Shown one piece after another: positions 1 to 64,000 of a stretch of 64,000 bases of DNA. The translations under genes and the position numbers were made by a program. This stretch comes from Bacteroidota bacterium. Its GTDB lineage: Bacteria; Bacteroidota; Ignavibacteria; Palsa-1295. The stretch is taken from contig JAUZNX010000001.1 of assembly GCA_030706745.1 (NCBI GenBank), positions 1 to 64,000 on the forward strand. The letters are read 5' to 3'. How positions within the stretch are numbered: position 1 is the stretch's first letter; every line of letters starts with the position of its first letter. The notes beneath the pieces were generated by a model. The model saw only the letters and a list, made by a program, of their open reading frames with translations, did no database searches and was not told where the DNA came from.

Positions 1-2480
1 GTGTTCTGGATCGTCACGGCGAACGTGTCGCACTTGGTCAGCGATGTCAGTTTGCCCTGGCCAGAGCCGGAAATTACCACACCGGCTCCCGTGCCGGCGA
101 GTGGAAGCGTCTTGGTCGATGCTGCCTTCTCACTGGCACTGACAATCACCGAGCCTGGCATGATGCCGATCGTGTCCGGCTTGAAGGCGACGCACAGCGT
201 GCCAGTCCCGCCCGGAGCAATCGGACCAACGATGAATGGTGCAATCAACGAATAGGCATTGCTGGTACCCGGGCTGAGTGCCGCCGAAAAAGTCTCCGGT
301 ACATCGCCACAATTCGTGACGGTGATGCAGGTGTCATTCTCTGTGCCCGCAAGCGTCATTCCGGAGTATGCGGCGGAGCCAAACGCGAGTGGCGATGGCG
401 CTGCATCCAAACATGCTGCAAGGCCAACGCCTTCGAGCGGCAGTGACTGTGTGAGCGGACGACCAGATGTCGTGCCGTTCAGTACCAGCGTTGCTGTTTC
501 GGGACCACGTGTCGAAGTCTTGAAGCAGACCGAGACTGGCACCGATGCACCAGACGGAAGCAACATCGGGAAGCTCGCACCGCTAAACGTGAAGTCCGAT
601 GCATTCGAACCCGTAATCATGCTGCTATCAACTCGAAGATCCGAAAGACCCGAATTCTTGATCGTCACCGTGCTACATACGGTGCTATCGAGCAATGCCG
701 AATCCAGGACTGTACCGGCAAGCGAAAGAATGCCATACGGCACTCCGGTGCCCGTCACGCTGATCAGGAATTGACTGGTGTCGCGGTTGTCAGGATAGGT
801 CAGTGGGATGTTCGAATAGAATCGAATCGAAGCGAAACGAGCGCCCTGCTTGATTGGCTTGAAGCATACATTTACGATTTTCGATGCGTCCGGCACAAGC
901 ATCGTATCGGCGCCCGTCAGCGGATAGAACGAAAAATCGTAATCGCCATAGGTCACAATTTGTCGAAGTATGTTAATTGTGTCCGAGCCAATATTATGCA
1001 GCGTAAGCGACCGACAAATGGAATCGCCGATGGCGACCGAGTCGAAGACCAACGTGCCTGCGCCGCCTACCGTGCTAAGGCCTCTCTCCGGTGTAATGAC
1101 AAGGTGCCCCAGAATCCCAACGCCCCACATCTGCACCGTATCGGAAGGCAGATTGAATGTATTGGTATTGACGACGAGTTGCGCATCGGGTCTTCCTTCG
1201 AGTCGAGGCTTGAATCGCACACCGATGGAATCGAATCCGCCTGGTGCCATTGGATTTGGCGGCGTGTGAATCACGCTATACATGTTTGCCTGCAAGCCGA
1301 TAAAATAAATACTGTTGAAGACCAACGGTGCGGAACCGGTATTCTGTACATAGAAATACTGCGTGGCCGAATCGCCGAATCGCCGTGCAACGTGATGGAA
1401 CAGTGTATTAAACGGATAGACGGTATTCGGGAATGTATAGACGACAAACGGGGCGAGCCCTGTGCCATTCAAGAAGCAGGATTGAGTTGCCGAATCGTTG
1501 CCATTCGTATTGACTGTAAAGGTCGCACTCCGAGAACCGCCTGCGGTTGGCATGAACTGAATCCCATAGGTCGCCTTATTTCCTGCGGGAACAACCGTAC
1601 CATTGGCGGGTCCGCTCACGATGGAATAATCGGATGAGCCGGAGAGTGTCGCTGTGTTGATGATCAGCGGACTTGAACCAACGCTATAGACGGTGTCATA
1701 CAGCGTGAGCGACGCTCCTGTGCCGACGCTACCATAGTTGAGCGATTTGGGCTGAAGCGAAAGCTGAGCTGGCGGCGGAGGCGGAGTAAAGACAAGGTCC
1801 GTCGCCGGTGTCGTCTGCGTTCCTGATGTATACGTCAGCGACTGAAAGGACGGCGAGGTATAGCCATTCATACCGATGCCCACCGAGTATGAGCCGCCCA
1901 TGTAATTATTGTGACTCTGATACAGGTACTCGATGACGTTCGATGTCTCAAAAAACTTAACCTGCATGCTGACAGCATAGCTAGATGAGGTCCTGGCTGC
2001 GCCGAATCCGGTGTGGACCTTTGTCATCTGAATTGTAAACACGCGGTTCGGCGCTGAGCCTGTGGTCTGGGTGTAAATGCCATAGCCGACTGTCCGATCT
2101 CCGATCTGAACGTAATATGCCCCCCATGGAAGGAGTCGCTGAGGATAAGAGCCGTTTCCCAATCCACCATAGTTGATTCCATACGACCCACTCATTCCAA
2201 ATCCGATAATTCCATCGTAAATATAGAGAGTCGTACCCGCCGAGACGGACGTGTTGTCGTAGTTAAACCCGAAGGGAAGACTTACTCCCAACGCGCCCTG
2301 ATAGTAGCGCCATTCACTTCCATAGATCAGTGTACCGCCCGATGAGGAGAGATCGATCCACGGCTGATTCTGAGTTGTGATGCTGTATCGATTAATGCGG
2401 CCTTGCGCATGAACAGCACATGCGAAAAGTGACAGGAATGCAATAGCGAGACTCGCAAAAAATATATTCCGAATTTTCAT
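1..2480 (-). CDS. Choice-of-anchor-D-like secreted surface protein, partial (C-terminus beyond the left edge)
   Basis: The reading frame is open from an ATG at 2478-2480 to the left edge, giving 826 codons without a stop. The first about 26 residues are a signal peptide ending in VHAQ. What follows matches the next gene (2821-5859) almost throughout: a WxxYQGALGVSLPF-like N-terminal module, then repeated immunoglobulin-like modules with LSLQPKSLNYG, GTVVPAG and VFDSVAIGDS motifs typical of choice-of-anchor-D/HYDIN-type domains. By analogy the missing C-terminus should carry a T9SS sorting domain. The function is unknown; a surface or adhesin-like structural role is an inference. It and its neighbour are a tandem duplication, and the last 500 bp here are far more similar to the neighbour than the middle of the gene is. 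Confidence 0.85.
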   Translation of the reverse strand, partial: MKIRNIFFASLAIAFLSLFACAVHAQGRINRYSITTQNQPWIDLSSSGGTLIYGSEWRYYQGALGVSLPFGFNYDNTSVSAGTTLYIYDGIIGFGMSGSYGINYGGLGNGSYPQRLLPWGAYYVQIGDRTVGYGIYTQTTGSAPNRVFTIQMTKVHTGFGAARTSSSYAVSMQVKFFETSNVIEYLYQSHNNYMGGSYSVGIGMNGYTSPSFQSLTYTSGTQTTPATDLVFTPPPPPAQLSLQPKSLNYGSVGTGASLTLYDTVYSVGSSPLIINTATLSGSSDYSIVSGPANGTVVPAGNKATYGIQFMPTAGGSRSATFTVNTNGNDSATQSCFLNGTGLAPFVVYTFPNTVYPFNTLFHHVARRFGDSATQYFYVQNTGSAPLVFNSIYFIGLQANMYSVIHTPPNPMAPGGFDSIGVRFKPRLEGRPDAQLVVNTNTFNLPSDTVQMWGVGILGHLVITPERGLSTVGGAGTLVFDSVAIGDSICRSLTLHNIGSDTINILRQIVTYGDYDFSFYPLTGADTMLVPDASKIVNVCFKPIKQGARFASIRFYSNIPLTYPDNRDTSQFLISVTGTGVPYGILSLAGTVLDSALLDSTVCSTVTIKNSGLSDLRVDSSMITGSNASDFTFSGASFPMLLPSGASVPVSVCFKTSTRGPETATLVLNGTTSGRPLTQSLPLEGVGLAACLDAAPSPLAFGSAAYSGMTLAGTENDTCITVTNCGDVPETFSAALSPGTSNAYSLIAPFIVGPIAPGGTGTLCVAFKPDTIGIMPGSVIVSASEKAASTKTLPLAGTGAGVVISGSGQGKLTSLTKCDTFAVTIQN

Positions 2481-2650
2481 AGCTCAACATGGGAAAAAGT
2501 GTCTCGCTTGAAGACGCCAGACGAGGCCGGTCAGAATCACCAGCGCGATCCAAGCAGGATTCAGTAAAGGAACACGGAAACACATCTCTTCACCAACGGT
2601 CTCAGGCGGAGACACTCCGCCGGAAGACCAACAGGTAAAAGAGCGACCCA

Positions 2651-2682
2651 CAAATATACTACAATTTTGGCGGAATACCAAA
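2651..2682 (-). promoter_or_regulatory. Bacteroidota-type promoter
   Basis: On the minus strand TTTG (2679-2682) and TATATTTG (2651-2658) are 20 bp apart, matching the Bacteroidota sigma consensus TTTG-N19-21-TAnnTTTG. It lies about 170 bp upstream of the start of the surface-protein gene at 2480 and points towards it. Confidence 0.6.
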
Positions 2683-2774
2683 AATTCAACAGATGGCTTT
2701 CTTGGCGCTCAATAGGATAGCTGAACGCCCGCAATCACAAACAATCCGAACCAGACGCAGATTGTAGAAAAGCG

Positions 2775-2800
2775 AAAAGCCCCTCTTTCGAGGGGCTTTT
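2775..2800 (-). terminator. Intrinsic terminator of the 2821-5859 gene
   Basis: A perfect 11-bp stem (AAAAGCCCCTC / GAGGGGCTTTT) with a TTTC loop lies 20 bases after the stop codon of the minus-strand gene. T-rich sequence follows on the minus strand. Confidence 0.8.
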
Positions 2801-2820
2801 CATCAATCAATCGAAAAATT

Positions 2821-5800
2821 CTACTTGCTCAGGATCATCTCCCGCGTCAGACGGATGTCGCCACTCGTCAAGACGTAGAAGTAGGTGCCGCTTGCAAGAT
2901 CGGTTGCATCCAGCGTAATGGCGTGATCGCCTAAGCTAAGCGTTCCATTGTAGATGGTCCGTACGACTGAGCCCTGAAGGTTCAGCAGAGCAATCGTTAC
3001 CTTTGCCTGTCCTGGCATCGTCACGATCACGTCGGCCTTGCCGTTCGTCGGGTTCGGATAGCTCGCACCGAGCGAGAAGCCGTTTTGCTCCGTCCGCTCC
3101 GTTACACCTGCAGAGGTGCCTTCAGCGTTCAGTGTCACTGTGCCGGAGAGCGGCGCGGGGTTCGATGTCGGGAAGGACATCTCCGCAGTTTCAGTGCCGG
3201 AAGTCGTCGGGCAGAACTGCACCATCAGAACTCCCGAACCGCCGGCTGGGATCGTTGCTGGTGTCGTCGTGCCGATTGCTGTGAAGTCCGAGCCATTTGC
3301 TCCGGACATGACTGCACCCGTACCAGGTGTCCAGGGCGTGTTGCCCGTGTTCTGGATCGTCACGGCGAACGTGTCGCACTTGGTGAGCGATGTCAGCGTG
3401 CCCTGGCCAGAGCCAGCGATCACCACACCGGCACCTGTGCCGGCAAGTGGAAGCGTCTTGGCCGTTGCCGACTTCTCGCTTGCGCTGACAATCACCGAGC
3501 CTGGCATGATGCCGATCGTGTCCGGCTTAAAGGCGACGCACAGCGTGCCTGTTCCGCCAGGGGCAATCGGACCAATGATGAATGGTGCAATCAACGAATA
3601 GGCATTGCTGGTACCCGGGCTGAGTGCGGCCGAGAAAGTCTCCGGTACATCGCCACAGTTCGTGACTGTGATGCACGTATCGTTCTCAGTATTGGCAAGC
3701 GTCATTCCGGAGAACGCCGCAGAGCCAAACGCCAGCGGCGATGGGGCTGCATCCAGACACGCTGCAAGGCCAACGCCTTCGAGCGGCAGCGACTGCGTGA
3801 GGGGACGGCCGGACGTCGTGCCGTTCAATACCAACGTTGCTGCTTCGGGGCCACGTGCCTTTGGTGTGTAGCAGACATTAACAAGCTGCGATTGCCCCGC
3901 TGAGAGCGTGATCGGCAGTGGCGGAGTCGTGCTCTCTACGAAATTATTCGAACCGGTAACCGTCGCACTCGACAGAGTCAAGTCGGTAAGACCGGAATTC
4001 TTAACCGTCACAGTAGTGCAGAGGGTACTATCGATCAAAACAGAATCCAGTACGGTGCCTGCGACCGACAGAACACCATAGGGCACACCTGTACCTGTAA
4101 CGCTGATCAGGAATTGGCTGGTGTCGCGGTTGTCCGGATAGGTCTTAACAATATTCGTGTAGAAGCGAATCGAGGCGAAGCGAGAACCTTGCTTGATCGG
4201 GACGAAGCACACGTTGACGATCTTCGATGCATCTGGCGGAAGCGTCAGATCGGACCCGGACAGCGGATAGAATTTGAAGTCGTAATCGCCATAGGTCACA
4301 ATTTGCTTGAGGATCTTGAGCGTGTCCGAGCCAGTATTGTGCAACGTCAGGGATTTACAGATTGAATCGCCAATGGCGACCGAATCGAACATGAGCGTAC
4401 CCGCTCCGTTCATCGTGGTAAGTCCCTCTTGTGGCGTGATGACGAGGTGAGCAAGAATTCCCACACCCCACATCTGCACGGTATCCGATGGAATGTTGAT
4501 CGCGTCCGTATTGATCACCAATTGCGCGTCCGGCCGTCCTTCCAGGTACGGGATGAAGCGCACCCCGATTGAATCGGCTGCACCGGCCTGCATTGGGTTG
4601 GGCGGAACATGGATCAAGGTATACATACCAGCCTGCAAGCCGATAAAATACATGCTATTGAAGTATAGCGGTACTTGTCCCTTGTTCTGCACTCCGATAT
4701 ACTGAATGGCAGTATCACCAAGGCCGCGGGCGACATGATGGAACAGCGTGTTATACGGGTAGACCGTGCTTGGGAATGTGTATTCCACAATCGGAGCAAG
4801 CCCGGTTCCATTTAGGAAGCACGACTGGGTTGCGGAATCATTACCGTCCGAAACAACTGTGAAAGTTGCGCTGCGCGCACCATTGTTGGTCGGAGCGAAC
4901 TGGAGACCGTAAGCCGCGAAGCTGCCGGCCGGAACGACTGTCCCGTTGGCGGGTCCGCTTACGATGGAAAAATCCGTTGAACCGCTTAGCGAAGCAGTCT
5001 TGATCGTCAGTGGGTTTGAACCAACACTATAAACTGTGTCGTATTGCGTAAGCGTGAAACCGGTGCCGACATTGCCGTAATTAAGCGACTTTGGCTGCAA
5101 GGATAGCTGCGCGGGTGGGAGCGGCGGGGTGAATTGCAGATCGGTTCCGGGCGTGCTCCATGTGCCGGTCGTGTAGCTCAAATACTGGAAAGAAGGCGAT
5201 GTCGTGCCATTGATTCCGATACCGGCGGAATAGCTTCCGGACATGTCATTGCTGTGGGCCTCATAGAGGAATTGAATGACGCCGGTAGCCTGATAAAATT
5301 TGACCTGCATACTACTGATACAGGACGGCGAGGTATACATGGAGCCCCAGCACGTGTGAACGCCGGTCATCTGAATCGTATACACCTGATTCGGCGAGGT
5401 CCCGGTCGTCTGTTCTAAAATTCCATAGCTCGGGCTCTGGCCGGCATTGGTGGAGTTGTCGCCCATGGCAACGTAGTTCGCGCCCCAGGGAAATAGACGC
5501 GCAGGGTATGAAGAATTAGCAAGCCCGCCATTATTATCGCCGTAGTTCGAGTTCGACCCGATGCCGATCGACGCATCCTGAATATAGATGGTCGTACCCG
5601 CACTAAACGTCGTGTTGTCGTATGTGAACTTGAACGGGAGAGATGTCGTCAGGGCACCGTAGTAATAGCGCCATACATCGGTGTAGAGCCAATTGCCTCC
5701 AGTGTTCTGGAGGTCATTCCAGCTTAAGTTCGGCGTCGTCACCGTGTATTTATTGACCCGTCCCTGCGCGGATGCGCCAGACGTGAATGCGCCCATTGCG

Positions 5801-5859
5801 AGCAACATCAAAACCAGCGAAGCGAGGCTCGCCGTACCGAATCGTATCCAAGTTTTCAT
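2821..5859 (-). CDS. Choice-of-anchor-D-like protein with T9SS C-terminal sorting domain
   Basis: This 1012-residue protein has a signal peptide of about 32 residues (ending GASAQ) and an N-terminal module rich in Tyr, Gly and Asn (about 33-245). Four to five immunoglobulin-like choice-of-anchor-D/ASPM-SPD-2-type repeats follow (about 250-910). The last about 85 residues are a type A T9SS sorting domain, seen in YPNPTNG, LLNLQG and the closing SGTYFYVLTSG...REMILSK. It is therefore predicted to be exported by Sec, passed through T9SS and anchored on or released from the outer membrane. It has its own promoter and terminator and is the intact paralogue of the gene at 1-2480. The ligand or structural role cannot be told from sequence. 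Confidence 0.88.
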   Translation of the reverse strand: MKTWIRFGTASLASLVLMLLAMGAFTSGASAQGRVNKYTVTTPNLSWNDLQNTGGNWLYTDVWRYYYGALTTSLPFKFTYDNTTFSAGTTIYIQDASIGIGSNSNYGDNNGGLANSSYPARLFPWGANYVAMGDNSTNAGQSPSYGILEQTTGTSPNQVYTIQMTGVHTCWGSMYTSPSCISSMQVKFYQATGVIQFLYEAHSNDMSGSYSAGIGINGTTSPSFQYLSYTTGTWSTPGTDLQFTPPLPPAQLSLQPKSLNYGNVGTGFTLTQYDTVYSVGSNPLTIKTASLSGSTDFSIVSGPANGTVVPAGSFAAYGLQFAPTNNGARSATFTVVSDGNDSATQSCFLNGTGLAPIVEYTFPSTVYPYNTLFHHVARGLGDTAIQYIGVQNKGQVPLYFNSMYFIGLQAGMYTLIHVPPNPMQAGAADSIGVRFIPYLEGRPDAQLVINTDAINIPSDTVQMWGVGILAHLVITPQEGLTTMNGAGTLMFDSVAIGDSICKSLTLHNTGSDTLKILKQIVTYGDYDFKFYPLSGSDLTLPPDASKIVNVCFVPIKQGSRFASIRFYTNIVKTYPDNRDTSQFLISVTGTGVPYGVLSVAGTVLDSVLIDSTLCTTVTVKNSGLTDLTLSSATVTGSNNFVESTTPPLPITLSAGQSQLVNVCYTPKARGPEAATLVLNGTTSGRPLTQSLPLEGVGLAACLDAAPSPLAFGSAAFSGMTLANTENDTCITVTNCGDVPETFSAALSPGTSNAYSLIAPFIIGPIAPGGTGTLCVAFKPDTIGIMPGSVIVSASEKSATAKTLPLAGTGAGVVIAGSGQGTLTSLTKCDTFAVTIQNTGNTPWTPGTGAVMSGANGSDFTAIGTTTPATIPAGGSGVLMVQFCPTTSGTETAEMSFPTSNPAPLSGTVTLNAEGTSAGVTERTEQNGFSLGASYPNPTNGKADVIVTMPGQAKVTIALLNLQGSVVRTIYNGTLSLGDHAITLDATDLASGTYFYVLTSGDIRLTREMILSK

Positions 5860-6014
5860 AACCTAATCATGTTTTAAGTTGCCCCATGCTGAAATCCAGT
5901 CAAGCATTGCATGCCGCAACGAATCAAAAAACGAACCATGACCATCAGCACTCCCCATGAGCTGTTGATGGAGAACCACTAAATCGAGAATACCTCGCGC
6001 TTAACTTAGGTGCA

Positions 6015-6049
6015 CAAAGATAATACAATTAATTGCCGATTGTTCGAAA
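6015..6049 (-). promoter_or_regulatory. Probable Bacteroidota-type promoter
   Basis: TATCTTTG (6015-6022, minus strand) matches TAnnTTTG. The upstream element is weak (TTTCG at 6045-6049, about 22 bp away). It lies about 155 bp before the start of the 1012-residue surface protein gene. Confidence 0.45.
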
Positions 6050-6116
6050 TCGAAAAGAATTCTTCCACTAGCATTCCGTGTGCAACGCCCGGATATTATC
6101 TTATCTACTTCAAAAG

Positions 6117-6142
6117 AGAAACCCCTCCGGAGAGGGGTCTCT
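6117..6142 (-). terminator. Intrinsic terminator of the 6172-10479 gene
   Basis: On the minus strand AGAGACCCCTC, loop TCCG and GAGGGGTTTCTCTTTT form a GC-rich hairpin with one mismatch and a T tract, 30 bases after the stop codon. Confidence 0.75.
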
Positions 6143-6171
6143 GTCAAGATTTCGGCAAGACGAATATGCGC

Positions 6172-9100
6172 CTACTCCTTTTCAATCACGAACTTACGGA
6201 CGACGGTGAAGCCGCCGATTTGAATCCGTGCGAAGTATGTCCCTTCGGCCAATGTGGCTGTTGGGATCGGAAGCGTATGATCGCCCTTCGGCATCGTGCC
6301 GTGCGCAAGCTGCGCAACTTGCTTGCCGCTCAGATCGAGCAGATCGACTGTCGCATCCGCATTCACAAGCGAAGTGAATTGCAGCGTCGCAGAGCCATCG
6401 CCAGACTTGTGGGCCGGATTCGGAATGACTTGAATATTGGTGACAGTACTCAAATTACCCTGATTCGATTTCAAGATGATCGAATCATTGCAGTTCAATT
6501 CCAACTGTACCGGTATCTGATCTCCGTTACTCAAGGCCGAGGCCGTGCATCGTGCGAAATTCACATCATTCGGATTGAACGAGGCCGGACCAATCGAAAC
6601 GGACGTCTTATCTGTATCCGGAATCGCCGCAGTCATCGAAACCGTAGCAATTACATCACCAGGATTAATCGGTGCTGTTGGTTGCATTACAAAGACAAGC
6701 GAATCATTGGAGCCGTCAACTGGCTGGCCAGATCCGTTCTTCCAATTTGAGCCAGGAGCAATACCAGCAAGAGTCAGTAAATTCGTGTTATACTTCAAGT
6801 CAATTTTGAAGTCAGTTACACCGACTGAAGATGGGATCTGACTCCCCTGCGCGGTAATAACAAAACGCTTGATGGCATTTGTCGCTGAACTATGTGGCGA
6901 GATCAACGCTCCATCCGGCGATGAAAGTGCAAGCTGCACATTATAGTGCGAACCCGTGACGTTTGTCTGAATCGGGATTGTGATCGGCGTTCCCGGGCTG
7001 CCATCTTGCTTCGTGTAGGTGATGACGACGCTCGTTGTTCCGCCGCCTGCCGCGAGATCCGGATTGAAGCTCACGACAAACTTGAGAGTCTCACCTGTAT
7101 TGACTACCTGCCCGGTCCCCGGAGGAAGCACTGTCAGGCTATAACCACCTCCAGCCGGATTTAGAGTGGCCGTGTTGAACGTCGCCGAACCACTTAATAC
7201 CGTGATCGACATGGTGTCGAGCAACACGATACAACGTAGTGTTGAGACATCGGTTTTGCCCGCGGTGTCGATTCTGAGTGCCGTTCCTGTGCTGCACGGC
7301 TGATACGGTATATTGTACGGCACCGTGAAGCTGGTATCGCCGAAGACATTGATTTGTCCGGAGATAAGTCCCGCGGTTTGTGTCGGCGTGGGTGGCGCAA
7401 AGTGCGCTGTGAAGCAGAATGTCCCGCCGGGCGGGATCATCGCTGGAAAGCTACCCGAGACTGTGAGATGAGCGGAGCTTTGGACGGCACTATCGATCTT
7501 AAGCGGAGCGCCGCAGCTCGCCGTGTTCACAATGCAGATCGTGGTATCCCAGGTACTGCCGCATGGAATCGAATCCTGCTTCTGAATCGAGGATATCGTC
7601 GCGCTTTTCTGAGCAGGGATGACATTGGCGCACCATGTAATCGTGTCATTGACACCAAATACCGGAGGCGTCGCACTGGTAATAAACAATGAGATCGTAC
7701 CACAAATTTGGCCGGTCTCGCCTGGCTGCGGCACGAAGCGAAGATGAAGTGGGATGGTAGTATCCGGCTTGAGAATATCACCCACTTGCGGACTCACCAA
7801 AATGGCTCTTCCAGAGAGGAAGTTGATTGATGCAATCTTCTCGATTGCATTACATCCGGTGTTTTGAATCGAATCCCATACATCGACAGAATCACATCCA
7901 AGCCGTATGTTGCCGAGCGTATTCGAAAATGGAGTGATTGAGGCGTTGACACTTGGGCATGCCGTGCCACTGAAAGTATACTGAACTACTGAAGAGTCAG
8001 AGCCGTGGCGGTAGGTGACTGTGACCGAGCCATTAGCTGGGTTCTGAGTAGCGCCGAACGGCCATACGACAATAATTGTGTCCTTAGCACCCGGCAGAAG
8101 AGAGTCGCCAACCACTGGATGTCGGATTACTGAATAGCCGCCGAGCGTTATGTTCTCGCTGTATCCACTAACGCGTACTCCGAAATCACAGGGATTCGCA
8201 ATCTTGATAGGGAAGAAGATCGTATCTCTGTTACATGGCGAGATACAACCGAACGGTATGTTCGTCGGACCCGCCGGCTTAAGAGTAATCGGCTGGAGAA
8301 TAGTGTATTCAATCGGCGTTCGCGACATTATTCCAGTGCCGTCGGACATCGTATCGATCCACATGATCGTATCTCGATAAGTGCCAGGCTTTGTGCTGAG
8401 TAAGTGAACCTTAAGTTTTAGGACCGATTGATGACCCGGCGGTGGTGGTGGCGGATACACCGTGTCGGGCAATTGTGGGAGATCGATCCGGAAATTGGGG
8501 TCGTTTTGATTTGCAAGCTGGATGTTTGAGATGTTTACTGGCAGGCAAGTCGTGTCAAAGTAATAGACCGCCGTATCATTGAGGGCATGCCGGACGCAAT
8601 CGAACGTATCCCGCAGAACAAAACCGCGAGTGTAAGGTGGGATGATACTTCCCGTGTCTTCGTAAGTGATGTAGAAAGTCTTATCAGGAAGACCATTTAC
8701 ATGGACCGTGATCTGCAAATTGAATGTATTCGGCTTCGTTGCCAGAGCATGAATATGGATTGCTTGCGAGCCGCCATGGCCTGGCAATAAAAGTTGCCCT
8801 GATGGAAGGGTTACCGAGAATGCACCGTCGATCTGAGGGGTCGTTATGCTCTGAATTGTAAGATCGGAACAAGTGGTATTATACAATATGAGATCAGTGT
8901 CCACCTGTTGGCACGATTTCCCATAAATGACTACGGCCTTTTGGGTCGAGAAATTGGCTGTGTACGTGGCTGGCGCACCGTTACCGATAACCTGGATAGG
9001 AGTATCGATCGTGGCCCCGTTATTCTGAATGATCAGATGGGCGATGACGGTATCGGGATTTGGTCCATTCGGTGTGTACTGAATATGGGCCTGATCCGGT

Positions 9101-10479
9101 CCGCAGAATGCATGTGGCAATGGTGGTCCCGGCCACATCGCCCCACTGCTATTCGAGCCAACGGCAAATTTACTCGTATCTGCTGCGACCCCAGAAATGT
9201 GCTGAATCGAATCAAAAAGGAGTGTTGCGTTGCCACAATTACATCCGAACAGCTGAATGACAGTATCAGACGTGAAACATCCGGAATGCGCAAAGTTAAC
9301 GGCGTTAGGGTAAATATGGATAGGATGCGGCGTCGGGCGTTGAGCCGACTGCAACAATCGTGTTCCATCAAATGCCCAGATGGAATCGGAACCGACATAG
9401 AAGCGCAGTTCGAGTGGGGTCAGCGGTCCACCACTCATCGGCTGCCAGGTTCCTCCATCATCGATCGAGTAAATAATTCCGTTTCCGGAATTGTCCGCAG
9501 CGACAATACAGCAAGGATCCCCGCCCATTGTTTCGGTCAGTTCGTCGGTCGTCTGCAAAAAGCCTGAGTTTGCGCGCCAGGTATTGCCGTTATCGGATGA
9601 CGTGTAAATGCTGCTCTGCTGAGGCACCGTCCGCTGATAATTGGTTGAAGCGAAAAATGCTTTGGTACCTTTAAGCGCGACAGGCTGCATGCTGCTCACG
9701 TTCATGGGAATTTGTTGCCAAGTAACTCCTCCATCGTGCGAAGCAAGCCATTTAGGATCGCTAAATGGATCTAACGGACTCGCGCCGACGCATGGGTTAA
9801 CTGGCCCACCCTCGGTGGCAAGCACGATGTCCGTTCCATTCCATGACGCGAAGCCAGTATAATAGCACCAAGCGGCAAGATTTTCGGCTGGATTGGGCGG
9901 CTTGGTGACGTTTATGAGGCTCCAATCCGTGCCATGGTTTGTCGAGACAAAAGCACCCGTCATCCCGGAAGTACCAATATCATCGATGCCACCACTCGAG
10001 CAGTACAATCGCTGGTTGTTCCAATTGTAGAAGAGCCCACGCACTTCTGGAGGCGCATTTGTGAGGAAATTCCAGGTCGCTCCGCCATCGGTGGTCTTGA
10101 GAACGGCCGAAACAAGCGGCAAAGAATAGAACGTGGGTGCCGCACCATAGATCGAGGCGTAGCCCGTGAGCGTATCCTCGAATGAAAAATCGCTGATCCA
10201 GCCATCAGTCCAGTTCGTAGGAACCGTCGCCACGGTCCAGGCCCCGGTCGAGTTACAGTACTGGATGCCTTGCGGCCCCCCCACGAGGCCATGATGGAAC
10301 GTAGCCATTGGAAGCGGTGAAGGCTCGCGTGCGTTTTCGGCCTGCAGGAATTTCACGCACGTAATATTGAATGGCGCGGTAATCTTACCACTCCATTGCG
10401 CGAGAGCGTCCTGAGAGGTCGCGAATCCGACGGATGCGAGAAGGATGACGGAGAGAAGTGTGGCTCGTACTTTACTCAT
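6172..10479 (-). CDS. Giant secreted YCF48 / choice-of-anchor-D / cohesin-like protein with T9SS sorting domain
   Basis: This 1435-residue protein starts with a signal peptide (about 1-27, ending DALAQ). Residues about 60-370 hold YCF48/BNR-like repeats (KTTDGGATW, TSSDNGNTW, SIDDGGTWQ), which usually form a beta-propeller. A long series of immunoglobulin-like choice-of-anchor-D-type modules follows to about 1130. A cohesin-like module comes next (about 1150-1310, with DFKIDLKYNTNLL and PGDVIATVSM). The final about 80 residues (VIPNPAHKSGDGSATLQF ... EGTYFARIQIGG) are a T9SS sorting domain. The cohesin-like module may bind a partner protein; that is inference. Promoter and terminator are both visible, so it is probably transcribed alone. 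Confidence 0.85.
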   Translation of the reverse strand: MSKVRATLLSVILLASVGFATSQDALAQWSGKITAPFNITCVKFLQAENAREPSPLPMATFHHGLVGGPQGIQYCNSTGAWTVATVPTNWTDGWISDFSFEDTLTGYASIYGAAPTFYSLPLVSAVLKTTDGGATWNFLTNAPPEVRGLFYNWNNQRLYCSSGGIDDIGTSGMTGAFVSTNHGTDWSLINVTKPPNPAENLAAWCYYTGFASWNGTDIVLATEGGPVNPCVGASPLDPFSDPKWLASHDGGVTWQQIPMNVSSMQPVALKGTKAFFASTNYQRTVPQQSSIYTSSDNGNTWRANSGFLQTTDELTETMGGDPCCIVAADNSGNGIIYSIDDGGTWQPMSGGPLTPLELRFYVGSDSIWAFDGTRLLQSAQRPTPHPIHIYPNAVNFAHSGCFTSDTVIQLFGCNCGNATLLFDSIQHISGVAADTSKFAVGSNSSGAMWPGPPLPHAFCGPDQAHIQYTPNGPNPDTVIAHLIIQNNGATIDTPIQVIGNGAPATYTANFSTQKAVVIYGKSCQQVDTDLILYNTTCSDLTIQSITTPQIDGAFSVTLPSGQLLLPGHGGSQAIHIHALATKPNTFNLQITVHVNGLPDKTFYITYEDTGSIIPPYTRGFVLRDTFDCVRHALNDTAVYYFDTTCLPVNISNIQLANQNDPNFRIDLPQLPDTVYPPPPPPGHQSVLKLKVHLLSTKPGTYRDTIMWIDTMSDGTGIMSRTPIEYTILQPITLKPAGPTNIPFGCISPCNRDTIFFPIKIANPCDFGVRVSGYSENITLGGYSVIRHPVVGDSLLPGAKDTIIVVWPFGATQNPANGSVTVTYRHGSDSSVVQYTFSGTACPSVNASITPFSNTLGNIRLGCDSVDVWDSIQNTGCNAIEKIASINFLSGRAILVSPQVGDILKPDTTIPLHLRFVPQPGETGQICGTISLFITSATPPVFGVNDTITWCANVIPAQKSATISSIQKQDSIPCGSTWDTTICIVNTASCGAPLKIDSAVQSSAHLTVSGSFPAMIPPGGTFCFTAHFAPPTPTQTAGLISGQINVFGDTSFTVPYNIPYQPCSTGTALRIDTAGKTDVSTLRCIVLLDTMSITVLSGSATFNTATLNPAGGGYSLTVLPPGTGQVVNTGETLKFVVSFNPDLAAGGGTTSVVITYTKQDGSPGTPITIPIQTNVTGSHYNVQLALSSPDGALISPHSSATNAIKRFVITAQGSQIPSSVGVTDFKIDLKYNTNLLTLAGIAPGSNWKNGSGQPVDGSNDSLVFVMQPTAPINPGDVIATVSMTAAIPDTDKTSVSIGPASFNPNDVNFARCTASALSNGDQIPVQLELNCNDSIILKSNQGNLSTVTNIQVIPNPAHKSGDGSATLQFTSLVNADATVDLLDLSGKQVAQLAHGTMPKGDHTLPIPTATLAEGTYFARIQIGGFTVVRKFVIEKE

Positions 10480-10578
10480 GGGGACGAGTGAAAGTGGATG
10501 GTTACAAAATGATAATAAAAAACAACGCGGACCGGGCGAGAATAAATCGCATGATTGCTCATGCCCTCACCGGAGTTA

Positions 10579-10612
10579 CAAAAATACAGCGAAAATCGCC
10601 GGAGCCTACAAA
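10579..10612 (-). promoter_or_regulatory. Bacteroidota-type promoter for the 6172-10479 gene
   Basis: Minus strand TTTG (10609-10612) and TATTTTTG (10579-10586) are 22 bp apart, close to TTTG-N19-21-TAnnTTTG. It lies about 100 bp upstream of the start at 10479 and partly overlaps the dxs terminator. Confidence 0.5.
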
Positions 10613-10632
10613 AGCGGGGTTTTGGCTCCGGC
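10598..10632 (-). terminator. Probable dxs terminator
   Basis: The 9-bp arms GCCGGAGCC / GGCTCCGGC enclose a second short stem (CAAAA/TTTTG). The hairpin begins 11 bases after the dxs stop and is followed on the minus strand by GATTTT. Confidence 0.6.
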
Positions 10633-10643
10633 GGCAGGTTTGT

Positions 10644-12644
10644 TTAGACCCCAGTCAGAATGGGTGTTTGCACCAGGGCGCGCACGCGCTCACGGATACC
10701 CTCGCGAGTGAGTCCAATGCTTGCACTCAGGGCCTGGGGCGCTCCATGCTCGATAAACTGGTCTGGAATGCCGATTATTAAGGGATGAGGGATAACGGAT
10801 GAAGGATGAAGGATGTTGCGGGATGCGAAATATTCCGCCACTGCGCTGCCAAAACCGCCAGCTATCGTATTTTCTTCAACGGTCACAATATGCTTGAAGC
10901 GCGCGGCGAGTCCTTCGAGCAAGGCGGCATCGAGCGGCTTGACGAACCGGGCATTGGCCACGGCGACCGAAATGCCATCGACAGCCAGGTCCTCGGCGGC
11001 TTTGAGCGCCTCATAAAGGATAGGTCCAACCCCGACAACCACGACATCTGAGCCATCGCGCAGCATTTCGCCCTGACCGATCGGGATGCGGCGGAAGCCT
11101 TTGGCTGCCAGCGGCACACCGACTCCGGCGCCACGGGGATAGCGAATAGCGATGGGACCCTTGCAGTTGATAGTGGATAGTGGATAGAGGGGAGTGGAGT
11201 GGGTTTCCGCAATCTCTCCACTATCCACTGCCAACTCTCCACTACCCGATGTTGCGGTAAACAGCATATCGCGCAGTTCCTGCTCGTCCTTTGGGACCAT
11301 GATGGTCATATTCGGGATGAGGCGGAGATAGGAAAGATCGAACGCGCCATGGTGCGTCGGGCCGTCGGCGCCCACAAGTCCGGCGCGGTCTAACGCGAAG
11401 ACCACGGGCAGCTTTTGGAGCGCCACATCGTGGACGATCTGGTCGAACGCGCGCTGAAGGAATGTGGAGTAGATCGCGCAGACTGGTGTAAACCCCTGAG
11501 TCGCCATGCCAGCGGCGAATGTCACGGCATGTTGCTCGGCGATTCCAACATCGAAGAACCGGTCGGGCAACTCCTTCTGGAGAATATTCAGGCCTGTGCC
11601 GTCCGGCATCGCGGCCGTGATGCCGACGACGAGTGGATTCGCCTTACAGATTTCAAGCAAGGCGTTGCCGAAGACTTTGGTATATTCGGGTGGTGTAGGG
11701 GCCGCAATAGGCTTGACGATCGCTGCGCCAGTGATCTTATCGAACGCCCCAGAGGCTGCATGGTACCGCTGCACGTGCGACTCGGCGGGCGCGTAGCCCT
11801 TGCCCTTCTCGGTGATGACATGCAACAACAGAGGCCCGGTCTGGTCCTTTAAAAATTCCAGCGTTTCGACCAGTTTGACCACATTGTGGCCGTTGATCGG
11901 ACCAAAATACTTGAAGCCGAGCGCCTCGAACATCATGCCGGGCGTCATGACGGCCTTCATTCCGTCCACGAGTTTGGAGCCGGCCAGCCGCAGACGGTCG
12001 TGGCCTTCGAGTTTATCCCAAACCTGGTCCTTGAACTTGCGGACTTTGGGGTTCGTGATGAGCGAATTAAAGTACTCATGCAACGCCCAGACGTTCGGTG
12101 CGATGGACATCCGATTGTCATTCAGGATGACAAGAATGTCCTTTCTGAGCATGCCACAGTTGTTGAGCGCCTCATATGCGATCCCGCCGGTCATGGAGCC
12201 ATCACCGATCACGGCGGCGACTTTGTAGGTATCACCGGCAAAATCGCGGGCGGTGGCAATACCGAGCGCCGCGCTGATCGAGGTCGAAGCGTGACCTGCG
12301 CCAAAAACATCGTAATCGCTTTCTTCGCGCTTGAGGAACGGCGCGAGGCCACCTGTCTTGCGGATCGTGCTCAGACGGTCCTTGCGGCCGGTAAGAATTT
12401 TGTGCGGATATGCTTGATGTCCAACATCCCAGATGACCTTGTCTGTGGGCGTGTTCAGCGCATAGTGGAGCGCCACGCTGAGTTCGACAACGCCGAGTCC
12501 GGCGCCGAAATGTCCGCCGGTCTGCGAAATGGTGTCGATGAGGTACTCGCGAACGTCATTGGAGACGCCCTTCAGGTCGGTTACCTTCAGCTTGCGGAGA
12601 TCGGCGGGAGTGTCGATTTGATCGAGATAAGGGTAATCTGGCAT
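10644..12644 (-). CDS. dxs: 1-deoxy-D-xylulose-5-phosphate synthase with two heptamer-repeat insertions
   Basis: This enzyme condenses pyruvate and glyceraldehyde 3-phosphate using thiamine diphosphate, the first step of the MEP isoprenoid pathway. The 666 residues show the TPP-binding GDGSMTGGIAYEALNN...NDN motif (about 150-180), the transketolase-type central domain with AEQHAVTFAAGMA, and IAIRYPRGAG. The family is usually about 620-640 residues. The extra length lies in two places: 28 residues between MLFTAT and CKGPIAIRYPRG, encoded exactly by a heptamer array at 11166-11249, and about 7 residues before GIPDQFIEHG, from the array at 10781-10815. Both are in frame and sit at loop positions. 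The gene follows xseB by 4 bases, probably in one operon with pabA. ispF, later in the same pathway, is at 63471. Confidence 0.97.
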   Translation of the reverse strand: MPDYPYLDQIDTPADLRKLKVTDLKGVSNDVREYLIDTISQTGGHFGAGLGVVELSVALHYALNTPTDKVIWDVGHQAYPHKILTGRKDRLSTIRKTGGLAPFLKREESDYDVFGAGHASTSISAALGIATARDFAGDTYKVAAVIGDGSMTGGIAYEALNNCGMLRKDILVILNDNRMSIAPNVWALHEYFNSLITNPKVRKFKDQVWDKLEGHDRLRLAGSKLVDGMKAVMTPGMMFEALGFKYFGPINGHNVVKLVETLEFLKDQTGPLLLHVITEKGKGYAPAESHVQRYHAASGAFDKITGAAIVKPIAAPTPPEYTKVFGNALLEICKANPLVVGITAAMPDGTGLNILQKELPDRFFDVGIAEQHAVTFAAGMATQGFTPVCAIYSTFLQRAFDQIVHDVALQKLPVVFALDRAGLVGADGPTHHGAFDLSYLRLIPNMTIMVPKDEQELRDMLFTATSGSGELAVDSGEIAETHSTPLYPLSTINCKGPIAIRYPRGAGVGVPLAAKGFRRIPIGQGEMLRDGSDVVVVGVGPILYEALKAAEDLAVDGISVAVANARFVKPLDAALLEGLAARFKHIVTVEENTIAGGFGSAVAEYFASRNILHPSSVIPHPLIIGIPDQFIEHGAPQALSASIGLTREGIRERVRALVQTPILTGV
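10781..10815. repeat. Heptamer array inside the dxs 3' coding region
   Basis: Five consecutive 7-mers read AGGGATG, AGGGATA, ACGGATG, AAGGATG and AAGGATG. They encode the ILHPSSVIPHP-like segment of Dxs on the minus strand. Compared with other Dxs proteins this stretch appears about 6-7 residues (three heptamers) too long. Confidence 0.85.
11166..11249. repeat. 84-bp heptamer inverted-repeat array inserted in frame in dxs
   Basis: Period 7 is kept without a break for 12 units. The left arm has GTTGATA, GTGGATA, GTGGATA; the right arm has TCTCCAC, TATCCAC, TGCCAAC, TCTCCAC, making a potential hairpin. Because 84 is divisible by both 7 and 3, the insertion adds exactly 28 codons without a frameshift or stop. 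Confidence 0.92.
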
Positions 12645-12648
12645 AAGC

Positions 12649-12954
12649 TCAGAACAAATCCTCCGAATCCTCTAAATCGTTCTCTTCGAGGTCAGACTCT
12701 ATAATAGTGGATGATCGGATGCTCTCTTCATGGATCGCGGCAAGCTTCTCGACTCGAAGTTCTGCTTCATCCAGTGTCGTTTTCAGCCGCTCCGAGAGCG
12801 TCATCGCCTCTTCATAGAGCGCGAGCATCTCGCCAAGCGGGACATTGCCTTGTTCAAGCTTGTCGACGAGCGTTGCCAGCCGGTCGAAATCCTGCTCGAA
12901 GTGCACCAACGGTGCGCTCGCGATGGGTTGGGGGTGTTGTTTCTGTCGCGCCAC
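12649..12954 (-). CDS. xseB: Exodeoxyribonuclease VII small subunit
   Basis: XseB binds the large subunit XseA to form exonuclease VII, which degrades single-stranded DNA. The 101 residues contain the family core FEQDFDRLATLVDKLEQGN..LGEMLALYEEAM..SERLKTTLDEAELRVEKL (about 19-70), predicted as two helices of a coiled coil. A basic N-terminus and an acidic C-terminal tail (ESDLEENDLEDSEDLF) are lineage-specific extras. It lies 38 bases after pabA and 4 bases before dxs. xseA is not in this window. Confidence 0.9.
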   Translation of the reverse strand: MARQKQHPQPIASAPLVHFEQDFDRLATLVDKLEQGNVPLGEMLALYEEAMTLSERLKTTLDEAELRVEKLAAIHEESIRSSTIIESDLEENDLEDSEDLF

Positions 12955-12992
12955 TATTTTTGTAACAACCGGCCCTCGCGCTTCGTCCCGGC

Positions 12993-13562
12993 TTAACTCG
13001 CTAGCCAGTTCTGAAGCATCGCGATGCCATGCTCGGTCATATAGGACTCGGGATGAAACTGCACCCCGCGAATATCCAGGTGCTTGTGCCTGAGCGCCAT
13101 GACGACTCCATCCGGACCGCTCGCGGTAACCTCCAGATCGTCGGGTAATGATGCTCGGTCCACCGCCCAGGAATGATAGAGGCCTACAAATGTCTCGGCA
13201 GATGCTCGTTCGAACAGAATGTCATCCTGTTCCCGCATGATCTTGACACGCCGGCCATGCCGCGGCATCGGCAGATTGTAGAGCGACCCGCCAAAGAACT
13301 CTGCGATGGCCTGCATCCCGAGGCACACACCGAGGATCGGCTTCGATGCGGCATAGGCTTTAAGCAGATCGAACAGCTCGGGAAACTCGCGCGGCAAGCC
13401 GGGACCCGGCGAGAGGATGATCTTATCGAAGCGACCAATCTCAACCGAGCCAATGTTGTGGTGCGCCACAATCGTACACTCGCAACGCGCATTCTCGCGA
13501 ATGATCTGCGCGAGATTGTGCGTAAACGAATCGCGATTATCGACTAATAATACTTGTGACAT
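12993..13562 (-). CDS. pabA: Aminodeoxychorismate (or anthranilate) synthase glutamine amidotransferase subunit
   Basis: This class I glutamine amidotransferase hydrolyses glutamine and passes ammonia to the chorismate-binding subunit. Landmarks are the N-terminal VLLVDNRDSFTHNL, the oxyanion region SPGPGLP, the nucleophile Cys in GVCLGMQA, and the His/Glu pair in GVQFHPES. I chose the ATG at 13562 (MSQVLLVDN) because homologues start there. It is divergent from and overlaps pabB by 7 bases, and pabC is next to that, so a role in p-aminobenzoate (folate) synthesis is favoured over tryptophan synthesis. No trp genes are nearby. Confidence 0.9.
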   Translation of the reverse strand: MSQVLLVDNRDSFTHNLAQIIRENARCECTIVAHHNIGSVEIGRFDKIILSPGPGLPREFPELFDLLKAYAASKPILGVCLGMQAIAEFFGGSLYNLPMPRHGRRVKIMREQDDILFERASAETFVGLYHSWAVDRASLPDDLEVTASGPDGVVMALRHKHLDIRGVQFHPESYMTEHGIAMLQNWLAS

Positions 13563-14560
13563 TCTCTGGCGGACTTGCAAAATGGCTCGTGCCTCAGGCC
13601 GAGGTCTTCGCTCGTATGAACGAATGGGGACGCGAGTCCATGCCGTTTCTTTTCGTTATCGATTATGCGATTCGCCAGCCACTCCTCATTCCGCTTTCGG
13701 AAGTGAAGCCGGAAGCGGTGCTGTTCAAGATTCCCAATCGAACGAACGCCAACGAGACTTCCGATCATGCTCCCACACTTGGTTTTTCGAAGTTACCGGA
13801 ATCCTTCTCGGTCTATCAACAAAAATTCGCGCGAGCGATGGCGCACATCCAGCGCGGCGATACCTACTTGCTGAACTTGACGTGCAGGACACCAGTCGCG
13901 CTGGAATCCAACTTGCGATCGATCTTTCATGATGTGAATGCCGAATATAAGATTCTGCTTGAGGACTCGATTCTCGTTTTTTCACCCGAGTGTTTCGTGA
14001 AAATCAAGGATCAACGCATCGCTTCCTGTCCGATGAAGGGCACCATTGACGCGGCCTTACCCAATGCCGAGAACAGAATTCTGACCGACCCGAAAGAGAC
14101 CGCCGAGCACTATACCATCGTCGATCTAATTCGCAATGATTTGAGCCAGATTGCCAGCAGCGTCGAGGTCGATTCATTCCGTCATATTACTCGCATCGAG
14201 ACAAACCAGAAGACACTTCTGCAGGTGAGTTCAACAATCAGCGGCGCACTTGCAGGCGATTGGCCTGCACGCTTGGGCGATATTTTTCAAGCGCTGCTGC
14301 CCGCCGGTTCGGTCACGGGAGCGCCGAAGCAGAAGACGTGCGAGATCATCGATGAGATCGAGGGTTACGATCGCGGATACTATTCCGGAATCTTCGGTGT
14401 ATTCGATGGTAACGAAGTGGATAGCGCGGTGATGATTCGCTTCATCGAGAAGTATGATGCTGGCTTTGTATTCAAGAGCGGCGGTGGCATTACAATGTAT
14501 AGCGATGCAGACGCTGAGTATCAAGAAATGATTGATAAAGTCTATGTCCCTCTTGTTTGA
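13556..14560 (+). CDS. pabB: Aminodeoxychorismate synthase component I
   Basis: The chorismate-binding subunit makes 4-amino-4-deoxychorismate with PabA. The 334 residues (GTG start) are of the short PabB type, with MPFLFVIDY near the N-terminus and the chorismate-binding core from about 90: RGDTYLLNLT, CPMKGTIDA, DLIRNDLSQIA, GSVTGAPKQKTCEIIDEIEGYDRGYYSGIFG and the closing SGGGITMYSDADAEYQE. The start overlaps the divergent pabA start, leaving no normal promoter spacer between them. Its end overlaps pabC, indicating translational coupling. Confidence 0.93.
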   Translation: MTFSGGLAKWLVPQAEVFARMNEWGRESMPFLFVIDYAIRQPLLIPLSEVKPEAVLFKIPNRTNANETSDHAPTLGFSKLPESFSVYQQKFARAMAHIQRGDTYLLNLTCRTPVALESNLRSIFHDVNAEYKILLEDSILVFSPECFVKIKDQRIASCPMKGTIDAALPNAENRILTDPKETAEHYTIVDLIRNDLSQIASSVEVDSFRHITRIETNQKTLLQVSSTISGALAGDWPARLGDIFQALLPAGSVTGAPKQKTCEIIDEIEGYDRGYYSGIFGVFDGNEVDSAVMIRFIEKYDAGFVFKSGGGITMYSDADAEYQEMIDKVYVPLV

Positions 14561-15170
14561 AGCGATCCGTGTGCAGGATGGCGCGTTTCGCTTGCTCGAA
14601 CTGCACGCGGAACGGATGAACGCCTCGCGCAAGGCGCTCCTCGGACTCGATGACCCGATCAGCTTGCGAGGTCTCACCATACCCGACGAATGCAAGTCCG
14701 GTCGCTTCAAATGTCGCATCGAGTATGGCCGCGAGATCGAGCGCGTCACGTTCGAGGGATACATTGTCGCACTGCCCGAGAGATTTCAGTTGGTACGCGA
14801 TGACGCAATCCAGTACTCCCACAAGCTCACCGACCGGCAACGATTGCTCGCCCTCATGGACTCCGCCGCGCCGGACGGCATCATCATCGTAAAGCACGGC
14901 TTCATCACTGATGCGTATCATGCCAATATCGCATTCTCTGATGGCGAGCGATGGGTCACGCCGGACACTCCGCTGCTCGCAGGACGCATGCGCGAGTGGC
15001 TCTTGCGAACAGGACAGATTTCTCCTGCAACGATTCGCGACGTTGATCTGGCAAACTTCAAGTCGTTCAAACTCATCAATGCGATGCTCGGATTCGAGGA
15101 GTCGCCAGAGTTTGGGATTGACAGGATTGTCACGCGGCCCTCTATTCTGTCCCATGGACACGCCATATAA
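14544..15170 (+). CDS. pabC: Aminodeoxychorismate lyase-like class IV PLP enzyme
   Basis: PabC releases pyruvate from aminodeoxychorismate to give p-aminobenzoate. The protein (208 residues from MSLLFEAIRVQDG) has the class IV aminotransferase pattern: a candidate PLP lysine in YSHKLTDRQ (about 92), the conserved DAYHANIAFSDG...TPDTPLLAG stretch, and the C-terminal KLINAMLGFEESPEF. It matches the short Bacteroidota form. It overlaps the end of pabB by 17 bases. A short diverged copy of its 3' end lies at 15427. Confidence 0.88.
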   Translation: MSLLFEAIRVQDGAFRLLELHAERMNASRKALLGLDDPISLRGLTIPDECKSGRFKCRIEYGREIERVTFEGYIVALPERFQLVRDDAIQYSHKLTDRQRLLALMDSAAPDGIIIVKHGFITDAYHANIAFSDGERWVTPDTPLLAGRMREWLLRTGQISPATIRDVDLANFKSFKLINAMLGFEESPEFGIDRIVTRPSILSHGHAI

Positions 15171-15270
15171 TTATATATTGTGTTTTGGGAAATTTTTCAT
15201 GAAACAGTTACGGTGTCACCCGGCAAGCCATGACTGCATTTTCTGCGAATTTAGCCACCTGACTCACCGC

Positions 15271-15305
15271 AATTCATATTTCATACTTCATATTTCATAT
15301 TTCGA
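15271..15305. repeat. Intergenic heptamer array
   Basis: Five 7-mers: AATTCAT, ATTTCAT, ACTTCAT, ATTTCAT, ATTTCGA. The preceding CACCGC and the AATTC edge resemble the array in front of the MFS gene (60939-60950, TTACCGCAATTC). Confidence 0.85.
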
Positions 15306-16230
15306 TGAGGCCCCCCTCCACCTAATATAACGTGGTTCGATACCTCCGGCATCGCATATTGTTGATGAATTTTGAAAATTGTTTTGTCCCGGCGCATGAG
15401 AGTTAGTGGCACCCGCCGCGCCCATCCTCGGTTTCCAGGAGTCGCTGGAGTTTGGGACTCGAGAGGATTGTGTGGGAAATACAGCATTGAGTGAAGTGGC
15501 TTCCGGTATGGCAGTTGTCCGGTTCTCGCTTCGTGAACGTATCCGATTTGAAAGTGGAGATTACTCTGTGGCTCGTGGCCGGATTGCAGGAGCGCCCAGC
15601 CCCCTTCGAGAAAGAGTCCGTAATAATTCCAACCAAGTCCTAAGCCCAGCGAACTCCAGCTAGGGGGAGTCCCCTCTCCGAACAAATTTGGCGCAGCAGT
15701 TGAACTCGCGAAGGCGCAGATCTCGAAAAGAGTGGTGCTATTGCGCGACACGACATACGAGAGTGTTCCCTGCGCCGCTTCGATAATCATGTACTTACCT
15801 GCCTCCTCCGCGGGAAGCGCGCCAAGTCCAACGCCCGATAACCGATCCGGGCAGCATATCCGCCAGCAATAAAATTGAGCCCTCCGGGCGTGCCGATCGT
15901 ACCGCCAAAAACGATACTCCCTTTGAGAAATTTGTCGCTTCGGTGCAGAGAGGGGGCAGGCGGTGGATACTCGATCCGAAGTATCCGGTCCCGCGAAATC
16001 AGCAACTTGTCTCCGTAGGACTGTAGAATCACGAACGTCGCGCTATCGGCTAGGAGCGTGCCTTCGTATCGCGAGCTATCGGTCGTGAGCACATGGACCC
16101 ACTGCGCGGGAGCGGCAATCGTAACGACCATTAGCGCCGCCGCGAGCAAGAAGAACTGTACAACTCGTTTCTTATTCAAGCTCAATCCCTCCCAAAGTCT
16201 CAACGGCGGTGCCGAACGCTTTCGTGCCAT
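15281..16230 (-). pseudogene. Frameshifted secreted or outer-membrane protein gene, unrecognised
   Basis: The first part (16230 to 15787, 147 residues) has a long N-terminus, a hydrophobic signal segment (FFLLAAALMVVTIAAPAQW), and a small strand-rich module (SSRYEGTLLADSATFVILQ...DKLLISRDRILRIEYPPP). It then reaches a glycine-rich stretch (GGTIGTPGGLNFIAGGYAARIGYR) and stops. The natural continuation is in another frame: LSGVGLGALPAEEAGKYM, then SSLGLGLGWNYYGLFLEGGWALL, which looks like membrane beta-strands. A one-base shift near 15815-15830 would join them. The part downstream of about 15475 lacks protein-like character. It is either a real decay event or a sequencing error. The function is unknown. 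Confidence 0.6.
15427..15472 (+). repeat. Diverged duplicate of the pabC 3' end
   Basis: About 37 of 44 bases match 15087-15130, with one 1-base gap. Read on the plus strand it gives LGFQESLEFG against LGFEESPEFG near the PabC C-terminus. The copy is only this short and is out of context. It lies within the poorly supported tail of the minus-strand pseudogene here. Confidence 0.6.
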
Positions 16231-16350
16231 TCTTGTATACCGGGCCCGTGTAGCACAGCCTTTTAGGCCGTTGCCGGGCTTTAATCGTGCATCAGCGGAG
16301 TCGGTCTAAGAGGCTTGTCCTGAGCCTGATGAAGGATCGACTCGCAGCAT

Positions 16351-18096
16351 TCAGTTGGATGGCGTCAGAAGAACTCTTGACGCGCCTGAATTCGATATTC
16401 GAACGAAATTGAATCGAGCCCCATGAAACAGCACACCGAGATCGTACTGAAAGCGACCTGTTCCGGCTCCGCTCAATTCAACTGTCCCGACAATGACACC
16501 AAGCGTATTCAATGCGTCCAGGCGTATGGGACTCGAATTCCAGATACTTACATCAAGTATGCTCGAGCCGTCGCGCTCGACGATTCGTGAATTGAATGGC
16601 TCATCGTTAAGGTAGTGTCGAAGGATAGGATCTGAGCAGGCCGGACGAAACGTATAGATTGCATCACTCAGGCACTCTGAGATTGTACGCCCATTCGCGG
16701 ATAGCGGTGTAATTGACACAGTCAGGTCTTGCGAAACAGAATCGGAATAGATTAAGGAGAGGGTTGCGCTATCGGATGACGCCTCAATTCCGGAATCTCT
16801 CCTATAGACAAGCGAAAGCGATTCCGAATCTATCGGTGACATCGTTAGCGTCCATCCACTGGCAGCCTTAACTTGGACTTTGCCGAGACTAAAATTCGCC
16901 CGGAGCATTGCTTCAAATGAAGCTATAGGGTATTGCTTAAACGTCGAATCGATGTCGAGAAACAGCTTCGTTTCATAACCCGTAGGGGTGACGTAGGTGA
17001 TGACATTCGAAGCGATAAGGTGCCGCGCAGGCAAATCGTATTTATACACATTGCAATTATTATCGCAGGCATAGATGCCAGTCTCGTCCATGGAAAGGAA
17101 ATGACCTGAGGAAATACCCCAGCAGTCAAAGCCTCCGATACTATCCCATGTGTAACCGAAATCCTTGGAATACCAAATGCCTTTCGACAATAGTACACTG
17201 GGAGCAATAGCGATTCCCTGACACGACCCATCGACCTCCGGCTCCATCCGATATTTGAAAATGTGCCGAAGTTGCCACGTATTGCCTCGGTCGCTTGAAA
17301 CATACAACGTGTCGTGGCCACTAACACTACTTCCACGAACTGAATAGATCTCTCCAGTAATCGGTGAGTAATAAGGGCCCATGCATTCGCCGCGATAATC
17401 GCTGAATTGATTCCACGTGTTACCTCCGTCCGTTGTTCGAACGGAGTTAGAAAACGAACCACCACCGCCAAATGTCATGTAAGTCATGTCGTCAATGAAG
17501 ATAAACCCTCCACCGAATAATCCCTGTATCCAACGAAACGTTAATCCATCATCCTTGCTGATCAAGAATCCCACATTCGCGCTAAAAATCAGGCACTTTG
17601 CAGAAGCATAATAAAAGGCCTTGTAGAAATGAAAATTGTTTGGGCCGAGTCCAGGAAGGGGCGTTGACAAATTCCAACTCATGCCTCCATCGGTCGTAGA
17701 ATAAATATGGGTTGTTGTGCAAGCCCATCCAACCAAGCTATCCTTGAATGCAACATCTTCAACAAAATCGCTTGGCGCTGGCATCGCGCAGCCCTTCCAA
17801 GTACTTCCGTAATCATCCGTCCGGTATAGAGAATCGGCAAAACCATCTGCCGAGCCATTGGGCTGATAAAACGAAGCGAATCCGGTGTTAGGAAAGCCTT
17901 GATCGCGCAAGAAAAAGCAATGAGAGAAAAACGGCACTTCTGTTTCAATCTTAATACGTCCAAGCTTGCGCCACTGAGCGTGAGATAAATTGGTGATCAA
18001 TGCGATCACCAAGACGGCCCATGCAATTTTGAAACATTGGAAACAAACCCGCCAGGAGCGAATGGAAGAGGATGTTGCGATAGAATTTGCCATCAT
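16351..18096 (-). CDS. Secreted YCF48/BNR-repeat protein
   Basis: This 581-residue protein has a late hydrophobic signal segment (IAWAVLVIALITNLSHAQW, about 27-45). From about 60 to 340 it has YCF48-like propeller repeats recognisable by YRTDDYGSTWKG, YSTTDGGMSWN, RTTDGGNTWN, VSSDRGNTWQ and YSKDFGYTWD. Residues 370-490 are a beta-rich module with even serine spacing. The last about 70 residues (LDALNTLGVIVG...GARFNFVRI) resemble a degenerate T9SS sorting domain without the usual YPNP lead. Proteins of this design are common in T9SS bacteria; the function is unknown. Similar genes are at 58210 and 62152. Confidence 0.75.
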   Translation of the reverse strand: MMANSIATSSSIRSWRVCFQCFKIAWAVLVIALITNLSHAQWRKLGRIKIETEVPFFSHCFFLRDQGFPNTGFASFYQPNGSADGFADSLYRTDDYGSTWKGCAMPAPSDFVEDVAFKDSLVGWACTTTHIYSTTDGGMSWNLSTPLPGLGPNNFHFYKAFYYASAKCLIFSANVGFLISKDDGLTFRWIQGLFGGGFIFIDDMTYMTFGGGGSFSNSVRTTDGGNTWNQFSDYRGECMGPYYSPITGEIYSVRGSSVSGHDTLYVSSDRGNTWQLRHIFKYRMEPEVDGSCQGIAIAPSVLLSKGIWYSKDFGYTWDSIGGFDCWGISSGHFLSMDETGIYACDNNCNVYKYDLPARHLIASNVITYVTPTGYETKLFLDIDSTFKQYPIASFEAMLRANFSLGKVQVKAASGWTLTMSPIDSESLSLVYRRDSGIEASSDSATLSLIYSDSVSQDLTVSITPLSANGRTISECLSDAIYTFRPACSDPILRHYLNDEPFNSRIVERDGSSILDVSIWNSSPIRLDALNTLGVIVGTVELSGAGTGRFQYDLGVLFHGARFNFVRISNSGASRVLLTPSN

Positions 18097-18296
18097 GGAG
18101 GTGTTTGTTACCTCAAGAACCCTGCAATCGCACGAAAGTTACACCCTATTTGACAAAAGGCAGCCGGAGTTATCCGAGTTCGAAAGGTCGTCCTCTCTCC
18201 AGCTCGGACTCATTGACGAAGAGTAGCCCAGCGAGAGATCCTGGAAGTGCCACGGTCCGGCGCACCATCGGAGCGATTCGCCTCACCCTGGGCTAA

Positions 18297-18393
18297 GTCC
18301 ATTCGCCGCTTCGCGGCTTTGGCTGGGCGTTGTGTTGTACTCCGCAAGTCGCTACCACTCGCGAGATGTGTGGAGTGGAACTCCACACTACAC
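18297..18393 (+). repeat. About 97-bp direct repeat, copy A
   Basis: It matches 18722-18818 at roughly nine of ten positions in the same orientation. It begins GTCCATTCGCCGC and ends in a hairpin, TGTGGAGT-GGA-ACTCCACA. It looks like a non-coding dispersed repeat or MITE-like unit; no flanking target duplication was evident. Confidence 0.85.
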
Positions 18394-18452
18394 AATGCGA
18401 GAAGATTGCTTCCTTTAGCGGGACTTGCTTTTTGCGGCTTCGACACCTGACC

Positions 18453-18602
18453 TTACAGTCCAAGCGTTTTGCGGAATTCCTCATAAGAGACGCCGGGGTC
18501 GTCCGCGTTTTTGCGGATGGCTTCTTCGAGATCGAGCAGATCCTCGTAATCCTCGGCCTTCTCCTGGAGTGAGAGAAATTCGTCCTTAGGCAGAACGACC
18601 AC
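18453..18602 (-). pseudogene. Lone Phd/YefM-like antitoxin remnant
   Basis: On the minus strand the frame reads VVVLPKDEFLSLQEKAEDYED, then LLDLEEAIRKNADDPG and SYEEFRKTLGL before the stop. This is the C-terminal half typical of small Phd/YefM-type antitoxins that neutralise RelE or ParE toxins. The frame is open further up to about 18687 but has no ATG, GTG or TTG start where the DNA-binding N-terminus should be, so I take it as 5'-truncated. No toxin gene follows. It lies between the two 97-bp direct repeats. Confidence 0.45.
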
Positions 18603-18663
18603 CTCGGTGCCGTTCTCTATCCTTCTATTTTGTGCAAACGCATGGTCTATCTCCTCTATCGTA

Positions 18664-18683
18664 CCGTGGGTTGAAACCCACGG
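18664..18683. repeat. CCGTGGGTTGAAACCCACGG palindromic repeat
   Basis: A near-perfect inverted repeat (CCGTGGGTT / AACCCACGG) is followed by a second small hairpin, GCTCCTAACGGAGC (18697-18710). Such hairpins are a common intergenic repeat type in many bacterial phyla. Here it replaces the expected 5' end of the antitoxin gene. Confidence 0.7.
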
Positions 18684-18721
18684 CTACAACTATTTCGCTC
18701 CTAACGGAGCTACAAAGCTAT

Positions 18722-18818
18722 GTCCATTCGCCGCTTCGCGGCTTTGGGTTGGCGTTTTGTGGTACTCCGCAGGTCGCTACCACTCGTGGAATGTGAGGAG
18801 TGGAACTCCACACTACAT
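18722..18818 (+). repeat. About 97-bp direct repeat, copy B
   Basis: This is the second copy of the element at 18297-18393, ending in GGAGTGGAACTCCACACTACA. It finishes 12 bases beyond the stop codon of the DUF4921 gene. Confidence 0.85.
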
Positions 18819-18830
18819 GCCTTCCTTGCG

Positions 18831-20198
18831 CTACTCGAGGTAATACCGCAGCGGGTTCGGGCGGATCTGGCATTCTTCGGCGATGCGAATTTTGCTGGAG
18901 ATGCGGCCTTCATCGCGCAGACGATAAAGATTCGGGACGATACGATCGCGGAGTTCGAGCGGCGCGATGGGATTGATATAGATCGACGTGCCCCCCTCGA
19001 ATCCGGCGGCGGTGTTGACGCGCCACTTGATGAGGACGTGCCACGGCATTTTGTAGATGGCATCGATCGGCGTGTAGTACCATTCTTCGTTCGAGGAGAT
19101 GCGCGCGCCGCTGGCGGCATGGCAGGCCTGGACGAGATCGCTCATGCCGCGAATTTCCTGTTCGGAGTGTTCGTAAGGCCGTGAGAAATAGCTCTTGGAA
19201 AATACTTCAATCGTCGGGTGCCGGTGTCCGATACCGGCAAAGGCGACGGCCTCTTCGTTTTCGGCGAAGATGAGATTATGCATCGAGAGCAGGTTCGCAG
19301 CCAGACTGTTATAGACGTTCGGGTCGAGCCGGAGCATGTCGATCTGGTGCTTGATGGATGCACCCCAATCGTCGATTCCGACGAGTTGCTTATGGAGGTG
19401 CTCGAAGCTCGCGCCGGCCGGGGCCAGCCAGTTTTGGAAGACCGAGATGTATCGAATGTAGCGGTTCGATGCGAAGATATCGGACATCGCATCGATCGTG
19501 AACTTGAAATACTGGTGATGCTCTTCGGGTGTCATATCGCCCGAAGAAAAAAGCTGAGTGGCATCGGTGGCATCGCGCGTGAAGTGTGGAGCGGCAATAA
19601 CAAGCTCGTGTCCCCCGCCGAAAAAGGCATCGGCCATAAGAAGCAGGTCTTCTTTGGGGAGCGAGTCGATTCGTTCTTGGGACATCCCGGTGGCCCGCAG
19701 CCGATACGCGAGGATATCCCGAATGTGGTGCGCGCCAGCCGGATCCGCGAGATACATTTCTTTCCAGTCAGTATTCTGGCTGGAAAGATGGTAATCGTAG
19801 TTTTTCTTCCAGTAGTCGATGGTGACGATTTCGAAGAGGTTCGGCACGCGCCGGAACAGCCAGGGATTTGGCGTATGCTGATCGATTGCGGCTTGAATTT
19901 CGCTGGGCGGGACGTGATCGCGGTGTGTGTACGTGCCGTCGGCTTCCGGGATCAGCCGGGACTTTTCGGGTGGAGTCTCGAAGAGCCGGTCGGAGCAGAA
20001 CGCGCAATAGGAGGTAAGATCCTCGGGCGCGAGCGGCTGGGCATGCGGCGAGGAGCCATTTGGCGAAAACGCCTGCGCAATGCCGCTGGCCACCCTTGCC
20101 GAGCGGCCCGGCACGCTCCAGACCTCGTTATCGGTGAACGGGTTAACCTGCTTGATGGTCCCATCGGCCATCACGGTGTAGTAATTCGAGTATTGCAC
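18831..20198 (-). CDS. DUF4921-family protein, galactose-1-phosphate uridylyltransferase-like fold
   Basis: This 455-residue protein shows features of the HIT/GalT superfamily. A zinc-type pair SYCAFCSDR lies near 64-72, NLFEIV at about 120, and the nucleotide-transferase-like histidine motif SFEHLHKQLVG at about 268-278. Strong local landmarks are GGGHELVIAAPHF and EWYYTPIDAIYKMPWHVLIKW. I recognise it as the DUF4921 family, whose substrate is not known to me; a nucleotidyl or nucleoside-phosphate transfer reaction is inference. The start is a GTG 5 bases from a heptamer array. Homologues may start at the internal Met 10 (MADGTIKQ). Confidence 0.75.
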   Translation of the reverse strand: MQYSNYYTVMADGTIKQVNPFTDNEVWSVPGRSARVASGIAQAFSPNGSSPHAQPLAPEDLTSYCAFCSDRLFETPPEKSRLIPEADGTYTHRDHVPPSEIQAAIDQHTPNPWLFRRVPNLFEIVTIDYWKKNYDYHLSSQNTDWKEMYLADPAGAHHIRDILAYRLRATGMSQERIDSLPKEDLLLMADAFFGGGHELVIAAPHFTRDATDATQLFSSGDMTPEEHHQYFKFTIDAMSDIFASNRYIRYISVFQNWLAPAGASFEHLHKQLVGIDDWGASIKHQIDMLRLDPNVYNSLAANLLSMHNLIFAENEEAVAFAGIGHRHPTIEVFSKSYFSRPYEHSEQEIRGMSDLVQACHAASGARISSNEEWYYTPIDAIYKMPWHVLIKWRVNTAAGFEGGTSIYINPIAPLELRDRIVPNLYRLRDEGRISSKIRIAEECQIRPNPLRYYLE

Positions 20199-20203
20199 CC
20201 CGG

Positions 20204-20238
20204 AAATAGTGGATAGTGGAAAGTGGATAACGGATAGT
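20204..20238. repeat. Heptamer array upstream of the DUF4921 gene
   Basis: Five 7-mers: AAATAGT, GGATAGT, GGAAAGT, GGATAAC, GGATAGT. The array ends 5 bases before the GTG start on the minus strand. Confidence 0.85.
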
Positions 20239-20384
20239 TGGGCGGGATGACTTCATGATTTCGTTTTCGCTCTCGGTTCCTCATCCTGATTCTCGATTAC
20301 CCCCCAGGTGAATTCCATTGACTTGGAAATGGTTTACTTATTGGCACATCCTTTGGAATCTGAACTCGAGCAGAAGGTGAACGC

Positions 20385-20780
20385 ATGAGAAACAATGGCA
20401 AAGCAGAGAACCACATGAAACTGGATCGAATGGAAACCCGCACGGAGTCTGGCACCTCAAAACTGGGGCCGTTTCTGCTTGGCGCGATTGTGGGCGCCGT
20501 CGTAGGCGGAACGCTGGCCCTGATCTACGCCCCCGCGGAAGGTGTCGCACTCCGCCGCAAGATCACGGATACCTTCGATGATATCGCCGATGGTGTTGGC
20601 GGAATCGTGGAAGGCGCCCGAACCGCTGCTGATAAACTATTCAGCGATGGCCGTGGCAAAGCGGACGAGATCATCGACCGCACCCGCGAAAAAGTAGATG
20701 ATATTTTGGAAGATGCCGATCGCGCCATCGCCGAAGCTAGAAGACGTTCTGAAGATCGCTCTCGCGAAGATGACGAATAG
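20385..20780 (+). CDS. YtxH-domain small membrane protein
   Basis: The protein has 131 residues, or 121 if it starts at the second Met (MKLDRMET, 20415). One transmembrane segment (GPFLLGAIVGAVVGGTLALIYAPAEG) carries the YtxH hallmark of a glycine-rich helix ending in APxxG. A charged amphipathic coiled-coil tail follows (KITDTFDDIADG ... RRRSEDRSREDDE). YtxH proteins are associated with general stress in Firmicutes and are common in Bacteroidota; the exact role is unknown. It lies 38 bases before the DUF948-like gene, so the two are probably co-transcribed. Confidence 0.82.
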   Translation: MRNNGKAENHMKLDRMETRTESGTSKLGPFLLGAIVGAVVGGTLALIYAPAEGVALRRKITDTFDDIADGVGGIVEGARTAADKLFSDGRGKADEIIDRTREKVDDILEDADRAIAEARRRSEDRSREDDE

Positions 20781-20818
20781 GTCGGAGACGGCTTTTTCGT
20801 CTAATTAAGGACACGACA

Positions 20819-21280
20819 ATGGAAATCATTTTGTACATCACCGGCGGCATTGCCCTGCTTGCGCTGGCGTGGTTGTTTATCTCGCTTGCAAATGCAGTTA
20901 GTACGGTGAAGCTGTTGCTCGGGGAAGTTCGCGGCGATGTAGCCGAGATTGTGACAACGATCACAGAAGTCAAAGCTCAGGTGCTGCCGATCCTCGGCAA
21001 CGTCAACGAAATCACCTCGAACGTGACCGCGATCACCGGTAACGTCGAGAAGCAATTGCTGCATATCCAGGAGACCATCAACGATGCGCTGGATGTGGTC
21101 CGCGGCACACTCGATGATGTCGAGCGGCTCAAGGACGAGATTGTTTCGACGGTCGAAGGACCGGTGACGCTCATGCGCGATGCCACTGGTGGCGCGCTCG
21201 GAGCGGTCGCGGCGGGCTTGCGACTGGTAGGTAAGTTAGTGGGAAAGAACCGATCGTCCTCCAACGGGCGACGGGACTGA
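20819..21280 (+). CDS. DUF948-like membrane-anchored coiled-coil protein
   Basis: The protein has 153 residues. An N-terminal transmembrane helix (ILYITGGIALLALAWLFISLANAV) is followed by a long coiled coil with heptads of V/I and E/T, and ends with a glycine-rich hydrophobic patch and basic tail (VAAGLRLVGKLVGKNRSSS). This design is typical of DUF948/YtxG-type proteins that are encoded next to ytxH, as here. It may act at the cell envelope. No catalytic motif is seen. Confidence 0.75.
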   Translation: MEIILYITGGIALLALAWLFISLANAVSTVKLLLGEVRGDVAEIVTTITEVKAQVLPILGNVNEITSNVTAITGNVEKQLLHIQETINDALDVVRGTLDDVERLKDEIVSTVEGPVTLMRDATGGALGAVAAGLRLVGKLVGKNRSSSNGRRD

Positions 21281-21304
21281 CCGGAGCGGTAAGTCTGACG
21301 TGAC

Positions 21305-21985
21305 TTAGAGATCCTTTAACAGATCCGGTCTTCGATCTTTGGTTCTTCGCATCGCTTCGGCTTCGCGGTAATCGGCGATCTTCGCGTGATCGCCATTCAG
21401 GAGAATATCAGGCACGCGCATGCCTTCGAATTCTGATGGGCGAGTGTAGATCGGTCCTTCGAGCAGGCCGTTTTGGAATGAGTCCATCATGGCGCTTTCG
21501 GAATCGTGGATTGCGCCGGGAATGAGTCGCACGACGGCATCGATCAGCACGCAGGCCGGAAGCTCACCGCCGGTCAGCACATAATCACCGATGGTGATCT
21601 CGCGAGTAATCCACTTTTCGCGGACCCGTTCATCAACCCCTTTATAATGGCCGCAGAGGATGAGGAGATTGTTCTTCATCGAGAGTTCATTGGCAAGCGG
21701 CTGCGTGAGCTGCTCGCCATCAGGCGACATGAAAATGCGTTCGTCGTAATCTCGTTCGGAGGTGAGCCGGCGAAAGAGAGCAAAGAGCGGCTCGGGCTTC
21801 AGGACCATCCCGGCTCCGCCGCCAAACGGCTCGTCATCAATCTGGTGGTACTTGCCGAGACCATACTCGCGAAGATCGTGCGCAACAATCTCGATAATTC
21901 CCTTCTCCCGCGCACGCTTGATGATGCTCTCGGAGAGCGGACTCTCGAGAAGTTTTGGAACGGCAGAGATGATGTCGATGCGCAT
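21305..21985 (-). CDS. trmD: tRNA (guanine-37-N1)-methyltransferase
   Basis: TrmD methylates G37 next to the anticodon with S-adenosylmethionine and prevents frameshifting. The 226 residues from MRIDIISAVPKLL carry the trefoil-knot AdoMet site (LILCGHYKGVDERV, IGDYVLTGGELPACVLIDAVVRLIPG) and the linker SFQNGLLEGPIYTRPSEFEG. The ATG at 21985 is chosen because homologues begin MRIDI. The gene is not in the usual rpsP-rimM-trmD-rplS context. It directly follows a DUF433-DUF5615 pair, and a second, truncated copy of its first 26 codons lies upstream at 22626-22710. Confidence 0.95.
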   Translation of the reverse strand: MRIDIISAVPKLLESPLSESIIKRAREKGIIEIVAHDLREYGLGKYHQIDDEPFGGGAGMVLKPEPLFALFRRLTSERDYDERIFMSPDGEQLTQPLANELSMKNNLLILCGHYKGVDERVREKWITREITIGDYVLTGGELPACVLIDAVVRLIPGAIHDSESAMMDSFQNGLLEGPIYTRPSEFEGMRVPDILLNGDHAKIADYREAEAMRRTKDRRPDLLKDL

Positions 21986-21993
21986 GTTCTGGT

Positions 21994-22326
21994 TTAGCCA
22001 AGCTCCAAGCACGATGCCAGAAGATCCTGCCCAAAGTCAATAATATCAGCCGCATGATTGCGAAGAATATTCTCGATGATGGCAGTGGGCTGATTTCCAC
22101 ACCGAAGCCAAATTACCTTTGGCGGAGGACCAAAGAGTGCGGCCATGTCCGCGAAGTCCGAATCTTGAGAGACGATAACGAAACCATGGTCCTTAGCATA
22201 ATGCCAAATTTCGCGGTCGCTCGATTGATCGAAGCCAAGGCGCCGGACCTGATCGGACGCTGGGAATAGCTCAGCCAGTTGCCGGCAGAGTTTAAAACTG
22301 AGATTTTGATCGAAGAGCAGCTTCAT
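21994..22326 (-). CDS. DUF5615 PIN-like protein (probable toxin)
   Basis: This 110-residue protein begins MKLLFDQNLSFKLCRQL, and has VSQDSDFADMAALFGPPPKVIWLRCGN: the acidic residues D6, D55 and D57 in the DxN and SxDxDF motifs that define the DUF5615 PIN-like nuclease family. It is encoded 29 bases after a DUF433 gene, the standard partner and presumed antitoxin. The stop lies 8 bases before the trmD start, so the TA pair and trmD may be co-transcribed. RNase activity is inferred from the fold. Confidence 0.85.
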   Translation of the reverse strand: MKLLFDQNLSFKLCRQLAELFPASDQVRRLGFDQSSDREIWHYAKDHGFVIVSQDSDFADMAALFGPPPKVIWLRCGNQPTAIIENILRNHAADIIDFGQDLLASCLELG

Positions 22327-22355
22327 GCGATCGGGTCTTCGATGTGAGAATGTGT

Positions 22356-22577
22356 CTAGGCCACAGTCATAACATGCCGTTCCCGATCGGCGGCATAGGC
22401 CAGCGATGCTCGGATATCTTCTTCTGTGAGCTCAGGATAATCGCTCAGAATATCGGCATGCGACATACCGGCTGCGAGCCACCCGAGCACATCGGCCACA
22501 GCGATCCGCATACCGCGAATGCACGGACGTCCGCCTCGCTTCCCTGGTTCGATTGTAACAAGCTTGTGGTAGTCCAT
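22356..22577 (-). CDS. DUF433 protein (probable antitoxin)
   Basis: This 73-residue protein shows the compact DUF433 pattern: PGKRGGRPCIRGMRIAVADVLGWLAAGMSHADILSDYPELTEEDIRASLAYAAD. This is a small winged-helix-like DNA-binding protein usually found with DUF5615. It is the upstream member of the pair, consistent with an autoregulating antitoxin. Confidence 0.87.
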   Translation of the reverse strand: MDYHKLVTIEPGKRGGRPCIRGMRIAVADVLGWLAAGMSHADILSDYPELTEEDIRASLAYAADRERHVMTVA

Positions 22578-22625
22578 TCTAGACTTTGAACGGAGATCAG
22601 CTTCGCTTTGTGCCCTACGGCAGCG

Positions 22626-22710
22626 GCCTTACCCGCGCGCGCTTGACGATGCTCTCCGAGAGCGGACTCTCCAACAGCTTCGGAACGGCGGAGATGATGT
22701 CGATGCGCAT
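22626..22710 (-). pseudogene. Truncated, diverged duplicate of the trmD 5' end
   Basis: An ATG at 22708-22710 opens MRIDIISAVPKLLESPLSE, then SIVKRAR, identical to the intact TrmD start except one I/V change. A one-base loss then shifts the frame to a quick stop. The DNA differs from 21905-21985 at about one base in eight, almost always at synonymous sites. So this is a homologue that evolved under selection, not a fresh copy. Confidence 0.88.
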
Positions 22711-22720
22711 GGGACAATCC

Positions 22721-22948
22721 TCAGCGCTTACTGGCGTGCAGGATCGTTAGCCCGATGAGTGTCTCGTCGCGATAACGAAGAATGATGTCATCTTCCGTCA
22801 GCTCGGTATCCGTCGCGCGACTCGGTTTCTCGAAGTTGACGTATAGCACGTCGGCCTCTTCGTCGTAGGAGGTCCAAAAGAAGCCACCCGGCGCGTGGAG
22901 AACCGCAGGCATAAGTCGCAGGAAATCTTGAACATCGGCTAAGGCCAT
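22721..22948 (-). CDS. DUF2283 protein (antitoxin-like)
   Basis: This 75-residue protein has the DUF2283 signature SYDEEADVLYVNFEKPSRATDTELTEDDIILRYRDETLIGLTILHA. DUF2283 proteins often sit next to small nuclease-like toxins. Here the upstream overlapping frame (22939-23106) is a toxin-like gene with its middle missing. Downstream it ends 10 bases before the truncated trmD copy, suggesting it was once directly upstream of trmD. Confidence 0.85.
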   Translation of the reverse strand: MALADVQDFLRLMPAVLHAPGGFFWTSYDEEADVLYVNFEKPSRATDTELTEDDIILRYRDETLIGLTILHASKR

Positions 22949-23106
22949 AGCTGAACCCTCCTCTTCAATGGGCTTTCTCTTGTTGTCAAGAATGCGGTTA
23001 TCACAAAACCGTCCAAATCTAATTCACGATAAACTGTGATGTGCGCCCAGCGCTCGTCCGTCAGACGAATGCGCTTGCCGTGCTTCGAAGTCGCTTCCAG
23101 CGTCAT
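22939..23106 (-). pseudogene. Internally deleted toxin-like gene (PBECR-type), partner of DUF2283
   Basis: The 55-codon frame reads MTLEATSKHGKRIRLTDERW then AHITVYRELDLDGFVITAFLTTR. The first half matches the start, and YRELDLDGFVITAFL the end, of small nuclease-like proteins paired with DUF2283. In complete members about 40 residues separate the two halves. The join at HIT/VYRE looks like an in-frame internal deletion. Its last codons overlap the DUF2283 start. Family assignment rests on memory of similar proteins and is tentative. Confidence 0.55.
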
Positions 23107-23146
23107 ACAACTGATAGAAGCGGAGGCATGAGGCTAAAGTTCGGCG

Positions 23147-23280
23147 TTACGGCAGCAGCACCATCATCCGCGCCGCGCTGGTTGTGCCGGTTTCGAGGCG
23201 GTAGCAATACATGCCCGATGGCAGCGTGCCGCGATCGAACGTAATGCGGTGCTCGCCAGGATCGAAGACCTTGATTCTAT
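23147..23280 (-). pseudogene. Orphan T9SS sorting-domain tail fragment
   Basis: The frame reads RIKVFDPGEHRITFDRG, then TLPSGMYCYRLETG and ARMMVLLP before the stop. This is the last about 42 residues of a type A T9SS sorting domain. The rest of the gene is missing. It abuts the 14-base C run and lies in a different frame from the sigma factor. Confidence 0.75.
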
Positions 23281-23763
23281 CTGCCCCCCCCCCCCCCGTT
23301 CTATTTCTTGCTTGATAATCGTTTTGAGGCACCGCATTCCACGCGTGAAGATAGTCTGGACCGTCTTGGTCTTCATGCCAAGCACTTCAGCGACCTCCCA
23401 GAGCGGATATCCATCTATGATCTTGCTGACCATGATCTTCCGTGTCCGTTCGGGTAATTTTGAAAGCGCCCATTCCACAATTTCCCGTGCCTCGTCAATT
23501 GCTTCATCGCCGGGCGCGGCTACATCATAACCATCCGGCATCAAGGACTCGCGTGACGAATGAGCATGGTTGCGATAGAGACAACGCAAGCCAGTGCTTC
23601 GAAGCCACTGAAGCTGCGAAGCTTTGGAAAGATCGGACGGCATGCAGGCAAGCGATTGGGTTATCGCTTCGCTCACAGCATCTTCGATATCCTCGAACCG
23701 CGTTTTGGGGAACCCGTGATGAAGCGTTAGGGTCAACCGGGATCGACCTCTGTCAGAGTCCAT
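23164..23763 (-). CDS. ECF-type RNA polymerase sigma factor with a G14 tract near its 3' end
   Basis: Residues about 10-65 fit sigma region 2 loosely (DIEDAVSEAITQSLACMPS, LQWLRSTGLRCLYRNH). Residues about 100-148 are a good region 4 helix-turn-helix: LSKLPERTRKIMVSKIIDGYPLWEVAEVLGMKTKTVQTIFTRGMRCLK. After EIERGGGG, encoded by the 14-G run, the frame goes on for about 40 residues that look random (QIESRSSILAST...). With 13 G the protein would stop at once; with 15 G it would run into the T9SS tail fragment. The natural end is therefore probably at or near the G run. It is divergent from the secreted protein gene at 23933. Confidence 0.7.
   Translation of the reverse strand: MDSDRGRSRLTLTLHHGFPKTRFEDIEDAVSEAITQSLACMPSDLSKASQLQWLRSTGLRCLYRNHAHSSRESLMPDGYDVAAPGDEAIDEAREIVEWALSKLPERTRKIMVSKIIDGYPLWEVAEVLGMKTKTVQTIFTRGMRCLKTIIKQEIERGGGGQIESRSSILASTALRSIAARCHRACIATASKPAQPARRG
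23284..23297. repeat. Poly-C/G tract of 14 bases
   Basis: Fourteen consecutive C on the plus strand (G in the sigma-factor sense). It sits at the exact junction between the sigma-factor coding region and the T9SS tail fragment. Confidence 0.95.
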
Positions 23764-23932
23764 AATACAAGAGCGCTATGTGGAACGACCATTGGGAACA
23801 TGCGCGAAAATAGCACAATTTCAGGGATGTCATGTGAATTCTCGAAAAATCTTCAGAAGCTGTGACGACTCATCGAGGCACAATCGCTCTTTAAGGATGG
23901 GAGACGAATTTATCTCTAACACGAAAGTTCTT

Positions 23933-24937
23933 ATGAAGAGGATACTATTCACCGTTGCATTCTTGTGTCCACTTGTCATGCACGCTCAGACTCCCGCCTG
24001 GCCTGACTCATCCGGGCCGACGAACGCCGGTTGTTATCGGATAGCGGTTCCACCGCTGAGCCAAGCGCCGCCGCTCCATACCGATATGAACTGGATGACC
24101 CTGCTCGGCTATGTCTGGATCGATAGCATGATGCGACACCCATTCACATCCACCGATTGGACCGCGTTGGACTCCATGCAGTCCCCCGATACTCTGAAGC
24201 AGTTTCTAAAATACTGGTATGCGATGACCGACTATGACCCATTGTTATTCGAGGAATACGGGAGAGATGCAAAGTATCTTGATACCCAATATTGGGGGAA
24301 GCCCGCAGGTCTGATTGGTTACATAGCTCAGAAGACATCGCAGATCATGGGTGATTCCGCACGGGTTGCCACACTCCTTGCATCAGCGTACATTCTTCAC
24401 ATCAGGGTACGGAACGTGACCAGAGATTTTGATACTTTTGCGCATCTCGATAGCCAGGCAATGCCTGTTTGTTGCGTCGAGGCGACGATCATCGATACGA
24501 TAAAAGGCGTCCACATAGCAACAGGGCTGTGTTCCTTGATTTATCCAGTTGTACAACAGGTCGATAGCCTTCCTTCGACTGGTTGTCTGCATTTCTCTTA
24601 TTGGCCAGTTTGGAGAAAAGATGGTGGGGACTGGCTTCGCTGGTCGAAGGAGAGTGACTCCACATCTGCATTTCCTTCTGGCAGCATGGGCTGGGATGTG
24701 CTAACACCTGGCAATGATTACATTGTCTTCTTACGCTCGATATACCTTGACTATGATGGTATTAACTCTTATTTTGCTCTGTGGCCGATGATGGGAGATA
24801 AAGTCGGAGGAATTTATCCGATCCACAGTGATACGGTTTCGGACCCCTCCAACTATTGGGGCATGGGTAGCAGCGTGCCAGTGAGTACGTTCGAAACAGG
24901 AATCCGGCAACGGATTTGGAATATCTTGAATCCGTAA
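23933..24937 (+). CDS. Secreted protein of unknown function
   Basis: From the ATG at 23933 the protein has 334 residues and starts with a clean signal peptide (MKRILFTVAFLCPLVMHAQ). The frame is open 51 codons further upstream, but that part lacks protein character. The mature part has several Cys (TNAGCYRIAV, PVCCVEA, GLCSLIYP, TGCLHFSYWPVW) and many aromatic residues. I recognise no family and no sorting domain. It ends 18 bases before the metalloprotease gene and probably forms an operon with it; both have a similar Cys-rich, AQ-cleaved design. Confidence 0.72.
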   Translation: MKRILFTVAFLCPLVMHAQTPAWPDSSGPTNAGCYRIAVPPLSQAPPLHTDMNWMTLLGYVWIDSMMRHPFTSTDWTALDSMQSPDTLKQFLKYWYAMTDYDPLLFEEYGRDAKYLDTQYWGKPAGLIGYIAQKTSQIMGDSARVATLLASAYILHIRVRNVTRDFDTFAHLDSQAMPVCCVEATIIDTIKGVHIATGLCSLIYPVVQQVDSLPSTGCLHFSYWPVWRKDGGDWLRWSKESDSTSAFPSGSMGWDVLTPGNDYIVFLRSIYLDYDGINSYFALWPMMGDKVGGIYPIHSDTVSDPSNYWGMGSSVPVSTFETGIRQRIWNILNP

Positions 24938-24955
24938 TACTTGACGAAGGAAGCA

Positions 24956-26032
24956 ATGAACATCATGATCAAGCTGGTCTTATCGGCGATTCTACTTTGC
25001 TGCGCTGAAAAACTCACGGCGCAAGATCTAATTCCTTGCCCAGAAATCGCTTTGCCCTTTTATGTGCATGGCCCTGAGACAGAGTGGGGAAACGATCCAA
25101 CAGACTTGACGGATATTCAAAATTGGATATCACAAGGGGACGGCTTTTGGGTCGGAAGGTGGCAGGGGTCAGAGCCAATTCTCATCGAGTACACCACGCC
25201 TGATGTTGGTCAGCACTCATCTTATAATAACTGTATCAAGCAGGTCGACTTGGACAACTGCATTGACCAGGATTTTGCAGCTTGGACCGACATATGCCCC
25301 GGCATGTTCGCTACGAGCAAGGTATCAAGCATTACTACTGGTTCGCCAGGTATCAAGATGCAGTGGTCTACAGACCCAGGTTACTTTTCCGGAGGTATTT
25401 CGGCTGGCAGCACCGGACTTGGCAATTTTGGCGATAATGGTACCATTACACATGGAAATATTTGGCTCAACAACAGTAATACATTCAACGATAAGTATAT
25501 TTTTACTACTTGCCCGCAACATTGCACAGTTTTGAAGCCTCAGTTGCCGGTTTCCATTTGCGAAGTGCTCTTGCATGAGCTTGGCCATGCATTTGGACTA
25601 GATGATCTCCAAAATGACGCATCAGGGTCTCGGTTCTCGATCTCCGTCATGTGGGGCGATATCAATGCCGGCAAAGCAGGCTGCAATGGCTTTCAGGGTC
25701 TTCAGGACATAGATAAGTGCTACTTCTGCAAGCTTTACTGTCCTGCGAACTGCGAGGACCTTGGCACCCCGCTCGCTCCCGGTGATTCTTCAATGTCCCT
25801 TTCGGTTTTTCCAAATCCAGCAACGAATTCGTTTACATTGAACTACCGTACCGATGCGGTTCATCCGCGAATCGTGATTCAGGATATTCAAGGCCGACCG
25901 GTCAGATCAAGCAAGCTCGACCTCGCAGAGGGCTCGATGACGTTAAATCGCGACAACATTCCGGCAGGCGCCTACATTCTCAAGCTTGAAGGTCCTGCTC
26001 ATTACGTTGTCAAGATGCTAATTATTCAGTAG
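24956..26032 (+). CDS. Secreted metalloprotease-like protein with T9SS sorting domain
   Basis: The protein has 358 residues from MNIMIKLVLS; GAAGGA precedes this ATG at good spacing, so I prefer it to the ATG at 24941. A signal peptide ends near KLTAQ. The catalytic motif HELGHAFGLDD (about 208-218) gives HExxHxxGxxD, the metzincin-type pattern with Asp as third zinc ligand, as in snapalysins. FSISVMWGD is a plausible Met-turn. Ten or more Cys suggest disulfides. The last about 75 residues (SLSVFPNPATNSFTLNY ... IPAGAYILKLEG) are a T9SS sorting domain. Export and proteolysis outside the cell are inferred. Confidence 0.83.
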   Translation: MNIMIKLVLSAILLCCAEKLTAQDLIPCPEIALPFYVHGPETEWGNDPTDLTDIQNWISQGDGFWVGRWQGSEPILIEYTTPDVGQHSSYNNCIKQVDLDNCIDQDFAAWTDICPGMFATSKVSSITTGSPGIKMQWSTDPGYFSGGISAGSTGLGNFGDNGTITHGNIWLNNSNTFNDKYIFTTCPQHCTVLKPQLPVSICEVLLHELGHAFGLDDLQNDASGSRFSISVMWGDINAGKAGCNGFQGLQDIDKCYFCKLYCPANCEDLGTPLAPGDSSMSLSVFPNPATNSFTLNYRTDAVHPRIVIQDIQGRPVRSSKLDLAEGSMTLNRDNIPAGAYILKLEGPAHYVVKMLIIQ

Positions 26033-26035
26033 TGC

Positions 26036-29000
26036 TTATTCCGGCCTAAGCTCCCATCGCTTCCACTCCGGCTTGTGCTGAGTGAGCGAGAGCCGCACAA
26101 GCGCACCCTGCTTATAGAGATTCAGCATATCGCGGTAGTGATCGCCGAAGATGGCTTCGGAGTTGCCGGTGGGCAGCACGGCGAGCAACTCGTCCGTCTT
26201 CATGTCGGCGATCATGCGCATCGAAGGACCAATGACCTCCTCATACGGCGCCCAGAGATGATACATCGCTTGCAGCACCGTCGTCGGTCCGCCGGGCATC
26301 GGGCCGGCTTGCACGTCAGCCAGCTTTGCAATCAATGCGCTTGATTGGCTGAACGGATGGTGCATCGTTAGCGTGTGCATGCGTCCCCATTGCCATTGGC
26401 GAATATCCCGGCCAAAGCTGGTTGCGAGAATGCGCAATGATTCGCGGAAGCTGAACTCGATGATAGAATCGCGCGGGTTCTTCGCCACATCGAGGCCCGA
26501 AGCATTATCCCACGTGATCGTATTCTGCGTTGCATCGCGCCACCATATATTTCCTGTGTCCGGCAAGATGCGCTGGAGTGTACTGAGCGGCAAATTCTCC
26601 AATCCGATAAACTCCTGATACCGCTGCGTGCCGAGCTCATCGTGAAACGTATTATAGATCAGCCGGTTCAGAAAAACCGAATAGATCGCCGGTGCAATTT
26701 CTTCGGGCCGCATGCCGCCATCCCAATTGCGAAGATACTCCAGTACGAGCGTGGTAAACCGATCGACTTTTGGCGCCTTGATCGTGTCCTCCGGCTGCCG
26801 GTGCACAGCAAGGATCGCCGAGTCCTTTTGCCGAACGAGCCGCATCATGCTATCGCTTACATTGGTCCCATGCTTGCGAATAGAATCCTCCTTCCAAAAA
26901 ATGTCCATCGAATCGAGACGAAAGACCGACGTACTGTCGGGCGTCGTGCGCGGCGGATGCGGATCGGGGTGCATCGCGAGAATATACTGCAATACGTGCC
27001 GAAGGTCGTATGGACTGATAACGTCGAGTTGAATGCGCGCGATATCCCCTGTCGAAAGTTTGCCACCATGTTCGACGAGTTCGCTGATACGGTCCGCGCG
27101 AGCCGACGGCTCCCAATCGTTCGAGATCGGAAATGGTCGTGATTTCATCGGCGCATTGTTGGCCGAGACAATATACCCACGCGGAGGATTCGTCACGCTC
27201 GGGAGTTGCGCCATCGTGATAAACCCTTGCCATGCATCGGCGGCGTTGGTACCATCGCGCGGCAGCATGATACGGTCTTCGCTACCGGAGCGCCGTGGCA
27301 GGCGACCGATGAATTGATATCCCACATTACCGCGCCGGTCCGCCAGACAGAGATTCAAACATGGCGTTGCGAAATTCGTCATGCCGGCACGCGCTTCATT
27401 CACAGTCTTTGCGCGAGTCAGATTTAAGTATCCGGCAATTTCATCGCTCACCGCGTACAAGCCATTCCATTGCATGGCAACGGGTTTCGCAGTGTGAAAG
27501 AATGTGGTGTCCGGAATCCCGCCCGCGTTTCGGTTGTGCTCGACGACTTGCACGAGGCTATCAGGGTGAAGTCCACTGACGATAGGACCATCCGTCGTAA
27601 GTTGAATGTCAATCGCGTGCTTGTATGCCGCCCCACCGGCTGAGTCGCGAATGCGGATCGTATCGTGGATGATCGAGAACGCCCGCCACGTCCCACCGGG
27701 AATCTGATAGTATGTACCGGTCGAATCGCTGTGCTCGATAAAGAAATCGGTTTCATCTGCCATTGCGGCCGAGACGCCCCATGAAAGATCTGGCGTTCGG
27801 CCAACTTCGAAGACCGGCATTCCCGGAATGAGAAAGCCCGCCACGTTCAGGCCGTCATCACTCGTGATGTGAGCGAGATACCATCGCGCAGGCACGTCGA
27901 GCTTGAGATGGGCATCGTTTTCGAGCAGTGCACCATTACTGGCCGATCGCTGTGGCGCGACCGCGAACGCATTGGAGCCACCACCCATCTGGCGTGGCCC
28001 CAAAATACTATCAACCGACCGCTGGATCGCATACAGCTCATGGATGAAGCCCTTCGGAAATTGCGCTGCGCCAATTCTTGGTGGTGGGTTTGGAATGTGC
28101 GGCTTCGGAGGCTTGAAGTTTGGATGAGGTAGAGGCGCCGGTGTCTTGGGTTGCGGCTTGGCTGGTTTCGTCTGCGTTGGGCTTTTCGACTGTTTGCCAT
28201 TCGTCGCTTTTGGAGCGCTCGCGGACTTCGCTGTTTTTGGGGTCACCTTCGTAACAGGAGTGGCCTTTGCGGGCGGGGCCGGCGGAATAGGCGCTGAAGC
28301 AAGAATCGCTCTCGCCGGGCTGATGGACGTTGCCGGGACTGGAGTAATGTGAAGATAATTCGATACGAAGTTCCGAGGATCAACTCCATCCACGATGGTC
28401 GCGCCATCTTCGGCATAATCGGGAAACAATGAGCGCATATGCAGCGAGTCCAGCGCGAGCGCGAAATCGCCATACGCTGCATCCGATAGATAGGCGAAGT
28501 TCATTTGCCAGGACATCAGGCGCGCCACGATGAGGCAATCCTCGGGCTTCCAGTATTCCGGCACAAGCTTCAATGCGTCGAACTCGAAGCCGAGCTTCGT
28601 CGGATGCTCGCGAATACGCGCGTTGATCCCATCGGTAAATGCCGTCAGCACTTCGCGGGAGTGCGGCCCACACTTTTCCCACATCGCACGCGCAATACGA
28701 GCAAAGCCAATCGTTCGCGACCAGGTATCGAGTGTCAGTGTCCTTGCACCGAATACCTCGGACATCCGACCTTGCCCGACACGACGGGCGAACTCCATCT
28801 GGAACAGCCGGTCCTGTGCTTCGGCATAACCAAGACCGAACCAGGCATCGTGTTCGGTCGCGCCATGAATGTGCGGAATCGCGAATTCATCGCGGTCAAT
28901 TTGAACGGACGCGCTAATGCCTCGTACGGTCGCCTGGCCTTCGAGTGGAGTCACCGTGCCCGACATAAAATGGACACCAAGCGCAACCAGTCCGACCAAA

Positions 29001-29044
29001 AGGAGGACAAGCACGAATCCGAAGCCGAGTAAGAAACGAGTCAA
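26036..29044 (-). CDS. Penicillin acylase family (Ntn-hydrolase) enzyme
   Basis: This 1002-residue enzyme is of the family that self-cleaves and hydrolyses amide bonds of penicillins, N-acyl homoserine lactones or similar. It has an N-terminal membrane or signal segment (LLGFGFVLVLLLVGLVALGVHF), then the alpha-chain pattern IDRDEFAIPHIHGATEHDAWFGLGYAEAQDRLFQMEFARR. The nucleophile Ser is in MGGGSNAFAV (about 356), which becomes the N-terminus of the beta chain. Between the chains is an unusual linker of about 90 residues rich in Pro, Ala, Lys and Thr (about 240-335). The substrate cannot be told. The gene converges with the metalloprotease gene, 3 bases apart. Confidence 0.9.
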   Translation of the reverse strand: MTRFLLGFGFVLVLLLVGLVALGVHFMSGTVTPLEGQATVRGISASVQIDRDEFAIPHIHGATEHDAWFGLGYAEAQDRLFQMEFARRVGQGRMSEVFGARTLTLDTWSRTIGFARIARAMWEKCGPHSREVLTAFTDGINARIREHPTKLGFEFDALKLVPEYWKPEDCLIVARLMSWQMNFAYLSDAAYGDFALALDSLHMRSLFPDYAEDGATIVDGVDPRNFVSNYLHITPVPATSISPARAILASAPIPPAPPAKATPVTKVTPKTAKSASAPKATNGKQSKSPTQTKPAKPQPKTPAPLPHPNFKPPKPHIPNPPPRIGAAQFPKGFIHELYAIQRSVDSILGPRQMGGGSNAFAVAPQRSASNGALLENDAHLKLDVPARWYLAHITSDDGLNVAGFLIPGMPVFEVGRTPDLSWGVSAAMADETDFFIEHSDSTGTYYQIPGGTWRAFSIIHDTIRIRDSAGGAAYKHAIDIQLTTDGPIVSGLHPDSLVQVVEHNRNAGGIPDTTFFHTAKPVAMQWNGLYAVSDEIAGYLNLTRAKTVNEARAGMTNFATPCLNLCLADRRGNVGYQFIGRLPRRSGSEDRIMLPRDGTNAADAWQGFITMAQLPSVTNPPRGYIVSANNAPMKSRPFPISNDWEPSARADRISELVEHGGKLSTGDIARIQLDVISPYDLRHVLQYILAMHPDPHPPRTTPDSTSVFRLDSMDIFWKEDSIRKHGTNVSDSMMRLVRQKDSAILAVHRQPEDTIKAPKVDRFTTLVLEYLRNWDGGMRPEEIAPAIYSVFLNRLIYNTFHDELGTQRYQEFIGLENLPLSTLQRILPDTGNIWWRDATQNTITWDNASGLDVAKNPRDSIIEFSFRESLRILATSFGRDIRQWQWGRMHTLTMHHPFSQSSALIAKLADVQAGPMPGGPTTVLQAMYHLWAPYEEVIGPSMRMIADMKTDELLAVLPTGNSEAIFGDHYRDMLNLYKQGALVRLSLTQHKPEWKRWELRPE

Positions 29045-29175
29045 AGTGAAATACTATGTGGTAATGTCGAATTTAGGCTGGCCATGCGCGTGCCATCGAA
29101 ACACATCCGGAGTCGTAAGCACTTCAACCAAGCACCATTTTAGTATTGATTGAACGAACCCCTTTAAACGCATAT

Positions 29176-29200
29176 AGCCCGGGGCATCCCGCCCCAGGCT
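29176..29200 (-). terminator. GC-rich hairpin after the ribonuclease gene
   Basis: AGCCCGGGGC, loop ATCCC and GCCCCAGGCT form a 10-bp stem with one mismatch. It is the only strong structure in the 352-bp gap 29045-29396 and may end the minus-strand rng transcript. It lacks a clean T run, and similar hairpins occur as dispersed repeats in other bacteria. Confidence 0.4.
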
Positions 29201-29396
29201 ACACGCGCTTCTTTCACCTTCACCACATTAGGCTCTCGAGTAACACTCAGAGAGCCTTCGCTTAATACAATTCGAATCCCAGAGTCAAGATTCCCCTTTC
29301 GAACCGCGAAGACGGTGAAAATTCACGAAAAATCGCTTTCTGAAGAATCTCTCATAAATGGCATCGGCTGTCGCTGAGACGAAAGAGTTAACGGTC

Positions 29397-31490
29397 TTAA
29401 TCCGCTTGGTTAGAGCCTTCGTTTCGGAACTCCCCCCGTTCGCGTGTTGGTCGTCCCTGGCTACGTGGACGTTGTCCCCGATTCGGCCGCGCATTGCGGC
29501 TACGAGGCTGTTCGGCTCGTTGATAATCATTGCCGCCAGATGATTCGGGGTCTTCAAAATCATCCTCGTGCTCATCATGCCCGTGATGCTCGTCATGCAT
29601 CTCTTCGCTCATCAGCGGTTCATCTTCCACCTCATCCAGTTCGCTGGCCTCAGCGTCCTCGGCCGCATGGGCAGCGGCCTCAGCGCCGGTGGACGAGTAG
29701 TCTGCAGTGACATCGCGCTTCTGCTTGCCACTGAAGAAACGGAATTCGTCACCGGTGAGCGATTCGTCCAGTTCGAGCTTCAGCCGCATCAGAAACTTCA
29801 TCTGCAAGTTGCGCATCGGCGAGACCAGGCCGTTTGTCAGCATCTGTCCAAGCGTCGGATGGACTTTGAGCGTAAGTTTGCGCTCTCCGCTGGCAGCGCG
29901 GAAGCGTTCGAGCCAGCGCTCGATCTGTCTGAGAATCGTCGTGCGATTGACCAGCAAGCCGGTGCCACCGCACACCGGACACGTGTCCGAAAGTGACTGC
30001 ACGATGGACTGCCGGATCCGCTGCCGGGTGATCTGCATGAGACCGAATTCGGTCAACGGCAGCACCGAGGATTTCGCACGGTCCTTTCGCAATTCCTTTT
30101 TCATCTCGTCATAGACCTTCTTCCGGTTCTTCTCTTCACCCATGTCGATGAAGTCGATGACGATAATACCTCCAATGTCGCGCAATCGAATTTGCCGGGC
30201 TACTTCACGCGCCGCTTCAAGATTCGTTTTGAGGGAGTTCAGCTCCTGCTCGCGACGCGCAGCGTACCGGCCAGAATTCACATCGATGACGACCATTGCC
30301 TCGGTGTGCTCGATAAAAAGATACCCTCCGGATGGCATCGCAATTTTTCGCGTCAGCGTTTGCTCGATCTGGCTCTCGATATTGAATGCATCGAGGATCG
30401 GTCGCGAGCCGCGATAGAGTTCGACAGTACCGGTCAGGTTCGGCGCGGCCCACTCCACATAGTCCATCACTTCGCGATACATTTTCCGCGAGTCAATCAC
30501 GATACGTGTAATGTCCGGCGAAAAGAGGTCTCGCATGACACTCGATGTCAGGCTCGAATCCTGGTAGACGCGTTGGGGCGGCTTTAGTTCACGGACCTTC
30601 TTCTCAAGCTCGCGCCACTGCTCGAGCAATCTCGAAAGATCCTCTTTGAGCGCGGACTCCTCTTTGTTTTCTGCGACCGTACGAATGATCACGCCGAGTT
30701 CGCGCGGCTTGAGCGATCGGACAATCCGGCGCAGACGGGTGCGCTCGCGGACGGAAAACACCTTGCGGCTAATGCCAATACCGGGTTCAAACGGAACGAG
30801 CACCAGGAACCGGCCCGGAAGAGAGATTCTACTGGTAACACGAACGCCTTTGTTGGCGAACGCTTCTCGGGTGACCTGCACCAAAATTGGCTGGTCGGGC
30901 TCAAGCGAAACATTAGCACCCAGCAGTGTCGGAATCGGCTTGCCACCCCGGGAGCGAAGCGCATCCGATGTACGCGGAGCCGTGCGCTGATTCGCAAGGC
31001 GCAACTCCAAGTTACCACCTTGACCCGCAACTTGAGCCGGTTTCGGCTCAGCCCGTTGTGCAAGCCCTCGATCGTTGGAGCGCGATGGCTGTCCCCCGCG
31101 TCCGCCACGGGGTCGATAGATTTTCTGTTCGGCTGCCGTCGCTCCTTCTTCAACAAGGTAGTCTTCTTCCTCGTCGTCATCGTCGCGCATTTCGGCTTCT
31201 TCGCCGGCCAGGAATGCTGAGGAACTCTCGTAAGAATCTCCAACGTCGGAGAAATGCAGGAACGCATCCTGTTCCAGTCCAACATCGACAAACGCGGCGT
31301 TCATGCCGGGAATGACTTTTGCCAGACGACCGAGATAAATGTCGCCGACGTGGCGCTCGGTCTCGGGTGTTTCGATGAAGAGTTCGACTAAGCGGCGGTC
31401 TTCAGTGATGGCAATGCGGATTTCATCTTCACGTTCGGCATTGATGATGATTTCTTTTCGGATGCGGGGGATATAGGTCACTGCTGTCAT
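29397..31490 (-). CDS. rng: Ribonuclease E/G family endoribonuclease
   Basis: It cleaves single-stranded RNA in rRNA maturation and mRNA decay. From MTAVTYIPRIRKEI (31490; an earlier ATG exists at 31520) it has 697 residues. Landmarks are the N-terminal YLGRLAKVIPGMNAAFVDVG (S1 domain start), the catalytic Asp residues in VVIDVNSGR and IVIDFIDMG, and the zinc-link CPVCGGTG. The S1 domain is split by a long acidic and then Arg/Gly-rich insertion (about residues 85-200), and the C-terminus (about 600-697) is acidic and then Arg-rich. Such disordered tails act as RNA or partner binding sites in RNase E; that role here is inference. Confidence 0.93.
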   Translation of the reverse strand: MTAVTYIPRIRKEIIINAEREDEIRIAITEDRRLVELFIETPETERHVGDIYLGRLAKVIPGMNAAFVDVGLEQDAFLHFSDVGDSYESSSAFLAGEEAEMRDDDDEEEDYLVEEGATAAEQKIYRPRGGRGGQPSRSNDRGLAQRAEPKPAQVAGQGGNLELRLANQRTAPRTSDALRSRGGKPIPTLLGANVSLEPDQPILVQVTREAFANKGVRVTSRISLPGRFLVLVPFEPGIGISRKVFSVRERTRLRRIVRSLKPRELGVIIRTVAENKEESALKEDLSRLLEQWRELEKKVRELKPPQRVYQDSSLTSSVMRDLFSPDITRIVIDSRKMYREVMDYVEWAAPNLTGTVELYRGSRPILDAFNIESQIEQTLTRKIAMPSGGYLFIEHTEAMVVIDVNSGRYAARREQELNSLKTNLEAAREVARQIRLRDIGGIIVIDFIDMGEEKNRKKVYDEMKKELRKDRAKSSVLPLTEFGLMQITRQRIRQSIVQSLSDTCPVCGGTGLLVNRTTILRQIERWLERFRAASGERKLTLKVHPTLGQMLTNGLVSPMRNLQMKFLMRLKLELDESLTGDEFRFFSGKQKRDVTADYSSTGAEAAAHAAEDAEASELDEVEDEPLMSEEMHDEHHGHDEHEDDFEDPESSGGNDYQRAEQPRSRNARPNRGQRPRSQGRPTRERGEFRNEGSNQAD

Positions 31491-31842
31491 GGGGCCGGCT
31501 TCGCCATGGCGAGTTGCCATAAGGCGGGCGGCCAGATTCGTGATGGGTGTCCTCGCACCCTGCGGGGCGTTACGCTCCGCGCTTGGGTCGGCAGTGTCTC
31601 AGGGCAGCACGTGGATCAGGAGAGCAGTCCATCGCCGAGTAAATAGATTCGGCCTCTGGTCTTTGGATACCTGAAGAGATTTGGAGGGGTTTCTCGTTTG
31701 CGGTGAGGGCTGCGCCTCCACACGCTCGGGTCAGTGGTCATTTCTCCCGCAGGACGCGCGGATCCGATGGGTGCTGTGTGGCCCATCGACCGAATCGGAT
31801 AGGCGGCATCGAGCACAAGTGCCCAGATGCGCCGCCAAGACG

Positions 31843-32355
31843 TCAGGAGATATAAAACGAAGTTAACCAATCGGATTCTTCAGGATTCACATGGCCTTCT
31901 GGTGGCACTTTGGGCGCGGAGCGCTCGAAGGCATCACCGAGAATAATACCCGACGGGGTATGACCACGATCCTCTCTCATTTCTTTAGGTGGCCAACCGC
32001 AGGGGTCTGCGGTATAGTCACCATGCACAATTGCTGTCTCAACACCGCGGCTTGCCAGCCTAAGCGGCAAGCCCGAGGGGTTAATAATTTCGAAACGGTG
32101 CCAACGATCGCTCGTCGGCTTGAACAATACGTCAAAAAATCGATAGATTTAGACGAAAAATCGTCTTTTTGAACGAATTTCTTCCAACTGTTCATGGAGG
32201 CGAACACCTGCCCGAACAGAAAAGCTTCCGCATCCCAATTCACGAATGATCTTTTCTATCAGCGAGGATGGCCGTTCGGCAGTCGTGCCCGGAGGACTGA
32301 CGGTAAACGGATTGCGCTGACGCCTCCAAAGAAGCGTCAGCGCAATTAAGAACAC
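31843..32355 (-). pseudogene. Unrecognised open frame broken by one stop codon
   Basis: Two stretches share a frame: 32355-32149 (RPSSLIEKIIRELGCGSF..., 68 codons) and 32127-31843 (TTG start, 94 codons, with RFEIINPSGLPLRLASRGVE and EESDWLTSFYIS). A TAA near 32149-32151 separates them. The second part has natural-looking composition but I know no family. The flanking 31521-31842 holds nothing I can support. This could be a broken gene or chance open frame. Confidence 0.25.
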
Positions 32356-32425
32356 AAAAAAGAACGTTGGCGCTCGCGTGAGCGTCTTAGGAGTAGCACA
32401 ATGAGGATTGGCTTGATCCTCGCCA

Positions 32426-32450
32426 AAGAGCTAGTGAAGCATTAGCTCTT
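32426..32450 (-). terminator. Hairpin at the end of the Cys/Met-rich protein gene
   Basis: AAGAGCTA and TAGCTCTT form a perfect 8-bp stem overlapping the stop codon at 32442-32444. TTTGG follows on the minus strand. It is a weak terminator candidate. Confidence 0.45.
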
Positions 32451-32786
32451 CGCCGCGCCTTCGGTCTTGCCCTTGCAGCAATCGTGCTTACCGGTGGCTT
32501 TAGAATCGCAACCGGCCTTTGTGGCCGCGCTCGTGCCGTGCATGGAGCAGCCGCCTTTTGCCATGTCGGCTGTCGTGCCATGCATGGTGCAGCCTTCTTT
32601 TGCCATTTCGGCGGCGGTCATGGTGCATTTGCCATTCTTCATGCACTTGGGATCCGTGCAATCCTTCATGGCAGTCTTTTTGCCTTTCACGTGGCCTTTG
32701 CAGGCTGCCTTATCACCATCGCAGGCATTTGCGGAGGCGGCGGCAAGGAACAGACCGAGAGTCAGAAGTAAAGTAAGTTTTCGCAT
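32442..32786 (-). CDS. Small secreted Cys/Met/Lys-rich protein, possibly metal-binding
   Basis: The protein has 114 residues with a signal peptide (MRKLTLLLTLGLFLAAASANA). The mature part has ten Cys, many Met, His and Lys, and a near-repeat: GCTMHGTTADMAKGG / GCSMHGTSAATKAG. CDGDKAACKG, DCTDPKCMKNGKCTM and HDCCKGK are further clusters. Spacing of C, M and H suggests soft-metal (copper-like) binding outside the cytoplasm; this is inference. I do not recognise a named family. The product is short and compositionally biased, but the signal peptide and start support a real gene. Confidence 0.75.
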   Translation of the reverse strand: MRKLTLLLTLGLFLAAASANACDGDKAACKGHVKGKKTAMKDCTDPKCMKNGKCTMTAAEMAKEGCTMHGTTADMAKGGCSMHGTSAATKAGCDSKATGKHDCCKGKTEGAAKS

Positions 32787-32851
32787 GTTACCGATGATTA
32801 AAATGTTGGTGCTTAGCGAACAGGCACCCTCGAGAATCGGTTCGCAATCTA

Positions 32852-32878
32852 CACCTTAGAACTTTAGCACTTCAGCAC
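32852..32878. repeat. Degenerate short-unit array directly before gnd
   Basis: Units read AGAACTT, TAGCACTT, CAGCAC, that is 7- to 8-base steps. They resemble the purQ array (AGTACTT, AGCACTT, AGAATTG read on the minus strand). The array ends immediately before the gnd ATG. Confidence 0.55.
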
Positions 32879-33784
32879 ATGAAAATTGGGATGATCGGCC
32901 TCGGCCGAATGGGCGCGAATATGGCCGCCAGACTGAGCCGGAATGGCCATGCAGTATTTGGGTTCGATCCAAGTTCCGACGCCAGAAAACGGGCAGAAAC
33001 GGATGGCATTCGATCATTCGACTCCCTGGCCTCACTCGTCACCGCTCTTCCAAAGCCGCACATCCTTTGGATCATGGTGCCAGCGGGTAAACCCGTCGAC
33101 GACACGATCGGGGCACTCAAGCCGCTTATTCAGAATGGCGACATCCTGATCGATGGCGGCAACTCGTACTATAAGGACTCCATGCGCCGGGCAGAATCGC
33201 TCGCTACATCAGGGATCGCATACATCGATGCTGGCGTCAGCGGTGGGATTTGGGGATTGAAGGAAGGCTACAGCATGATGATCGGTGGCGATGAGAAGAG
33301 GATCGAATCGCTTCGGCCTATCTTCGAAACGCTTGCACCCTCGCCAAATAGCGGCTGGGGCCGCGTGGGGCCATCGGGCTCAGGACACTTCGTCAAGATG
33401 GTACACAACGGAATCGAGTATGGACTAATGCAAGCGTATGCTGAAGGCCTGGCTCTGATCAAAGCGAAGAAAGACTTTGCGCTCGATGCGCATCAAGTCG
33501 CTGAGATCTGGCGCGAGGGAAGCGTGGTGCGCTCGTGGCTGCTCGATCTTGCCGCCGATGCGCTGAGCAAGAATCCCGAATTAGAAGGTATCGCGCCCGT
33601 CGTTGCGGATTCCGGCGAGGGCCGATGGACAGCCTTCGAAGCCATCGAGAATAATGTACCGGCTCCGATCATCACGCTGGCCCTTCTCGAACGCATCCGC
33701 TCGCGCGACCAAGAATCATTCACCGACAAACTACTCTCGGCACTTCGAAATGAGTTCGGTGGACATCCAATGACAAAAGAATAG
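32879..33784 (+). CDS. gnd: 6-phosphogluconate dehydrogenase, decarboxylating (short YqeC-type)
   Basis: It oxidises 6-phosphogluconate to ribulose 5-phosphate and CO2. The 301 residues show the dinucleotide-binding MIGLGRMGANMAARL, the family DGGNSYYKDSMRRAE, GVSGGIWGLKEGYSMMIGG, and the catalytic-region GSGHFVKMVHNGIEYG. The length (about 300, against about 470 for the classical enzyme) marks the short type, often NAD-dependent. It is first of gnd-zwf-pgl, 1 base before zwf, and its ATG directly follows a degenerate repeat. Confidence 0.95.
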   Translation: MKIGMIGLGRMGANMAARLSRNGHAVFGFDPSSDARKRAETDGIRSFDSLASLVTALPKPHILWIMVPAGKPVDDTIGALKPLIQNGDILIDGGNSYYKDSMRRAESLATSGIAYIDAGVSGGIWGLKEGYSMMIGGDEKRIESLRPIFETLAPSPNSGWGRVGPSGSGHFVKMVHNGIEYGLMQAYAEGLALIKAKKDFALDAHQVAEIWREGSVVRSWLLDLAADALSKNPELEGIAPVVADSGEGRWTAFEAIENNVPAPIITLALLERIRSRDQESFTDKLLSALRNEFGGHPMTKE

Positions 33785-33785
33785 C

Positions 33786-35204
33786 ATGACGCACAAGGCA
33801 GAACCAGCCATCATCGCCATCTTCGGTGCCACGGGCGATCTCGCGCACCGGATGCTGCTGCCTGCACTCTTTGAGATCGAGCAGGCGGGCGAGTTGCCCG
33901 AGGGGACGATCGTGCTCGGCATTGACCGAAGGCCCGGCATGGACGACGCGTCGTTCCGCAAGGACGTGCATGATGCGATCTACGACCATGAAAGCGACAC
34001 CGCGACCAACATTGCGGCCTGGTGCGCAAAAAACTTGTTCTACTTCGGTATCGGCGAGAGCACGCCGCAGGATTTTGAAGGACTTCGCAAACGCATCGAA
34101 TCGCTCGAAGGTGAGCATACGCTTCCGGGCAATCGGCTTTTCTATCTTGCGGTACCACCTGTCGCGTTCGGTCCAACAATCGAGTCGCTCGGCCTCTCCG
34201 GGCTCAACAACAGCCCTGGCTGGACGCGGTTCGTCATTGAAAAGCCATTTGGTCGCGATCTCGAATCGGCTCGTGGATTGAACGCGCTCATTCATCGACA
34301 CTTCGCAGAAGATCAAGTCTACCGGATCGATCACTTCCTGGGCAAAGAGACCGTTCAAAATCTGCTTGCCTTCCGATTTGGCAATACGCTGTTCGAATCG
34401 GTCTGGAATCGCGATAAGGTCGAGAAAGTCGAGATTGTCGTCGCCGAGGAGTTGGGCGTCGAGGATCGCGCGAGCTATTACGAAAAGGCCGGCGCCTTGC
34501 GCGACATGGTCCAGAACCACCTGACGCAACTCCTTGCGCTGACCGCGATGGAGGTGCCATCCGCGTTCCAGGCCAACGACATCCGCTACGAAAAAGTCAA
34601 GGTGCTCCGCGCAATCGCGCCGATCGAAGAAGAGGATGTCCTGATGGGCCAATACACGCATGGCGTAATTGGCAGTGAGGGGGTACCCGGATATAAGGAG
34701 GAGCATGGGGTCGCTCCGGATTCGAAAACCGAGACGTTCGTAGAGCTTAAGCTTTCCGTTGAGACGTGGCGCTGGCACGGCGTGCCGTTCTATCTTCGCA
34801 CGGGCAAGCGGCTGAAGGAGCGTATCTCTGAGATCATCGTGACGTTCAAGTGCCCGCCAGTCTCTATCTTCAAGCCATACGATATGTGTGAAATTGCGCC
34901 AAACGTGCTCGTGATCAAGTTGCAGCCGAACGAGGGCTTTCGCGTCTCGTTTCAAGTCAAGAAACCCGGCGCCGAGATCACGCTGAAGACCGAATGGATG
35001 AACTTCTCGTATGCTGAGGTCTTTGGCCCGCTGCCGGAGGCCTATCATACGCTGCTGCTGGATGTTCTGCGAGGGGATCAGACGCTATTCGTTTCTGCCG
35101 ACGAAACGCTGGCGTCCTGGGAGCTCTATACGCCGGTGCTTGAGCGGCAGCACATGATGCATCCCTACCCGGCGGGATCGTGGGGGCCGAAATCTACTTC
35201 ATAG
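33786..35204 (+). CDS. zwf: Glucose-6-phosphate 1-dehydrogenase
   Basis: It makes 6-phosphogluconolactone and NAD(P)H from glucose 6-phosphate, opening the oxidative pentose phosphate pathway. The 472 residues show IFGATGDLAHRMLLPALFEI (coenzyme site), VIEKPFGRDLESA, and the substrate signature YRIDHFLGKETVQNLLAFRF with the catalytic His. FYLRTGKRLKE is also conserved. It lies between gnd and pgl and overlaps the extended pgl frame. Confidence 0.97.
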   Translation: MTHKAEPAIIAIFGATGDLAHRMLLPALFEIEQAGELPEGTIVLGIDRRPGMDDASFRKDVHDAIYDHESDTATNIAAWCAKNLFYFGIGESTPQDFEGLRKRIESLEGEHTLPGNRLFYLAVPPVAFGPTIESLGLSGLNNSPGWTRFVIEKPFGRDLESARGLNALIHRHFAEDQVYRIDHFLGKETVQNLLAFRFGNTLFESVWNRDKVEKVEIVVAEELGVEDRASYYEKAGALRDMVQNHLTQLLALTAMEVPSAFQANDIRYEKVKVLRAIAPIEEEDVLMGQYTHGVIGSEGVPGYKEEHGVAPDSKTETFVELKLSVETWRWHGVPFYLRTGKRLKERISEIIVTFKCPPVSIFKPYDMCEIAPNVLVIKLQPNEGFRVSFQVKKPGAEITLKTEWMNFSYAEVFGPLPEAYHTLLLDVLRGDQTLFVSADETLASWELYTPVLERQHMMHPYPAGSWGPKSTS

Positions 35205-35209
35205 AATCT

Positions 35210-35923
35210 ATGAATTCGATTGATTCCATGAGCGTGTTCCCCGAGCTACGAACTTTGAGCGCGGCGGCCGCCAAGGAACTGGCGATTTTGGCTGGCAATG
35301 CTATCGCCGCTCGTGGCCGCTTCTCTATTGCCCTTTCCGGTGGCGAGACGCCTCGAACCCTCTACGAAATCTTAGCCCGCGATTACCGAGACGCCATCGA
35401 CTGGCAGCATGTCCACCTCTACTGGGGCGATGAGCGCTACGTGCCCCAGACCGATCACGAAAGCAACTATCGCATGGCGCGAGAGACGCTGATCGACCGG
35501 ATTCCGGTACCAGAATCCAACGTCCATCCCATTCCAACATCATTTGCCAATCCTGAGGATGCAGCAATAGCTTATGCCGCAGAGCTTGAATCGGCCATGC
35601 CGCTCGATCTCATTCTTCTGGGTCTGGGCGAAGATGGGCACACTGCCTCGCTCTTTCCAGGTACGTTCGACCCGGCTGATCGGCGACTTATGATCGTGAC
35701 CCGCTCGCCGAAGCCGCCATTGATCAGAATCTCGATGACGCTTCGCGCGATTAATGATGCGAGGAATGTATTCTTTCTTGTGGCTGGTGAAGAAAAGCAG
35801 GGAATTCTCGAAAAGATAGTGGCGGATCGTGAAGGGCACTACCCAGCATCATTGGTGCGCCCAAAAGGCAAACTTGCCTGGTTTCTTGATCGGCTGTCGT
35901 CTGAACCGCGAATTAAGAATTGA
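35210..35923 (+). CDS. pgl: 6-phosphogluconolactonase
   Basis: It hydrolyses the lactone between Zwf and Gnd. Landmarks are ALSGGETPRTLYEILA and LGLGEDGHTASLFPG of the glucosamine-isomerase-like superfamily, with VHLYWGDERYVP between. The start is MNSIDSMSVFPELR (35210) or the Met at 35228. The C-terminal RIKN and stop are read from the first two units of a heptamer array (GAATTAA, GAATTGA), so the true ancestral end may have been replaced. Confidence 0.94.
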   Translation: MNSIDSMSVFPELRTLSAAAAKELAILAGNAIAARGRFSIALSGGETPRTLYEILARDYRDAIDWQHVHLYWGDERYVPQTDHESNYRMARETLIDRIPVPESNVHPIPTSFANPEDAAIAYAAELESAMPLDLILLGLGEDGHTASLFPGTFDPADRRLMIVTRSPKPPLIRISMTLRAINDARNVFFLVAGEEKQGILEKIVADREGHYPASLVRPKGKLAWFLDRLSSEPRIKN

Positions 35924-35979
35924 GACACAGGAATTCGTGGTTCTTCATTTGTCATTCGTCATTCGTCATTCGTAATTGA
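35910..35979. repeat. Heptamer array between pgl and dnaE
   Basis: Ten in-phase 7-mers: GAATTAA, GAATTGA, GACACAG, GAATTCG, TGGTTCT, TCATTTG, TCATTCG (three times), TAATTGA. Left and right ends are inverted copies. The pgl stop lies in unit two and the dnaE GTG is 4 bases past the last unit, so the array fills the whole intergenic gap. Confidence 0.93.
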
Positions 35980-35983
35980 AACA

Positions 35984-38900
35984 GTGGCCGAGTTCGTCCA
36001 TCTTCATAATCATACTCATTACTCGATCTTAGATGGCGCGTGCAGTGTCAGCGATCTTGTTGATGCCGCAAAAGCCGAGGAGATGAAGGCTGTCGCGCTC
36101 ACGGACCATGGTGTGCTCTTTGGCGCGTTCGAGTTCTATAAGAAGGCGAAAGCCGCCGGCATCAAACCGATCGTCGGTTGCGAGGTCTATTTCGTTTCCG
36201 ATGGCTCCGCTACGGAACGCGAGCGATTCGATGACCCTGAGGGAAAGAAGAAAGCTTACAATCACCTGATCCTGCTGGCCAAGAACGAAATCGGCTATCA
36301 GAATCTGATGAAGCTCGTTTCTCGAGGACACACGGAAGGTTTCTATTATAAGCCCCGCATCGATTGGTCGATGCTCGAGGAGAACCACGAGGGCCTCATC
36401 GCGACCACGGCATGCTCCGGCGGTATTATTGGACCCTCGCTGGTAAGCGGCGATTACGAAAAGGCGAAGCGCATCGCAACACGGTTTCGCGATGTCTTCG
36501 ACAAAGATTTCTACCTTGAAATCCAGGACCACGGCCTGGAGCGCGAAATCGCTGTTCGCGAGCACTCTCCTCGATTGGCGAAAGAATTGGGGATCAAGCT
36601 TGTTGGCACAAACGACTGCCACTATGTCAGGCAGAGTCATGCCGTCGCGCACAATGTGCTGCTGATGATTCGCGACTCATCGAGTAAGGATACTCCGAAT
36701 GTCCACAACCTGAAGTACGGCACGGACACAAACTATTTCCGGTCGGCGAAGGAGATGACGAAACTCTTTTCGCAATGGCCGGAGGCAATCGATTCGACGC
36801 TTGAAATCATGGAGAAGTGCGATCTCACGCTCTCCAAGGATTTTAAGATGCCTGCGTTTCCGATTCCGCCCGAGAGCGGCACCCAAACACTGGAAGCGTA
36901 TCTCGAACATCTCACCAATGAAGGACTGAGCAAACGATTTAGTCAATCGTCGCGCGAAATCGAAGATCGCGCCGAGTTTGAACTCGGCGTCATCAACCGC
37001 ATGGGATATGCCGGATACTTCCTGATCGTCCAGGATTTTATCGCGGCGGCTCGCAAGATGGGCGTAACAGTTGGGCCCGGACGCGGCTCAGCTGCCGGTT
37101 CGCTCGTGGCGTATGCTCTGGGTATTACGAATGTCGATCCGATCAAGTACAATCTGCTCTTCGAGCGATTCCTGAATCCCGAGCGCGTCTCGATGCCCGA
37201 TATCGACATCGACTTCTCGGACGACAAGCGGGAGTTGGTGATCGATTATGTGCGCGAAAAATATGGCCGCGAGTCGGTCGCGCAGATCATCACGTTCTCC
37301 ACGCTCTCGGCGCGCGCCGTGCTGAAGGATGTGGGGCGCGTACTCGGAGTCCCGCTTTCGACGATTAACGAACTGACGAAGTGCATTCCGGTCATCATGG
37401 GCCGCGTCACGCCGCTCAAGGAAGCGATCGAGCTGCCGGAAATGAAGATGGTGCTTTCGGCGCACAAAGATCCGCTGATCGACCAACTCATCGAGTATTC
37501 GCTTGTACTCGAAGGCTTTGCACGCGCGGCATCGAAGCATGCTGCCGGTGTGGTCATTGCGCCCGGAGATATTTCGAACTACGTCCCGCTCTATAAGACG
37601 CCATCGCTCGAAGAAGCCGTCACGCAATTCAACATGAAGGACGTTGAGGAGGCTGGCCTCCTCAAGATGGACTTTCTTGGTCTGCGGACGCTTTCGATCA
37701 TCGACACGACACTTGCGCTCATCGAGCAGAACCACGGCGTCAAGATCGACATCGACACGATCCCGCTCGATGACGCGAAGACCTACGAAATGTTTGGCCG
37801 TGGCGAAACGGTTGCGGTCTTCCAGTTCGACTCGCCGCCCATGCAGAACCACATGCGCGCGCTCAAGCCGGAGAACATGGAAGACTTGTCTTCTATGAAC
37901 GCACTCTATCGGCCCGGCCCGATGGACCATATTCCCGAGTTCATCGACCGCAAGCAAGGGCGCCGGAAAGTCGAGTACCTACATCCAAAGCTCGAGCCGA
38001 TCCTTGCCGAGACGTACGGTGTCATCGTCGTGCAGGAGCAGGTGATGCGCGTTGCGCGCGATCTGGCTGGCTTCTCGCTCGCCAAAGCCGACGAGATGCG
38101 CCGCGCGATGGGCAAGAAGGACCTTGCCAAGATGGAGGCAATGAAGGAAGCCTTCATCAAAGGCTGTGTCGCGAACGATGTTGCCGACAAGATTGCGAAA
38201 GAGCTGTACGAACAGCTTGCGAAATTCGCGTCCTACGGATTCAACAAATCGCATTCGCTGGCATACGCGCTGATCGCGTATCAGACAGCGTATCTCAAAG
38301 CGCATTACACTGCGGAATTCCTTGCGGCGAACATGACGCACGAGATGAACGACGCGGATTACGTCGTCCAGCTCATCGACGAGGCAAAGAAATTTAACAT
38401 CCGCACCCTCGCGCCGGATGTGAATTTGAGCAACGTCCACTTCTCCGCTTCACGCGAAGGAATTCGGTTTGGCCTTGCCGGTATTAAGAACGTTGGCGAA
38501 AAAGCGGTCGAGGAAATCGTCCGCGAACGGACCAAGAATGGTCCATTCACTTCGCTCTTTAATTTTACGTCTCGGTTAGATACCCGGCTCGTCAACCGCC
38601 GAGCAATCGAGGCGTTGGTCGAGGCGGGTGCATTCGATTCGTGTGATACGACGGGTCTCGCCACGGCTGCATTCCGCTCGGATCTGTTCGCGAACGTCGA
38701 ACTTGCACTGCAATATGGCCAGCGCGTTCGCGATGAAGCAAAGAGTTCACAGAACTCACTGTTCGGCGATGCCGATACGCCGCACGTCCTGGCGCCGCCC
38801 ACAATGGTCTATGCCGAAAAGCGGTGGACCGAGATCGAAATGCTCTCGCATGAGAAGAAATCGGTCGGCTATTATGTGAGCGGCCATCCGCTCGAACCGC

Positions 38901-39472
38901 ATCGCATCGATGTCCTCAGTTTCGTCACACATAAGGCCATCGATCTCAATGATGCCAAGCAGGGCGATCCGGTGATCGTGGGCGGCGTGATCGTCGCAAT
39001 CACCCGCAAGCTCGATCGGAATGGCAATGCCTTCGCCATTCTCAAGCTCGAGGATTTTACCGGCAAGACCGAGTGCGTGCTTTGGAGCGACGCTTACAAG
39101 CAATGCCAAAATTTGATCCAGGACGAAAAGCCGGTGTTTCTACGCGGGAAGGTCCGGCGGAATGGGCCTGAGGAGGCACCAAGCGTGATCGTCGATGAGG
39201 CGTTTGAAATCCGGGGACTTCGCAAAAAGCTGACGCGCGGAATTCTCGTCCGGTTGTTCGATTCCGAGCAAATTCAGCCGACAATCTCGCAGGTCGAGCG
39301 AATTTGCGGGCGGTATCGCGGGAATTGCACCACGTTTGTTTCCGTTGAAACTGCCCAGGGAATCAGCCGTAAATACCGGTTACCCGAGCAGTTTCAAGTC
39401 GATCCGAACGACGACCTGATTCGCGAGTTCGGGGAAGTATTTGGGACTAACCGGATACTATTTACGAGATAA
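35984..39472 (+). CDS. dnaE: DNA polymerase III alpha subunit
   Basis: This is the replicative polymerase. It has 1162 residues from a GTG. The N-terminal PHP domain has FVHLHNHTHYSILDG and VALTDHGVLFG. The C-family catalytic region includes GPGRGSAAGSLVAYAL, the acidic PDIDIDFSDDKR and SFGFNKSHSLAYA-type FASYGFNKSHS. A C-terminal OB fold (VIVGGVIVAITRKLDRNG ... LEDFTGKTECVLW) completes the DnaE1 plan. No start upstream of the heptamer array is possible, because the array fills the gap to pgl. Confidence 0.97.
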   Translation: MAEFVHLHNHTHYSILDGACSVSDLVDAAKAEEMKAVALTDHGVLFGAFEFYKKAKAAGIKPIVGCEVYFVSDGSATERERFDDPEGKKKAYNHLILLAKNEIGYQNLMKLVSRGHTEGFYYKPRIDWSMLEENHEGLIATTACSGGIIGPSLVSGDYEKAKRIATRFRDVFDKDFYLEIQDHGLEREIAVREHSPRLAKELGIKLVGTNDCHYVRQSHAVAHNVLLMIRDSSSKDTPNVHNLKYGTDTNYFRSAKEMTKLFSQWPEAIDSTLEIMEKCDLTLSKDFKMPAFPIPPESGTQTLEAYLEHLTNEGLSKRFSQSSREIEDRAEFELGVINRMGYAGYFLIVQDFIAAARKMGVTVGPGRGSAAGSLVAYALGITNVDPIKYNLLFERFLNPERVSMPDIDIDFSDDKRELVIDYVREKYGRESVAQIITFSTLSARAVLKDVGRVLGVPLSTINELTKCIPVIMGRVTPLKEAIELPEMKMVLSAHKDPLIDQLIEYSLVLEGFARAASKHAAGVVIAPGDISNYVPLYKTPSLEEAVTQFNMKDVEEAGLLKMDFLGLRTLSIIDTTLALIEQNHGVKIDIDTIPLDDAKTYEMFGRGETVAVFQFDSPPMQNHMRALKPENMEDLSSMNALYRPGPMDHIPEFIDRKQGRRKVEYLHPKLEPILAETYGVIVVQEQVMRVARDLAGFSLAKADEMRRAMGKKDLAKMEAMKEAFIKGCVANDVADKIAKELYEQLAKFASYGFNKSHSLAYALIAYQTAYLKAHYTAEFLAANMTHEMNDADYVVQLIDEAKKFNIRTLAPDVNLSNVHFSASREGIRFGLAGIKNVGEKAVEEIVRERTKNGPFTSLFNFTSRLDTRLVNRRAIEALVEAGAFDSCDTTGLATAAFRSDLFANVELALQYGQRVRDEAKSSQNSLFGDADTPHVLAPPTMVYAEKRWTEIEMLSHEKKSVGYYVSGHPLEPHRIDVLSFVTHKAIDLNDAKQGDPVIVGGVIVAITRKLDRNGNAFAILKLEDFTGKTECVLWSDAYKQCQNLIQDEKPVFLRGKVRRNGPEEAPSVIVDEAFEIRGLRKKLTRGILVRLFDSEQIQPTISQVERICGRYRGNCTTFVSVETAQGISRKYRLPEQFQVDPNDDLIREFGEVFGTNRILFTR

Positions 39473-39497
39473 CCGCCACGTAATTTTAGGAAACGCT

Positions 39498-39836
39498 ATG
39501 ACTGCCACCTCCACAGGACCCCTTCATCTGACTGATGCGAGCTTTGAACGCGATGTCATTTTGAGCGAAAAGCCCGTACTCGTCGATTTCACCGCCACAT
39601 GGTGCGGACCTTGCCGCATGATCGCTCCGATCATCGAGGACCTTTCGAAAGAGTATGAAGGCCGCGCCGTATTCGGCAAGCTCGATGTCGATGAGAATCC
39701 GGAGACCTCGATGAACTTCGGCATCCGCTCGGTGCCGACGATGCTCATCTTCAAGGGCGGAAAGGTCGTCGAGCAAATCATCGGCGCCACCGGCAAGCAA
39801 AACATCCTCGCAAGACTTACTCCACACTTGGCTTGA
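39498..39836 (+). CDS. trxA: Thioredoxin
   Basis: This cytoplasmic disulfide reductase has 112 residues with the WCGPCRM active site after VLVDFTATWCGPC, the conserved DVDENPETSMNFGIRSVPTMLIFKGG (cis-Pro), and a normal length. The ATG at 39498 (MTATSTGPLHL) fits homologues better than upstream choices overlapping the dnaE end. A strong terminator follows. Confidence 0.96.
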   Translation: MTATSTGPLHLTDASFERDVILSEKPVLVDFTATWCGPCRMIAPIIEDLSKEYEGRAVFGKLDVDENPETSMNFGIRSVPTMLIFKGGKVVEQIIGATGKQNILARLTPHLA

Positions 39837-39870
39837 GATACTTCTCCTCGCGGAGAACTCAACCTACACC

Positions 39871-39897
39871 AAAAGGCAGCCAGATTGGCTGCCTTTT
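39871..39897 (+). terminator. Intrinsic terminator after trxA
   Basis: A perfect 11-bp stem AAAAGGCAGCC / GGCTGCCTTTT with loop AGATT, ending in TTTT, lies 35 bases past the trxA stop. Confidence 0.9.
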
Positions 39898-39950
39898 GCA
39901 TTTTGGGTGTAACATCATGGCAGTCATGGCTCCTGGGGGCTTCAATCCCC

Positions 39951-40265
39951 ATGAGTGCAGAACCAGCCGCTGAGGATACATTCACATGTGCATCGCTATC
40001 TTTTGACTATTCTCAAGTCTCTCATTCAGTCGTTGAAAGTTTACCCGCGTCTGCTATTTCAATTCATCAATCCAGCGACCATCTAATTACTCACGCCGAT
40101 CGTGAGCCGATTTCGCTTCGGCTCGTGAGTGTGCTCGGCGAAGTAGTATTAGCGAGGAATGCCAATCAGGATTTGGATATCGATCTCTCTCTTCTACCTC
40201 CAGGCGTCTACTTCGCCGAAGTAATCTGCGGCGGGCAGCGGGAAGTTCGTCGGATCATTAGGTAG
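39951..40265 (+). CDS. Short orphan protein resembling a T9SS sorting domain
   Basis: From MSAEPAAEDTF the frame has 104 residues; it is open further up to 39885 but that overlaps the trxA terminator. The last about 60 residues (ISLRLVSVLGEVVLARNA ... LLPPGVYFAEVICGG...RRIIR) follow the pattern of a T9SS sorting domain: strand, Lp-G-Y, strand, basic end. The YPNP lead is missing, and there is no cargo domain and no clear signal peptide. It is probably a remnant or a very small secreted protein. Confidence 0.4.
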   Translation: MSAEPAAEDTFTCASLSFDYSQVSHSVVESLPASAISIHQSSDHLITHADREPISLRLVSVLGEVVLARNANQDLDIDLSLLPPGVYFAEVICGGQREVRRIIR

Positions 40266-40309
40266 CCTAAGGATAGAACCGGGCGCAGCATACTTAGCGT
40301 TCTTGCCGT

Positions 40310-40380
40310 GTGACGTTCGAATGGGATCCGAATAAAGACGCGTTGAATCGAGACACGAATCATCAGCGCACGGAGAGCAA
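40310..40380 (+). pseudogene. BrnT-like toxin stub
   Basis: A GTG opens MTFEWDPNKDALNR, the typical first 14 residues of BrnT-family RNase toxins. The rest of the toxin is missing: the frame turns to unrelated sequence and then runs into the antitoxin-like gene starting at 40381. Confidence 0.55.
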
Positions 40381-40641
40381 ATGGAAAAGAAAAGGCCCAC
40401 TACCAAGCGTACAAAGAAGCAGAAGAGTGAGGTGGAAGACGATCTGCGGCCACATTACGACTTCGATTACTCGAAGGCGAAACCGAACCGATTTGCACAT
40501 CGCCGTCGCGAACAGATGCTCGTGCTCCTCGATAAAGACTTGACTCGCACGTTCCGGACGCCAGAGCAAGTCATGCATGCCCTTCGATCGCTCGTTGATG
40601 CTATGCTTACAAAGCGTAAGCATACCCCCGCAGCATCTTGA
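40381..40641 (+). CDS. Small antitoxin-like protein next to a BrnT stub
   Basis: This 86-residue protein has a basic N-terminus and the core YDFDYSKAKPNRFAHRRREQMLVLLDKDLTRTFRTPEQVMHALRSLVDA. A conserved YDFxYSKAKPNRFA plus a short ribbon/helix-like C-terminus is typical of antitoxins encoded with small toxins. GGAGAG precedes the ATG. The partner toxin upstream is only a stub. A long palindrome covers its stop codon. Confidence 0.65.
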   Translation: MEKKRPTTKRTKKQKSEVEDDLRPHYDFDYSKAKPNRFAHRRREQMLVLLDKDLTRTFRTPEQVMHALRSLVDAMLTKRKHTPAAS

Positions 40642-40665
40642 GGTCACAATTTGTGACCTCAAGAT
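40635..40665. terminator. 31-bp palindrome, possible bidirectional terminator
   Basis: The 15-base arms ATCTTGAGGTCACAA and TTGTGACCTCAAGAT are perfect around a single T. It covers the stop codon of the antitoxin-like gene and lies 45 bases after the convergent tatA gene. No T run is attached, so a protein-binding site is an alternative. Confidence 0.5.
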
Positions 40666-40709
40666 TTGATCCTTCGTGTCTCACAAATTGTAATCCTAAA
40701 GAATCCGGC

Positions 40710-41084
40710 TTACGCTTCCCGATCAGGGATCTTCGTCTGCTCCGGGGTATCAGTAACGGTCCCGCGGGCCATGGTCTCGGGGGGAGCCGGCTGGCTTGGC
40801 GCGGCGGCTGGCGCCTGAGGAGGCGGAATTTTCAACTCGGCGTGGAGCGGCTCGGCGATTTCACGCATTTTGGCCTCGAAACCTTGCTTGGCGCCAGTCA
40901 GGGCTTCCAGCGGCTCCTTCATTGCGGTCTTGACCTGATCTTCCAGACCGGACTTGGCATCGTTGAACTTTCGAAGTCCTTTTCCCAAACTCTGAGCGAG
41001 TTCTGGTATCTTCTTCGGACCGAAGAAGATTAGAATGACCAACAAAATGAGCAGAATTTCTCCGCTCCCAATGTTTTCAAACAT
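40710..41084 (-). CDS. tatA: Twin-arginine translocase TatA/TatB-type subunit
   Basis: This 124-residue protein has the Tat plan: N-terminal helix (IGSGEILLILLVILIFFG), the FGPKK hinge, amphipathic helix (IPELAQSLGKGLRKFNDAKSG), then a long Pro/Ala-rich tail. The tail is longer than in most TatA proteins, so it could serve as a TatB-like partner for the second, shorter TatA encoded just upstream. TatC is not in the window. The two tat genes are separated by a heptamer array. Confidence 0.88.
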   Translation of the reverse strand: MFENIGSGEILLILLVILIFFGPKKIPELAQSLGKGLRKFNDAKSGLEDQVKTAMKEPLEALTGAKQGFEAKMREIAEPLHAELKIPPPQAPAAAPSQPAPPETMARGTVTDTPEQTKIPDREA

Positions 41085-41093
41085 AGTTCTGTA

Positions 41094-41163
41094 AAGTGAT
41101 GAGTAACGGGTAACAAGTAAAGAGCCCGATGCTCGATACTCATCCCTCGTTACTCGCTACGAT
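41094..41163. repeat. Heptamer inverted-repeat array between the two tatA genes
   Basis: Ten in-phase 7-mers including GAGTAAC, GGGTAAC, AAGTAAA on the left and TCCCTCG, TTACTCG, CTACGAT on the right, which are inverted copies. It starts right after the stop of the short tatA and ends 10 bases before the start of the longer one. Confidence 0.9.
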
Positions 41164-41340
41164 TTATGCTTTTGGCGCTTCCGGGGTCTTTGGCGCATCG
41201 TCACCCTGGGTGGCACGCTTGAACTCATTGATGCCCTTGCCGAGGCCGTGCATCAGTTCTGGGATCTTCTTTCCACCGAAGAGCACCATAATGATGACCA
41301 CGATGATCAAAAGCTCGAATGGGCCTAAATTGCGAAACAT
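41164..41340 (-). CDS. tatA: Short TatA
   Basis: This 58-residue protein, below usual length cut-offs, reads MFRNLGPFELLIIVVIIMVL, then FGGKKIPELMHGLGKGINEF and a short acidic tail. Helix, FGGKK hinge and amphipathic helix are complete, so it is a full TatA that multimerises to form the Tat pore. It is the upstream member of a tandem tatA pair on the minus strand. Confidence 0.92.
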   Translation of the reverse strand: MFRNLGPFELLIIVVIIMVLFGGKKIPELMHGLGKGINEFKRATQGDDAPKTPEAPKA

Positions 41341-41434
41341 ACGGATCGTTCTCCTACGTAAATGAGCTGAATTCGGAAAATACTACAACACCGGCCAAAC
41401 TGGCCCTATCACGAGAAGGTTCGTGAGCAAGCTC

Positions 41435-41617
41435 TCATGCTTTCCCAGGTGCTTTGCCCGGGTACTTCAGGATCCAATCATCGCCAGACTTGCTGTACCG
41501 GTAGCTTTTGATTTTATGCGAGCGCGGGATCACGCGGGCAGCAGCAACCACAATGACAAGCGCCGCAACAGCCAGGAGCGCAAATAGCCCAATTTGGAGG
41601 ATATAGCCGAAATCCAT
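41435..41617 (-). CDS. Small single-span membrane protein
   Basis: This 60-residue protein begins MDFGYILQIGLFALLAVAALVIVVAAARVI (one transmembrane helix) and ends with a polar, basic tail containing SYRYSKSGDDWILKYPGKAPGKA. I do not recognise a family. It starts 9 bases after the purQ stop, within the purQ-end heptamer array, and is probably in the same transcript. Confidence 0.65.
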   Translation of the reverse strand: MDFGYILQIGLFALLAVAALVIVVAAARVIPRSHKIKSYRYSKSGDDWILKYPGKAPGKA

Positions 41618-41651
41618 GTGTCAATTCTAAGTGCTAAGTACTGAATGTTGA
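41617..41651. repeat. Heptamer array at the purQ 3' end
   Basis: Units GTGTCAA, TTCTAAG, TGCTAAG, TACTGAA, TGTTGAG (plus strand). They encode the last residues SQHSVLST and stop of PurQ and touch the start of the next gene. Confidence 0.8.
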
Positions 41652-42361
41652 GAGGCCGCAACTGCGAAATCGAAGTGATCGCGAAGGCTCTGGAAGACTT
41701 TGAGTCCGTCCGCGCTGCCCAGGATCGTTTCGCAAGCTCGCTCGGGGTGAGGCATCATGCCGAGTACATTGCCCTCTTTACTAACAATGCCGGCGATGTT
41801 GTTTTGTGAACCGTTGGGATTCGCGGAGCGAATCACGTTTCCATTCTCATTTGAGTAACGGAACACTACTTGATTGTTCTGCTCGAGATCGGCAAGGACT
41901 TCATCAGTCGCGATGTAATTGCCTTCGCCATGCGCAATCGGAATTCGAAGCACTTCACCGGGTACGAGTTCACTCGTAAACCGAGTGTCGGTGCGCTCCG
42001 TCTTCAAATACGTTTCTTTACAGACGAATTTGAGTGATTCATTCCGAATGAGCACACCAGGCAAGAGACCGGATTCGCACAGTACCTGGAAACCGTTGCA
42101 GATACCGAGTACCGTGCCGCCCTCGTTCGCATAGCGAATCACATCTTTCATCACAGGCGAGAAGCGTGCGATGGCGCCGGTTCGCAAATAATCTCCGTAG
42201 GAAAATCCGCCGGGAAGAATTACCAGATCCACGTCCTCGCCAATCGAATCCTCTTTGTGCCAGACAAACTCCGTGTCCGGCTCGCCGAGCACATTGCGCA
42301 CCGCATGCATTGCATCGTGATCGCAATTCGAGCCGGGGAAAACAATAATGCGGGTCTTCAT
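41627..42361 (-). CDS. purQ: Phosphoribosylformylglycinamidine synthase, glutaminase subunit
   Basis: PurQ supplies ammonia to PurL in purine synthesis. The 244 residues show [33 protein letters not shown], the nucleophile in [17 protein letters not shown], and MPHPERACE. The C-terminal [13 protein letters not shown] is an extension partly encoded by a heptamer array. It overlaps purS by 4 bases. purL is outside the window. Confidence 0.97.
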
Positions 42362-42636
42362 ACGGCGACCTGAGCTAGAACTGGCTCATCGCTGACGTGA
42401 ATGACGGAAAATGTCTCCATGATGGGGTTCGCCAGGAGCTTTTCGCTCGCCTGTTCAGCCACGGAGCGCGCCTCGTCCGAAGTCGGCGCATCGACGGTCA
42501 ATCGAATCAGTTTACCGACTCGCGTATTTTCGATTTGATCGAAGCCCAGCGATCCAAGCGCATGCTCAATCGCTTTGCCCTGAGGGTCCAGAATAGCTTC
42601 CTTGCGCTCGATGGCGATGTAGACGAAATATTTCAT
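42358..42636 (-). CDS. purS: Phosphoribosylformylglycinamidine synthase subunit PurS
   Basis: This 92-residue protein has the typical [30 protein letters not shown] core. PurS bridges PurQ and small PurL. It directly abuts pssA (1 base) and overlaps purQ by 4 bases. Confidence 0.95.
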
Positions 42637-43446
42637 TTAGATCCCGAAGGTCGATTTCTCCTCACGCTCCAGTTCTTCCGCATCGAGAAGCGCCGCGGCT
42701 TTTCGCTCTCGCAAGAAGCGAACGCCGCGCTCATAGACAGAGCGTGTAAGTCCGTGGAGCACAAAGAGAACAAACAACGGGAAGATCGCGCTCCCCTTCG
42801 TTGCAATTGCGGCAACAATGCCAACGAAGTAGATTCCGAACTTGAGCGGGTGCGCCTTGATCTGCCGTAGCGAGGGCTTCGGAATCGTATCGTACTTGAT
42901 GGTGCTGACCATCAGGAGCGAGGCTGCGATCGTGACAATGAAAATCCATGGATCGCTGAGCCGCTCGGCTACCGGCAATGCAAGATGATGAAAGGTAACA
43001 TAGGACACGATGAGGATCGCCGCGGACGGAATCGGCAAACCGCGGAAATAATCCTTGTCGAAGCCTACCAACTGCACATTAAACCGTGCGAGCCGGATGG
43101 CACCGGTGATTGCGGGAAGCGCGGCCAGCAACAATCCCGTACCGGGATACTGGTAGAAGAATAATTTGTATAAAATCGCGCTCGGCGCCACACCGAATGT
43201 GACGATGTCACAGAGCGAATCGAGTTCGACGCCGAACTCGCTCGATGCATGAACTAACCGGGCCATCATGCCATCGAGCATATCGAATACACCGCCGAGC
43301 ACGATATACCATCCGGCCACGACGAAATTCGAATCGACAAACGCGGCCTTGATTGCGATAAAGCCGCAGAATAGATTCATCACCGTGAAGAGACTCGGGA
43401 TCACGGAGCGAACTTGGGGTACGCGCAAGGCGCGGCGGCTCTTCAT
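42637..43446 (-). CDS. pssA: CDP-diacylglycerol-serine O-phosphatidyltransferase
   Basis: This integral membrane enzyme joins serine to CDP-diacylglycerol. The 269 residues show the CDP-alcohol phosphatidyltransferase motif DGMMARLVHASSEFGVELDSLCD (DG..AR..G..D...D, about 58-82) and about seven hydrophobic helices. It lies 9 bases after psd, the next enzyme of phosphatidylethanolamine synthesis. Confidence 0.95.
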   Translation of the reverse strand: MKSRRALRVPQVRSVIPSLFTVMNLFCGFIAIKAAFVDSNFVVAGWYIVLGGVFDMLDGMMARLVHASSEFGVELDSLCDIVTFGVAPSAILYKLFFYQYPGTGLLLAALPAITGAIRLARFNVQLVGFDKDYFRGLPIPSAAILIVSYVTFHHLALPVAERLSDPWIFIVTIAASLLMVSTIKYDTIPKPSLRQIKAHPLKFGIYFVGIVAAIATKGSAIFPLFVLFVLHGLTRSVYERGVRFLRERKAAALLDAEELEREEKSTFGI

Positions 43447-43455
43447 TGAGCGATA

Positions 43456-44118
43456 CTACTGATATTCTGCAAGGACCGTTTCCCCTGCTTTGACCGTCTC
43501 ACCGATTTTCGAAAGCACATTTGTCCCGGGCGGCAGATAAAGATCGACTCGGGAGCCGAACTTGATCATCCCAAATCGCTCGCCCACAGAGAGCGAATCA
43601 CCCACTTTGAGCGGACATACAATCCGTCGCGCTATATACCCTGCCACTTGTGCAAAGAGCAGCTTGTGATCTCCAGAGGCAAGACCGATCATCGCCCGTT
43701 CATTCCGGTGGACAGCTTCCGAATCGTGCGCGACCAGAAACTCACCTTTGACATACCGGAAGTACTCAACGTGGCCGGAAATCGGTGCGCGATTCACATG
43801 AACGTCGAGCGGCGACATGAAAATGGAAACGAGCGTCGCCGGACCCTTCAGGAATTCCGGTTCATCCATTTGCTTAATCAGCACGATCTTTCCATCCGCT
43901 GGAGAGACGATGAGTTTTTCGAGCGGACGGCCATTTGCAGCGATGCTGCGGTCCGGGTCTCGGAAGAAATTCAGCGAAAACCCTGTCAGAAAGAGCGCGA
44001 CCAGCACGAGCAGATACCGAAGCCACCGCTCATCGGTCCAAATTGCCAAAAGGACGAGCACAATCACGATCGCGAGAATCGCAAGCAGAACGTCTGTACC
44101 GTAACGGGTTAGGTGCAT
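43456..44118 (-). CDS. psd: Phosphatidylserine decarboxylase proenzyme (short type)
   Basis: It converts phosphatidylserine to phosphatidylethanolamine. The 220 residues begin with two hydrophobic helices and contain FMSPLDVHVNRAPISG and MIKFGSRVDLYLP. The Gly-Ser in FGSR is the expected self-cleavage site that makes the pyruvoyl group. It is first of psd-pssA-purS-purQ. Confidence 0.95.
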   Translation of the reverse strand: MHLTRYGTDVLLAILAIVIVLVLLAIWTDERWLRYLLVLVALFLTGFSLNFFRDPDRSIAANGRPLEKLIVSPADGKIVLIKQMDEPEFLKGPATLVSIFMSPLDVHVNRAPISGHVEYFRYVKGEFLVAHDSEAVHRNERAMIGLASGDHKLLFAQVAGYIARRIVCPLKVGDSLSVGERFGMIKFGSRVDLYLPPGTNVLSKIGETVKAGETVLAEYQ

Positions 44119-44264
44119 CGGACAGTGAACACATAGTCCGAAGAATTGAGTCGAACATTTCGGTCAGCCAGAAACTCCCTCCCTATTGCGCGAGTTCAAT
44201 TATGAGTGAGATTGGCCCCGGCTTGGAGCCACAGTAGTTGTTCTCCTTCCCTAATCAGACAACC

Positions 44265-44693
44265 ATGGCCATCCGATTTCGCAGACGTATCAAGCTCCTT
44301 CCCGGCGTTCATCTGAACATCAGCAAGTCCGGTATTAGCACGAGTGTGGGCGTTCGCGGCGCGAGCGTGACGCTGGGCAAACGAGGAACATACGTGAATA
44401 CCGGTTTGCCGGGGACCGGAATATCCTGGCGGCAAAAGCTCCCAGAGCACACGACTACGGGTCGGACGATTGAGGCAACGACCGGCGCGGCCGCCACTGA
44501 ACATACGAAGACTCACCACCTTCACTGGTGGAAGATCTTGCTCTTTATCGGCACGATGATCGCAGCCGGGGCGACGAAGAATACCACTGTGATCAAAGTA
44601 TTCTGGTTTGTGTGGTTCGGATATTGGGTGTTCCTATTTTTGCGTTTGATTGTGCGATGGATGCAAACGAACCGGCAGACCAAAGCCACCTGA
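44265..44693 (+). CDS. DUF4236-domain protein
   Basis: The protein has 142 residues from MAIRFRRRIKLLPG. The first about 55 residues are the DUF4236 module (LLPGVHLNISKSGISTSVGVRGASVTLGKRGTYVNTGLPGTGI). After a variable linker there are two hydrophobic helices (LLFIGTMIAAGATK, VFWFVWFGYWVFLFLRLIV). DUF4236 is a small beta-rich module of unknown function, often at the N-terminus of membrane proteins. It converges with the substrate-binding protein gene. Confidence 0.88.
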   Translation: MAIRFRRRIKLLPGVHLNISKSGISTSVGVRGASVTLGKRGTYVNTGLPGTGISWRQKLPEHTTTGRTIEATTGAAATEHTKTHHLHWWKILLFIGTMIAAGATKNTTVIKVFWFVWFGYWVFLFLRLIVRWMQTNRQTKAT

Positions 44694-44702
44694 TGTAGTG
44701 CT

Positions 44703-46508
44703 TTAGAACTCCGCCTTGATTCCGCCACCGGCTCCGCGCACTTTCCACCACGCCGTATTATAGCCGGGGCGGTACGAATTCCATGAGACATTATCGAACC
44801 GATCGGCCCAGGCTGCGAGATTGAGGGGTTCCCACAGGAATAGATTCGCCTGATCGTCGTAAAGGATCTTCTGTAATTGCTTCTGAAGGTCGAGCCGCTT
44901 CGCCTCGTCGAACTCGCCCCGAATCTGCTCCATGATGCGGTCCGCCTTCGGATTTGTATAGCTATCATAGTTCGAGCCGCGATTGCGCGCCTGCGATGAA
45001 TGGTACAACTGATAGCTATCGGCCTCGAACGGATCGTTGATCCACGCGCCAACGTGAGCATCGAGCTGATGATCGCGAAGCCGATCGATATAGACGCTCC
45101 AATCGAGCGTCTGGACTTCAGCCTCGACGCCGATCTTTCGCAGGGCCTCGGAGAAGATGAGCATAACTTTTTTGCGAATCTCGTTTCCGGCGTTGGACGT
45201 GAACGTGAAATGAAATTTGACTCGCTTTCCACCGATCACCTTATCGCGAATACCATCGCCATCGTGGTCCTTCCAATCGAGCGAGTCGAGAATATGCTCC
45301 GCCCGCTGCGGATCGTACGGGATAAGCGGAAGGTCGTGATTGTATTCGGGATGCGTCGAAGTGATCGGCGATTCGGTCATCGTCGCAGTCCCAAAGAGCA
45401 ACTTATCGATGATGAGCTTCCGGTCGATCATATACGCCATCGCCCACCGAACGCCGGGATCGCGGAAGATGGGGCTCTTATTGTTGAACCCTATGTAGGT
45501 AAAGGCGCCGAGCGGAAATGAGGTGCGTGCCAGGCCTGTCTTATCGGTATCGATTGACTTCCAATACTGTGGCTGAATGGTCCCGAGAAGATCGACATTG
45601 CGCGCCTTGAGAGCGGTTACGGCGGCTGGGAAATCAAGAATCGTCTTATATATGAGGGTATCAGGATTTGCGTCCCCAATGGCGCCCCAATGATTCACAT
45701 AATTCGGGTTGCGGACGAGCCGCACATATTGCTGAGTGACCCATACGTCCAGCTTGTAGGGGCCGCTTCCTTGGATATACTGTGGCAGGCGCTGGCGGTC
45801 CGCGGCGGCGAACCACTCGGCGAACTCGCTCATTGCAGGGTTCTTATGCTTCGTCAGCATCACGCTATCAATCACCGTGTTGCCGGATGACTCTACAATC
45901 GAAGCAATGTCGTCCCAGGAGTATTTATCCGTAAGCCCGTTCGGATCGAGTATATGCTTCGGTACGATATAAAGATTGTCGCCGAATGTCGATTGGATCG
46001 CGAGCACATACGGTTTCCAGAACGTAAATCTCACGCGATAGGGATCGCCATCGATGAGCTCGGCACTATGCACCGCATCGACATAGACGCGTTTCTGCGC
46101 TGAGAGTATGTTGAATGGATTCTTCAGCGCCTTTAGGCTGAAGATCACGTCAACGCCGGTGAGCGGCTTGCCATCCGCCCACTTGACATCTTTGCGAAGC
46201 GTGAAATCATATTGAAGGTGGTCAGCCGAGACCGTCGGCATCGATTCTGCGAGAATCGGGACGGTGTATTTCATCGTCTTGACATCGATCCCGATCAGTC
46301 GCTGGTAAATCTGCTCCTCCGTGTACGTCGCATTGGCATCCGTGGAGTTCAACGGGTTCAGTCCCGTCGCGAAGTCCGATAGCTCCCACTCGACCACCCG
46401 GTTACTTACCGAGGCAGGGTGATTGGATGTGTGGCCGCATCCCAGCATAAAGAGAAGGATGAGGGATGAGGGGTAAAGAATGAAGCGGACTCTGCGAGGA
46501 ATGTTCAT
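44703..46508 (-). CDS. Family 5 peptide/nickel-type ABC substrate-binding lipoprotein
   Basis: The protein has 601 residues. A signal peptide ends at a lipobox-like MLGCG (Cys about 24). Family 5 features include the N-terminal GLNPLNSTDANATYTEEQIYQRL, FTLRKDVKWADGKPLTGVDVIFSLKAL, GFNNKSPIFRDPGVRWAMAYMIDRK and a C-terminal EADSYQLYHSSQARNRGSNYDSYTNPKADRIME. It should bind peptides or another small solute; no permease or ATPase genes are adjacent. The hydrophobic core of the signal peptide (FILYPSSLILL) is encoded by a heptamer array, and the upstream region is a second array shared with kdsB. Confidence 0.92.
   Translation of the reverse strand: MNIPRRVRFILYPSSLILLFMLGCGHTSNHPASVSNRVVEWELSDFATGLNPLNSTDANATYTEEQIYQRLIGIDVKTMKYTVPILAESMPTVSADHLQYDFTLRKDVKWADGKPLTGVDVIFSLKALKNPFNILSAQKRVYVDAVHSAELIDGDPYRVRFTFWKPYVLAIQSTFGDNLYIVPKHILDPNGLTDKYSWDDIASIVESSGNTVIDSVMLTKHKNPAMSEFAEWFAAADRQRLPQYIQGSGPYKLDVWVTQQYVRLVRNPNYVNHWGAIGDANPDTLIYKTILDFPAAVTALKARNVDLLGTIQPQYWKSIDTDKTGLARTSFPLGAFTYIGFNNKSPIFRDPGVRWAMAYMIDRKLIIDKLLFGTATMTESPITSTHPEYNHDLPLIPYDPQRAEHILDSLDWKDHDGDGIRDKVIGGKRVKFHFTFTSNAGNEIRKKVMLIFSEALRKIGVEAEVQTLDWSVYIDRLRDHQLDAHVGAWINDPFEADSYQLYHSSQARNRGSNYDSYTNPKADRIMEQIRGEFDEAKRLDLQKQLQKILYDDQANLFLWEPLNLAAWADRFDNVSWNSYRPGYNTAWWKVRGAGGGIKAEF
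46453..46487. repeat. Heptamer array encoding the signal-peptide core of the ABC lipoprotein
   Basis: Units AGAAGGA, TGAGGGA, TGAGGGG, TAAAGAA, TGAAGCG (plus strand). On the minus strand they encode residues 8-19, RFILYPSSLILL. The dxs array at 10781 is of the same sequence class and encodes the similar ILHPSSVIPHP. Confidence 0.85.
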
Positions 46509-46517
46509 GCTACAAAA

Positions 46518-46608
46518 GTACGAATTCGGGGAATTAAGAGTTAAGAATTACGAATTATGCGTTATGTGATCGTAACTCTTCATTCGTTATTCGCAATTCG
46601 TAATTGAC
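46518..46608. repeat. Heptamer inverted-repeat array filling the divergent kdsB promoter region
   Basis: Thirteen in-phase 7-mers, among them AATTAAG, AGTTAAG, AATTACG, AATTATG (left) and CATTCGT, TATTCGC, AATTCGT, AATTGAC (right). The arms are inverted copies. The last unit contains the TTG start of kdsB, directly preceded by an in-frame TAA. On the other side the lipoprotein ATG is 9 bases away. Confidence 0.93.
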
Positions 46609-47356
46609 CGTAGTCATTATTCCCGCCCGCTACGCTTCCACCCGGTTACCCGGAAAGCCACTTGCCATCATTTCCGGCATGACGATGATCGAGCGCGTTT
46701 ATCGGCAATGTGAGAACGCGCAAGAAATCGATGCGGTGTTCGTGGCAACCGATCATCCGGCCATCGTTCAGGAAGTCGAGCGCTTCGGCGGCCGCGCGGT
46801 CATGACATCGCCAGAATGTCCATCAGGGACAGACCGCGTGTTCGAAGCAGCACAGATTCTGGAGCTACCCGATTCGGCTATCGTTATCAATGTGCAAGGG
46901 GACGAACCGCTGATCGATCCCAAGGTTATCACCGCTCTTGCCCGCGCGATGCAGGAAGACGACACGATTCAGGTCGCCACGCCGATCTCGCCGCTTACTC
47001 GCGAGGAGGAGATTACAAATCCCAATGTCGTGACGGTCGTAAGAAACACGAAGGGGGATGCCCTGTATTTTTCGAGAACAGCCATCCCATACCACAGAGA
47101 TACTCCGACAACAAGCTACCTCAAGCATGTCGGTGTATATGCCTATCGCATGGAGGCACTCCGACAATTCGTTTTGCTCGGCGAGAGCCATTTGGAGCGC
47201 AAAGAGCGGCTCGAACAACTTCGCTTGCTCGAAGCCGGCATTCCAATCCGATGCGTGGAAGTAGAGTACGAGTCAGTCGCAGTGGATAGTCCGGAGGACA
47301 TAGAAAAGGTAGAACAGAGGCTGCAGGGGCAAGACGGAGTGAACTTTTCGGCTTGA
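46604..47356 (+). CDS. kdsB: 3-deoxy-manno-octulosonate cytidylyltransferase
   Basis: It activates Kdo with CTP for lipopolysaccharide synthesis, so the organism has a Gram-negative outer membrane. The 250 residues show IIPARYASTRLPGKPLA, ECPSGTDRV, INVQGDEPLIDP and YLKHVGVYAYR. The start is TTG inside the heptamer array (TAA-TTG-ACC), giving MTVVIIPARYAS, the length expected for the family. The in-frame TAA directly upstream rules out any earlier start. Confidence 0.96.
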   Translation: MTVVIIPARYASTRLPGKPLAIISGMTMIERVYRQCENAQEIDAVFVATDHPAIVQEVERFGGRAVMTSPECPSGTDRVFEAAQILELPDSAIVINVQGDEPLIDPKVITALARAMQEDDTIQVATPISPLTREEEITNPNVVTVVRNTKGDALYFSRTAIPYHRDTPTTSYLKHVGVYAYRMEALRQFVLLGESHLERKERLEQLRLLEAGIPIRCVEVEYESVAVDSPEDIEKVEQRLQGQDGVNFSA

Positions 47357-47366
47357 TTTTGGCATA

Positions 47367-47549
47367 ATGCATATCATGCACATGCGAGCTAAGAAACCAA
47401 AGAAGTTGTCGGCGGCGCAAGAGGCCGAACGACAGGCTAAAGTGCGAGCGGCTTTCGGAATGTTCTCGTATGTCAACACACGTTCCATGGCATTCGCATT
47501 GCGCAAGGCGGAAGAGATCCAGTTGGAAGATTCGGTCAAGCGAAGTTGA
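47367..47549 (+). CDS. Small basic protein, probable antitoxin of a decayed PIN toxin
   Basis: This 60-residue protein has a Lys/Arg-rich N-terminus (RAKKPKKLSAAQEAERQAKVRAA), then FGMFSYVNTRSMAFALRKAEEIQLEDSVKRS. Alternative starts are the Mets at 47376 and 47382. I do not recognise the family. Its stop codon overlaps by two bases the TTG of a frame that begins like a PIN-domain toxin, the classic antitoxin-toxin coupling. Confidence 0.5.
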   Translation: MHIMHMRAKKPKKLSAAQEAERQAKVRAAFGMFSYVNTRSMAFALRKAEEIQLEDSVKRS

Positions 47550-47593
47550 GCATACTGAGGTTCGTCGTCGACGTCTTCCCCACGATTCGGTGA
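47546..47593 (+). pseudogene. PIN (VapC-like) toxin stub
   Basis: Sixteen codons read MSILRFVVDVFPTIR and stop. FVVDVxxTIR resembles the first strand and first catalytic Asp of PIN toxins. The stub is cut off where the next gene's GTG begins (TGA and GTG overlap). Confidence 0.4.
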
Positions 47594-48741
47594 CCATCGA
47601 TCAAGCCCGCCGCGAATTCCCGCACACCTGGAGCGACATGGTGTATCTGAACCATGCCGCAGTGGCTCCGCTCTCGTTTCGCGTTCGCGATGCTGTTGAT
47701 CGCTACCAAACCCGCCGCGCGCTTAAAGGAATTGAGCCATATCCCTGGATGCTAAAGACCGTTCAGGGAACGCGCGAGATGCTTGCTCAATTGATGGGCG
47801 CTCGAGCAGATCAGATTGCCTTCGTGCTGAACACCAGTGATGGGCTCAACATCATCGCACAAGGACTAGACTGGCAGCCCGGCGACCACGTGCTCCTCAA
47901 CGATCTCGAATTTCCGGCGAATGTATATCCATTCCTGAATCTGAAGCGGCATGGCGTTGAGGTTGATTTCATTGAAAAGAACCTCCGCCCTTCCAAGGCG
48001 GGGGCAGGGGGTGGTTATTCCATATCGGTGGAAGACATCCAGAATCACCTTACACCCCGCACCAAATTGGTTTCCATTAGTCACGTCCAGTTTGCCACCG
48101 GCGCGAAGGCCGATCTCAACGCGATTGGGAAGCTCTGTCGCGAGCGCGATATTCTGTTCGCAGTTGATGCGATTCAATCGTTGCCGCATACCCCGATCGA
48201 TGTCGAGCGCGATTGTGTAGACTTCCTCGCTTGTGGCTCGCACAAGTGGATGATGTCGGATATGGGCGCAGCGTTTGTCTATGTCGGGGATCGAGCGCTC
48301 GCGCGAATTCACCAGGCTTCGCTCGGCTGGACAAGCATCGAGAATGCCTTCGACTTCAGCCTACGTCCCGATGAGTTGCGCGCCGGTGCTGCACGGTTCG
48401 AAAACGGCACGATAAATTTCGCCGGCATCACTGCGTTGCTTGCTTCGCTCAATTTCTTTTTTGAATTCGGACTCCAGGAAATGGAACGCGCTGTGTTGGA
48501 CCTCACTGGTTATCTCATCGACCGATTAGAGATGCGAGGAGTAGAAGTCATCACGCCAAAGCCGGAGAGCGAACGCTCGGGCATCGTGTCGTTTAACTTC
48601 CCGGATGCGGAGAAGGTCTTTGAGCGGCTGCAATCCCGGAACATTCTCATCTCACTTCGCCAGGGCCTGCTGCGCGCCTCGCCGCATTTTTACAATACAG
48701 AGGAGGAGGTGCGGAAGCTGATGGTGGCCTTATTTGAGTGA
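47590..48741 (+). CDS. Class V PLP aminotransferase (cysteine-desulfurase-like fold)
   Basis: The protein has 383 residues from the GTG at 47590 (MTIDQARREFPHTW). Fold-type I class V landmarks are MVYLNHAAVAPLS, NTSDGLNIIAQGLDW, VSISHVQFATGAKADL and the PLP lysine in CGSHKWMMSDMGAAFVY. FENGTINFAGI is also conserved. The catalytic Cys loop of true cysteine desulfurases is not evident; the closest family members are annotated as class V aminotransferases or isopenicillin-N-epimerase-like proteins. The substrate is unknown. The canonical desulfurase is at 53444. Confidence 0.87.
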   Translation: MTIDQARREFPHTWSDMVYLNHAAVAPLSFRVRDAVDRYQTRRALKGIEPYPWMLKTVQGTREMLAQLMGARADQIAFVLNTSDGLNIIAQGLDWQPGDHVLLNDLEFPANVYPFLNLKRHGVEVDFIEKNLRPSKAGAGGGYSISVEDIQNHLTPRTKLVSISHVQFATGAKADLNAIGKLCRERDILFAVDAIQSLPHTPIDVERDCVDFLACGSHKWMMSDMGAAFVYVGDRALARIHQASLGWTSIENAFDFSLRPDELRAGAARFENGTINFAGITALLASLNFFFEFGLQEMERAVLDLTGYLIDRLEMRGVEVITPKPESERSGIVSFNFPDAEKVFERLQSRNILISLRQGLLRASPHFYNTEEEVRKLMVALFE

Positions 48742-48799
48742 TTTGTGAAACTGCCTCAACTAAGACGAGGGTTTGACAAGTGAACAAACCGGTCTTACC

Positions 48800-49498
48800 A
48801 TGAGTAGACAGAAAGATTTGAAGCCCGATGAGATTAAGCGGCTATTCCGCTCTAAAGGCTATGACTATTATTATCAACTGCAGAAGCCCGAAGAGGCGGA
48901 CTTCATTTTTATCGGCCTCGATGCGAACCGACCTCCCTACTCGAAGTTCGGCTTAGTCGAATCCGAGCGGGCATTCCTCAAAGACGGTAAGAAATGGTGC
49001 ATGAATAACGGAATACTCCACCCAATTCTTACAAGGGATCCTGATAATCCAATTCCGGGCGATACAGCTGCTCTGAAATATTGGAAGCATGCGCTCGCTG
49101 TGATCGGGCCGTTGAAAAACGCCTCGCGTTGCTCGATGGTCGAACTTCTTCGATGGCCCACTTTCGGGGCATGCGGCTTCTGTGTTTCCAGTTTGCTAAG
49201 ACCCACCAACCGAAAATATCTAGCCTGGCTCGCAGATTTCATTTCAGAATCAAAGCAAAAGAAGTTCTTCATGTCCCCTTCGGTGATTGGTATGCTCAAT
49301 CACACTGAACTGAAGACCATTGTGGCTAAGGTTTTCCCGAGGAGAGAAGTGGTTATGGATGCCGCGAAGCGTCGGCCTCACCGAATCGGAAAGTCTAACA
49401 TTCACGTTATAGGGCACTTCTCAGCGAGAGATTCGAAAGATAGAATTAGTAAGACAGTCTCTCACGTTCAAGAAGTATTTCGTAAATATCCGAAATAA
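48800..49498 (+). CDS. Unrecognised protein, possibly of uracil-DNA-glycosylase-like fold
   Basis: The protein has 232 residues from MSRQKDLKPDEIKRLF. EADFIFIGLDANRPPYS (about 33-50) resembles motif 1 of the UDG superfamily, and FFMSPSVIGML (about 155) could correspond to the second motif region, but the match is weak. RCSMVELLRWPTFGACGF lies between. Its stop overlaps the start of the ankyrin gene by one base (TAATG), implying co-transcription. The function is unproven. Confidence 0.6.
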   Translation: MSRQKDLKPDEIKRLFRSKGYDYYYQLQKPEEADFIFIGLDANRPPYSKFGLVESERAFLKDGKKWCMNNGILHPILTRDPDNPIPGDTAALKYWKHALAVIGPLKNASRCSMVELLRWPTFGACGFCVSSLLRPTNRKYLAWLADFISESKQKKFFMSPSVIGMLNHTELKTIVAKVFPRREVVMDAAKRRPHRIGKSNIHVIGHFSARDSKDRISKTVSHVQEVFRKYPK

Positions 49499-50568
49499 TG
49501 CTCAAGCGTTTCTTTGAATTGCCTTCACTCGAGCATTCTCTGCCCTTTGCGTACATGTTGGCTTCTTTCGCGATAGGGATTATGTCCCTGATCGCTTACC
49601 CATGCTTCTCACAGCATGGCAAGGTACCCCCGCCACCAAAACCCGGGATGACAATTCCGGATCCACTTGACGTCTGTCACGATAGCGTGGAAAGAATCGC
49701 GACTTTGCTCCGTCGGTTTCCCCAACTCGCAAAGGAGGGCTCTCCTCTCATGGAGGTCCTTTCTTGCGAAGAAATGGCATCTAACTCTAATGAGCCATAT
49801 TCAATGGATTCCGCCCGCAAATACCAAATCGTAGAGCTACTTCTCAAATACGGCGCCGAACCAAACTATGCCCTTGGTCAGTGCCGGGACTCTGCAATAG
49901 CAGAATTGTTGATTAGGAACGGGGCCAAAGTTGATGAGGAATATGGGCGCGAACTAAAATCCACACTAACTGAAGAGCTTGAGTACTTAGCAAACCCTGC
50001 TGGAAGCTTACGTGGAAAACTCGTTAAAGGAACAGGACACACTGTACTTTTTGAAGTGTCTAGCGATTGGCCGGGCTGGTCTGGCGGTTCAAGGGGTTCT
50101 CCATGGAGCTTCGATGCTGCGACATCCGACTCGATTACTGGTCGAAGACTCGGCTTTATGACGGTTCTTCTGACTCATGGAGCAAAACCAAACGCGAACA
50201 ATGCTTCTATGCTCATAAATCTAATTCGGAATATTAGCGCGAGATGGGAAAATGATGAAGCGAGTTATCAAGGCGATACTATTCACCTGCTGTGCTTAAA
50301 TCTTGTTAAGATTCTTGTTGAAGCTGGGGCTGAGGTTAACATCAGTTATCATGATGTTACACCCTTGTTAGCGGCTGTTGAAAGTCACTGGCCCGCAGCA
50401 GTTGATTACTAATTATCCAGAAATGCCAATGTTAACTTCAAGGATCGGAATCGTGATCCGATTCTTTATCATGCCTTGGAGGCCAAACGTGCGGACGAAG
50501 GAATCCGGCAGAATTTGGACGATGAAATCATCAGTATTCTGCGGCTGCATGGCGCTCTTGAGAAATAA
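49498..50568 (+). pseudogene. Ankyrin-repeat membrane protein gene with an in-frame premature stop
   Basis: The N-terminus has a hydrophobic segment (FAYMLASFAIGIMSLIAYPCF). Ankyrin-type units follow: IVELLLKYGAEPNYAL, IAELLIRNGAKVDEEY, FMTVLLTHGAKPNANN, LVKILVEAGAEVNISYHDVTPLLAA. TAA at 50410-50412 interrupts the last-but-one repeat (...AAVDY-stop). The same frame then continues perfectly: LSRNANVNFKDRNRDPILYH ... ISILRLHGALEK to a TAA at 50568. A TTA to TAA change would explain it. Read as is, a 304-residue protein is made. Ankyrins bind proteins; no partner is evident. Confidence 0.8.
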
Positions 50569-50581
50569 ATAAGGCGAGTAG

Positions 50582-50646
50582 CTCACCCCATCTGCTGCCT
50601 CTTATGGAAGTACCGAGCCCGCCCCGGCGGGCGCGGTCGAAGGGCG
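50582..50646 (-). repeat. Diverged fragment of the DUF58 gene 3' end
   Basis: It matches 51329-51390: the ends CCCCATCTGCTGCC and GCGGTCGAAGGGCG are identical, with a diverged middle that includes a GC palindrome. On the minus strand it ends YFHKRQQMG-stop against YLHKRQQMG-stop of the intact gene, with synonymous differences. It lies on the far side of the MazF module. Confidence 0.8.
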
Positions 50647-50685
50647 AGAACCCAATCCTTGCGCGCGCTCGTTACGGTACATCGT

Positions 50686-51036
50686 ATGAAGAAGGTGTAT
50701 CGCCAGAAGCCTGTACCAGTGCAAGCGCCGAAGAAACATCGCGCGCGGGCAGCGCGTGCCGTGAAACCTAAGCGAATAGGTCCCATCGAGAACGGATCAC
50801 ATCCAGCGACTCTCGGTGTCATCCCGCCGTTCGTACCGGTCTGGCAGATCAGCGAGCAAGAACGAGAAAAAATCCGCAAGGAACTCGTCTCCGGACTCAA
50901 GGAGATGAACGACCTTTATCTGGAGGAATCAAAAGCTTGGCACCCTCTCGAAGAAGAAGTGTATGAAAAGTCGATTCGAAACGCTCGGCCGAGGAGACAT
51001 CATCCGAGTCGTCCTCGATCCCGTAAAAGGGCATGA
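50686..51036 (+). CDS. Probable antitoxin of the MazF-type module
   Basis: The protein has 116 residues from MKKVYRQKPVPVQ. The N-terminus is highly basic (KKHRARAARAVKPKR), the middle hydrophobic-Pro, and the C-terminal half acidic-helical (ISEQEREKIRKELVSGLKEMNDLYLEESKAW), a plausible toxin-binding segment. The last 74 bases overlap the toxin gene in another frame. It does not look like standard MazE, so the antitoxin role rests on position. Confidence 0.6.
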   Translation: MKKVYRQKPVPVQAPKKHRARAARAVKPKRIGPIENGSHPATLGVIPPFVPVWQISEQEREKIRKELVSGLKEMNDLYLEESKAWHPLEEEVYEKSIRNARPRRHHPSRPRSRKRA

Positions 51037-51328
51037 ACAGTCGGGCATTCGTCCTGCGGTTGTTCTCTCGCCTCTGCTGATTAACGAGTTCTCCAGTACG
51101 ATCTTAGTTGCTGCCATTACCAGCAAACGGCTGGATCGCATTCTATCCGTTGAAGTCCTTATCGAAGCGCCGGAGGGCGGTCTAAAGTCGGATTCCAAAG
51201 TGCTTCTTCTTCAAACTCGTTCGATTGATAAGAGCCGGATCGTCGGCGTTTACGGCTCGCTGTCTCAAGAAACGATGAACCGAGTCGATCAAGCTCTTGC
51301 TATTGCGACTGGTCTGATGAAGCTATAG
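50963..51328 (+). CDS. MazF/PemK-type endoribonuclease toxin
   Basis: This 121-residue protein has the family plan RGDIIRVVLDPVKGHEQSGIRPAVVLSPLLIN, ILVAAITSK and VLLLQTRSIDKSRI. MazF toxins cut mRNA at short sequences. The GD, RP and T(S/R) positions are in place, so it is likely functional. Its TAG lies directly against the stop codon of the convergent DUF58 gene, with no spacer. Confidence 0.9.
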   Translation: MKSRFETLGRGDIIRVVLDPVKGHEQSGIRPAVVLSPLLINEFSSTILVAAITSKRLDRILSVEVLIEAPEGGLKSDSKVLLLQTRSIDKSRIVGVYGSLSQETMNRVDQALAIATGLMKL

Positions 51329-52234
51329 CTACCCCATCTGCTGCCGCTTGTGCAGGTATTCCAGCAGCGCGCGGTCGAAGGGCGTGGTGGTTTCGAGCAG
51401 GAGGTAGTCGATGCCTTCCGAGAGGAGGGAGTCCTTCAGGTTCGTGAGATATTCGCTCACCGATTTCTGGTAGCTTGCCTGCAATTGGTAGGGCTGCGTG
51501 CGGATTTCCTGGCCGGTCTCGACATCCACAATCGTCGCGTCGGCGCTGTGGAGTTCTAGCGTCAACTCTGCGGGATCGAGCACCTGAAAGGCGATGACTT
51601 CATGACCCGCATGTTGCATGAGGCTGAGCGGCAACTTGATCTCATCCGGATCGTCTAAGAAATCGCTAATGACAATGACCAGTCCACGACGCGTGAGTCG
51701 CTCGGCGACACGGCGAAGAGCGGACTGCGTGCGGGTTGCGTGCGAGGGCTCAGTGGTCTGTAGTTTACGCAGCATCTCGCGCAAATAACTTTGCTTGAGC
51801 CGCGCAGGCATGAATACGCGCAATTCCTCATCGAACAAACCCAGCCCGACCGCATCCTGTTGTCGAACGAGAAGATACGCAAGCGCGGCGGCGAGCATTG
51901 TCGCATATTTGTATTTTGTGATGCGTCTGGGATCGCTCGTGTAGTTCATCGAGCGCGACGCATCGACAATAATGTGCGCTTTAAGATTAGTCTCTTCTTC
52001 GAACTGCTTGATGTAATGCCGGTCCGTGCGGCCAAAGAGCTTCCAGTCGATATTCCGAATTGCATCGCCGGGCAAATACGGACGGTGTTCGGCAAACTCA
52101 ACGGAAAATCCGTGATACGGTGATTTGTGCAACCCTGTGATGAAGCCCTCGACAACAAATCGAGCAACAAGCTCCATCGAACCAAGACCGCTCGCGATCT
52201 CGGGACGAAGGTAGTCGGTAAGGTCTTCAGCCAT
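51329..52234 (-). CDS. DUF58 domain (MoxR-associated, vWA-like) protein
   Basis: This 301-residue protein has the DUF58 core GFSVEFAEHRPYLPGDAIRNIDWKLFGRTDRHYIKQFEEETN, followed by a vWA-like part: IIVDASRSMNY (a MIDAS-type DxSxS), VIVISDFLDDPDEI. Such proteins work with MoxR AAA ATPases in cofactor or complex assembly; none is adjacent. The last residues ALLEYLHKRQQMG recur in the fragment at 50582. It is downstream of hisC, separated by a palindrome pair. Confidence 0.9.
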   Translation of the reverse strand: MAEDLTDYLRPEIASGLGSMELVARFVVEGFITGLHKSPYHGFSVEFAEHRPYLPGDAIRNIDWKLFGRTDRHYIKQFEEETNLKAHIIVDASRSMNYTSDPRRITKYKYATMLAAALAYLLVRQQDAVGLGLFDEELRVFMPARLKQSYLREMLRKLQTTEPSHATRTQSALRRVAERLTRRGLVIVISDFLDDPDEIKLPLSLMQHAGHEVIAFQVLDPAELTLELHSADATIVDVETGQEIRTQPYQLQASYQKSVSEYLTNLKDSLLSEGIDYLLLETTTPFDRALLEYLHKRQQMG

Positions 52235-52253
52235 GATTCAAGATATTCGAGGT

Positions 52254-52317
52254 GGGGTTAATGGCATTAACCCGTTTCTGTCATCGTACTCGCCAGTGGG
52301 TTAATGCCATTAACCCC
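52254..52317. repeat. 20-bp inverted repeat forming the end of hisC
   Basis: GGGGTTAATGGCATTAACCC (52254-52273) and GGGTTAATGCCATTAACCCC (52298-52317) are exact reverse complements around 24 bases. The hisC stop lies in the left arm, and the right arm encodes NGINPL of its C-terminus. A role as terminator is possible. Confidence 0.85.
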
Positions 52318-53415
52318 TACCTGAGCATGGAGAACTTCCTTCATTGCAGCAACTGCTCGTTCGTTCTCTTGCTGGGTGCCGATGGAAATACGGACGCAGT
52401 CCGGCAGTCCGAAGCCGCCAAGCCATCTCGTGATCACGCCGCGTCGCTCCAGCTCGTCCGTTAATCGCTTCGCATCTTCCTCTGTACCAAGCGGCAGACA
52501 AAAGAAATTCGCGGCGGTCTCGATGTAGGCAATGCCCATTTCTTCGAATGCCTTCGCAAGATAGACCTTGCCCGCGCGGTTCGTCGCGATAGTCCGCGCG
52601 AGGAATTCGTCGTCATCGAGCGCCGCAATGCCCGCGGCCTGCGCGAGCGTGCCTGGCTCGAATGGAAGCTTCACCTTCAGCATCGGTTCGATCAGTTCGC
52701 GCGGACCGCTGCCAAAGCCGATGCGAATTCCCGCGAGTCCATGTGACTTGGAGAACGTCCGAAGGGTTACGACGTTCGCACGAATATCGGTGAGAAGCGA
52801 ATAATAATCAGGTGTATCTCCCGCCGCAAAATCATAGTATGCTTCATCGTGCAGAATGATGACATTGGGCGGGACCTTCTCGTAGAAGGATTCGAATTCC
52901 GCACGCCCAACAATCGTACCGGTGGGATTATTCGGGTTTGCGATATAGATCAGGCGCGTCTTTGGCGTGATCGCGTCCGCAAGCGCATCGAGATCGTAGC
53001 CATAATTCCGCATCGGTGTGCGCACGAGCTTCATGCCGATCGCACTCGCCAGAACATAGAACCCACCGAACGAGCCTTCACTGGTCACCGCCTCATCGCC
53101 AGCCGAAAAAAACGTGCGCATGAAGGTCGTCATCACGCCTTCGCTTCCGCTTCCAGCGATGAGCTGATCGACCGAGAGCCCAACTTTCGCCGCGATGGCC
53201 TCGCGAAGGGATTTCCCGCCATTGGGATATTGATGGATCCCGGCGACGGCCAATCGGACAGCCTCCATTGCCTTTGGCGAGGGACCGAGCGGGTTCTCAT
53301 TCGAAGCGAGTTTAATCACATCCGTAAGGCCGTACTCGGCGATAACGTCCGCGATCGGCTTTCCGGGCTTATAGGGCCGGAGCGAGGCAATATGTTGTGG
53401 TAACGAAATCTTCAT
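52267..53415 (-). CDS. hisC: Histidinol-phosphate aminotransferase
   Basis: This PLP enzyme of histidine synthesis (382 residues) shows IKLASNENPLGPSP, YIANPNNPTGTIV, ILHDEAYYDF and the PLP lysine in TFSKSHGLAGIRIGFG, then CVRISIGTQQENERAV. The last about 15 residues (NGINPLASTMTETG) extend past the usual end and are encoded by an inverted repeat. No other his genes are near, so a broader aromatic transaminase role is possible. Confidence 0.93.
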   Translation of the reverse strand: MKISLPQHIASLRPYKPGKPIADVIAEYGLTDVIKLASNENPLGPSPKAMEAVRLAVAGIHQYPNGGKSLREAIAAKVGLSVDQLIAGSGSEGVMTTFMRTFFSAGDEAVTSEGSFGGFYVLASAIGMKLVRTPMRNYGYDLDALADAITPKTRLIYIANPNNPTGTIVGRAEFESFYEKVPPNVIILHDEAYYDFAAGDTPDYYSLLTDIRANVVTLRTFSKSHGLAGIRIGFGSGPRELIEPMLKVKLPFEPGTLAQAAGIAALDDDEFLARTIATNRAGKVYLAKAFEEMGIAYIETAANFFCLPLGTEEDAKRLTDELERRGVITRWLGGFGLPDCVRISIGTQQENERAVAAMKEVLHAQVGVNGINPLASTMTETG

Positions 53416-53443
53416 AGTCTGGGCGGTATATTGGAGGTCGAAG

Positions 53444-54634
53444 ATGAACGAGGGATATGCCGGAAGTCGTTTCCGGGTCGTGATCTATCTCGACAACAGC
53501 GCCTCGACCGAATTACTGCCGGAAGTCCGCGCGGTGATGGAGCCCTTTCATGCCAGCGAATACGGCAATGCTTCGAGTGTGCACCATCTTGGCGTCGAAG
53601 CACGCACCGCGTTGGAAGATGCGCGCGAAGCAATCGCGCGGGCCATCCATGCGGAGCCGCGCGAGATTGTTTTTACCTCGGGCGGGACAGAATCCAATAA
53701 CACAGCACTCAAAGGTGCGCTGTTCGCGCATTATGCGGAGCATTTCGCGGGTAAGCGTTGGGATGACATGGGCATTCTCACGAGTGCCGTCGAGCATGAC
53801 TCGGTGCTGGCTCCAGTCCATTGGATGTCGAAGATCGGCGCGAGCGCTATCTACGCGAAGACCGATGAGTTCGGCGCAGTCTCCCCGGAGAGTGTGAAAG
53901 AGGCGCTGGGAAGCGGCTTTGCCATCGTGTCTCTCATGATGGTGAATAATGAGACCGGAGCGATCAGCCCCATCAAATCGATTGGCCAGATGATTCGGGA
54001 GAATTCCCGAGCGATGTTTCATTGTGATGCCGTGCAAGCACTCGGTAAGCTGCCGATCGATGTTCGCGATTTGGGAGTCGATCTGCTCACGCTCAGCGCA
54101 CATAAGATTCACGGACCGAAAGGCATCGGTGCTCTTTATGTGCGCTCTGGCGTGAAACTCGAACCGCTGCATCATGGTGGTTCGCAAGAGCGCAACCGGC
54201 GCGGCGGCACCGAGGCGGTTGCGCTTGCCATCGGGTTTGCGGAAGCCGTGCGACAGATGCAGGGACATGAGGCACGCTACCGCTCGTTGCGACAGCACCT
54301 TCTTGGGCGGCTGGCCAGAATTCCCGATGTCATTTTGAACTCCGCCTCTGACGAACACTCGATTGATACGATTGTTAGCTTTACCTTCGCACCGGAAGTC
54401 CTCGCGCGATTGGATGCAGATACATTAATCATCCGGTTCGATCTGGAAGGCATTGCCGTCTCGAATGGAGCAGCCTGTAGTTCGGGAAGCCAGCAGCCAT
54501 CGCACGTGCTGCTCGCGATAGGCAAGCATACGGATGTCGCGAGCAAATCGGTACGCGTGTCGTTCTCGCGGTTCAATACGCTTGAGGATATCGATCGGTT
54601 AGTGGAAGTCATCGAGAGAATTCTCAAGCACTAA
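53444..54634 (+). CDS. Cysteine desulfurase (NifS/IscS family)
   Basis: It mobilises sulfur from cysteine for Fe-S clusters or tRNA thiolation. Landmarks are IYLDNSASTELLPEV, FTSGGTESNNTALKG, the PLP lysine in LSAHKIHGPKGIGALY, and the catalytic Cys in NGAACSSGSQQPSH with the longer IscS-type loop. The start may be ATG 53444 or, more like homologues, the GTG at 53480 (VIYLDNSAST). It is divergent from hisC and 4 bases before a GNAT gene. Confidence 0.93.
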   Translation: MNEGYAGSRFRVVIYLDNSASTELLPEVRAVMEPFHASEYGNASSVHHLGVEARTALEDAREAIARAIHAEPREIVFTSGGTESNNTALKGALFAHYAEHFAGKRWDDMGILTSAVEHDSVLAPVHWMSKIGASAIYAKTDEFGAVSPESVKEALGSGFAIVSLMMVNNETGAISPIKSIGQMIRENSRAMFHCDAVQALGKLPIDVRDLGVDLLTLSAHKIHGPKGIGALYVRSGVKLEPLHHGGSQERNRRGGTEAVALAIGFAEAVRQMQGHEARYRSLRQHLLGRLARIPDVILNSASDEHSIDTIVSFTFAPEVLARLDADTLIIRFDLEGIAVSNGAACSSGSQQPSHVLLAIGKHTDVASKSVRVSFSRFNTLEDIDRLVEVIERILKH

Positions 54635-54638
54635 ATAC

Positions 54639-55121
54639 ATGTCCTCACTTGCCAATGCGTTTCGCCTCGCCACCTCGCACGATCTGTCTGCTATCGTGCA
54701 GGTGGTCAACGCTGCGTTCGCAGTCGAAGGATTTCTGGATGGGACGCGGACCGACGATGAGCGCGCCGATGAAATGATGCAGAAGGGACAATTCCTGCTC
54801 CTCGAAGACCCCGCCGGCGAACTCCTCGCATCCGTGTATATCGAACTGCGCGGTGAACGCGGATATTTCGGAATGCTTGCCGTTGATCCGCCGCATCAAG
54901 GGAAAGGTTTTGGAGTTGCCGCAGTCAAAGCAGCGGAGGACTTTTGCCGCTCCCACGGCTGCAAATTCATGGACCTCACCGTGCTGAGTTTCCGAGTAGG
55001 GCTTCCAGAGTTCTATCGCAAGCTTGGATATATTGAAACCGGCACGAAAGCATTTGTGCCAACACGACCGCTGAAACCCGGGATCGAATGTCACTCGATC
55101 ATTATGTCGAAGCCACTGTGA
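54639..55121 (+). CDS. GNAT family N-acetyltransferase
   Basis: This 160-residue protein has the acetyl-CoA motif MLAVDPPHQGKGFGVAAVKAAEDFCRSHG (Q-x-x-G-x-G) and a C-terminal FYRKLGYIETGT. The acceptor is unknown. It follows the cysteine desulfurase by 4 bases and is probably co-transcribed. Confidence 0.92.
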   Translation: MSSLANAFRLATSHDLSAIVQVVNAAFAVEGFLDGTRTDDERADEMMQKGQFLLLEDPAGELLASVYIELRGERGYFGMLAVDPPHQGKGFGVAAVKAAEDFCRSHGCKFMDLTVLSFRVGLPEFYRKLGYIETGTKAFVPTRPLKPGIECHSIIMSKPL

Positions 55122-55126
55122 TGAAC

Positions 55127-56047
55127 TTACACGAATAATTCACGCAAGGCAATTCCATACCGTAGTCCCTGTGTGCTGACAGTGACTTGCTCAGCCCCCA
55201 GATACTCCATAACTTCCGCAAGGATAAGCGTGCCGGCAGGCAGTATATCGGCGCGTGCCTTATTGACGGCGGGAAATCGTTCGAGCAGCGTTGCGGTACT
55301 GACGCTGAAAACAATTTCGAGCATCTGATCGACGGCTTGACGCCGAAGCACATAGCCGTGGACTTTTGCGGCATCGAATACTGTGAGTTCCTGATGCATG
55401 GCTGCCAACGTCGTTGGAGTCCCCGCCACGGCGACAAGATTTTTAGGGGCGTCCTCTGCCGATGCTCGTTCGACGTCATGTTCCAACATATGCCGGACAA
55501 GCTTCCGGGCCGCTTCTCGCGCTTCCATCGTGATTGGACTCGTTGCGAAACAGCGTTCAGTGAGCCGCACGGCGCCGATATCGAAACTCGTACCGCGCTC
55601 GAATATCTGGTCTGTTCCTGTAGAGATTTCCGTGCTTCCACCACCAATATCAACGACACGAATGGGACCTTCAAGTGGCATTCCGTCGATCGCTCCGCGA
55701 TATGTCCAGCGGGCTTCCTCGCCGCCGCTTAAGAGTTCGACTGCAATTCCGGTATCAGCCTTAGTTCGCTGAATGATCTCCTGACTGTTGTCGGCGTCCC
55801 GCATTGCACTTGTAGCGACGGCCACAACTCTGTCGCAGGTATATTCAGCGATAACGCGCTGATGCTCGCGAAGAACTCCGATCAATCGCTCGTAGGCCGC
55901 ATCGCTAATCTTGCGTGCGCGATCGACGCCTTCTCCCAGCCGCGCGATAGCGTGACGATCGGTCACGACGCGAATGCCGCCGTTCTCGCGCTCCGCGATG
56001 AGGAGCAATACGGTGTTCGTGCCAATATCAAGTATTGCGGCTCGCAC
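55127..56047 (-). CDS. Ppx/GppA phosphatase family protein
   Basis: The protein has 306 residues from the GTG at 56047 (MRAAILDIGTNTVLLLIAE); the frame continues upstream but would overlap prmA. ASKHA-fold motifs: DIGTNT, VATSAMRDADNSQE, GGEEARWTYRGA and IRVVDIGGGSTEIS. This class degrades polyphosphate or pppGpp; which one cannot be told at this length (N-terminal domain pair only). It starts 2 bases after the prmA stop. Confidence 0.92.
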   Translation of the reverse strand: MRAAILDIGTNTVLLLIAERENGGIRVVTDRHAIARLGEGVDRARKISDAAYERLIGVLREHQRVIAEYTCDRVVAVATSAMRDADNSQEIIQRTKADTGIAVELLSGGEEARWTYRGAIDGMPLEGPIRVVDIGGGSTEISTGTDQIFERGTSFDIGAVRLTERCFATSPITMEAREAARKLVRHMLEHDVERASAEDAPKNLVAVAGTPTTLAAMHQELTVFDAAKVHGYVLRRQAVDQMLEIVFSVSTATLLERFPAVNKARADILPAGTLILAEVMEYLGAEQVTVSTQGLRYGIALRELFV

Positions 56048-56049
56048 TG

Positions 56050-56928
56050 CTACGAAATTGGAAATTGGAAGGTCAAGCAGTCCCATTCGTTCTCTTCCGA
56101 ACGCGCCAGAAAATCGAAACCGGCACGCTCGTACGCCGCACGTACTTCGACCGCGTCATAACTAAGAAGTCCGGACAAGATTATGAATCCGCCGGGACGA
56201 ACATGCGCTCGGATGTCTTTCGCGAGTTCGAGCAGAACATGCCGATGGATGTTCGCGAGGATAATATCAAACACCTCCGCATCGCCGACAGCATCCTGGA
56301 GTGTGCCTGCGCGAATGTCCAATTGCTCCGGCGAAAAATCATTGAGTCCGCGGTTCTCCTCGGCATTTTCGATGGACCACCGGTCGGTATCGACGCCAAT
56401 GGCAGACGTGGCGCCGCGCATGAGCGCGTAAATCGCCAGCACGCCGGTGCCGGTACCGAGATCGAGCACGGTCTTCCCGGCACATTCGATCGTTTCCAGA
56501 GCGCGGAGGCACAAGCGCGTCGTCTCGTGATGTCCGGTTCCGAAACTCATTTTGGGATCGATCTCGATCAGGTACTTCGCTCCCATCGCGAGGGCTGCAG
56601 CTTTGTGCCAGGCTGGAGTAATGACAAGTTGCGGCGTCGCACGCTCCGGCTGCACGGACTCGCGCCACTCCGCGCTCCAGTCACGGTCCTCGATACTTTC
56701 GGCGCCGAGAAATCGAATCGCCGGCGTGGACGTCAGGAAGAGCCCAAGCGCCTGCTCGCGTGCGGGCGTCCATTCGGTCTCTTTGACGTAGTAGCAAGTC
56801 TCTCCATCCGCTTCCTCGATACCTTCGAGCGGCATCTGCATGAGCATGAAGCCTTGAAGGTTATCTTCGAGCGCGATCGGCACACGAAATCGAAGAGCTA
56901 TATGCGGCGAAACAACGGGTGACATCAC
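56050..56928 (-). CDS. prmA: Ribosomal protein L11 methyltransferase
   Basis: It methylates ribosomal protein L11 using AdoMet. The 292 residues show KMSFGTGHHETTRLCLRAL, the AdoMet site VLDLGTGTGVLAIYALMRGA, IGVDTDRWSIENAEEN and FDIILANIHRHVLLEL. The N-terminal half is the substrate-binding domain. It overlaps the M28 peptidase gene by 4 bases (ATGA). Confidence 0.93.
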   Translation of the reverse strand: MMSPVVSPHIALRFRVPIALEDNLQGFMLMQMPLEGIEEADGETCYYVKETEWTPAREQALGLFLTSTPAIRFLGAESIEDRDWSAEWRESVQPERATPQLVITPAWHKAAALAMGAKYLIEIDPKMSFGTGHHETTRLCLRALETIECAGKTVLDLGTGTGVLAIYALMRGATSAIGVDTDRWSIENAEENRGLNDFSPEQLDIRAGTLQDAVGDAEVFDIILANIHRHVLLELAKDIRAHVRPGGFIILSGLLSYDAVEVRAAYERAGFDFLARSEENEWDCLTFQFPIS

Positions 56929-57953
56929 AGCGTCGGAATGTCCCGTGGCAATCGATCGTAGAATAATGTCAGCAACAGACGGCCAACTTCGCCGAGCGTC
57001 TGGCTGGAGAGATGGTACGGCAGATCATCGAGCGTATGCCAGTATTTGCGGTCGGCATCCGGCGAAGCATGTCCAACCAAATCGCCATCAATGAGATCGA
57101 CGGAGGGAATCCCGGCATCGATCAGCGGAAGATGATCGTCCTCGATCGTCGGACCCGGCGTGGATTTGAAGTGCGAGAGGCCCAGACTCTCCGCTGTCTT
57201 CCAAATTTCGGTCACGAGTTGCGGCGCGGACTGCAACGAATGTCCCTCTGGCTGGAAAAGCGCCTTCTTATCGCCGACCATATCGAGCAAGATCGCATAG
57301 CGCGGATTGTAATCGGAAGCTTTGGCTTTAACGAAATACTTCACGCCCAGAAAGTAGTGCGTTAGATCGTCGATCTTATAGTTGCCGTAGTCCTCGCCAT
57401 CATCGAAGAGGAGATCGACCCCGATGGGCGGCGGATTGTCCTTCATGACACGAGCGAGTTCCAGCATGACGGCCGTGCCCGAGCCGCCATCATTTGCGGC
57501 AGGGACCGCTTGCTTCTTGCTCGAATCCGCAGGCGATTCATCGGCAAACGGGCGGGAATCGAAATGGGTGACGATCAGGATGCGCCAGGTCGCACTCGGG
57601 TTGAACGACGCGATGATATTTGTCAGCGCAAGCTCTTCGCCAGCATCATAGCCGGACTGGGTAAACGCCTGACGCTGCACATTCGGCGTGCATTGCTGAA
57701 GCGAGCTATAGAGCCATTCCACTTCCTGGTCGTGTCCGGCGGAGTTGGGCACGCGGGGGCCGAAATTCACCTGGGTATCGACGATCCGAAGCGCGCGCTC
57801 CGCATCGAACGCTGGGACCGGTTTGGGCGGCAGTGCCGTGGCAACCAGTCCCGTGACAAGCGGCGGAGCCGGTATTTCTTTCTTGCAGGATGAGAGACCC
57901 GCGACAAAAACGATCGACGCGAAAAGGCTAAGACGAAGGGGTATGCGCATCAT
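56925..57953 (-). CDS. M28 family zinc peptidase / glutaminyl-cyclase-like lipoprotein
   Basis: This 342-residue protein has a lipoprotein signal (FVAGLSSCKK). M28 features are ILIVTHFDSRPFADE, PAANDGGSGTAVMLELARV, LLFDDGEDYGN and IEDDHLPLIDAGIPSVDLIDGD. These carry the usual His, Asp, Glu and Asp zinc ligands. Bacterial members include aminopeptidases and glutaminyl cyclases; the sequence plan favours the cyclase-like branch. It leads an operon M28-prmA-ppx. Confidence 0.9.
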   Translation of the reverse strand: MMRIPLRLSLFASIVFVAGLSSCKKEIPAPPLVTGLVATALPPKPVPAFDAERALRIVDTQVNFGPRVPNSAGHDQEVEWLYSSLQQCTPNVQRQAFTQSGYDAGEELALTNIIASFNPSATWRILIVTHFDSRPFADESPADSSKKQAVPAANDGGSGTAVMLELARVMKDNPPPIGVDLLFDDGEDYGNYKIDDLTHYFLGVKYFVKAKASDYNPRYAILLDMVGDKKALFQPEGHSLQSAPQLVTEIWKTAESLGLSHFKSTPGPTIEDDHLPLIDAGIPSVDLIDGDLVGHASPDADRKYWHTLDDLPYHLSSQTLGEVGRLLLTLFYDRLPRDIPTL

Positions 57954-58134
57954 GAATTTTCTGATGCCGGGTGTAACAAAACTCGCCAGCGCAAGTTCTT
58001 TAGAATGCAGCCAGATCCAAGACTAACCTCCGGGCTGACTGCCATTTGCCACACGAGCCATACTTGGCGCATGATGGATCATGCAGCATGTCTCATCATG
58101 CCGGAAGCGACCTCTGTGGTGATTTCATGACATG

Positions 58135-58172
58135 AATGACCGGCCCGCGAGCCTGTTCGCGGGCCGGTCATT
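58135..58172. terminator. Strong 16-bp hairpin terminator
   Basis: AATGACCGGCCCGCGA and TCGCGGGCCGGTCATT are exact complements around GCCTGT. It lies 37 bases after the stop of the minus-strand YCF48 gene and is symmetrical. Confidence 0.75.
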
Positions 58173-58209
58173 CCATTTCGGAGCGCCCCCCTCCTTTTCC
58201 GGGATAGGG

Positions 58210-59516
58210 TTATTCCTTTACAAGCTTAATCGTCCGCACTTCGCCGGTGCCGAGTGTGATGCGGAGATAATACGTGCCGGAGGCGCAGCGCGAGAAGTCG
58301 ATCGGGATCTGGTGCTGGCCCGATTCGAACAAGCCATCCCCCGTTTTTTGAAGCGATGGGCACGGCGTGTTGTTGCCCATCACATCGAAGACCTCCACGC
58401 GGACATACTCCGCATCCGAGAGATCGAACCGAAGCGTCGTCATATCATGCAGCGGGTTCTGCGAAACAGAGGCGGAGCACAAGCTCGAATCAATGCACCG
58501 CGGCTCCGCAACGCTCGCCGTGCCCCAATCCTCTTCCCAAAGGCCACCGTCTTTCAATGTACCTCCATCATCGAACACGCTGCCGGCGAACGTTACACCC
58601 TTTGCACTATAGAATTTCTCAATGTTCTCAGCCACATCCCCATAACGGCCTGGGCCGCCATCATTTCTCCACGTAATTCCCTCATCGGTGGACAAGTACA
58701 TCCCTGAATCTGTCTGAATATATAACCTACTAAGATCACCACGAATTACGCCGATGCCACATGGCGCAATGAAGTTGAATTGCGAGTCAACGAACGGACC
58801 AAAATCACTTAGTACCCTCCAAGTTTGACCGTAGTCATCGCTGCGACGAACAATAACTCTTCCACCATCCACCTCGAAACAAATAGGGGACTCCGGAATC
58901 GAAAGTGGTTGTTCACAGGGTGCAGATGTTTCGGCCAAACTCCATGTTGCACCAGCGTCCGTTGTGCGCATAATCCCATGTGAGGTGTCTCCATGAGGGT
59001 AAGCCGCAGCAATTCCTATGGAGTCCGATGAGAACGATATGCCGCCGGCCTCGACGTTTGATGCTGGTAGCCAGGTATCTCCCAAGTCCGTCGAGACTTT
59101 CATTCCCGAATCATTGGCCATGCTAAGAAATAACCGATTTGTGCCGGGACGATAATAGACTGCCGAAGCCCCATAGCTTGATCCCGGCACCGGAAGAAGA
59201 GTCCAGGTGCTTCCGCCGTCCGATGTTCTGTAGCAAGCGTCTGAAGAGCCAAAGATGGAGAACCATCCTGTCAAAGTGTCTTTGAAACAGATGTCAGTTA
59301 CATAGTAATTTGAGAATCGGCCGCTCCCCCAGACGCTACGCCACGTCTTTCCACCATTGGTTGTAGTGTTCCGACAAAGCCGATCCTTGGCGGCCCAGGC
59401 AAGTCGAGAAAATACACGCACGTAATATACTCTCCAAAATATGCAATCTTTCTCCATTGGCCAATTGCAGGATCGGAGATCATAACTAGGACAATTGCGA
59501 TTAATAGCTTTTGCAT
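58210..59516 (-). pseudogene. Frameshifted YCF48-repeat protein gene with T9SS sorting domain
   Basis: A clean signal peptide (MQKLLIAIVLVMISDPAIGQW, start 59516) leads into CVYFLDLPGPPRIGFVGT. The expected continuation TTNGGKTWRSV is in another frame. A one-base shift near 59370-59385 therefore splits the gene. The remaining about 385 codons are intact: YRTSDGGSTWTLL, KVSTDLGDTWLPA, MRTTDAGATW, RRSDDYGQTWRV, YLSTDEGITWR, and a T9SS tail (VSQNPLHDMTTLRFDL ... ASGTYYLRITLGTGEVRTIKLVKE). It is either recent inactivation or a sequencing error. Confidence 0.8.
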
Positions 59517-59531
59517 ACATCCTCCAAATTC

Positions 59532-59558
59532 ACCCGGGAATGACCAATGGCCATTCCC
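59532..59558. other. Hairpin just upstream of the YCF48 gene start
   Basis: CCGGGAATG / CATTCCCGG (9 bp) with an inner CC-GG pair. It ends 15 bases before the ATG of the minus-strand gene, so it could limit ribosome access. Confidence 0.45.
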
Positions 59559-59576
59559 GGTAAGTTGATTTAGCTC

Positions 59577-60203
59577 ACAGAATATGATAGAACCGTCGAA
59601 TACCCTCCGACGGAAATATGGATGTAATATGAGCCTGATGTCGATGGAGCCGGGATGGGAAGACGATCCCAGACCTGAGCGTCTGGTGCCTCCCCCGAAA
59701 ACTATTAGCTTTTATCATTGACCAAATATGTTAAGGTGTGAACGAATCGGAATGGGCGTAGGGAGCCGGTGTCAGCGTGGGCAGGAGCATGGGCTGGAGC
59801 CAGAGCGGGCATCGGGACGAGCGTCATCCGAATGAACCGCTACAAATATACGAACAAATTTCGAGAATTGTCCAAAAATAATTTGAAAGTCGAGTACCAA
59901 TCACACTTGCATATGGTATATTACACGCAGGGTGATGTGCACCTATTGCTCATTGAAAAATCCGTTCGCGCGCGCTTGGCTGGGACCGGGCGTTCATTAA
60001 ATGACAATTCAAAAGAGAGAGTTAAAGCGTTACTTTAACTTTGGGCACCTGTTTTCATTTGGAATCTGGAAAGTAGTTCATTCGAATAAGGAGATCAATA
60101 ATTCAGTCAAAAGCATCTGCGCGGCAGTTCGAAGCTTGGCACTCTTCAGAGCAGAGGCCGGTTGAGCCGCTTCAGCCAATCTGCAATATTTAGCCATCGG
60201 AAC
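59577..60203. other. Gene-poor region
   Basis: No protein here convinces. An open frame at 59769-60038 (+) has low-complexity GAWAGARAG and no family. 59655-59700 has two small hairpins (GGGAT/ATCCC, CCAGAC/GTCTGG). The only clear signal is a promoter at 59843 pointing left. Confidence 0.5.
59843..59876 (-). promoter_or_regulatory. Possible Bacteroidota-type promoter with a long leader
   Basis: Minus strand TTTG (59873-59876) and TATATTTG (59843-59850), 22 bp apart. If used for the gene at 59516 the leader would be about 320 bases and include the hairpins at 59655-59700 and 59532-59558. Confidence 0.4.
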
Positions 60204-60881
60204 ATGAAAAAAACAGCACTTGCCTCGCTCCTAACACTCCTGGTTATGTCCCCATTGGTCCGCGCCCAGGCGCCGTTCGAAGGGACTGCCACATGGTCTC
60301 TCTCCATCCCCCAAATGGACGATGAGAAGCATGAGATGACGATCAACATGAAGGCGGACAAGGTCGAGACAGATCTCGATCTTGGCGCGCAAGGTGGGAT
60401 CAAAACGTATCTCGACCGCGCGAACAAGAAAGTGTACATTGTCATGTCGGCGATGAAATCCGGCATGGTGATGGATATGCCGAACGACTCGGTCATCAAA
60501 TCGAAGACGGAAGATATCGAAGTGAAGTCGACGGGCCAGAAGGAGACGGTTGCTGGCCACATCGCCGAAGAGTATCAGATCCACGCGAAGTCCGGCGAAA
60601 TCTCGATGTGGATGAGTGCTGATTTTCCGCAGAATGTTCGCGATGCATTCCATCGCGCAATGGGCGCGCAACACCAGGATCCGGCAGCGAGCCACGCGAT
60701 GGAGCAACTTGCAGCGAAGGGTCTGGTACCAGTGAAGATGGTCGTCAAGAACGGTGGCGAAATCGCAGCCGCGATGGAGCTCGTGAAGCTGGAGCCGAAG
60801 AAGCTCGACGACAGCGTCTTCGAGACTCCGAAAGACATCAAGTTCAGTCCGATGCCAACAGGCATGCACGGGATGAATTGA
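60204..60881 (+). CDS. DUF4412 secreted protein
   Basis: The protein has 225 residues from MKKTALASLLTLLVMSPLVRAQ (signal peptide). It matches the DUF4412 plan: FEGTATWSLSIP, MNMKADKVETDLD, TYLDRANKKVYIVM, VAGHIAEEYQIHAKSGEISMWMSADF and VVKNGGEIAAAMELVKLEPKKLDDSVFETP. It is a periplasmic or outer-membrane-associated protein of unknown function, possibly lipid- or ligand-binding. Its last codon and stop (AAT TGA) lie in the first unit of a heptamer array. Confidence 0.85.
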   Translation: MKKTALASLLTLLVMSPLVRAQAPFEGTATWSLSIPQMDDEKHEMTINMKADKVETDLDLGAQGGIKTYLDRANKKVYIVMSAMKSGMVMDMPNDSVIKSKTEDIEVKSTGQKETVAGHIAEEYQIHAKSGEISMWMSADFPQNVRDAFHRAMGAQHQDPAASHAMEQLAAKGLVPVKMVVKNGGEIAAAMELVKLEPKKLDDSVFETPKDIKFSPMPTGMHGMN

Positions 60882-60980
60882 ATGACAAATTACAGATGAC
60901 GAATGACAAATGAAGTGTGTTTGATGAGAGCAATGGATTACCGCAATTCGTCACTCGTCATTCGTCATTCGTAATTGTTT
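60876..60980. repeat. 105-bp heptamer inverted-repeat array between the DUF4412 and MFS genes
   Basis: Fifteen in-phase 7-mers: GAATTGA, ATGACAA, ATTACAG, ATGACGA, ATGACAA on the left; AATTCGT, CACTCGT, CATTCGT (twice), AATTGTT on the right, as inverted copies. The left end contains the upstream stop; the right end contains the downstream TTG start, preceded in frame by TAA. Confidence 0.95.
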
Positions 60981-62162
60981 AAGAACAAGGCTCTCCTGCC
61001 GATCGCGGTCGTCATTTTTATCGACCTGCTCGGCTTCACGATCATCCTTCCTCTGCTGCCGTTTTACGCGACCTCGTTTGGGGCATCGCCGGAAACGATT
61101 GGCTATCTCGTTGCGAGCTATTCGGTCTGCCAGTTTTTTGCAGGGCCGGTGCTGGGTGGATTGAGCGACCGCTTTGGGCGGCGACCGTTGCTGATCTACT
61201 CGCAGCTTGGCTCGATGGCAGGCTTTATCCTGCTGGCTTTTGCGAACTCGCTGCCGATTCTGTTTCTATCGAGAATCATCGATGGGATTAGTGGTGGCAA
61301 CGTAACGATTGCCTCGGCTTATATCGCAGACGTCACAGAACCAAAGGAGCGCTCCGGCGCCATGGCGATCATCGGCATCGGGTTTGGGATGGGCTTCGTC
61401 GTCGGGATGCCGCTTGGCGGAATGCTGGCGCAGCATTATGGCTATGCAGTCCCGGCGTTTGTGGCAGCGGGATTCGCACTATCAAGCACGCTTCTCAGCA
61501 CGTTTTATCTGAAGGAGCACCATCATGTTCGTGACGATAGCGTGATTTTCGGCTGGCACTACTACACGAGGATCTTCGAGTACCTTCGCATTCCGAATCT
61601 TCGAACGTTGCTCCTCACGTTTCTTTTCTTCGTCCTGCCGTTTTCGCTGTTTATGTCGATGTTCTCATTGTTCGCGATGCTGAAGCTGCAGTTTACTCCG
61701 GAGGATATTGGTCTCTTCATGGGATTCGTCGGCGTGCTTGGCGTACTGTGGCAGGGCGGTGTAATCCGACCATTGGTCCGGAAGCTGGGCGAACTGACCT
61801 GTCTTCGGATTGGACTTGCAGCAATGGTCGTTGGCTTGCTGGGGCTTGCCGTTGCGCAGACGATACCCGTCTTAGCCAGTGTCGCGGTTTTATTATCCTT
61901 TGGAACGGGCATTACGCGGCCCACGATCTCAAGCCTCATCACACAATATGCGCCACCAACACGCAAGGGCGGGGCGCTCGGAGTTTCTTCATCGCTCGAA
62001 AGTTTTTCGAGAGCGATCACACCGATCCTGGGTGGCTGGATCATCGGCGGGCTGCATCCGAATTACATTGGTTACATCGGTGCGCTGATGGCGGCTGTTG
62101 CGGTATTTTTCTCGATGCGGGTGCATTACGATAGCCGTGATCTGGCGAAGGCTACTCCTTAA
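60975..62162 (+). CDS. MFS transporter (TetA-like drug:H+ antiporter family)
   Basis: This 395-residue integral membrane protein has about 12 transmembrane helices. Landmarks are VVIFIDLLGFTIILPLLPFYA, the motif-A loop GGLSDRFGRRPLL between helices 2 and 3, and SRIIDGISGGNVTIASAYIADVT. The fold and motif place it with TetA/multidrug MFS exporters; the substrate is unknown. The start is the TTG in the heptamer array (TAA-TTG-TTT). Its 3' end overlaps the convergent YCF48 gene by 11 bases. Confidence 0.93.
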   Translation: MFKNKALLPIAVVIFIDLLGFTIILPLLPFYATSFGASPETIGYLVASYSVCQFFAGPVLGGLSDRFGRRPLLIYSQLGSMAGFILLAFANSLPILFLSRIIDGISGGNVTIASAYIADVTEPKERSGAMAIIGIGFGMGFVVGMPLGGMLAQHYGYAVPAFVAAGFALSSTLLSTFYLKEHHHVRDDSVIFGWHYYTRIFEYLRIPNLRTLLLTFLFFVLPFSLFMSMFSLFAMLKLQFTPEDIGLFMGFVGVLGVLWQGGVIRPLVRKLGELTCLRIGLAAMVVGLLGLAVAQTIPVLASVAVLLSFGTGITRPTISSLITQYAPPTRKGGALGVSSSLESFSRAITPILGGWIIGGLHPNYIGYIGALMAAVAVFFSMRVHYDSRDLAKATP

Positions 62163-63345
62163 CAAACTGCGAGCGGCAATGACCATCGCTGATGGAATAA
62201 ACTCCTTGCGGAAGTTTGCTCACATCTATAGTGCCATCGCCGGACATAGCACGCATACAAGTCCGCCCAAGCAAGTCCGTGATGACAATGTCATTCGAGG
62301 TGGATTCGATGTGCAATTGGCCGGTTGTGGGATTTGGATAGATTTGGAATTGACTGGAAACTGTCTGTGCCTCGGTAACTGCGCTCGTTGTGATCATCTC
62401 CGATAGCGGCCTTCGACAAACTTGAGCTTCGTAAATTCCTGCAAAAAGGAATGTGTTATTCGCAGCAAGTGAATAGACGTCAATGTGTGAGCTTGGGGCA
62501 CCAGCGGCAGGTAGGCCAGTACCAACCGCCACCCAACTTGCGCCATTGCTTGTACTGAGAAATACGCCGTTTTCAGTTCCAGCAAAAACATTTGTGCCGC
62601 TTGCAGCAAGCGCATAGACAAAATAAGCGTCACTTAGGCCACTGCTGACCGAAGTCCATCTTGTGCCTTCGTTAGTCGAAACAAACACATCCCGACCGGT
62701 ACTTGCATAGATGGTTGTGCCGCTTGCCGCGAGGGCGATGACAGTAGAGTCTGTTAAGCCATTATTCACTTTGGTCCAGCTTGCGCCGCTGTCAGTCGAA
62801 AGAAGAACTCCTCTGCTGGACCCCGCGAAGACATTCGTGCCGCTCACAGCAAATGATTCTACATCATTATCGTTGTTAACCGCTGACCAGCTTGTCCCGT
62901 AGTTCGTTGAGAGATAAATGGTTGGGGTAGCAGCAAAGAGATTTGTGCCGATCACAGCGAGGGCATAAACATAAGTGTTAGTCAAGCCCGTCGGTGTCCA
63001 GCTTGCGCCGCTGTCGGAAGAACGAAAAACACCTCCTCCACTATCGGCACGGCCACCAATCCCTGCAAAGAGATGCGTACCAATTGTAGCAATAGCAAGG
63101 ACAGATGTGCTTGGCAGACCTTTATTGACCCCATTCCACTCGGCCCAGCTTGTGCCGTTGTCGCTTGAGTGAAAAAATCCGCCATAAGCGGTTCCGGAAA
63201 ACAGGTTTGTCCCGTTCACGGAAAGGGCATCGGTAACCCCTGCATCGGACGGGACACTCAGCTCCGTCCATTGAGCGTTCGCGCGCTGTGAGGCAAAAGA
63301 GGTAAGTGTAATAATCGAAGCAATTATCAAGAGTTTCCGTTTCAT
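62152..63345 (-). CDS. Secreted YCF48/BNR-like repeat protein with T9SS sorting domain
   Basis: The protein has 397 residues from MKRKLLIIASIITLTSFASQ (signal peptide ending ANAQW). At least seven repeats of about 45 residues follow the pattern GTNLFAGT..GVFLSTDNGASWT: examples are FHSSDNGTSW, FRSSDSGASWT, YLSTNYGTSWS, LLSTDSGASWT, FVSTNEGTRWT and FLSTSNGASW. They are predicted to fold as a beta-propeller. The last about 75 residues (FQIYPNPTTGQLHIES ... LPQGVYSISDG) are a T9SS sorting domain. The start of the frame is open 18 codons further up, but the ATG at 63345 gives the good signal peptide. Confidence 0.9.
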   Translation of the reverse strand: MKRKLLIIASIITLTSFASQRANAQWTELSVPSDAGVTDALSVNGTNLFSGTAYGGFFHSSDNGTSWAEWNGVNKGLPSTSVLAIATIGTHLFAGIGGRADSGGGVFRSSDSGASWTPTGLTNTYVYALAVIGTNLFAATPTIYLSTNYGTSWSAVNNDNDVESFAVSGTNVFAGSSRGVLLSTDSGASWTKVNNGLTDSTVIALAASGTTIYASTGRDVFVSTNEGTRWTSVSSGLSDAYFVYALAASGTNVFAGTENGVFLSTSNGASWVAVGTGLPAAGAPSSHIDVYSLAANNTFLFAGIYEAQVCRRPLSEMITTSAVTEAQTVSSQFQIYPNPTTGQLHIESTSNDIVITDLLGRTCMRAMSGDGTIDVSKLPQGVYSISDGHCRSQFVKE

Positions 63346-63470
63346 GGCAAACTGACTGTAGTTAATCAATATATAAACCTGTGGGGCGATAGGCTTCATT
63401 AATACACAACCACTATCGCCATAGTGCCCAACTTTGGCTACTCAATCAATACGGATGTACTCAAAGCCAG

Positions 63471-63941
63471 CTAATCATACTCGACTTGTGCGACGGCATA
63501 CGCGGCAACGCCTTCCTCCCGGCCGACAAAGCCGAGCCGTTCGCTGGTTGTCGCTTTGACGGAAACGCGTTTGACGTCGAGCGAGAGTGCCTGTGCGATC
63601 CGCTCGCGCATGGCTTCGATATGAGGACGAAGCCGGGGCGCTTCAAGCACAACGGTCGCATCGACATTGACAATGTGCGCTTCCTGATGTCGAAGAATAT
63701 GAAAGACGCGCGAGAGCATTGCAATGGAATCAGCACCACGCCATTCTTCTTTAGTATCGGGGAAATGTAAACCGATATCGCCGAGCGCGAGCGAGCCGAG
63801 TAGCGCATCCATGATCGCATGAACGAGCACATCGCCGTCAGAGTGCGCAATCGTGCCCAACCGAGATTCGAAAGTGACGCCGCCTAAGACGAGTGTCTCG
63901 CCTTCGGCTAACCGGTGAACGTCATATCCGAAGCCGATCAT
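63471..63941 (-). CDS. ispF: 2-C-methyl-D-erythritol 2,4-cyclodiphosphate synthase
   Basis: It catalyses the fifth step of the MEP isoprenoid pathway. The 156 residues have the zinc-site DVHRL, the family signature HSDGDVLVHAIMDALLGSLALGDIGLHFPD, and the C-terminal VSVKATTSERLGFVGREEGVAAYAV. It overlaps by 3 bases the stop codon of an upstream gene that continues past the right edge. Confidence 0.97.
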   Translation of the reverse strand: MIGFGYDVHRLAEGETLVLGGVTFESRLGTIAHSDGDVLVHAIMDALLGSLALGDIGLHFPDTKEEWRGADSIAMLSRVFHILRHQEAHIVNVDATVVLEAPRLRPHIEAMRERIAQALSLDVKRVSVKATTSERLGFVGREEGVAAYAVAQVEYD

Positions 63942-64000
63942 CCTTCCTTCGTTTCGCTGGCAATCTCGTTTTGGGATTCGTCGAATTCCCGCTTGCAGTT
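63938..64000 (-). CDS. 3' end of an unidentified gene upstream of ispF, partial
   Basis: An open frame from the right edge ends in NEIASETKEG and a TGA overlapping the ispF ATG (ATGA). ispD is a common upstream neighbour of ispF, but 20 residues are too few to identify this. Confidence 0.5.
   Translation of the reverse strand, partial: NCKREFDESQNEIASETKEG

Follow-up and report, generated by a model that had tools for sequence, protein, structure and literature searches.

How does a run of tandem heptanucleotides come to lie in the middle of an essential gene, and what allows it to stay there? The question is raised by dxs of a Bacteroidota bacterium of the class Ignavibacteria (here termed G000), located at 10644..12644 on the minus strand of the window, i.e., the 64,000-nucleotide stretch of contig JAUZNX010000001.1 that was analyzed. 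The gene encodes a 1-deoxy-D-xylulose-5-phosphate synthase of 666 aa, as judged by its Pfam domains (DXP_synthase_N, Transket_pyr, and Transketolase_C) and by matches to solved DXS structures (best match 2o1s, E 6e-177), and its reading frame is intact and complete. Heptamer repeats occupy 11163-11249 of this gene. The original prediction described them as an exact 84-base insertion of 12 heptamers that adds 28 residues and keeps the frame by virtue of its unit count.

Architecture of the insert and its place in Dxs

Read on the plus strand, the insert consists of GCAGTTGATAGTGGATAGTGGATAGAGGGGAGTGGAG, a short loop, and then TCTCTCCACTATCCACTGCCAACTCTCCACTA. Arm 1 (11163..11200, plus strand) belongs to the GTGGATA family and encodes STPLYPLSTINC in the dxs frame, the hairpin loop (11201..11212) is unrelated to the loops of other family members, and arm 2 (11213..11245, minus strand), an inverted copy of arm 1, encodes GSGELAVDSGE. 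The segment is thus an inverted repeat of about five GTGGATA-like units, a loop of ca. 13 nt, and about five TATCCAC units. Its 84 bases can be divided into 12 heptamers, as predicted, but about two of these are non-repeat loop. Since the second half is the inverted complement of the first, we regard the segment as a palindromic element rather than as twelve direct units, and folding of 11150-11265 yields a single hairpin with paired arms (z -2.3 for DNA, z -2.7 for RNA). A second heptamer array, a single arm of the GGATGAA family absent from the original prediction, lies within the C-terminal domain of the same gene (10779..10819, minus strand). An Rfam search of 9000-16000 matched no family.

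Comparison with relatives revises the size of the insertion. Between ELRDML and GP, the window's Dxs has 34 residues and uninserted relatives have 8, and the linker in LFTAT-GPIAIRYPRG comprises 30 residues versus 4, a net gain of 26 codons or 78 nt in place of the 28 residues and exact 84 bases initially proposed. As 78 is not a multiple of 7, the unit count does not explain how the frame was kept, and the inverted orientation of the arms also speaks against this idea. The added residues follow Transket_pyr (end 466) and precede Transketolase_C (start 523), between positions equivalent to residues 464 and 469 of E. coli DXS 2o1s. Whether they form a surface loop had been left to structure modelling: in an AlphaFold2 model, residues 469-492 have pLDDT values <50 and no secondary structure, flanked by a helix (454-465) and a strand (498-501). 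A disordered loop is therefore predicted, for which the model is modest evidence as its mean pLDDT is only 72.6.

On the purine strand, GTGGATA, GGATGAA, AATGACG, and AAATATG generate stops in all frames, and on the complementary pyrimidine strand none. Of the complete elements examined, 12 are located outside genes or at their edges, and in these none of the six frames is open, whereas the elements within dxs, carA, and a terminase-like gene can be read through in the frame of the host. In dxs, both forward-arm positions expected to read GGA TAG read GGA GAG, i.e., the would-be TAG stops are GAG. Only 5 of 37 sampled elements lie well inside a gene, although coding sequence accounts for ~89% under a simple gene model. 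Together, this low count and the frame and stop pattern mark coding insertions as rare survivors of a frame-and-stop filter, which makes a rule of multiples of three units superfluous: tolerance in coding sequence depends on a net length divisible by three and a stop-free frame.

Other genes carry related segments. In carA (G000:C3:22138-22205), an in-frame AATTACG-family hairpin separates the N-terminal domain from the glutamine amidotransferase domain; the terminase-like phage gene (G000:C1:442620-442695) contains an in-frame AATGACG hairpin; and in a T9SS-type protein (C1:447184), a GGATGAA arm is found close to the C-terminus. Many heptamer hairpins also extend over the beginning of the gene that follows, with its start codon within or directly after an arm, as seen for two inverted pairs in the window, one of AATTAAG/AATTACG that abuts a gene start (46529-46605) and one of AATGACG in the intergenic region between two genes (60885-60982). 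In gltX (C1:331075), a heptamer hairpin seems to have given rise to an N-terminal extension.

The Dxs linker across the genus

We aligned 30 Dxs proteins from 30 genomes, 7 within the genus, G000 included, and 23 outside it. The insert is absent from all 23 relatives outside the genus, which have a short linker, as in MLYTATE-YKKGPIALRYPRG, and from the congener G004. With its repeat family dispersed elsewhere, this upholds the earlier view of an in-frame insertion in an essential gene. The distance from ELRDML to GP is 32 residues in G001, 40 in G002, 37 in G003, 46 in G005, 11 in G006, and 8 in G004. At this four-residue linker, four of the six congeners have inserts of unrelated sequence, whose net lengths of +24, +29, +32, and +38 codons again argue against a frame maintained by unit number. 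The inserts of G001, G002, and G003 are near-perfect palindromes that resemble REPIN doublets. In G001 and G003 they are GC-rich (CCCCTCCCGCAAGCGGGAGGGG and CCTCTCCCCCAAGGGGGAGAGG, respectively, with inverted partners) and belong to families with low copy numbers in the sampled ~10% of their own genomes. The G002 insert is a doublet of GTAGGGGTTAATGGCATTAACCC, and a member of the same family, GGGGTTAATGGCATTAACCC followed by its inverted copy with a GTAG foot, lies in the window (52250..52325). The G005 insert has no clear palindrome.

Loops of similar length and unrelated sequence in relatives had been named as the observation that would speak against an insertion. They occur inside the genus but not outside it, which suggests that a hot spot was hit by insertions more than once. 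A single loop gained in the Dxs ancestor of the genus, with the present inserts as its drifted descendants, would likewise place inserts at the same four-residue linker in five of seven genus genomes. The inserts, however, defy alignment and stem from different repeat families; three are near-perfect palindromes. Moreover, in a Dxs tree calculated with the insert left out (68% support for the genus node), G000 and G001 are neighbours and yet carry different families, and G004 is empty though nested. We therefore consider one ancestral gain highly improbable. The pattern is most simply read as four or more separate events of insertion or replacement at this linker, which is most likely a recurrent insertion hot spot. 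The second dxs site (10779-10819) also varies, with heptamers in G000, G001, and G003, a decayed form in G004, a REP-type hairpin resembling GACAAGCTAAAGCATGTC instead in G005 and G006, and nothing in G002. At ~77% on the nucleotide level, the relatives are too diverged for setting the ends of the dxs element; neither transposition nor target-site duplication nor within-species polymorphism was seen.

Heptamer arrays and their companion gene

Period-7 arrays are abundant in the genome: 787 kb of G000 contain 42, compared with 1 in a Markov control, 10 arrays of period 9, and 0-2 for each of the other periods from 4 to 13. The pattern GTGGATAGTGGATA (at most one mismatch) occurs 63 times in the genome, its reversed version once. 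Non-coding examples in the window are an AAATATG-family element (15268..15382, minus strand), of which ~112-bp copies are dispersed in G001, a single GTGGATA-family arm (20202..20237, plus strand), and an AATGACG/AATTACG-family arm (35938..35982, minus strand). Inverted arm pairs are common genome-wide and surround unrelated loops; a conserved loop, suggested by a CCGCAAT motif in three window elements, was ruled out on these grounds. Closely flanking heptamer elements were also noted at tRNA genes (G000:C3:132874-133028 and 232811-233054), in one case from two different families.

Some arm pairs enclose a gene. In G000, GTGGATA arms at G000:C4:11524-11551 (plus) and 12028-12041 (minus) surround a PF05635 gene (23S_rRNA_IVP, hereafter S23p; C4:11649-11948, E 9e-27), the other strong PF05635 gene of this genome (C5:26796-27083) lies between inverted GGATGAA arms, and one in G001 (C199:3463-3768) between inverted AAATATG arms. 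The dxs copy itself has no ORF of this type. We scored the inverted similarity of S23p flanks against 1,497 random windows and took the 99th percentile, 26, as threshold. By this measure, with random windows drawn from four congeneric genomes only and differing in composition from some test genomes, 18 of 19 S23p genes in the genus, 23 of 27 elsewhere in the class, and 15 of 15 plasmid loci have inverted flanks above threshold. In genus and class, nearly all of these flanks have period 7, each with its own heptamer, and clear heptamers are seen in 13-14 of the plasmid loci. The latter come from five phyla (Cyanobacteriota, Bacteroidota, Spirochaetota, Chloroflexota, and Bacillota), with hosts assigned to Nostoc, Anabaena, Dolichospermum, Planktothrix, Euhalothece, Gloeocapsa, Pseudanabaena, Leptolyngbya, Bernardetia, Treponema saccharophilum, Chlorohelix, and Monoglobus. 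In the reciprocal direction, ~2.26 Mb yielded four inverted heptamer pairs with a long gap; three of these (two loci) have an S23p gene between their arms, and the fourth consists of two short elements flanking a tRNA. As in MITEs, short gene-less hairpins share their heptamers with the gene-bearing elements. On the Anabaena and Nostoc plasmids (L329, L330), an S23p element with inverted heptamer arms is situated between cas2 and cas1, and in Monoglobus (L335) one lies between hsdS and hsdR.

The more similar two S23p proteins are, the more similar are their heptamers (Mantel r -0.26, 0 of 2000 permutations), and this also holds when the class is compared with plasmids from other groups (r -0.25, 2 of 5000). 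Such a correlation might stem from protein and arms being inherited together as one element, and not from recognition of nucleic acid by the protein. S23p probably resembles the DGR accessory protein Avd in structure. A reverse transcriptase was considered as mover and rejected, with no RVT_1 match in G000, and no transposase was identified for the heptamer element.

A different origin would require no mobile element at all. Heptamer repeats are over-represented in bacteria and unexplained in the literature, where period 7 is favoured among long repeats and replication slippage has been proposed (PMC4679880, PMC4692102); the dxs array might accordingly have arisen in place as a microsatellite with 7 nt as favoured unit, and the differences in unit variants from arm to arm are consistent with this. 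Slippage accounts poorly for inverted pairs around unrelated loops and for dispersed copies that keep one order of unit variants (GGAAAATATGAAATATGAAGTATGAAATATGAAG). In addition, 80 of 109 genus arrays (73%, ~5% expected) have a heptamer identical to one in the genus's S23p arms, a count that takes in a few arrays that are themselves S23p flanks, and the remaining 29 are 1-2 mismatches away. The S23p-free congener G005 has no arrays in the part sampled. An origin by slippage thus appears unlikely.

The REPIN-like doublets found at the same linker in three congeners, one of whose families (that of G002) also occurs in the window, raise another option, in which Y1 (IS200-like) transposases mobilize the heptamer hairpin in trans, the way they do REPs. 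G000 has 7 Y1_Tnp genes, some flanked by GTAG REPs, and REPs within genes have been reported, including different REPs at about the same recB site in two Xanthomonas species (PMC3733652). A GTAG-tagged REP, TTGTAGCCGTGGGTTTCAACCCACGG, is present in the window (18655-18715), with 94-96% copies in G001 and G003; as a similar hairpin flanks a Y1 transposase gene (L061), a separate REP/RAYT system is present. The heptamer arms do not share its hallmarks. They carry no GTAG-tagged hairpin of their own with 20-40 bp per half, being tandem heptamers that pair with each other, and the best-scoring Y1 genes are not flanked by them: across the seven loci, no heptamer array adjoins Y1_Tnp at L061-L065, and at L066/L067 arrays occur only ~0.5-1 kb away. 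In G005, where no PF05635 gene was found, 256 kb contain no period-7 array despite 6 Y1 genes, versus 3-10 arrays per 100 kb in G000-G003. On the evidence of this one genome, S23p is a better candidate than RAYTs for the companion of the arrays. We therefore judge mobilization by Y1 transposases to be doubtful. Copy number is not proportional to the number of S23p genes, since G004 has 6 of these but only 0.7 arrays per 100 kb (140 kb sampled).

Taken together, the dxs segment is probably the MITE-like form of an S23p/heptamer element, lacking the gene and tolerated at a linker of Dxs that is predicted to be disordered. A complete element would consist of a heptamer arm, an S23p (PF05635) gene for a four-helix bundle, and an inverted heptamer arm, with each S23p lineage having its own heptamer and short forms being reduced to the arms and a small loop. 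One such gene-less copy may have entered the four-residue linker between the pyrimidine and C-terminal domains, where three features would let it persist: a net length divisible by three, a frame free of stops, and a disordered loop formed by the ~26 extra residues. From these data we infer that heptamer elements move and that S23p takes part in movement by recognizing its own heptamer; the added loop presumably does little harm to the enzyme and is near-neutral.

Relation to known elements and implications

The closest parallels are the intervening sequences (IVS) of 23S rRNA in Leptospira and Coxiella. These too have a stem of inverted repeats, may contain or lack an S23p/PF05635 ORF, and reside in essential genes at loops that tolerate insertion. 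In Coxiella, the IVS is an inverted-repeat element in which two or three GACAGAT heptamers precede the S23p ORF (PMC4990558). S23p is of unknown function, the Xanthomonas protein forms a pentamer of four-helix bundles, and the Coxiella protein is probably not expressed, which counts against a role for S23p (PMC4990558). The elements described here differ in that their hosts are a protein-coding gene or intergenic DNA, that many heptamer families coexist per genome, and that the dxs insert is apparently translated instead of being excised by RNase III. Located in dxs and not in 23S rRNA, this copy is IVS-like rather than an rRNA IVS.

To our knowledge, Rickettsia palindromic elements (RPEs) have neither heptamer arms nor a full-length copy with S23p, and they further differ in their CGTC tag. 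They are similar in being in-frame palindromic repeats within genes that add a peptide, as cited in PMC3733652. REPIN/REP doublets mobilized by RAYTs share two inverted units, a variable spacer, dispersal, and occasional location in genes (PMC3733652, PMC3116915), and the dxs site itself holds REPIN-like doublets in sister species; they differ in their GTAG-tagged hairpins and in a Y1 transposase rather than S23p as companion gene. Cyanobacterial STRR heptanucleotides and the TAACTGA repeats of Beggiatoaceae resemble the arrays as dispersed, mostly intergenic tandem heptamers in several phyla, but were published for the most part as direct repeats that lack a carrier gene (PMC4679880). The dxs insert departs from a purely direct repeat in its inverted second half, and inverted arms with an S23p gene occur here even on Nostoc and Anabaena plasmids. 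A literature search, with most subscription journals outside its reach, retrieved no paper on a general link between S23p and heptamers.

More broadly, the heptamer repeats of many phyla and the S23p-bearing rRNA IVS might constitute one class of mobile elements, a proposal to which we give about even chances: S23p would recognize its own 7-nt arms and spread gene-bearing and gene-less hairpins, with no known transposase, even into essential coding genes. The interest of this locus rests on the element class more than on the single dxs copy. The latter has the appearance of a selfish element that lacks its gene; complete elements of this kind, which has received little notice, bear a "four-helix bundle" gene known so far mainly from rRNA insertions. 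If true, three puzzles would be joined, i.e., the origin of 23S rRNA IVS, the function of "four-helix bundle protein", a widespread family, and the source of dispersed heptamers in cyanobacteria and other phyla, and binding of S23p to its own heptamer is a testable hypothesis. In sister species, different hairpins have repeatedly struck one linker between domains of an essential enzyme, which also offers a natural experiment on selfish DNA turning into new protein sequence.

Follow-up and report, generated by a model that had tools for sequence, protein, structure and literature searches.

How chromosomal toxin–antitoxin (TA) modules spread when no mobile element can be recognised has long been an open question, and the closest described counterpart concerns another kind of cargo. 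Restriction-modification (RM) units reportedly insert with target duplications that are long and variable, on the order of ~100 bp, as set out in passages of two papers (PMC3874152 and PMC3031569) that both cite Nobusato 2000 and Furuta 2010. Laboratory precedents exist for homology-facilitated illegitimate recombination (PMC3240628) and for partial duplications made by transformation (PMC3784515). The TA-mobility passages of a 2013 review do not describe for TA modules the layout presented below, and no report of such an insertion for TA modules was found in the literature searched, from which subscription papers were mostly absent. A third point of comparison is the integrative element that restores the end of the gene it enters, with an intact gene on one side and a displaced partial gene end on the other. 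The fourth is the chromosomal integron, or superintegron, whose arrays TA modules are thought to stabilise; the reduction of genome loss by TA loci is reportedly the subject of a study by Szekeres et al. from 2007, cited in PMC2654758.

The window analysed here, a stretch of 64,000 nucleotides, opens contig C1 of a 3.81-Mb draft genome (coded G000), which was compared with relatives labelled as Ignavibacteria or Bacteroidota metagenome-assembled genomes, mostly multi-contig drafts. At its DUF58 gene, the following features are arranged around a MazF/PemK module:

51329–52234, minus strand: intact DUF58 gene, 301 aa (PF01882, E 4.3e-51)
51329–51384, minus strand: 3' end of DUF58, reference copy of the direct repeat
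50583–50646 (64 nt), minus strand: incomplete, diverged copy of the 3' end of DUF58, including a TGA stop (direct repeat and alignment with orthologous gene ends)
50617–50632 (16 nt), no strand: perfect 7+7 palindrome GCCCGCCCCGGCGGGC within the DUF58 fragment (pattern search and alignment)
50686–51036, plus strand: probable MazF antitoxin ORF, 116 aa from ATG (ORF and position)
50963–51328, plus strand: MazF/PemK toxin gene, 121 aa (PF02452, E 2.5e-27)
50686–51328, plus strand: whole MazF/PemK module, between the DUF58 stop and the DUF58-end copy

The two genes are convergent, and the stop codons of mazF (51328) and DUF58 (51329) abut, with a copy of the DUF58 end on the far side of the module, exactly as a preliminary description of this DNA had reported. 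The last ~56 nt of DUF58 are found again on the same strand as a 28-nt block of 86% identity and a block identical at 16 of 16 nt, with an 8-nt gap; a 20-mer across the second block has two matches with at most three mismatches in the window, where 0.01 is expected. Protein likeness to DUF58 is limited in the fragment to the last ~11 codons. The palindrome GCCCGCCCCGGCGGGC, with an expectation of 0.04 within one mismatch in the pattern search, belongs to a type of insertion that is common to all three DUF58 fragments of a congeneric genome, G003, and, by alignment, absent from every intact DUF58 gene of the genus. The differences between gene and fragment, earlier described as synonymous, are so in part, and are accompanied by the palindrome and by non-synonymous changes such as L to F; the G000 fragment looks decayed. 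The module itself fits a type II TA system, with a toxin of PemK/MazF fold and a small upstream ORF that overlaps the mazF start at 50963. This ORF has no Pfam match and, from its position, is the probable antitoxin of MazF. In the surroundings of the locus, a 20-nt perfect inverted repeat (GGGGTTAATGGCATTAACCC) lies within 52254–52317, between DUF58 and a hisC-like gene, and is perhaps a terminator or operator. An ankyrin-repeat gene at 49498–50569 has an in-frame TAA at ~50410, after which the frame stays open to 50569, and may be a recent pseudogene.

A second TA module in the window stands between the gene trmD and a partial copy of it:

21305–21985, minus strand: intact trmD, reading up to an ATG at 21985, with orthologues in G001–G008
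21907–21986, minus strand: first 79 nt of trmD, reference copy of the second direct repeat
21994–22326, minus strand: DUF5615 (PIN-like) toxin-type gene (PF18480, E 9.3e-34)
22356–22577, minus strand: DUF433 antitoxin-type gene (PF04255, E 3.5e-26)
22632–22711, minus strand: partial copy of the trmD 5' end, direct repeat, identical to the trmD of G001 at 77 of 78 positions

The repeat of ~80 nt has 89% identity between its two copies (22632–22711 and 21907–21986) and encloses the DUF433/DUF5615 pair. The layout that the preliminary description had equated with that at DUF58 is thus the same in having a TA module between gene and partial copy, and differs in the part copied, which is the 5' and not the 3' end. 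No TA module accompanied by a fragment of the trmD 5' end was found in G001–G006, so that among G000–G006 the trmD cassette is present in G000 only. Past the trmD fragment, at 22721–23106, a DUF2283 gene (PF10049) and a small DUF4258-like ORF without a Pfam hit are possibly a second TA-type pair; downstream of them lies an apparent C-terminal tail of a secreted protein, with a poly-C run near 23286. A third repeat pair lies close behind a galT-like gene:

18292–18392, no strand: third flanking repeat, copy 1 (101-nt direct repeat, 90%)
18717–18817, no strand: third flanking repeat, copy 2 (101-nt direct repeat, 90%)

Reading of the sequence between these copies reveals a degraded remnant of a Phd-like antitoxin (~18450–18640, minus strand); no toxin gene was seen within 18292–18817, and the pair perhaps marks a dying cassette.

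To see whether the layout recurs, genes for PIN (PF01850) and PemK toxins were taken from congeneric genomes and direct repeats were sought between the two 1.5-kb flanks of each, in tests that rest on sampled genome stretches of about 1.2 Mb. Flanking, locus-specific direct repeats scoring at least 45 accompany 31 of the 67 PIN/PemK toxin genes of the genus, a count in which two L102 toxin genes use one repeat pair, the repeats of L105 are paralogous TA starts and loci of the same array are not independent. The distribution of scores is gapped, passing from 47 directly to 30; in the inverted-orientation control none of the 67 genes reaches a score of 40, which is reached at 48 of 721 random positions (overlapping windows, away from these toxins). 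Control genes of 240–1000 nt are repeat-flanked in 35 of 346 cases, or 23 distinct events, against the 31 of 67 for toxins (Fisher p = 5e-11). TA-type genes were recognised by ORF reading among these 23 events (HigBA, DUF5615 twice, DUF4258 twice and an MNT nucleotidyltransferase), the remainder being repeats inside genes, tandem paralogues and simple repeats; since several control events are themselves of TA type, the contrast is, if anything, understated. The same layout was seen for RelE-, HigBA- and DUF5615/DUF433-type genes. Beyond the genus, ~11 of 60 PIN loci in the class are repeat-flanked, as are 8 of the 29 PemK loci sampled across the phylum, some of which may belong to integron-type arrays. 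Two loci of other Bacteroidota, L351 and L354, carry PemK between ~100-nt repeats that are alike across both genomes (GTCCGCGTCCGA), possibly in integron-type arrays that would be distinct from the layout described here.

Nearly half of the toxin genes in two families bear an apparent footprint of arrival, and there is strong support for a recurrent process that sets TA modules next to the end of a gene and a partial copy of that end; the phenomenon of TA cassettes with duplicated gene ends is, as a whole, well supported. Trivial similarity or artefact, whether by chance, dispersed repeats, paralogous TA genes or misassembly, does account for the paralogous starts at L105, and a few repeats hold terminator-like hairpins in what are mostly multi-contig drafts. 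As a general explanation it is refuted by the inverted control, by repeats that are mostly unique in the sample and by the recurrence of the layout across several genomes and families; the gap between scores of 47 and 30 speaks against it as well, and it keeps hardly any probability. Chance similarity is ruled out by the 20-mer expectation and the inverted control, and a dispersed repeat family is ruled out for most loci, as most repeats are not found again in the sequence sampled from their genome. Hairpin formation is unsupported as a general feature of the repeats, with z below -2 in 7 of 35.

In cassettes with a single TA pair, the inner unit measures 324–769 bp (mean 678) and the flanking repeats 27–176 nt (mean 83), with no correlation between repeat length and inner length of the kind a constraint on cassette size might give (r = -0.12). 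The unit is filled by the TA genes, no recombinase or integrase gene was seen in the cassettes read, which hold TA-type ORFs only, and the TA proteins tested gave no match to PADLOC defence-system models. The repeats lie at the ends of accC, xth, an MDR-type dehydrogenase gene, ruvX, rluB, a DUF948-like gene, DUF58, trmD and others, about a dozen in all, with gene names other than DUF58 assigned by reading the sequences. Of the 10 cases that involve a gene 3' end, 7 have the border of the repeat no more than 5 nt from the stop codon, against 0.7 expected from an even spread over the repeat length.

These properties allow a direct comparison with the known systems. As far as the passages cited above describe them, RM insertions share a small addictive unit, the lack of a transposase, site-derived direct repeats of ~100 bp and tandem stacking through the repeats; they differ in cargo, which here is TA (PemK, PIN, RelE-like, DUF5615/DUF433) and not restriction-modification, and in two properties of the repeats, whose copies here differ chiefly at synonymous sites, which makes many of them alleles, and whose border lies at a stop codon. 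By analogy, TA cassettes may work like RM long-target-duplication insertions, with cargo, stop-codon junctions and allelic differences setting them apart. Integrative elements that restore a gene end resemble the cassettes in having an intact gene on one side and a displaced partial end on the other, whereas the cassettes are below 800 bp, contain no integrase and are bordered by repeats of 27–176 nt with diverged copies.

Chromosomal integron arrays likewise consist of small TA cassettes with repeats between them. A site-specific recombinase acting in trans, of tyrosine-recombinase or integron type, might find its attachment sites in the gene ends or the repeats: integrases commonly target gene ends, the arrays described below look like cassette arrays, and relatives of tyrosine recombinases occur in 7 of 7 genomes. 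The integron integrase (TIGR02249), however, is above its curated cut-off in none of the 7, the repeats consist of host gene ends, vary from locus to locus and lack an attC-like fold as a group (mean z -0.5), and no recombinase gene was seen in the cassettes read. An integron/attC system is on these grounds ruled out in this genus, and a trans-acting recombinase in general is very improbable.

The differences between the two copies of a gene end carry information on where the second copy came from. Across 11 genes, gene end and fragment differ at 16, 10 and 56 sites in codon positions 1, 2 and 3, and 58 of these differences are synonymous against 24 non-synonymous (71% synonymous). One explanation is a long target duplication, in which a TA unit inserts, 30–180 nt are duplicated on the spot and the copies then diverge, so that only insertions at gene ends keep the gene usable. 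Decay of the orphan copy after duplication on the spot should spread differences across all codon positions. In simulations where the duplication took place in situ and selection then acted on the gene but not on the fragment (three settings of 400 runs each), ~40% of differences were synonymous (sd 5%), and the observed bias was reached in 0 of 1,200 runs. The synonymous bias and these simulations argue that many copies are alleles and not decayed duplicates, and, as judged from the sequences, it appears safe to conclude that in many cases the two copies are alleles that stem from different lineages. A synonymous bias could also result from later recombinational replacement of the intact gene end.

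Individual loci point in both directions. The trmD fragment is nearer to the trmD of G001 than to the gene beside it, although the general difference between G000 and G001 is ~16% and intact-trmD windows are 75–92% identical; together with repeat borders that are clustered at stop codons and not spread, this speaks against duplication in place. In G003, the two copies of accC, of xth and of DUF948 are each other's closest relatives, nearer to one another than to any relative, as local duplication would also give; the decayed DUF58 fragment of G000 and repeat lengths of the same order as in the RM systems (in the passages of PMC3874152 and PMC3031569) fit a long target duplication too. We regard that explanation as possible, though unlikely. 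A constant assignment of fragment and intact copy to foreign and native roles was rejected: a comparison with sister sequences over four genes gave 25:18 informative sites (p 0.36), with no consistently foreign or native copy. For three other genes, the neighbours past the cassette are syntenic in cassette-free relatives, beginning for example 3 nt after the dehydrogenase stop in G003; the intervals differ in length between relatives, so that among the three genes compared a clean empty site was not seen.

Cassettes are also found in arrays and at more than one site. One PIN pair is present in G002 (L085), G003 (L100) and G000 (L068) at 73–81% identity, with homology ending at the TA unit and with different flanking repeats; L068 and L100 share in addition an adjacent DUF5615-type gene and a similar repeat and may therefore be related arrays. 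The DUF58 site of G003 (L036) is an array of three toxin genes, PemK, PIN and RelE-like, with a DUF58-end copy behind each of them:

7172–7229: DUF58-end copy in G003, direct repeat
6022–6080: DUF58-end copy in G003, direct repeat
5322–5381: DUF58-end copy in G003, direct repeat

Since all G003 and G000 DUF58 fragments carry the palindrome-type insertion, they go back to one ancestral fragment and not to four separate captures. The MazF unit is common to G000 and G003 (~79% DNA identity) and absent from G001 (the sister of G000 in the tree), G002, G004 and G005; G006 has a diverged MazF and no visible DUF58 fragment. The region past the DUF58 stop (L034–L039) is a hot spot of variable genes, with a different cargo in each of G000–G006.

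These observations qualify what the preliminary description had proposed, a repeated capture mechanism at gene ends resting on two independent cases. The enrichment of partial duplicates beside TA genes that it anticipated is present, as the comparison of toxins with control genes attests. Its two sites in the window stand as independent cases, although the fragments of the G003 DUF58 array share a single origin; the gene ends stand for about a dozen genes, DUF58 and trmD included, with other repeats being intergenic; and the repetition stands in the contrast with controls and in the arrays, whereas capture as the mechanism goes further than the data. Spread among relatives might instead rely chiefly on unequal crossing-over and ordinary homologous recombination at already occupied loci, the first insertion at each gene end having been a rare event. 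The single origin of the G000 and G003 fragments, the MazF unit that these two genomes share and sister genome G001 lacks, and the homology between the L068 and L100 arrays are in keeping with such spread; it leaves the many different target genes and the first insertions unexplained, the trmD cassette, found among G000–G006 in G000 only, also counts against it, and we consider it improbable as the main process. The present data separate only partly between target duplication in situ, recombination with incoming alleles and later unequal crossing-over.

We tentatively favour, at a little under an even chance, the view that TA cassettes enter by recombining with homologous gene ends, encode no recombinase of their own and are guarded by addiction against repeat-mediated loss. 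Incoming DNA in which a TA pair is joined to an allele of a gene end would recombine with the matching resident gene end, possibly in natural transformation, where one join would be homologous and the other illegitimate, or alternatively as a circle integrating by a single crossover. The outcome would be an intact gene whose end is repeated on the far side of the TA pair, and no recombinase would need to be encoded by the cassette. The laboratory events cited above (PMC3240628 and PMC3784515) resemble this entry in that incoming DNA is joined by homology at one end and partial duplications are bordered by repeats; they differ in being laboratory observations in other bacteria, without TA specificity. 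A ComEC-type competence gene is present, which gives weak support because the family is widespread.

Retention of the cassettes by addiction seems plausible because repeat-flanked cargo would otherwise be readily lost through recombination: flanking repeats would ease the deletion of any insert, and addiction would penalise deletion, so that TA cargo would stay and other cargo be lost. Later unequal crossing-over between repeats could pile cassettes into arrays. A more comprehensive picture, with TA cassettes that need no recombinase and are addressed to a locus by their gene-end allele, enter by homology, stack into arrays, are protected by a toxin penalty on deletion and spread between related species, is conceivable, with the chances rather against it.

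In this group of uncultured bacteria, the layout suggests that TA pairs travel as very small cassettes, by recombination at the ends of genes, and that an inserted pair is not easily lost again; it also offers a testable reason why TA and RM are the cargo found between long direct repeats, in that other cargo would be deleted and addictive cargo would not. The units are small enough to be counted, dated by the divergence of their repeats and rebuilt in a transformable laboratory strain. Elsewhere in the window, at the contig end, positions 1–939 and 3347–4282 are directly duplicated (76–92%) and are apparently two paralogous copies of a long gene.
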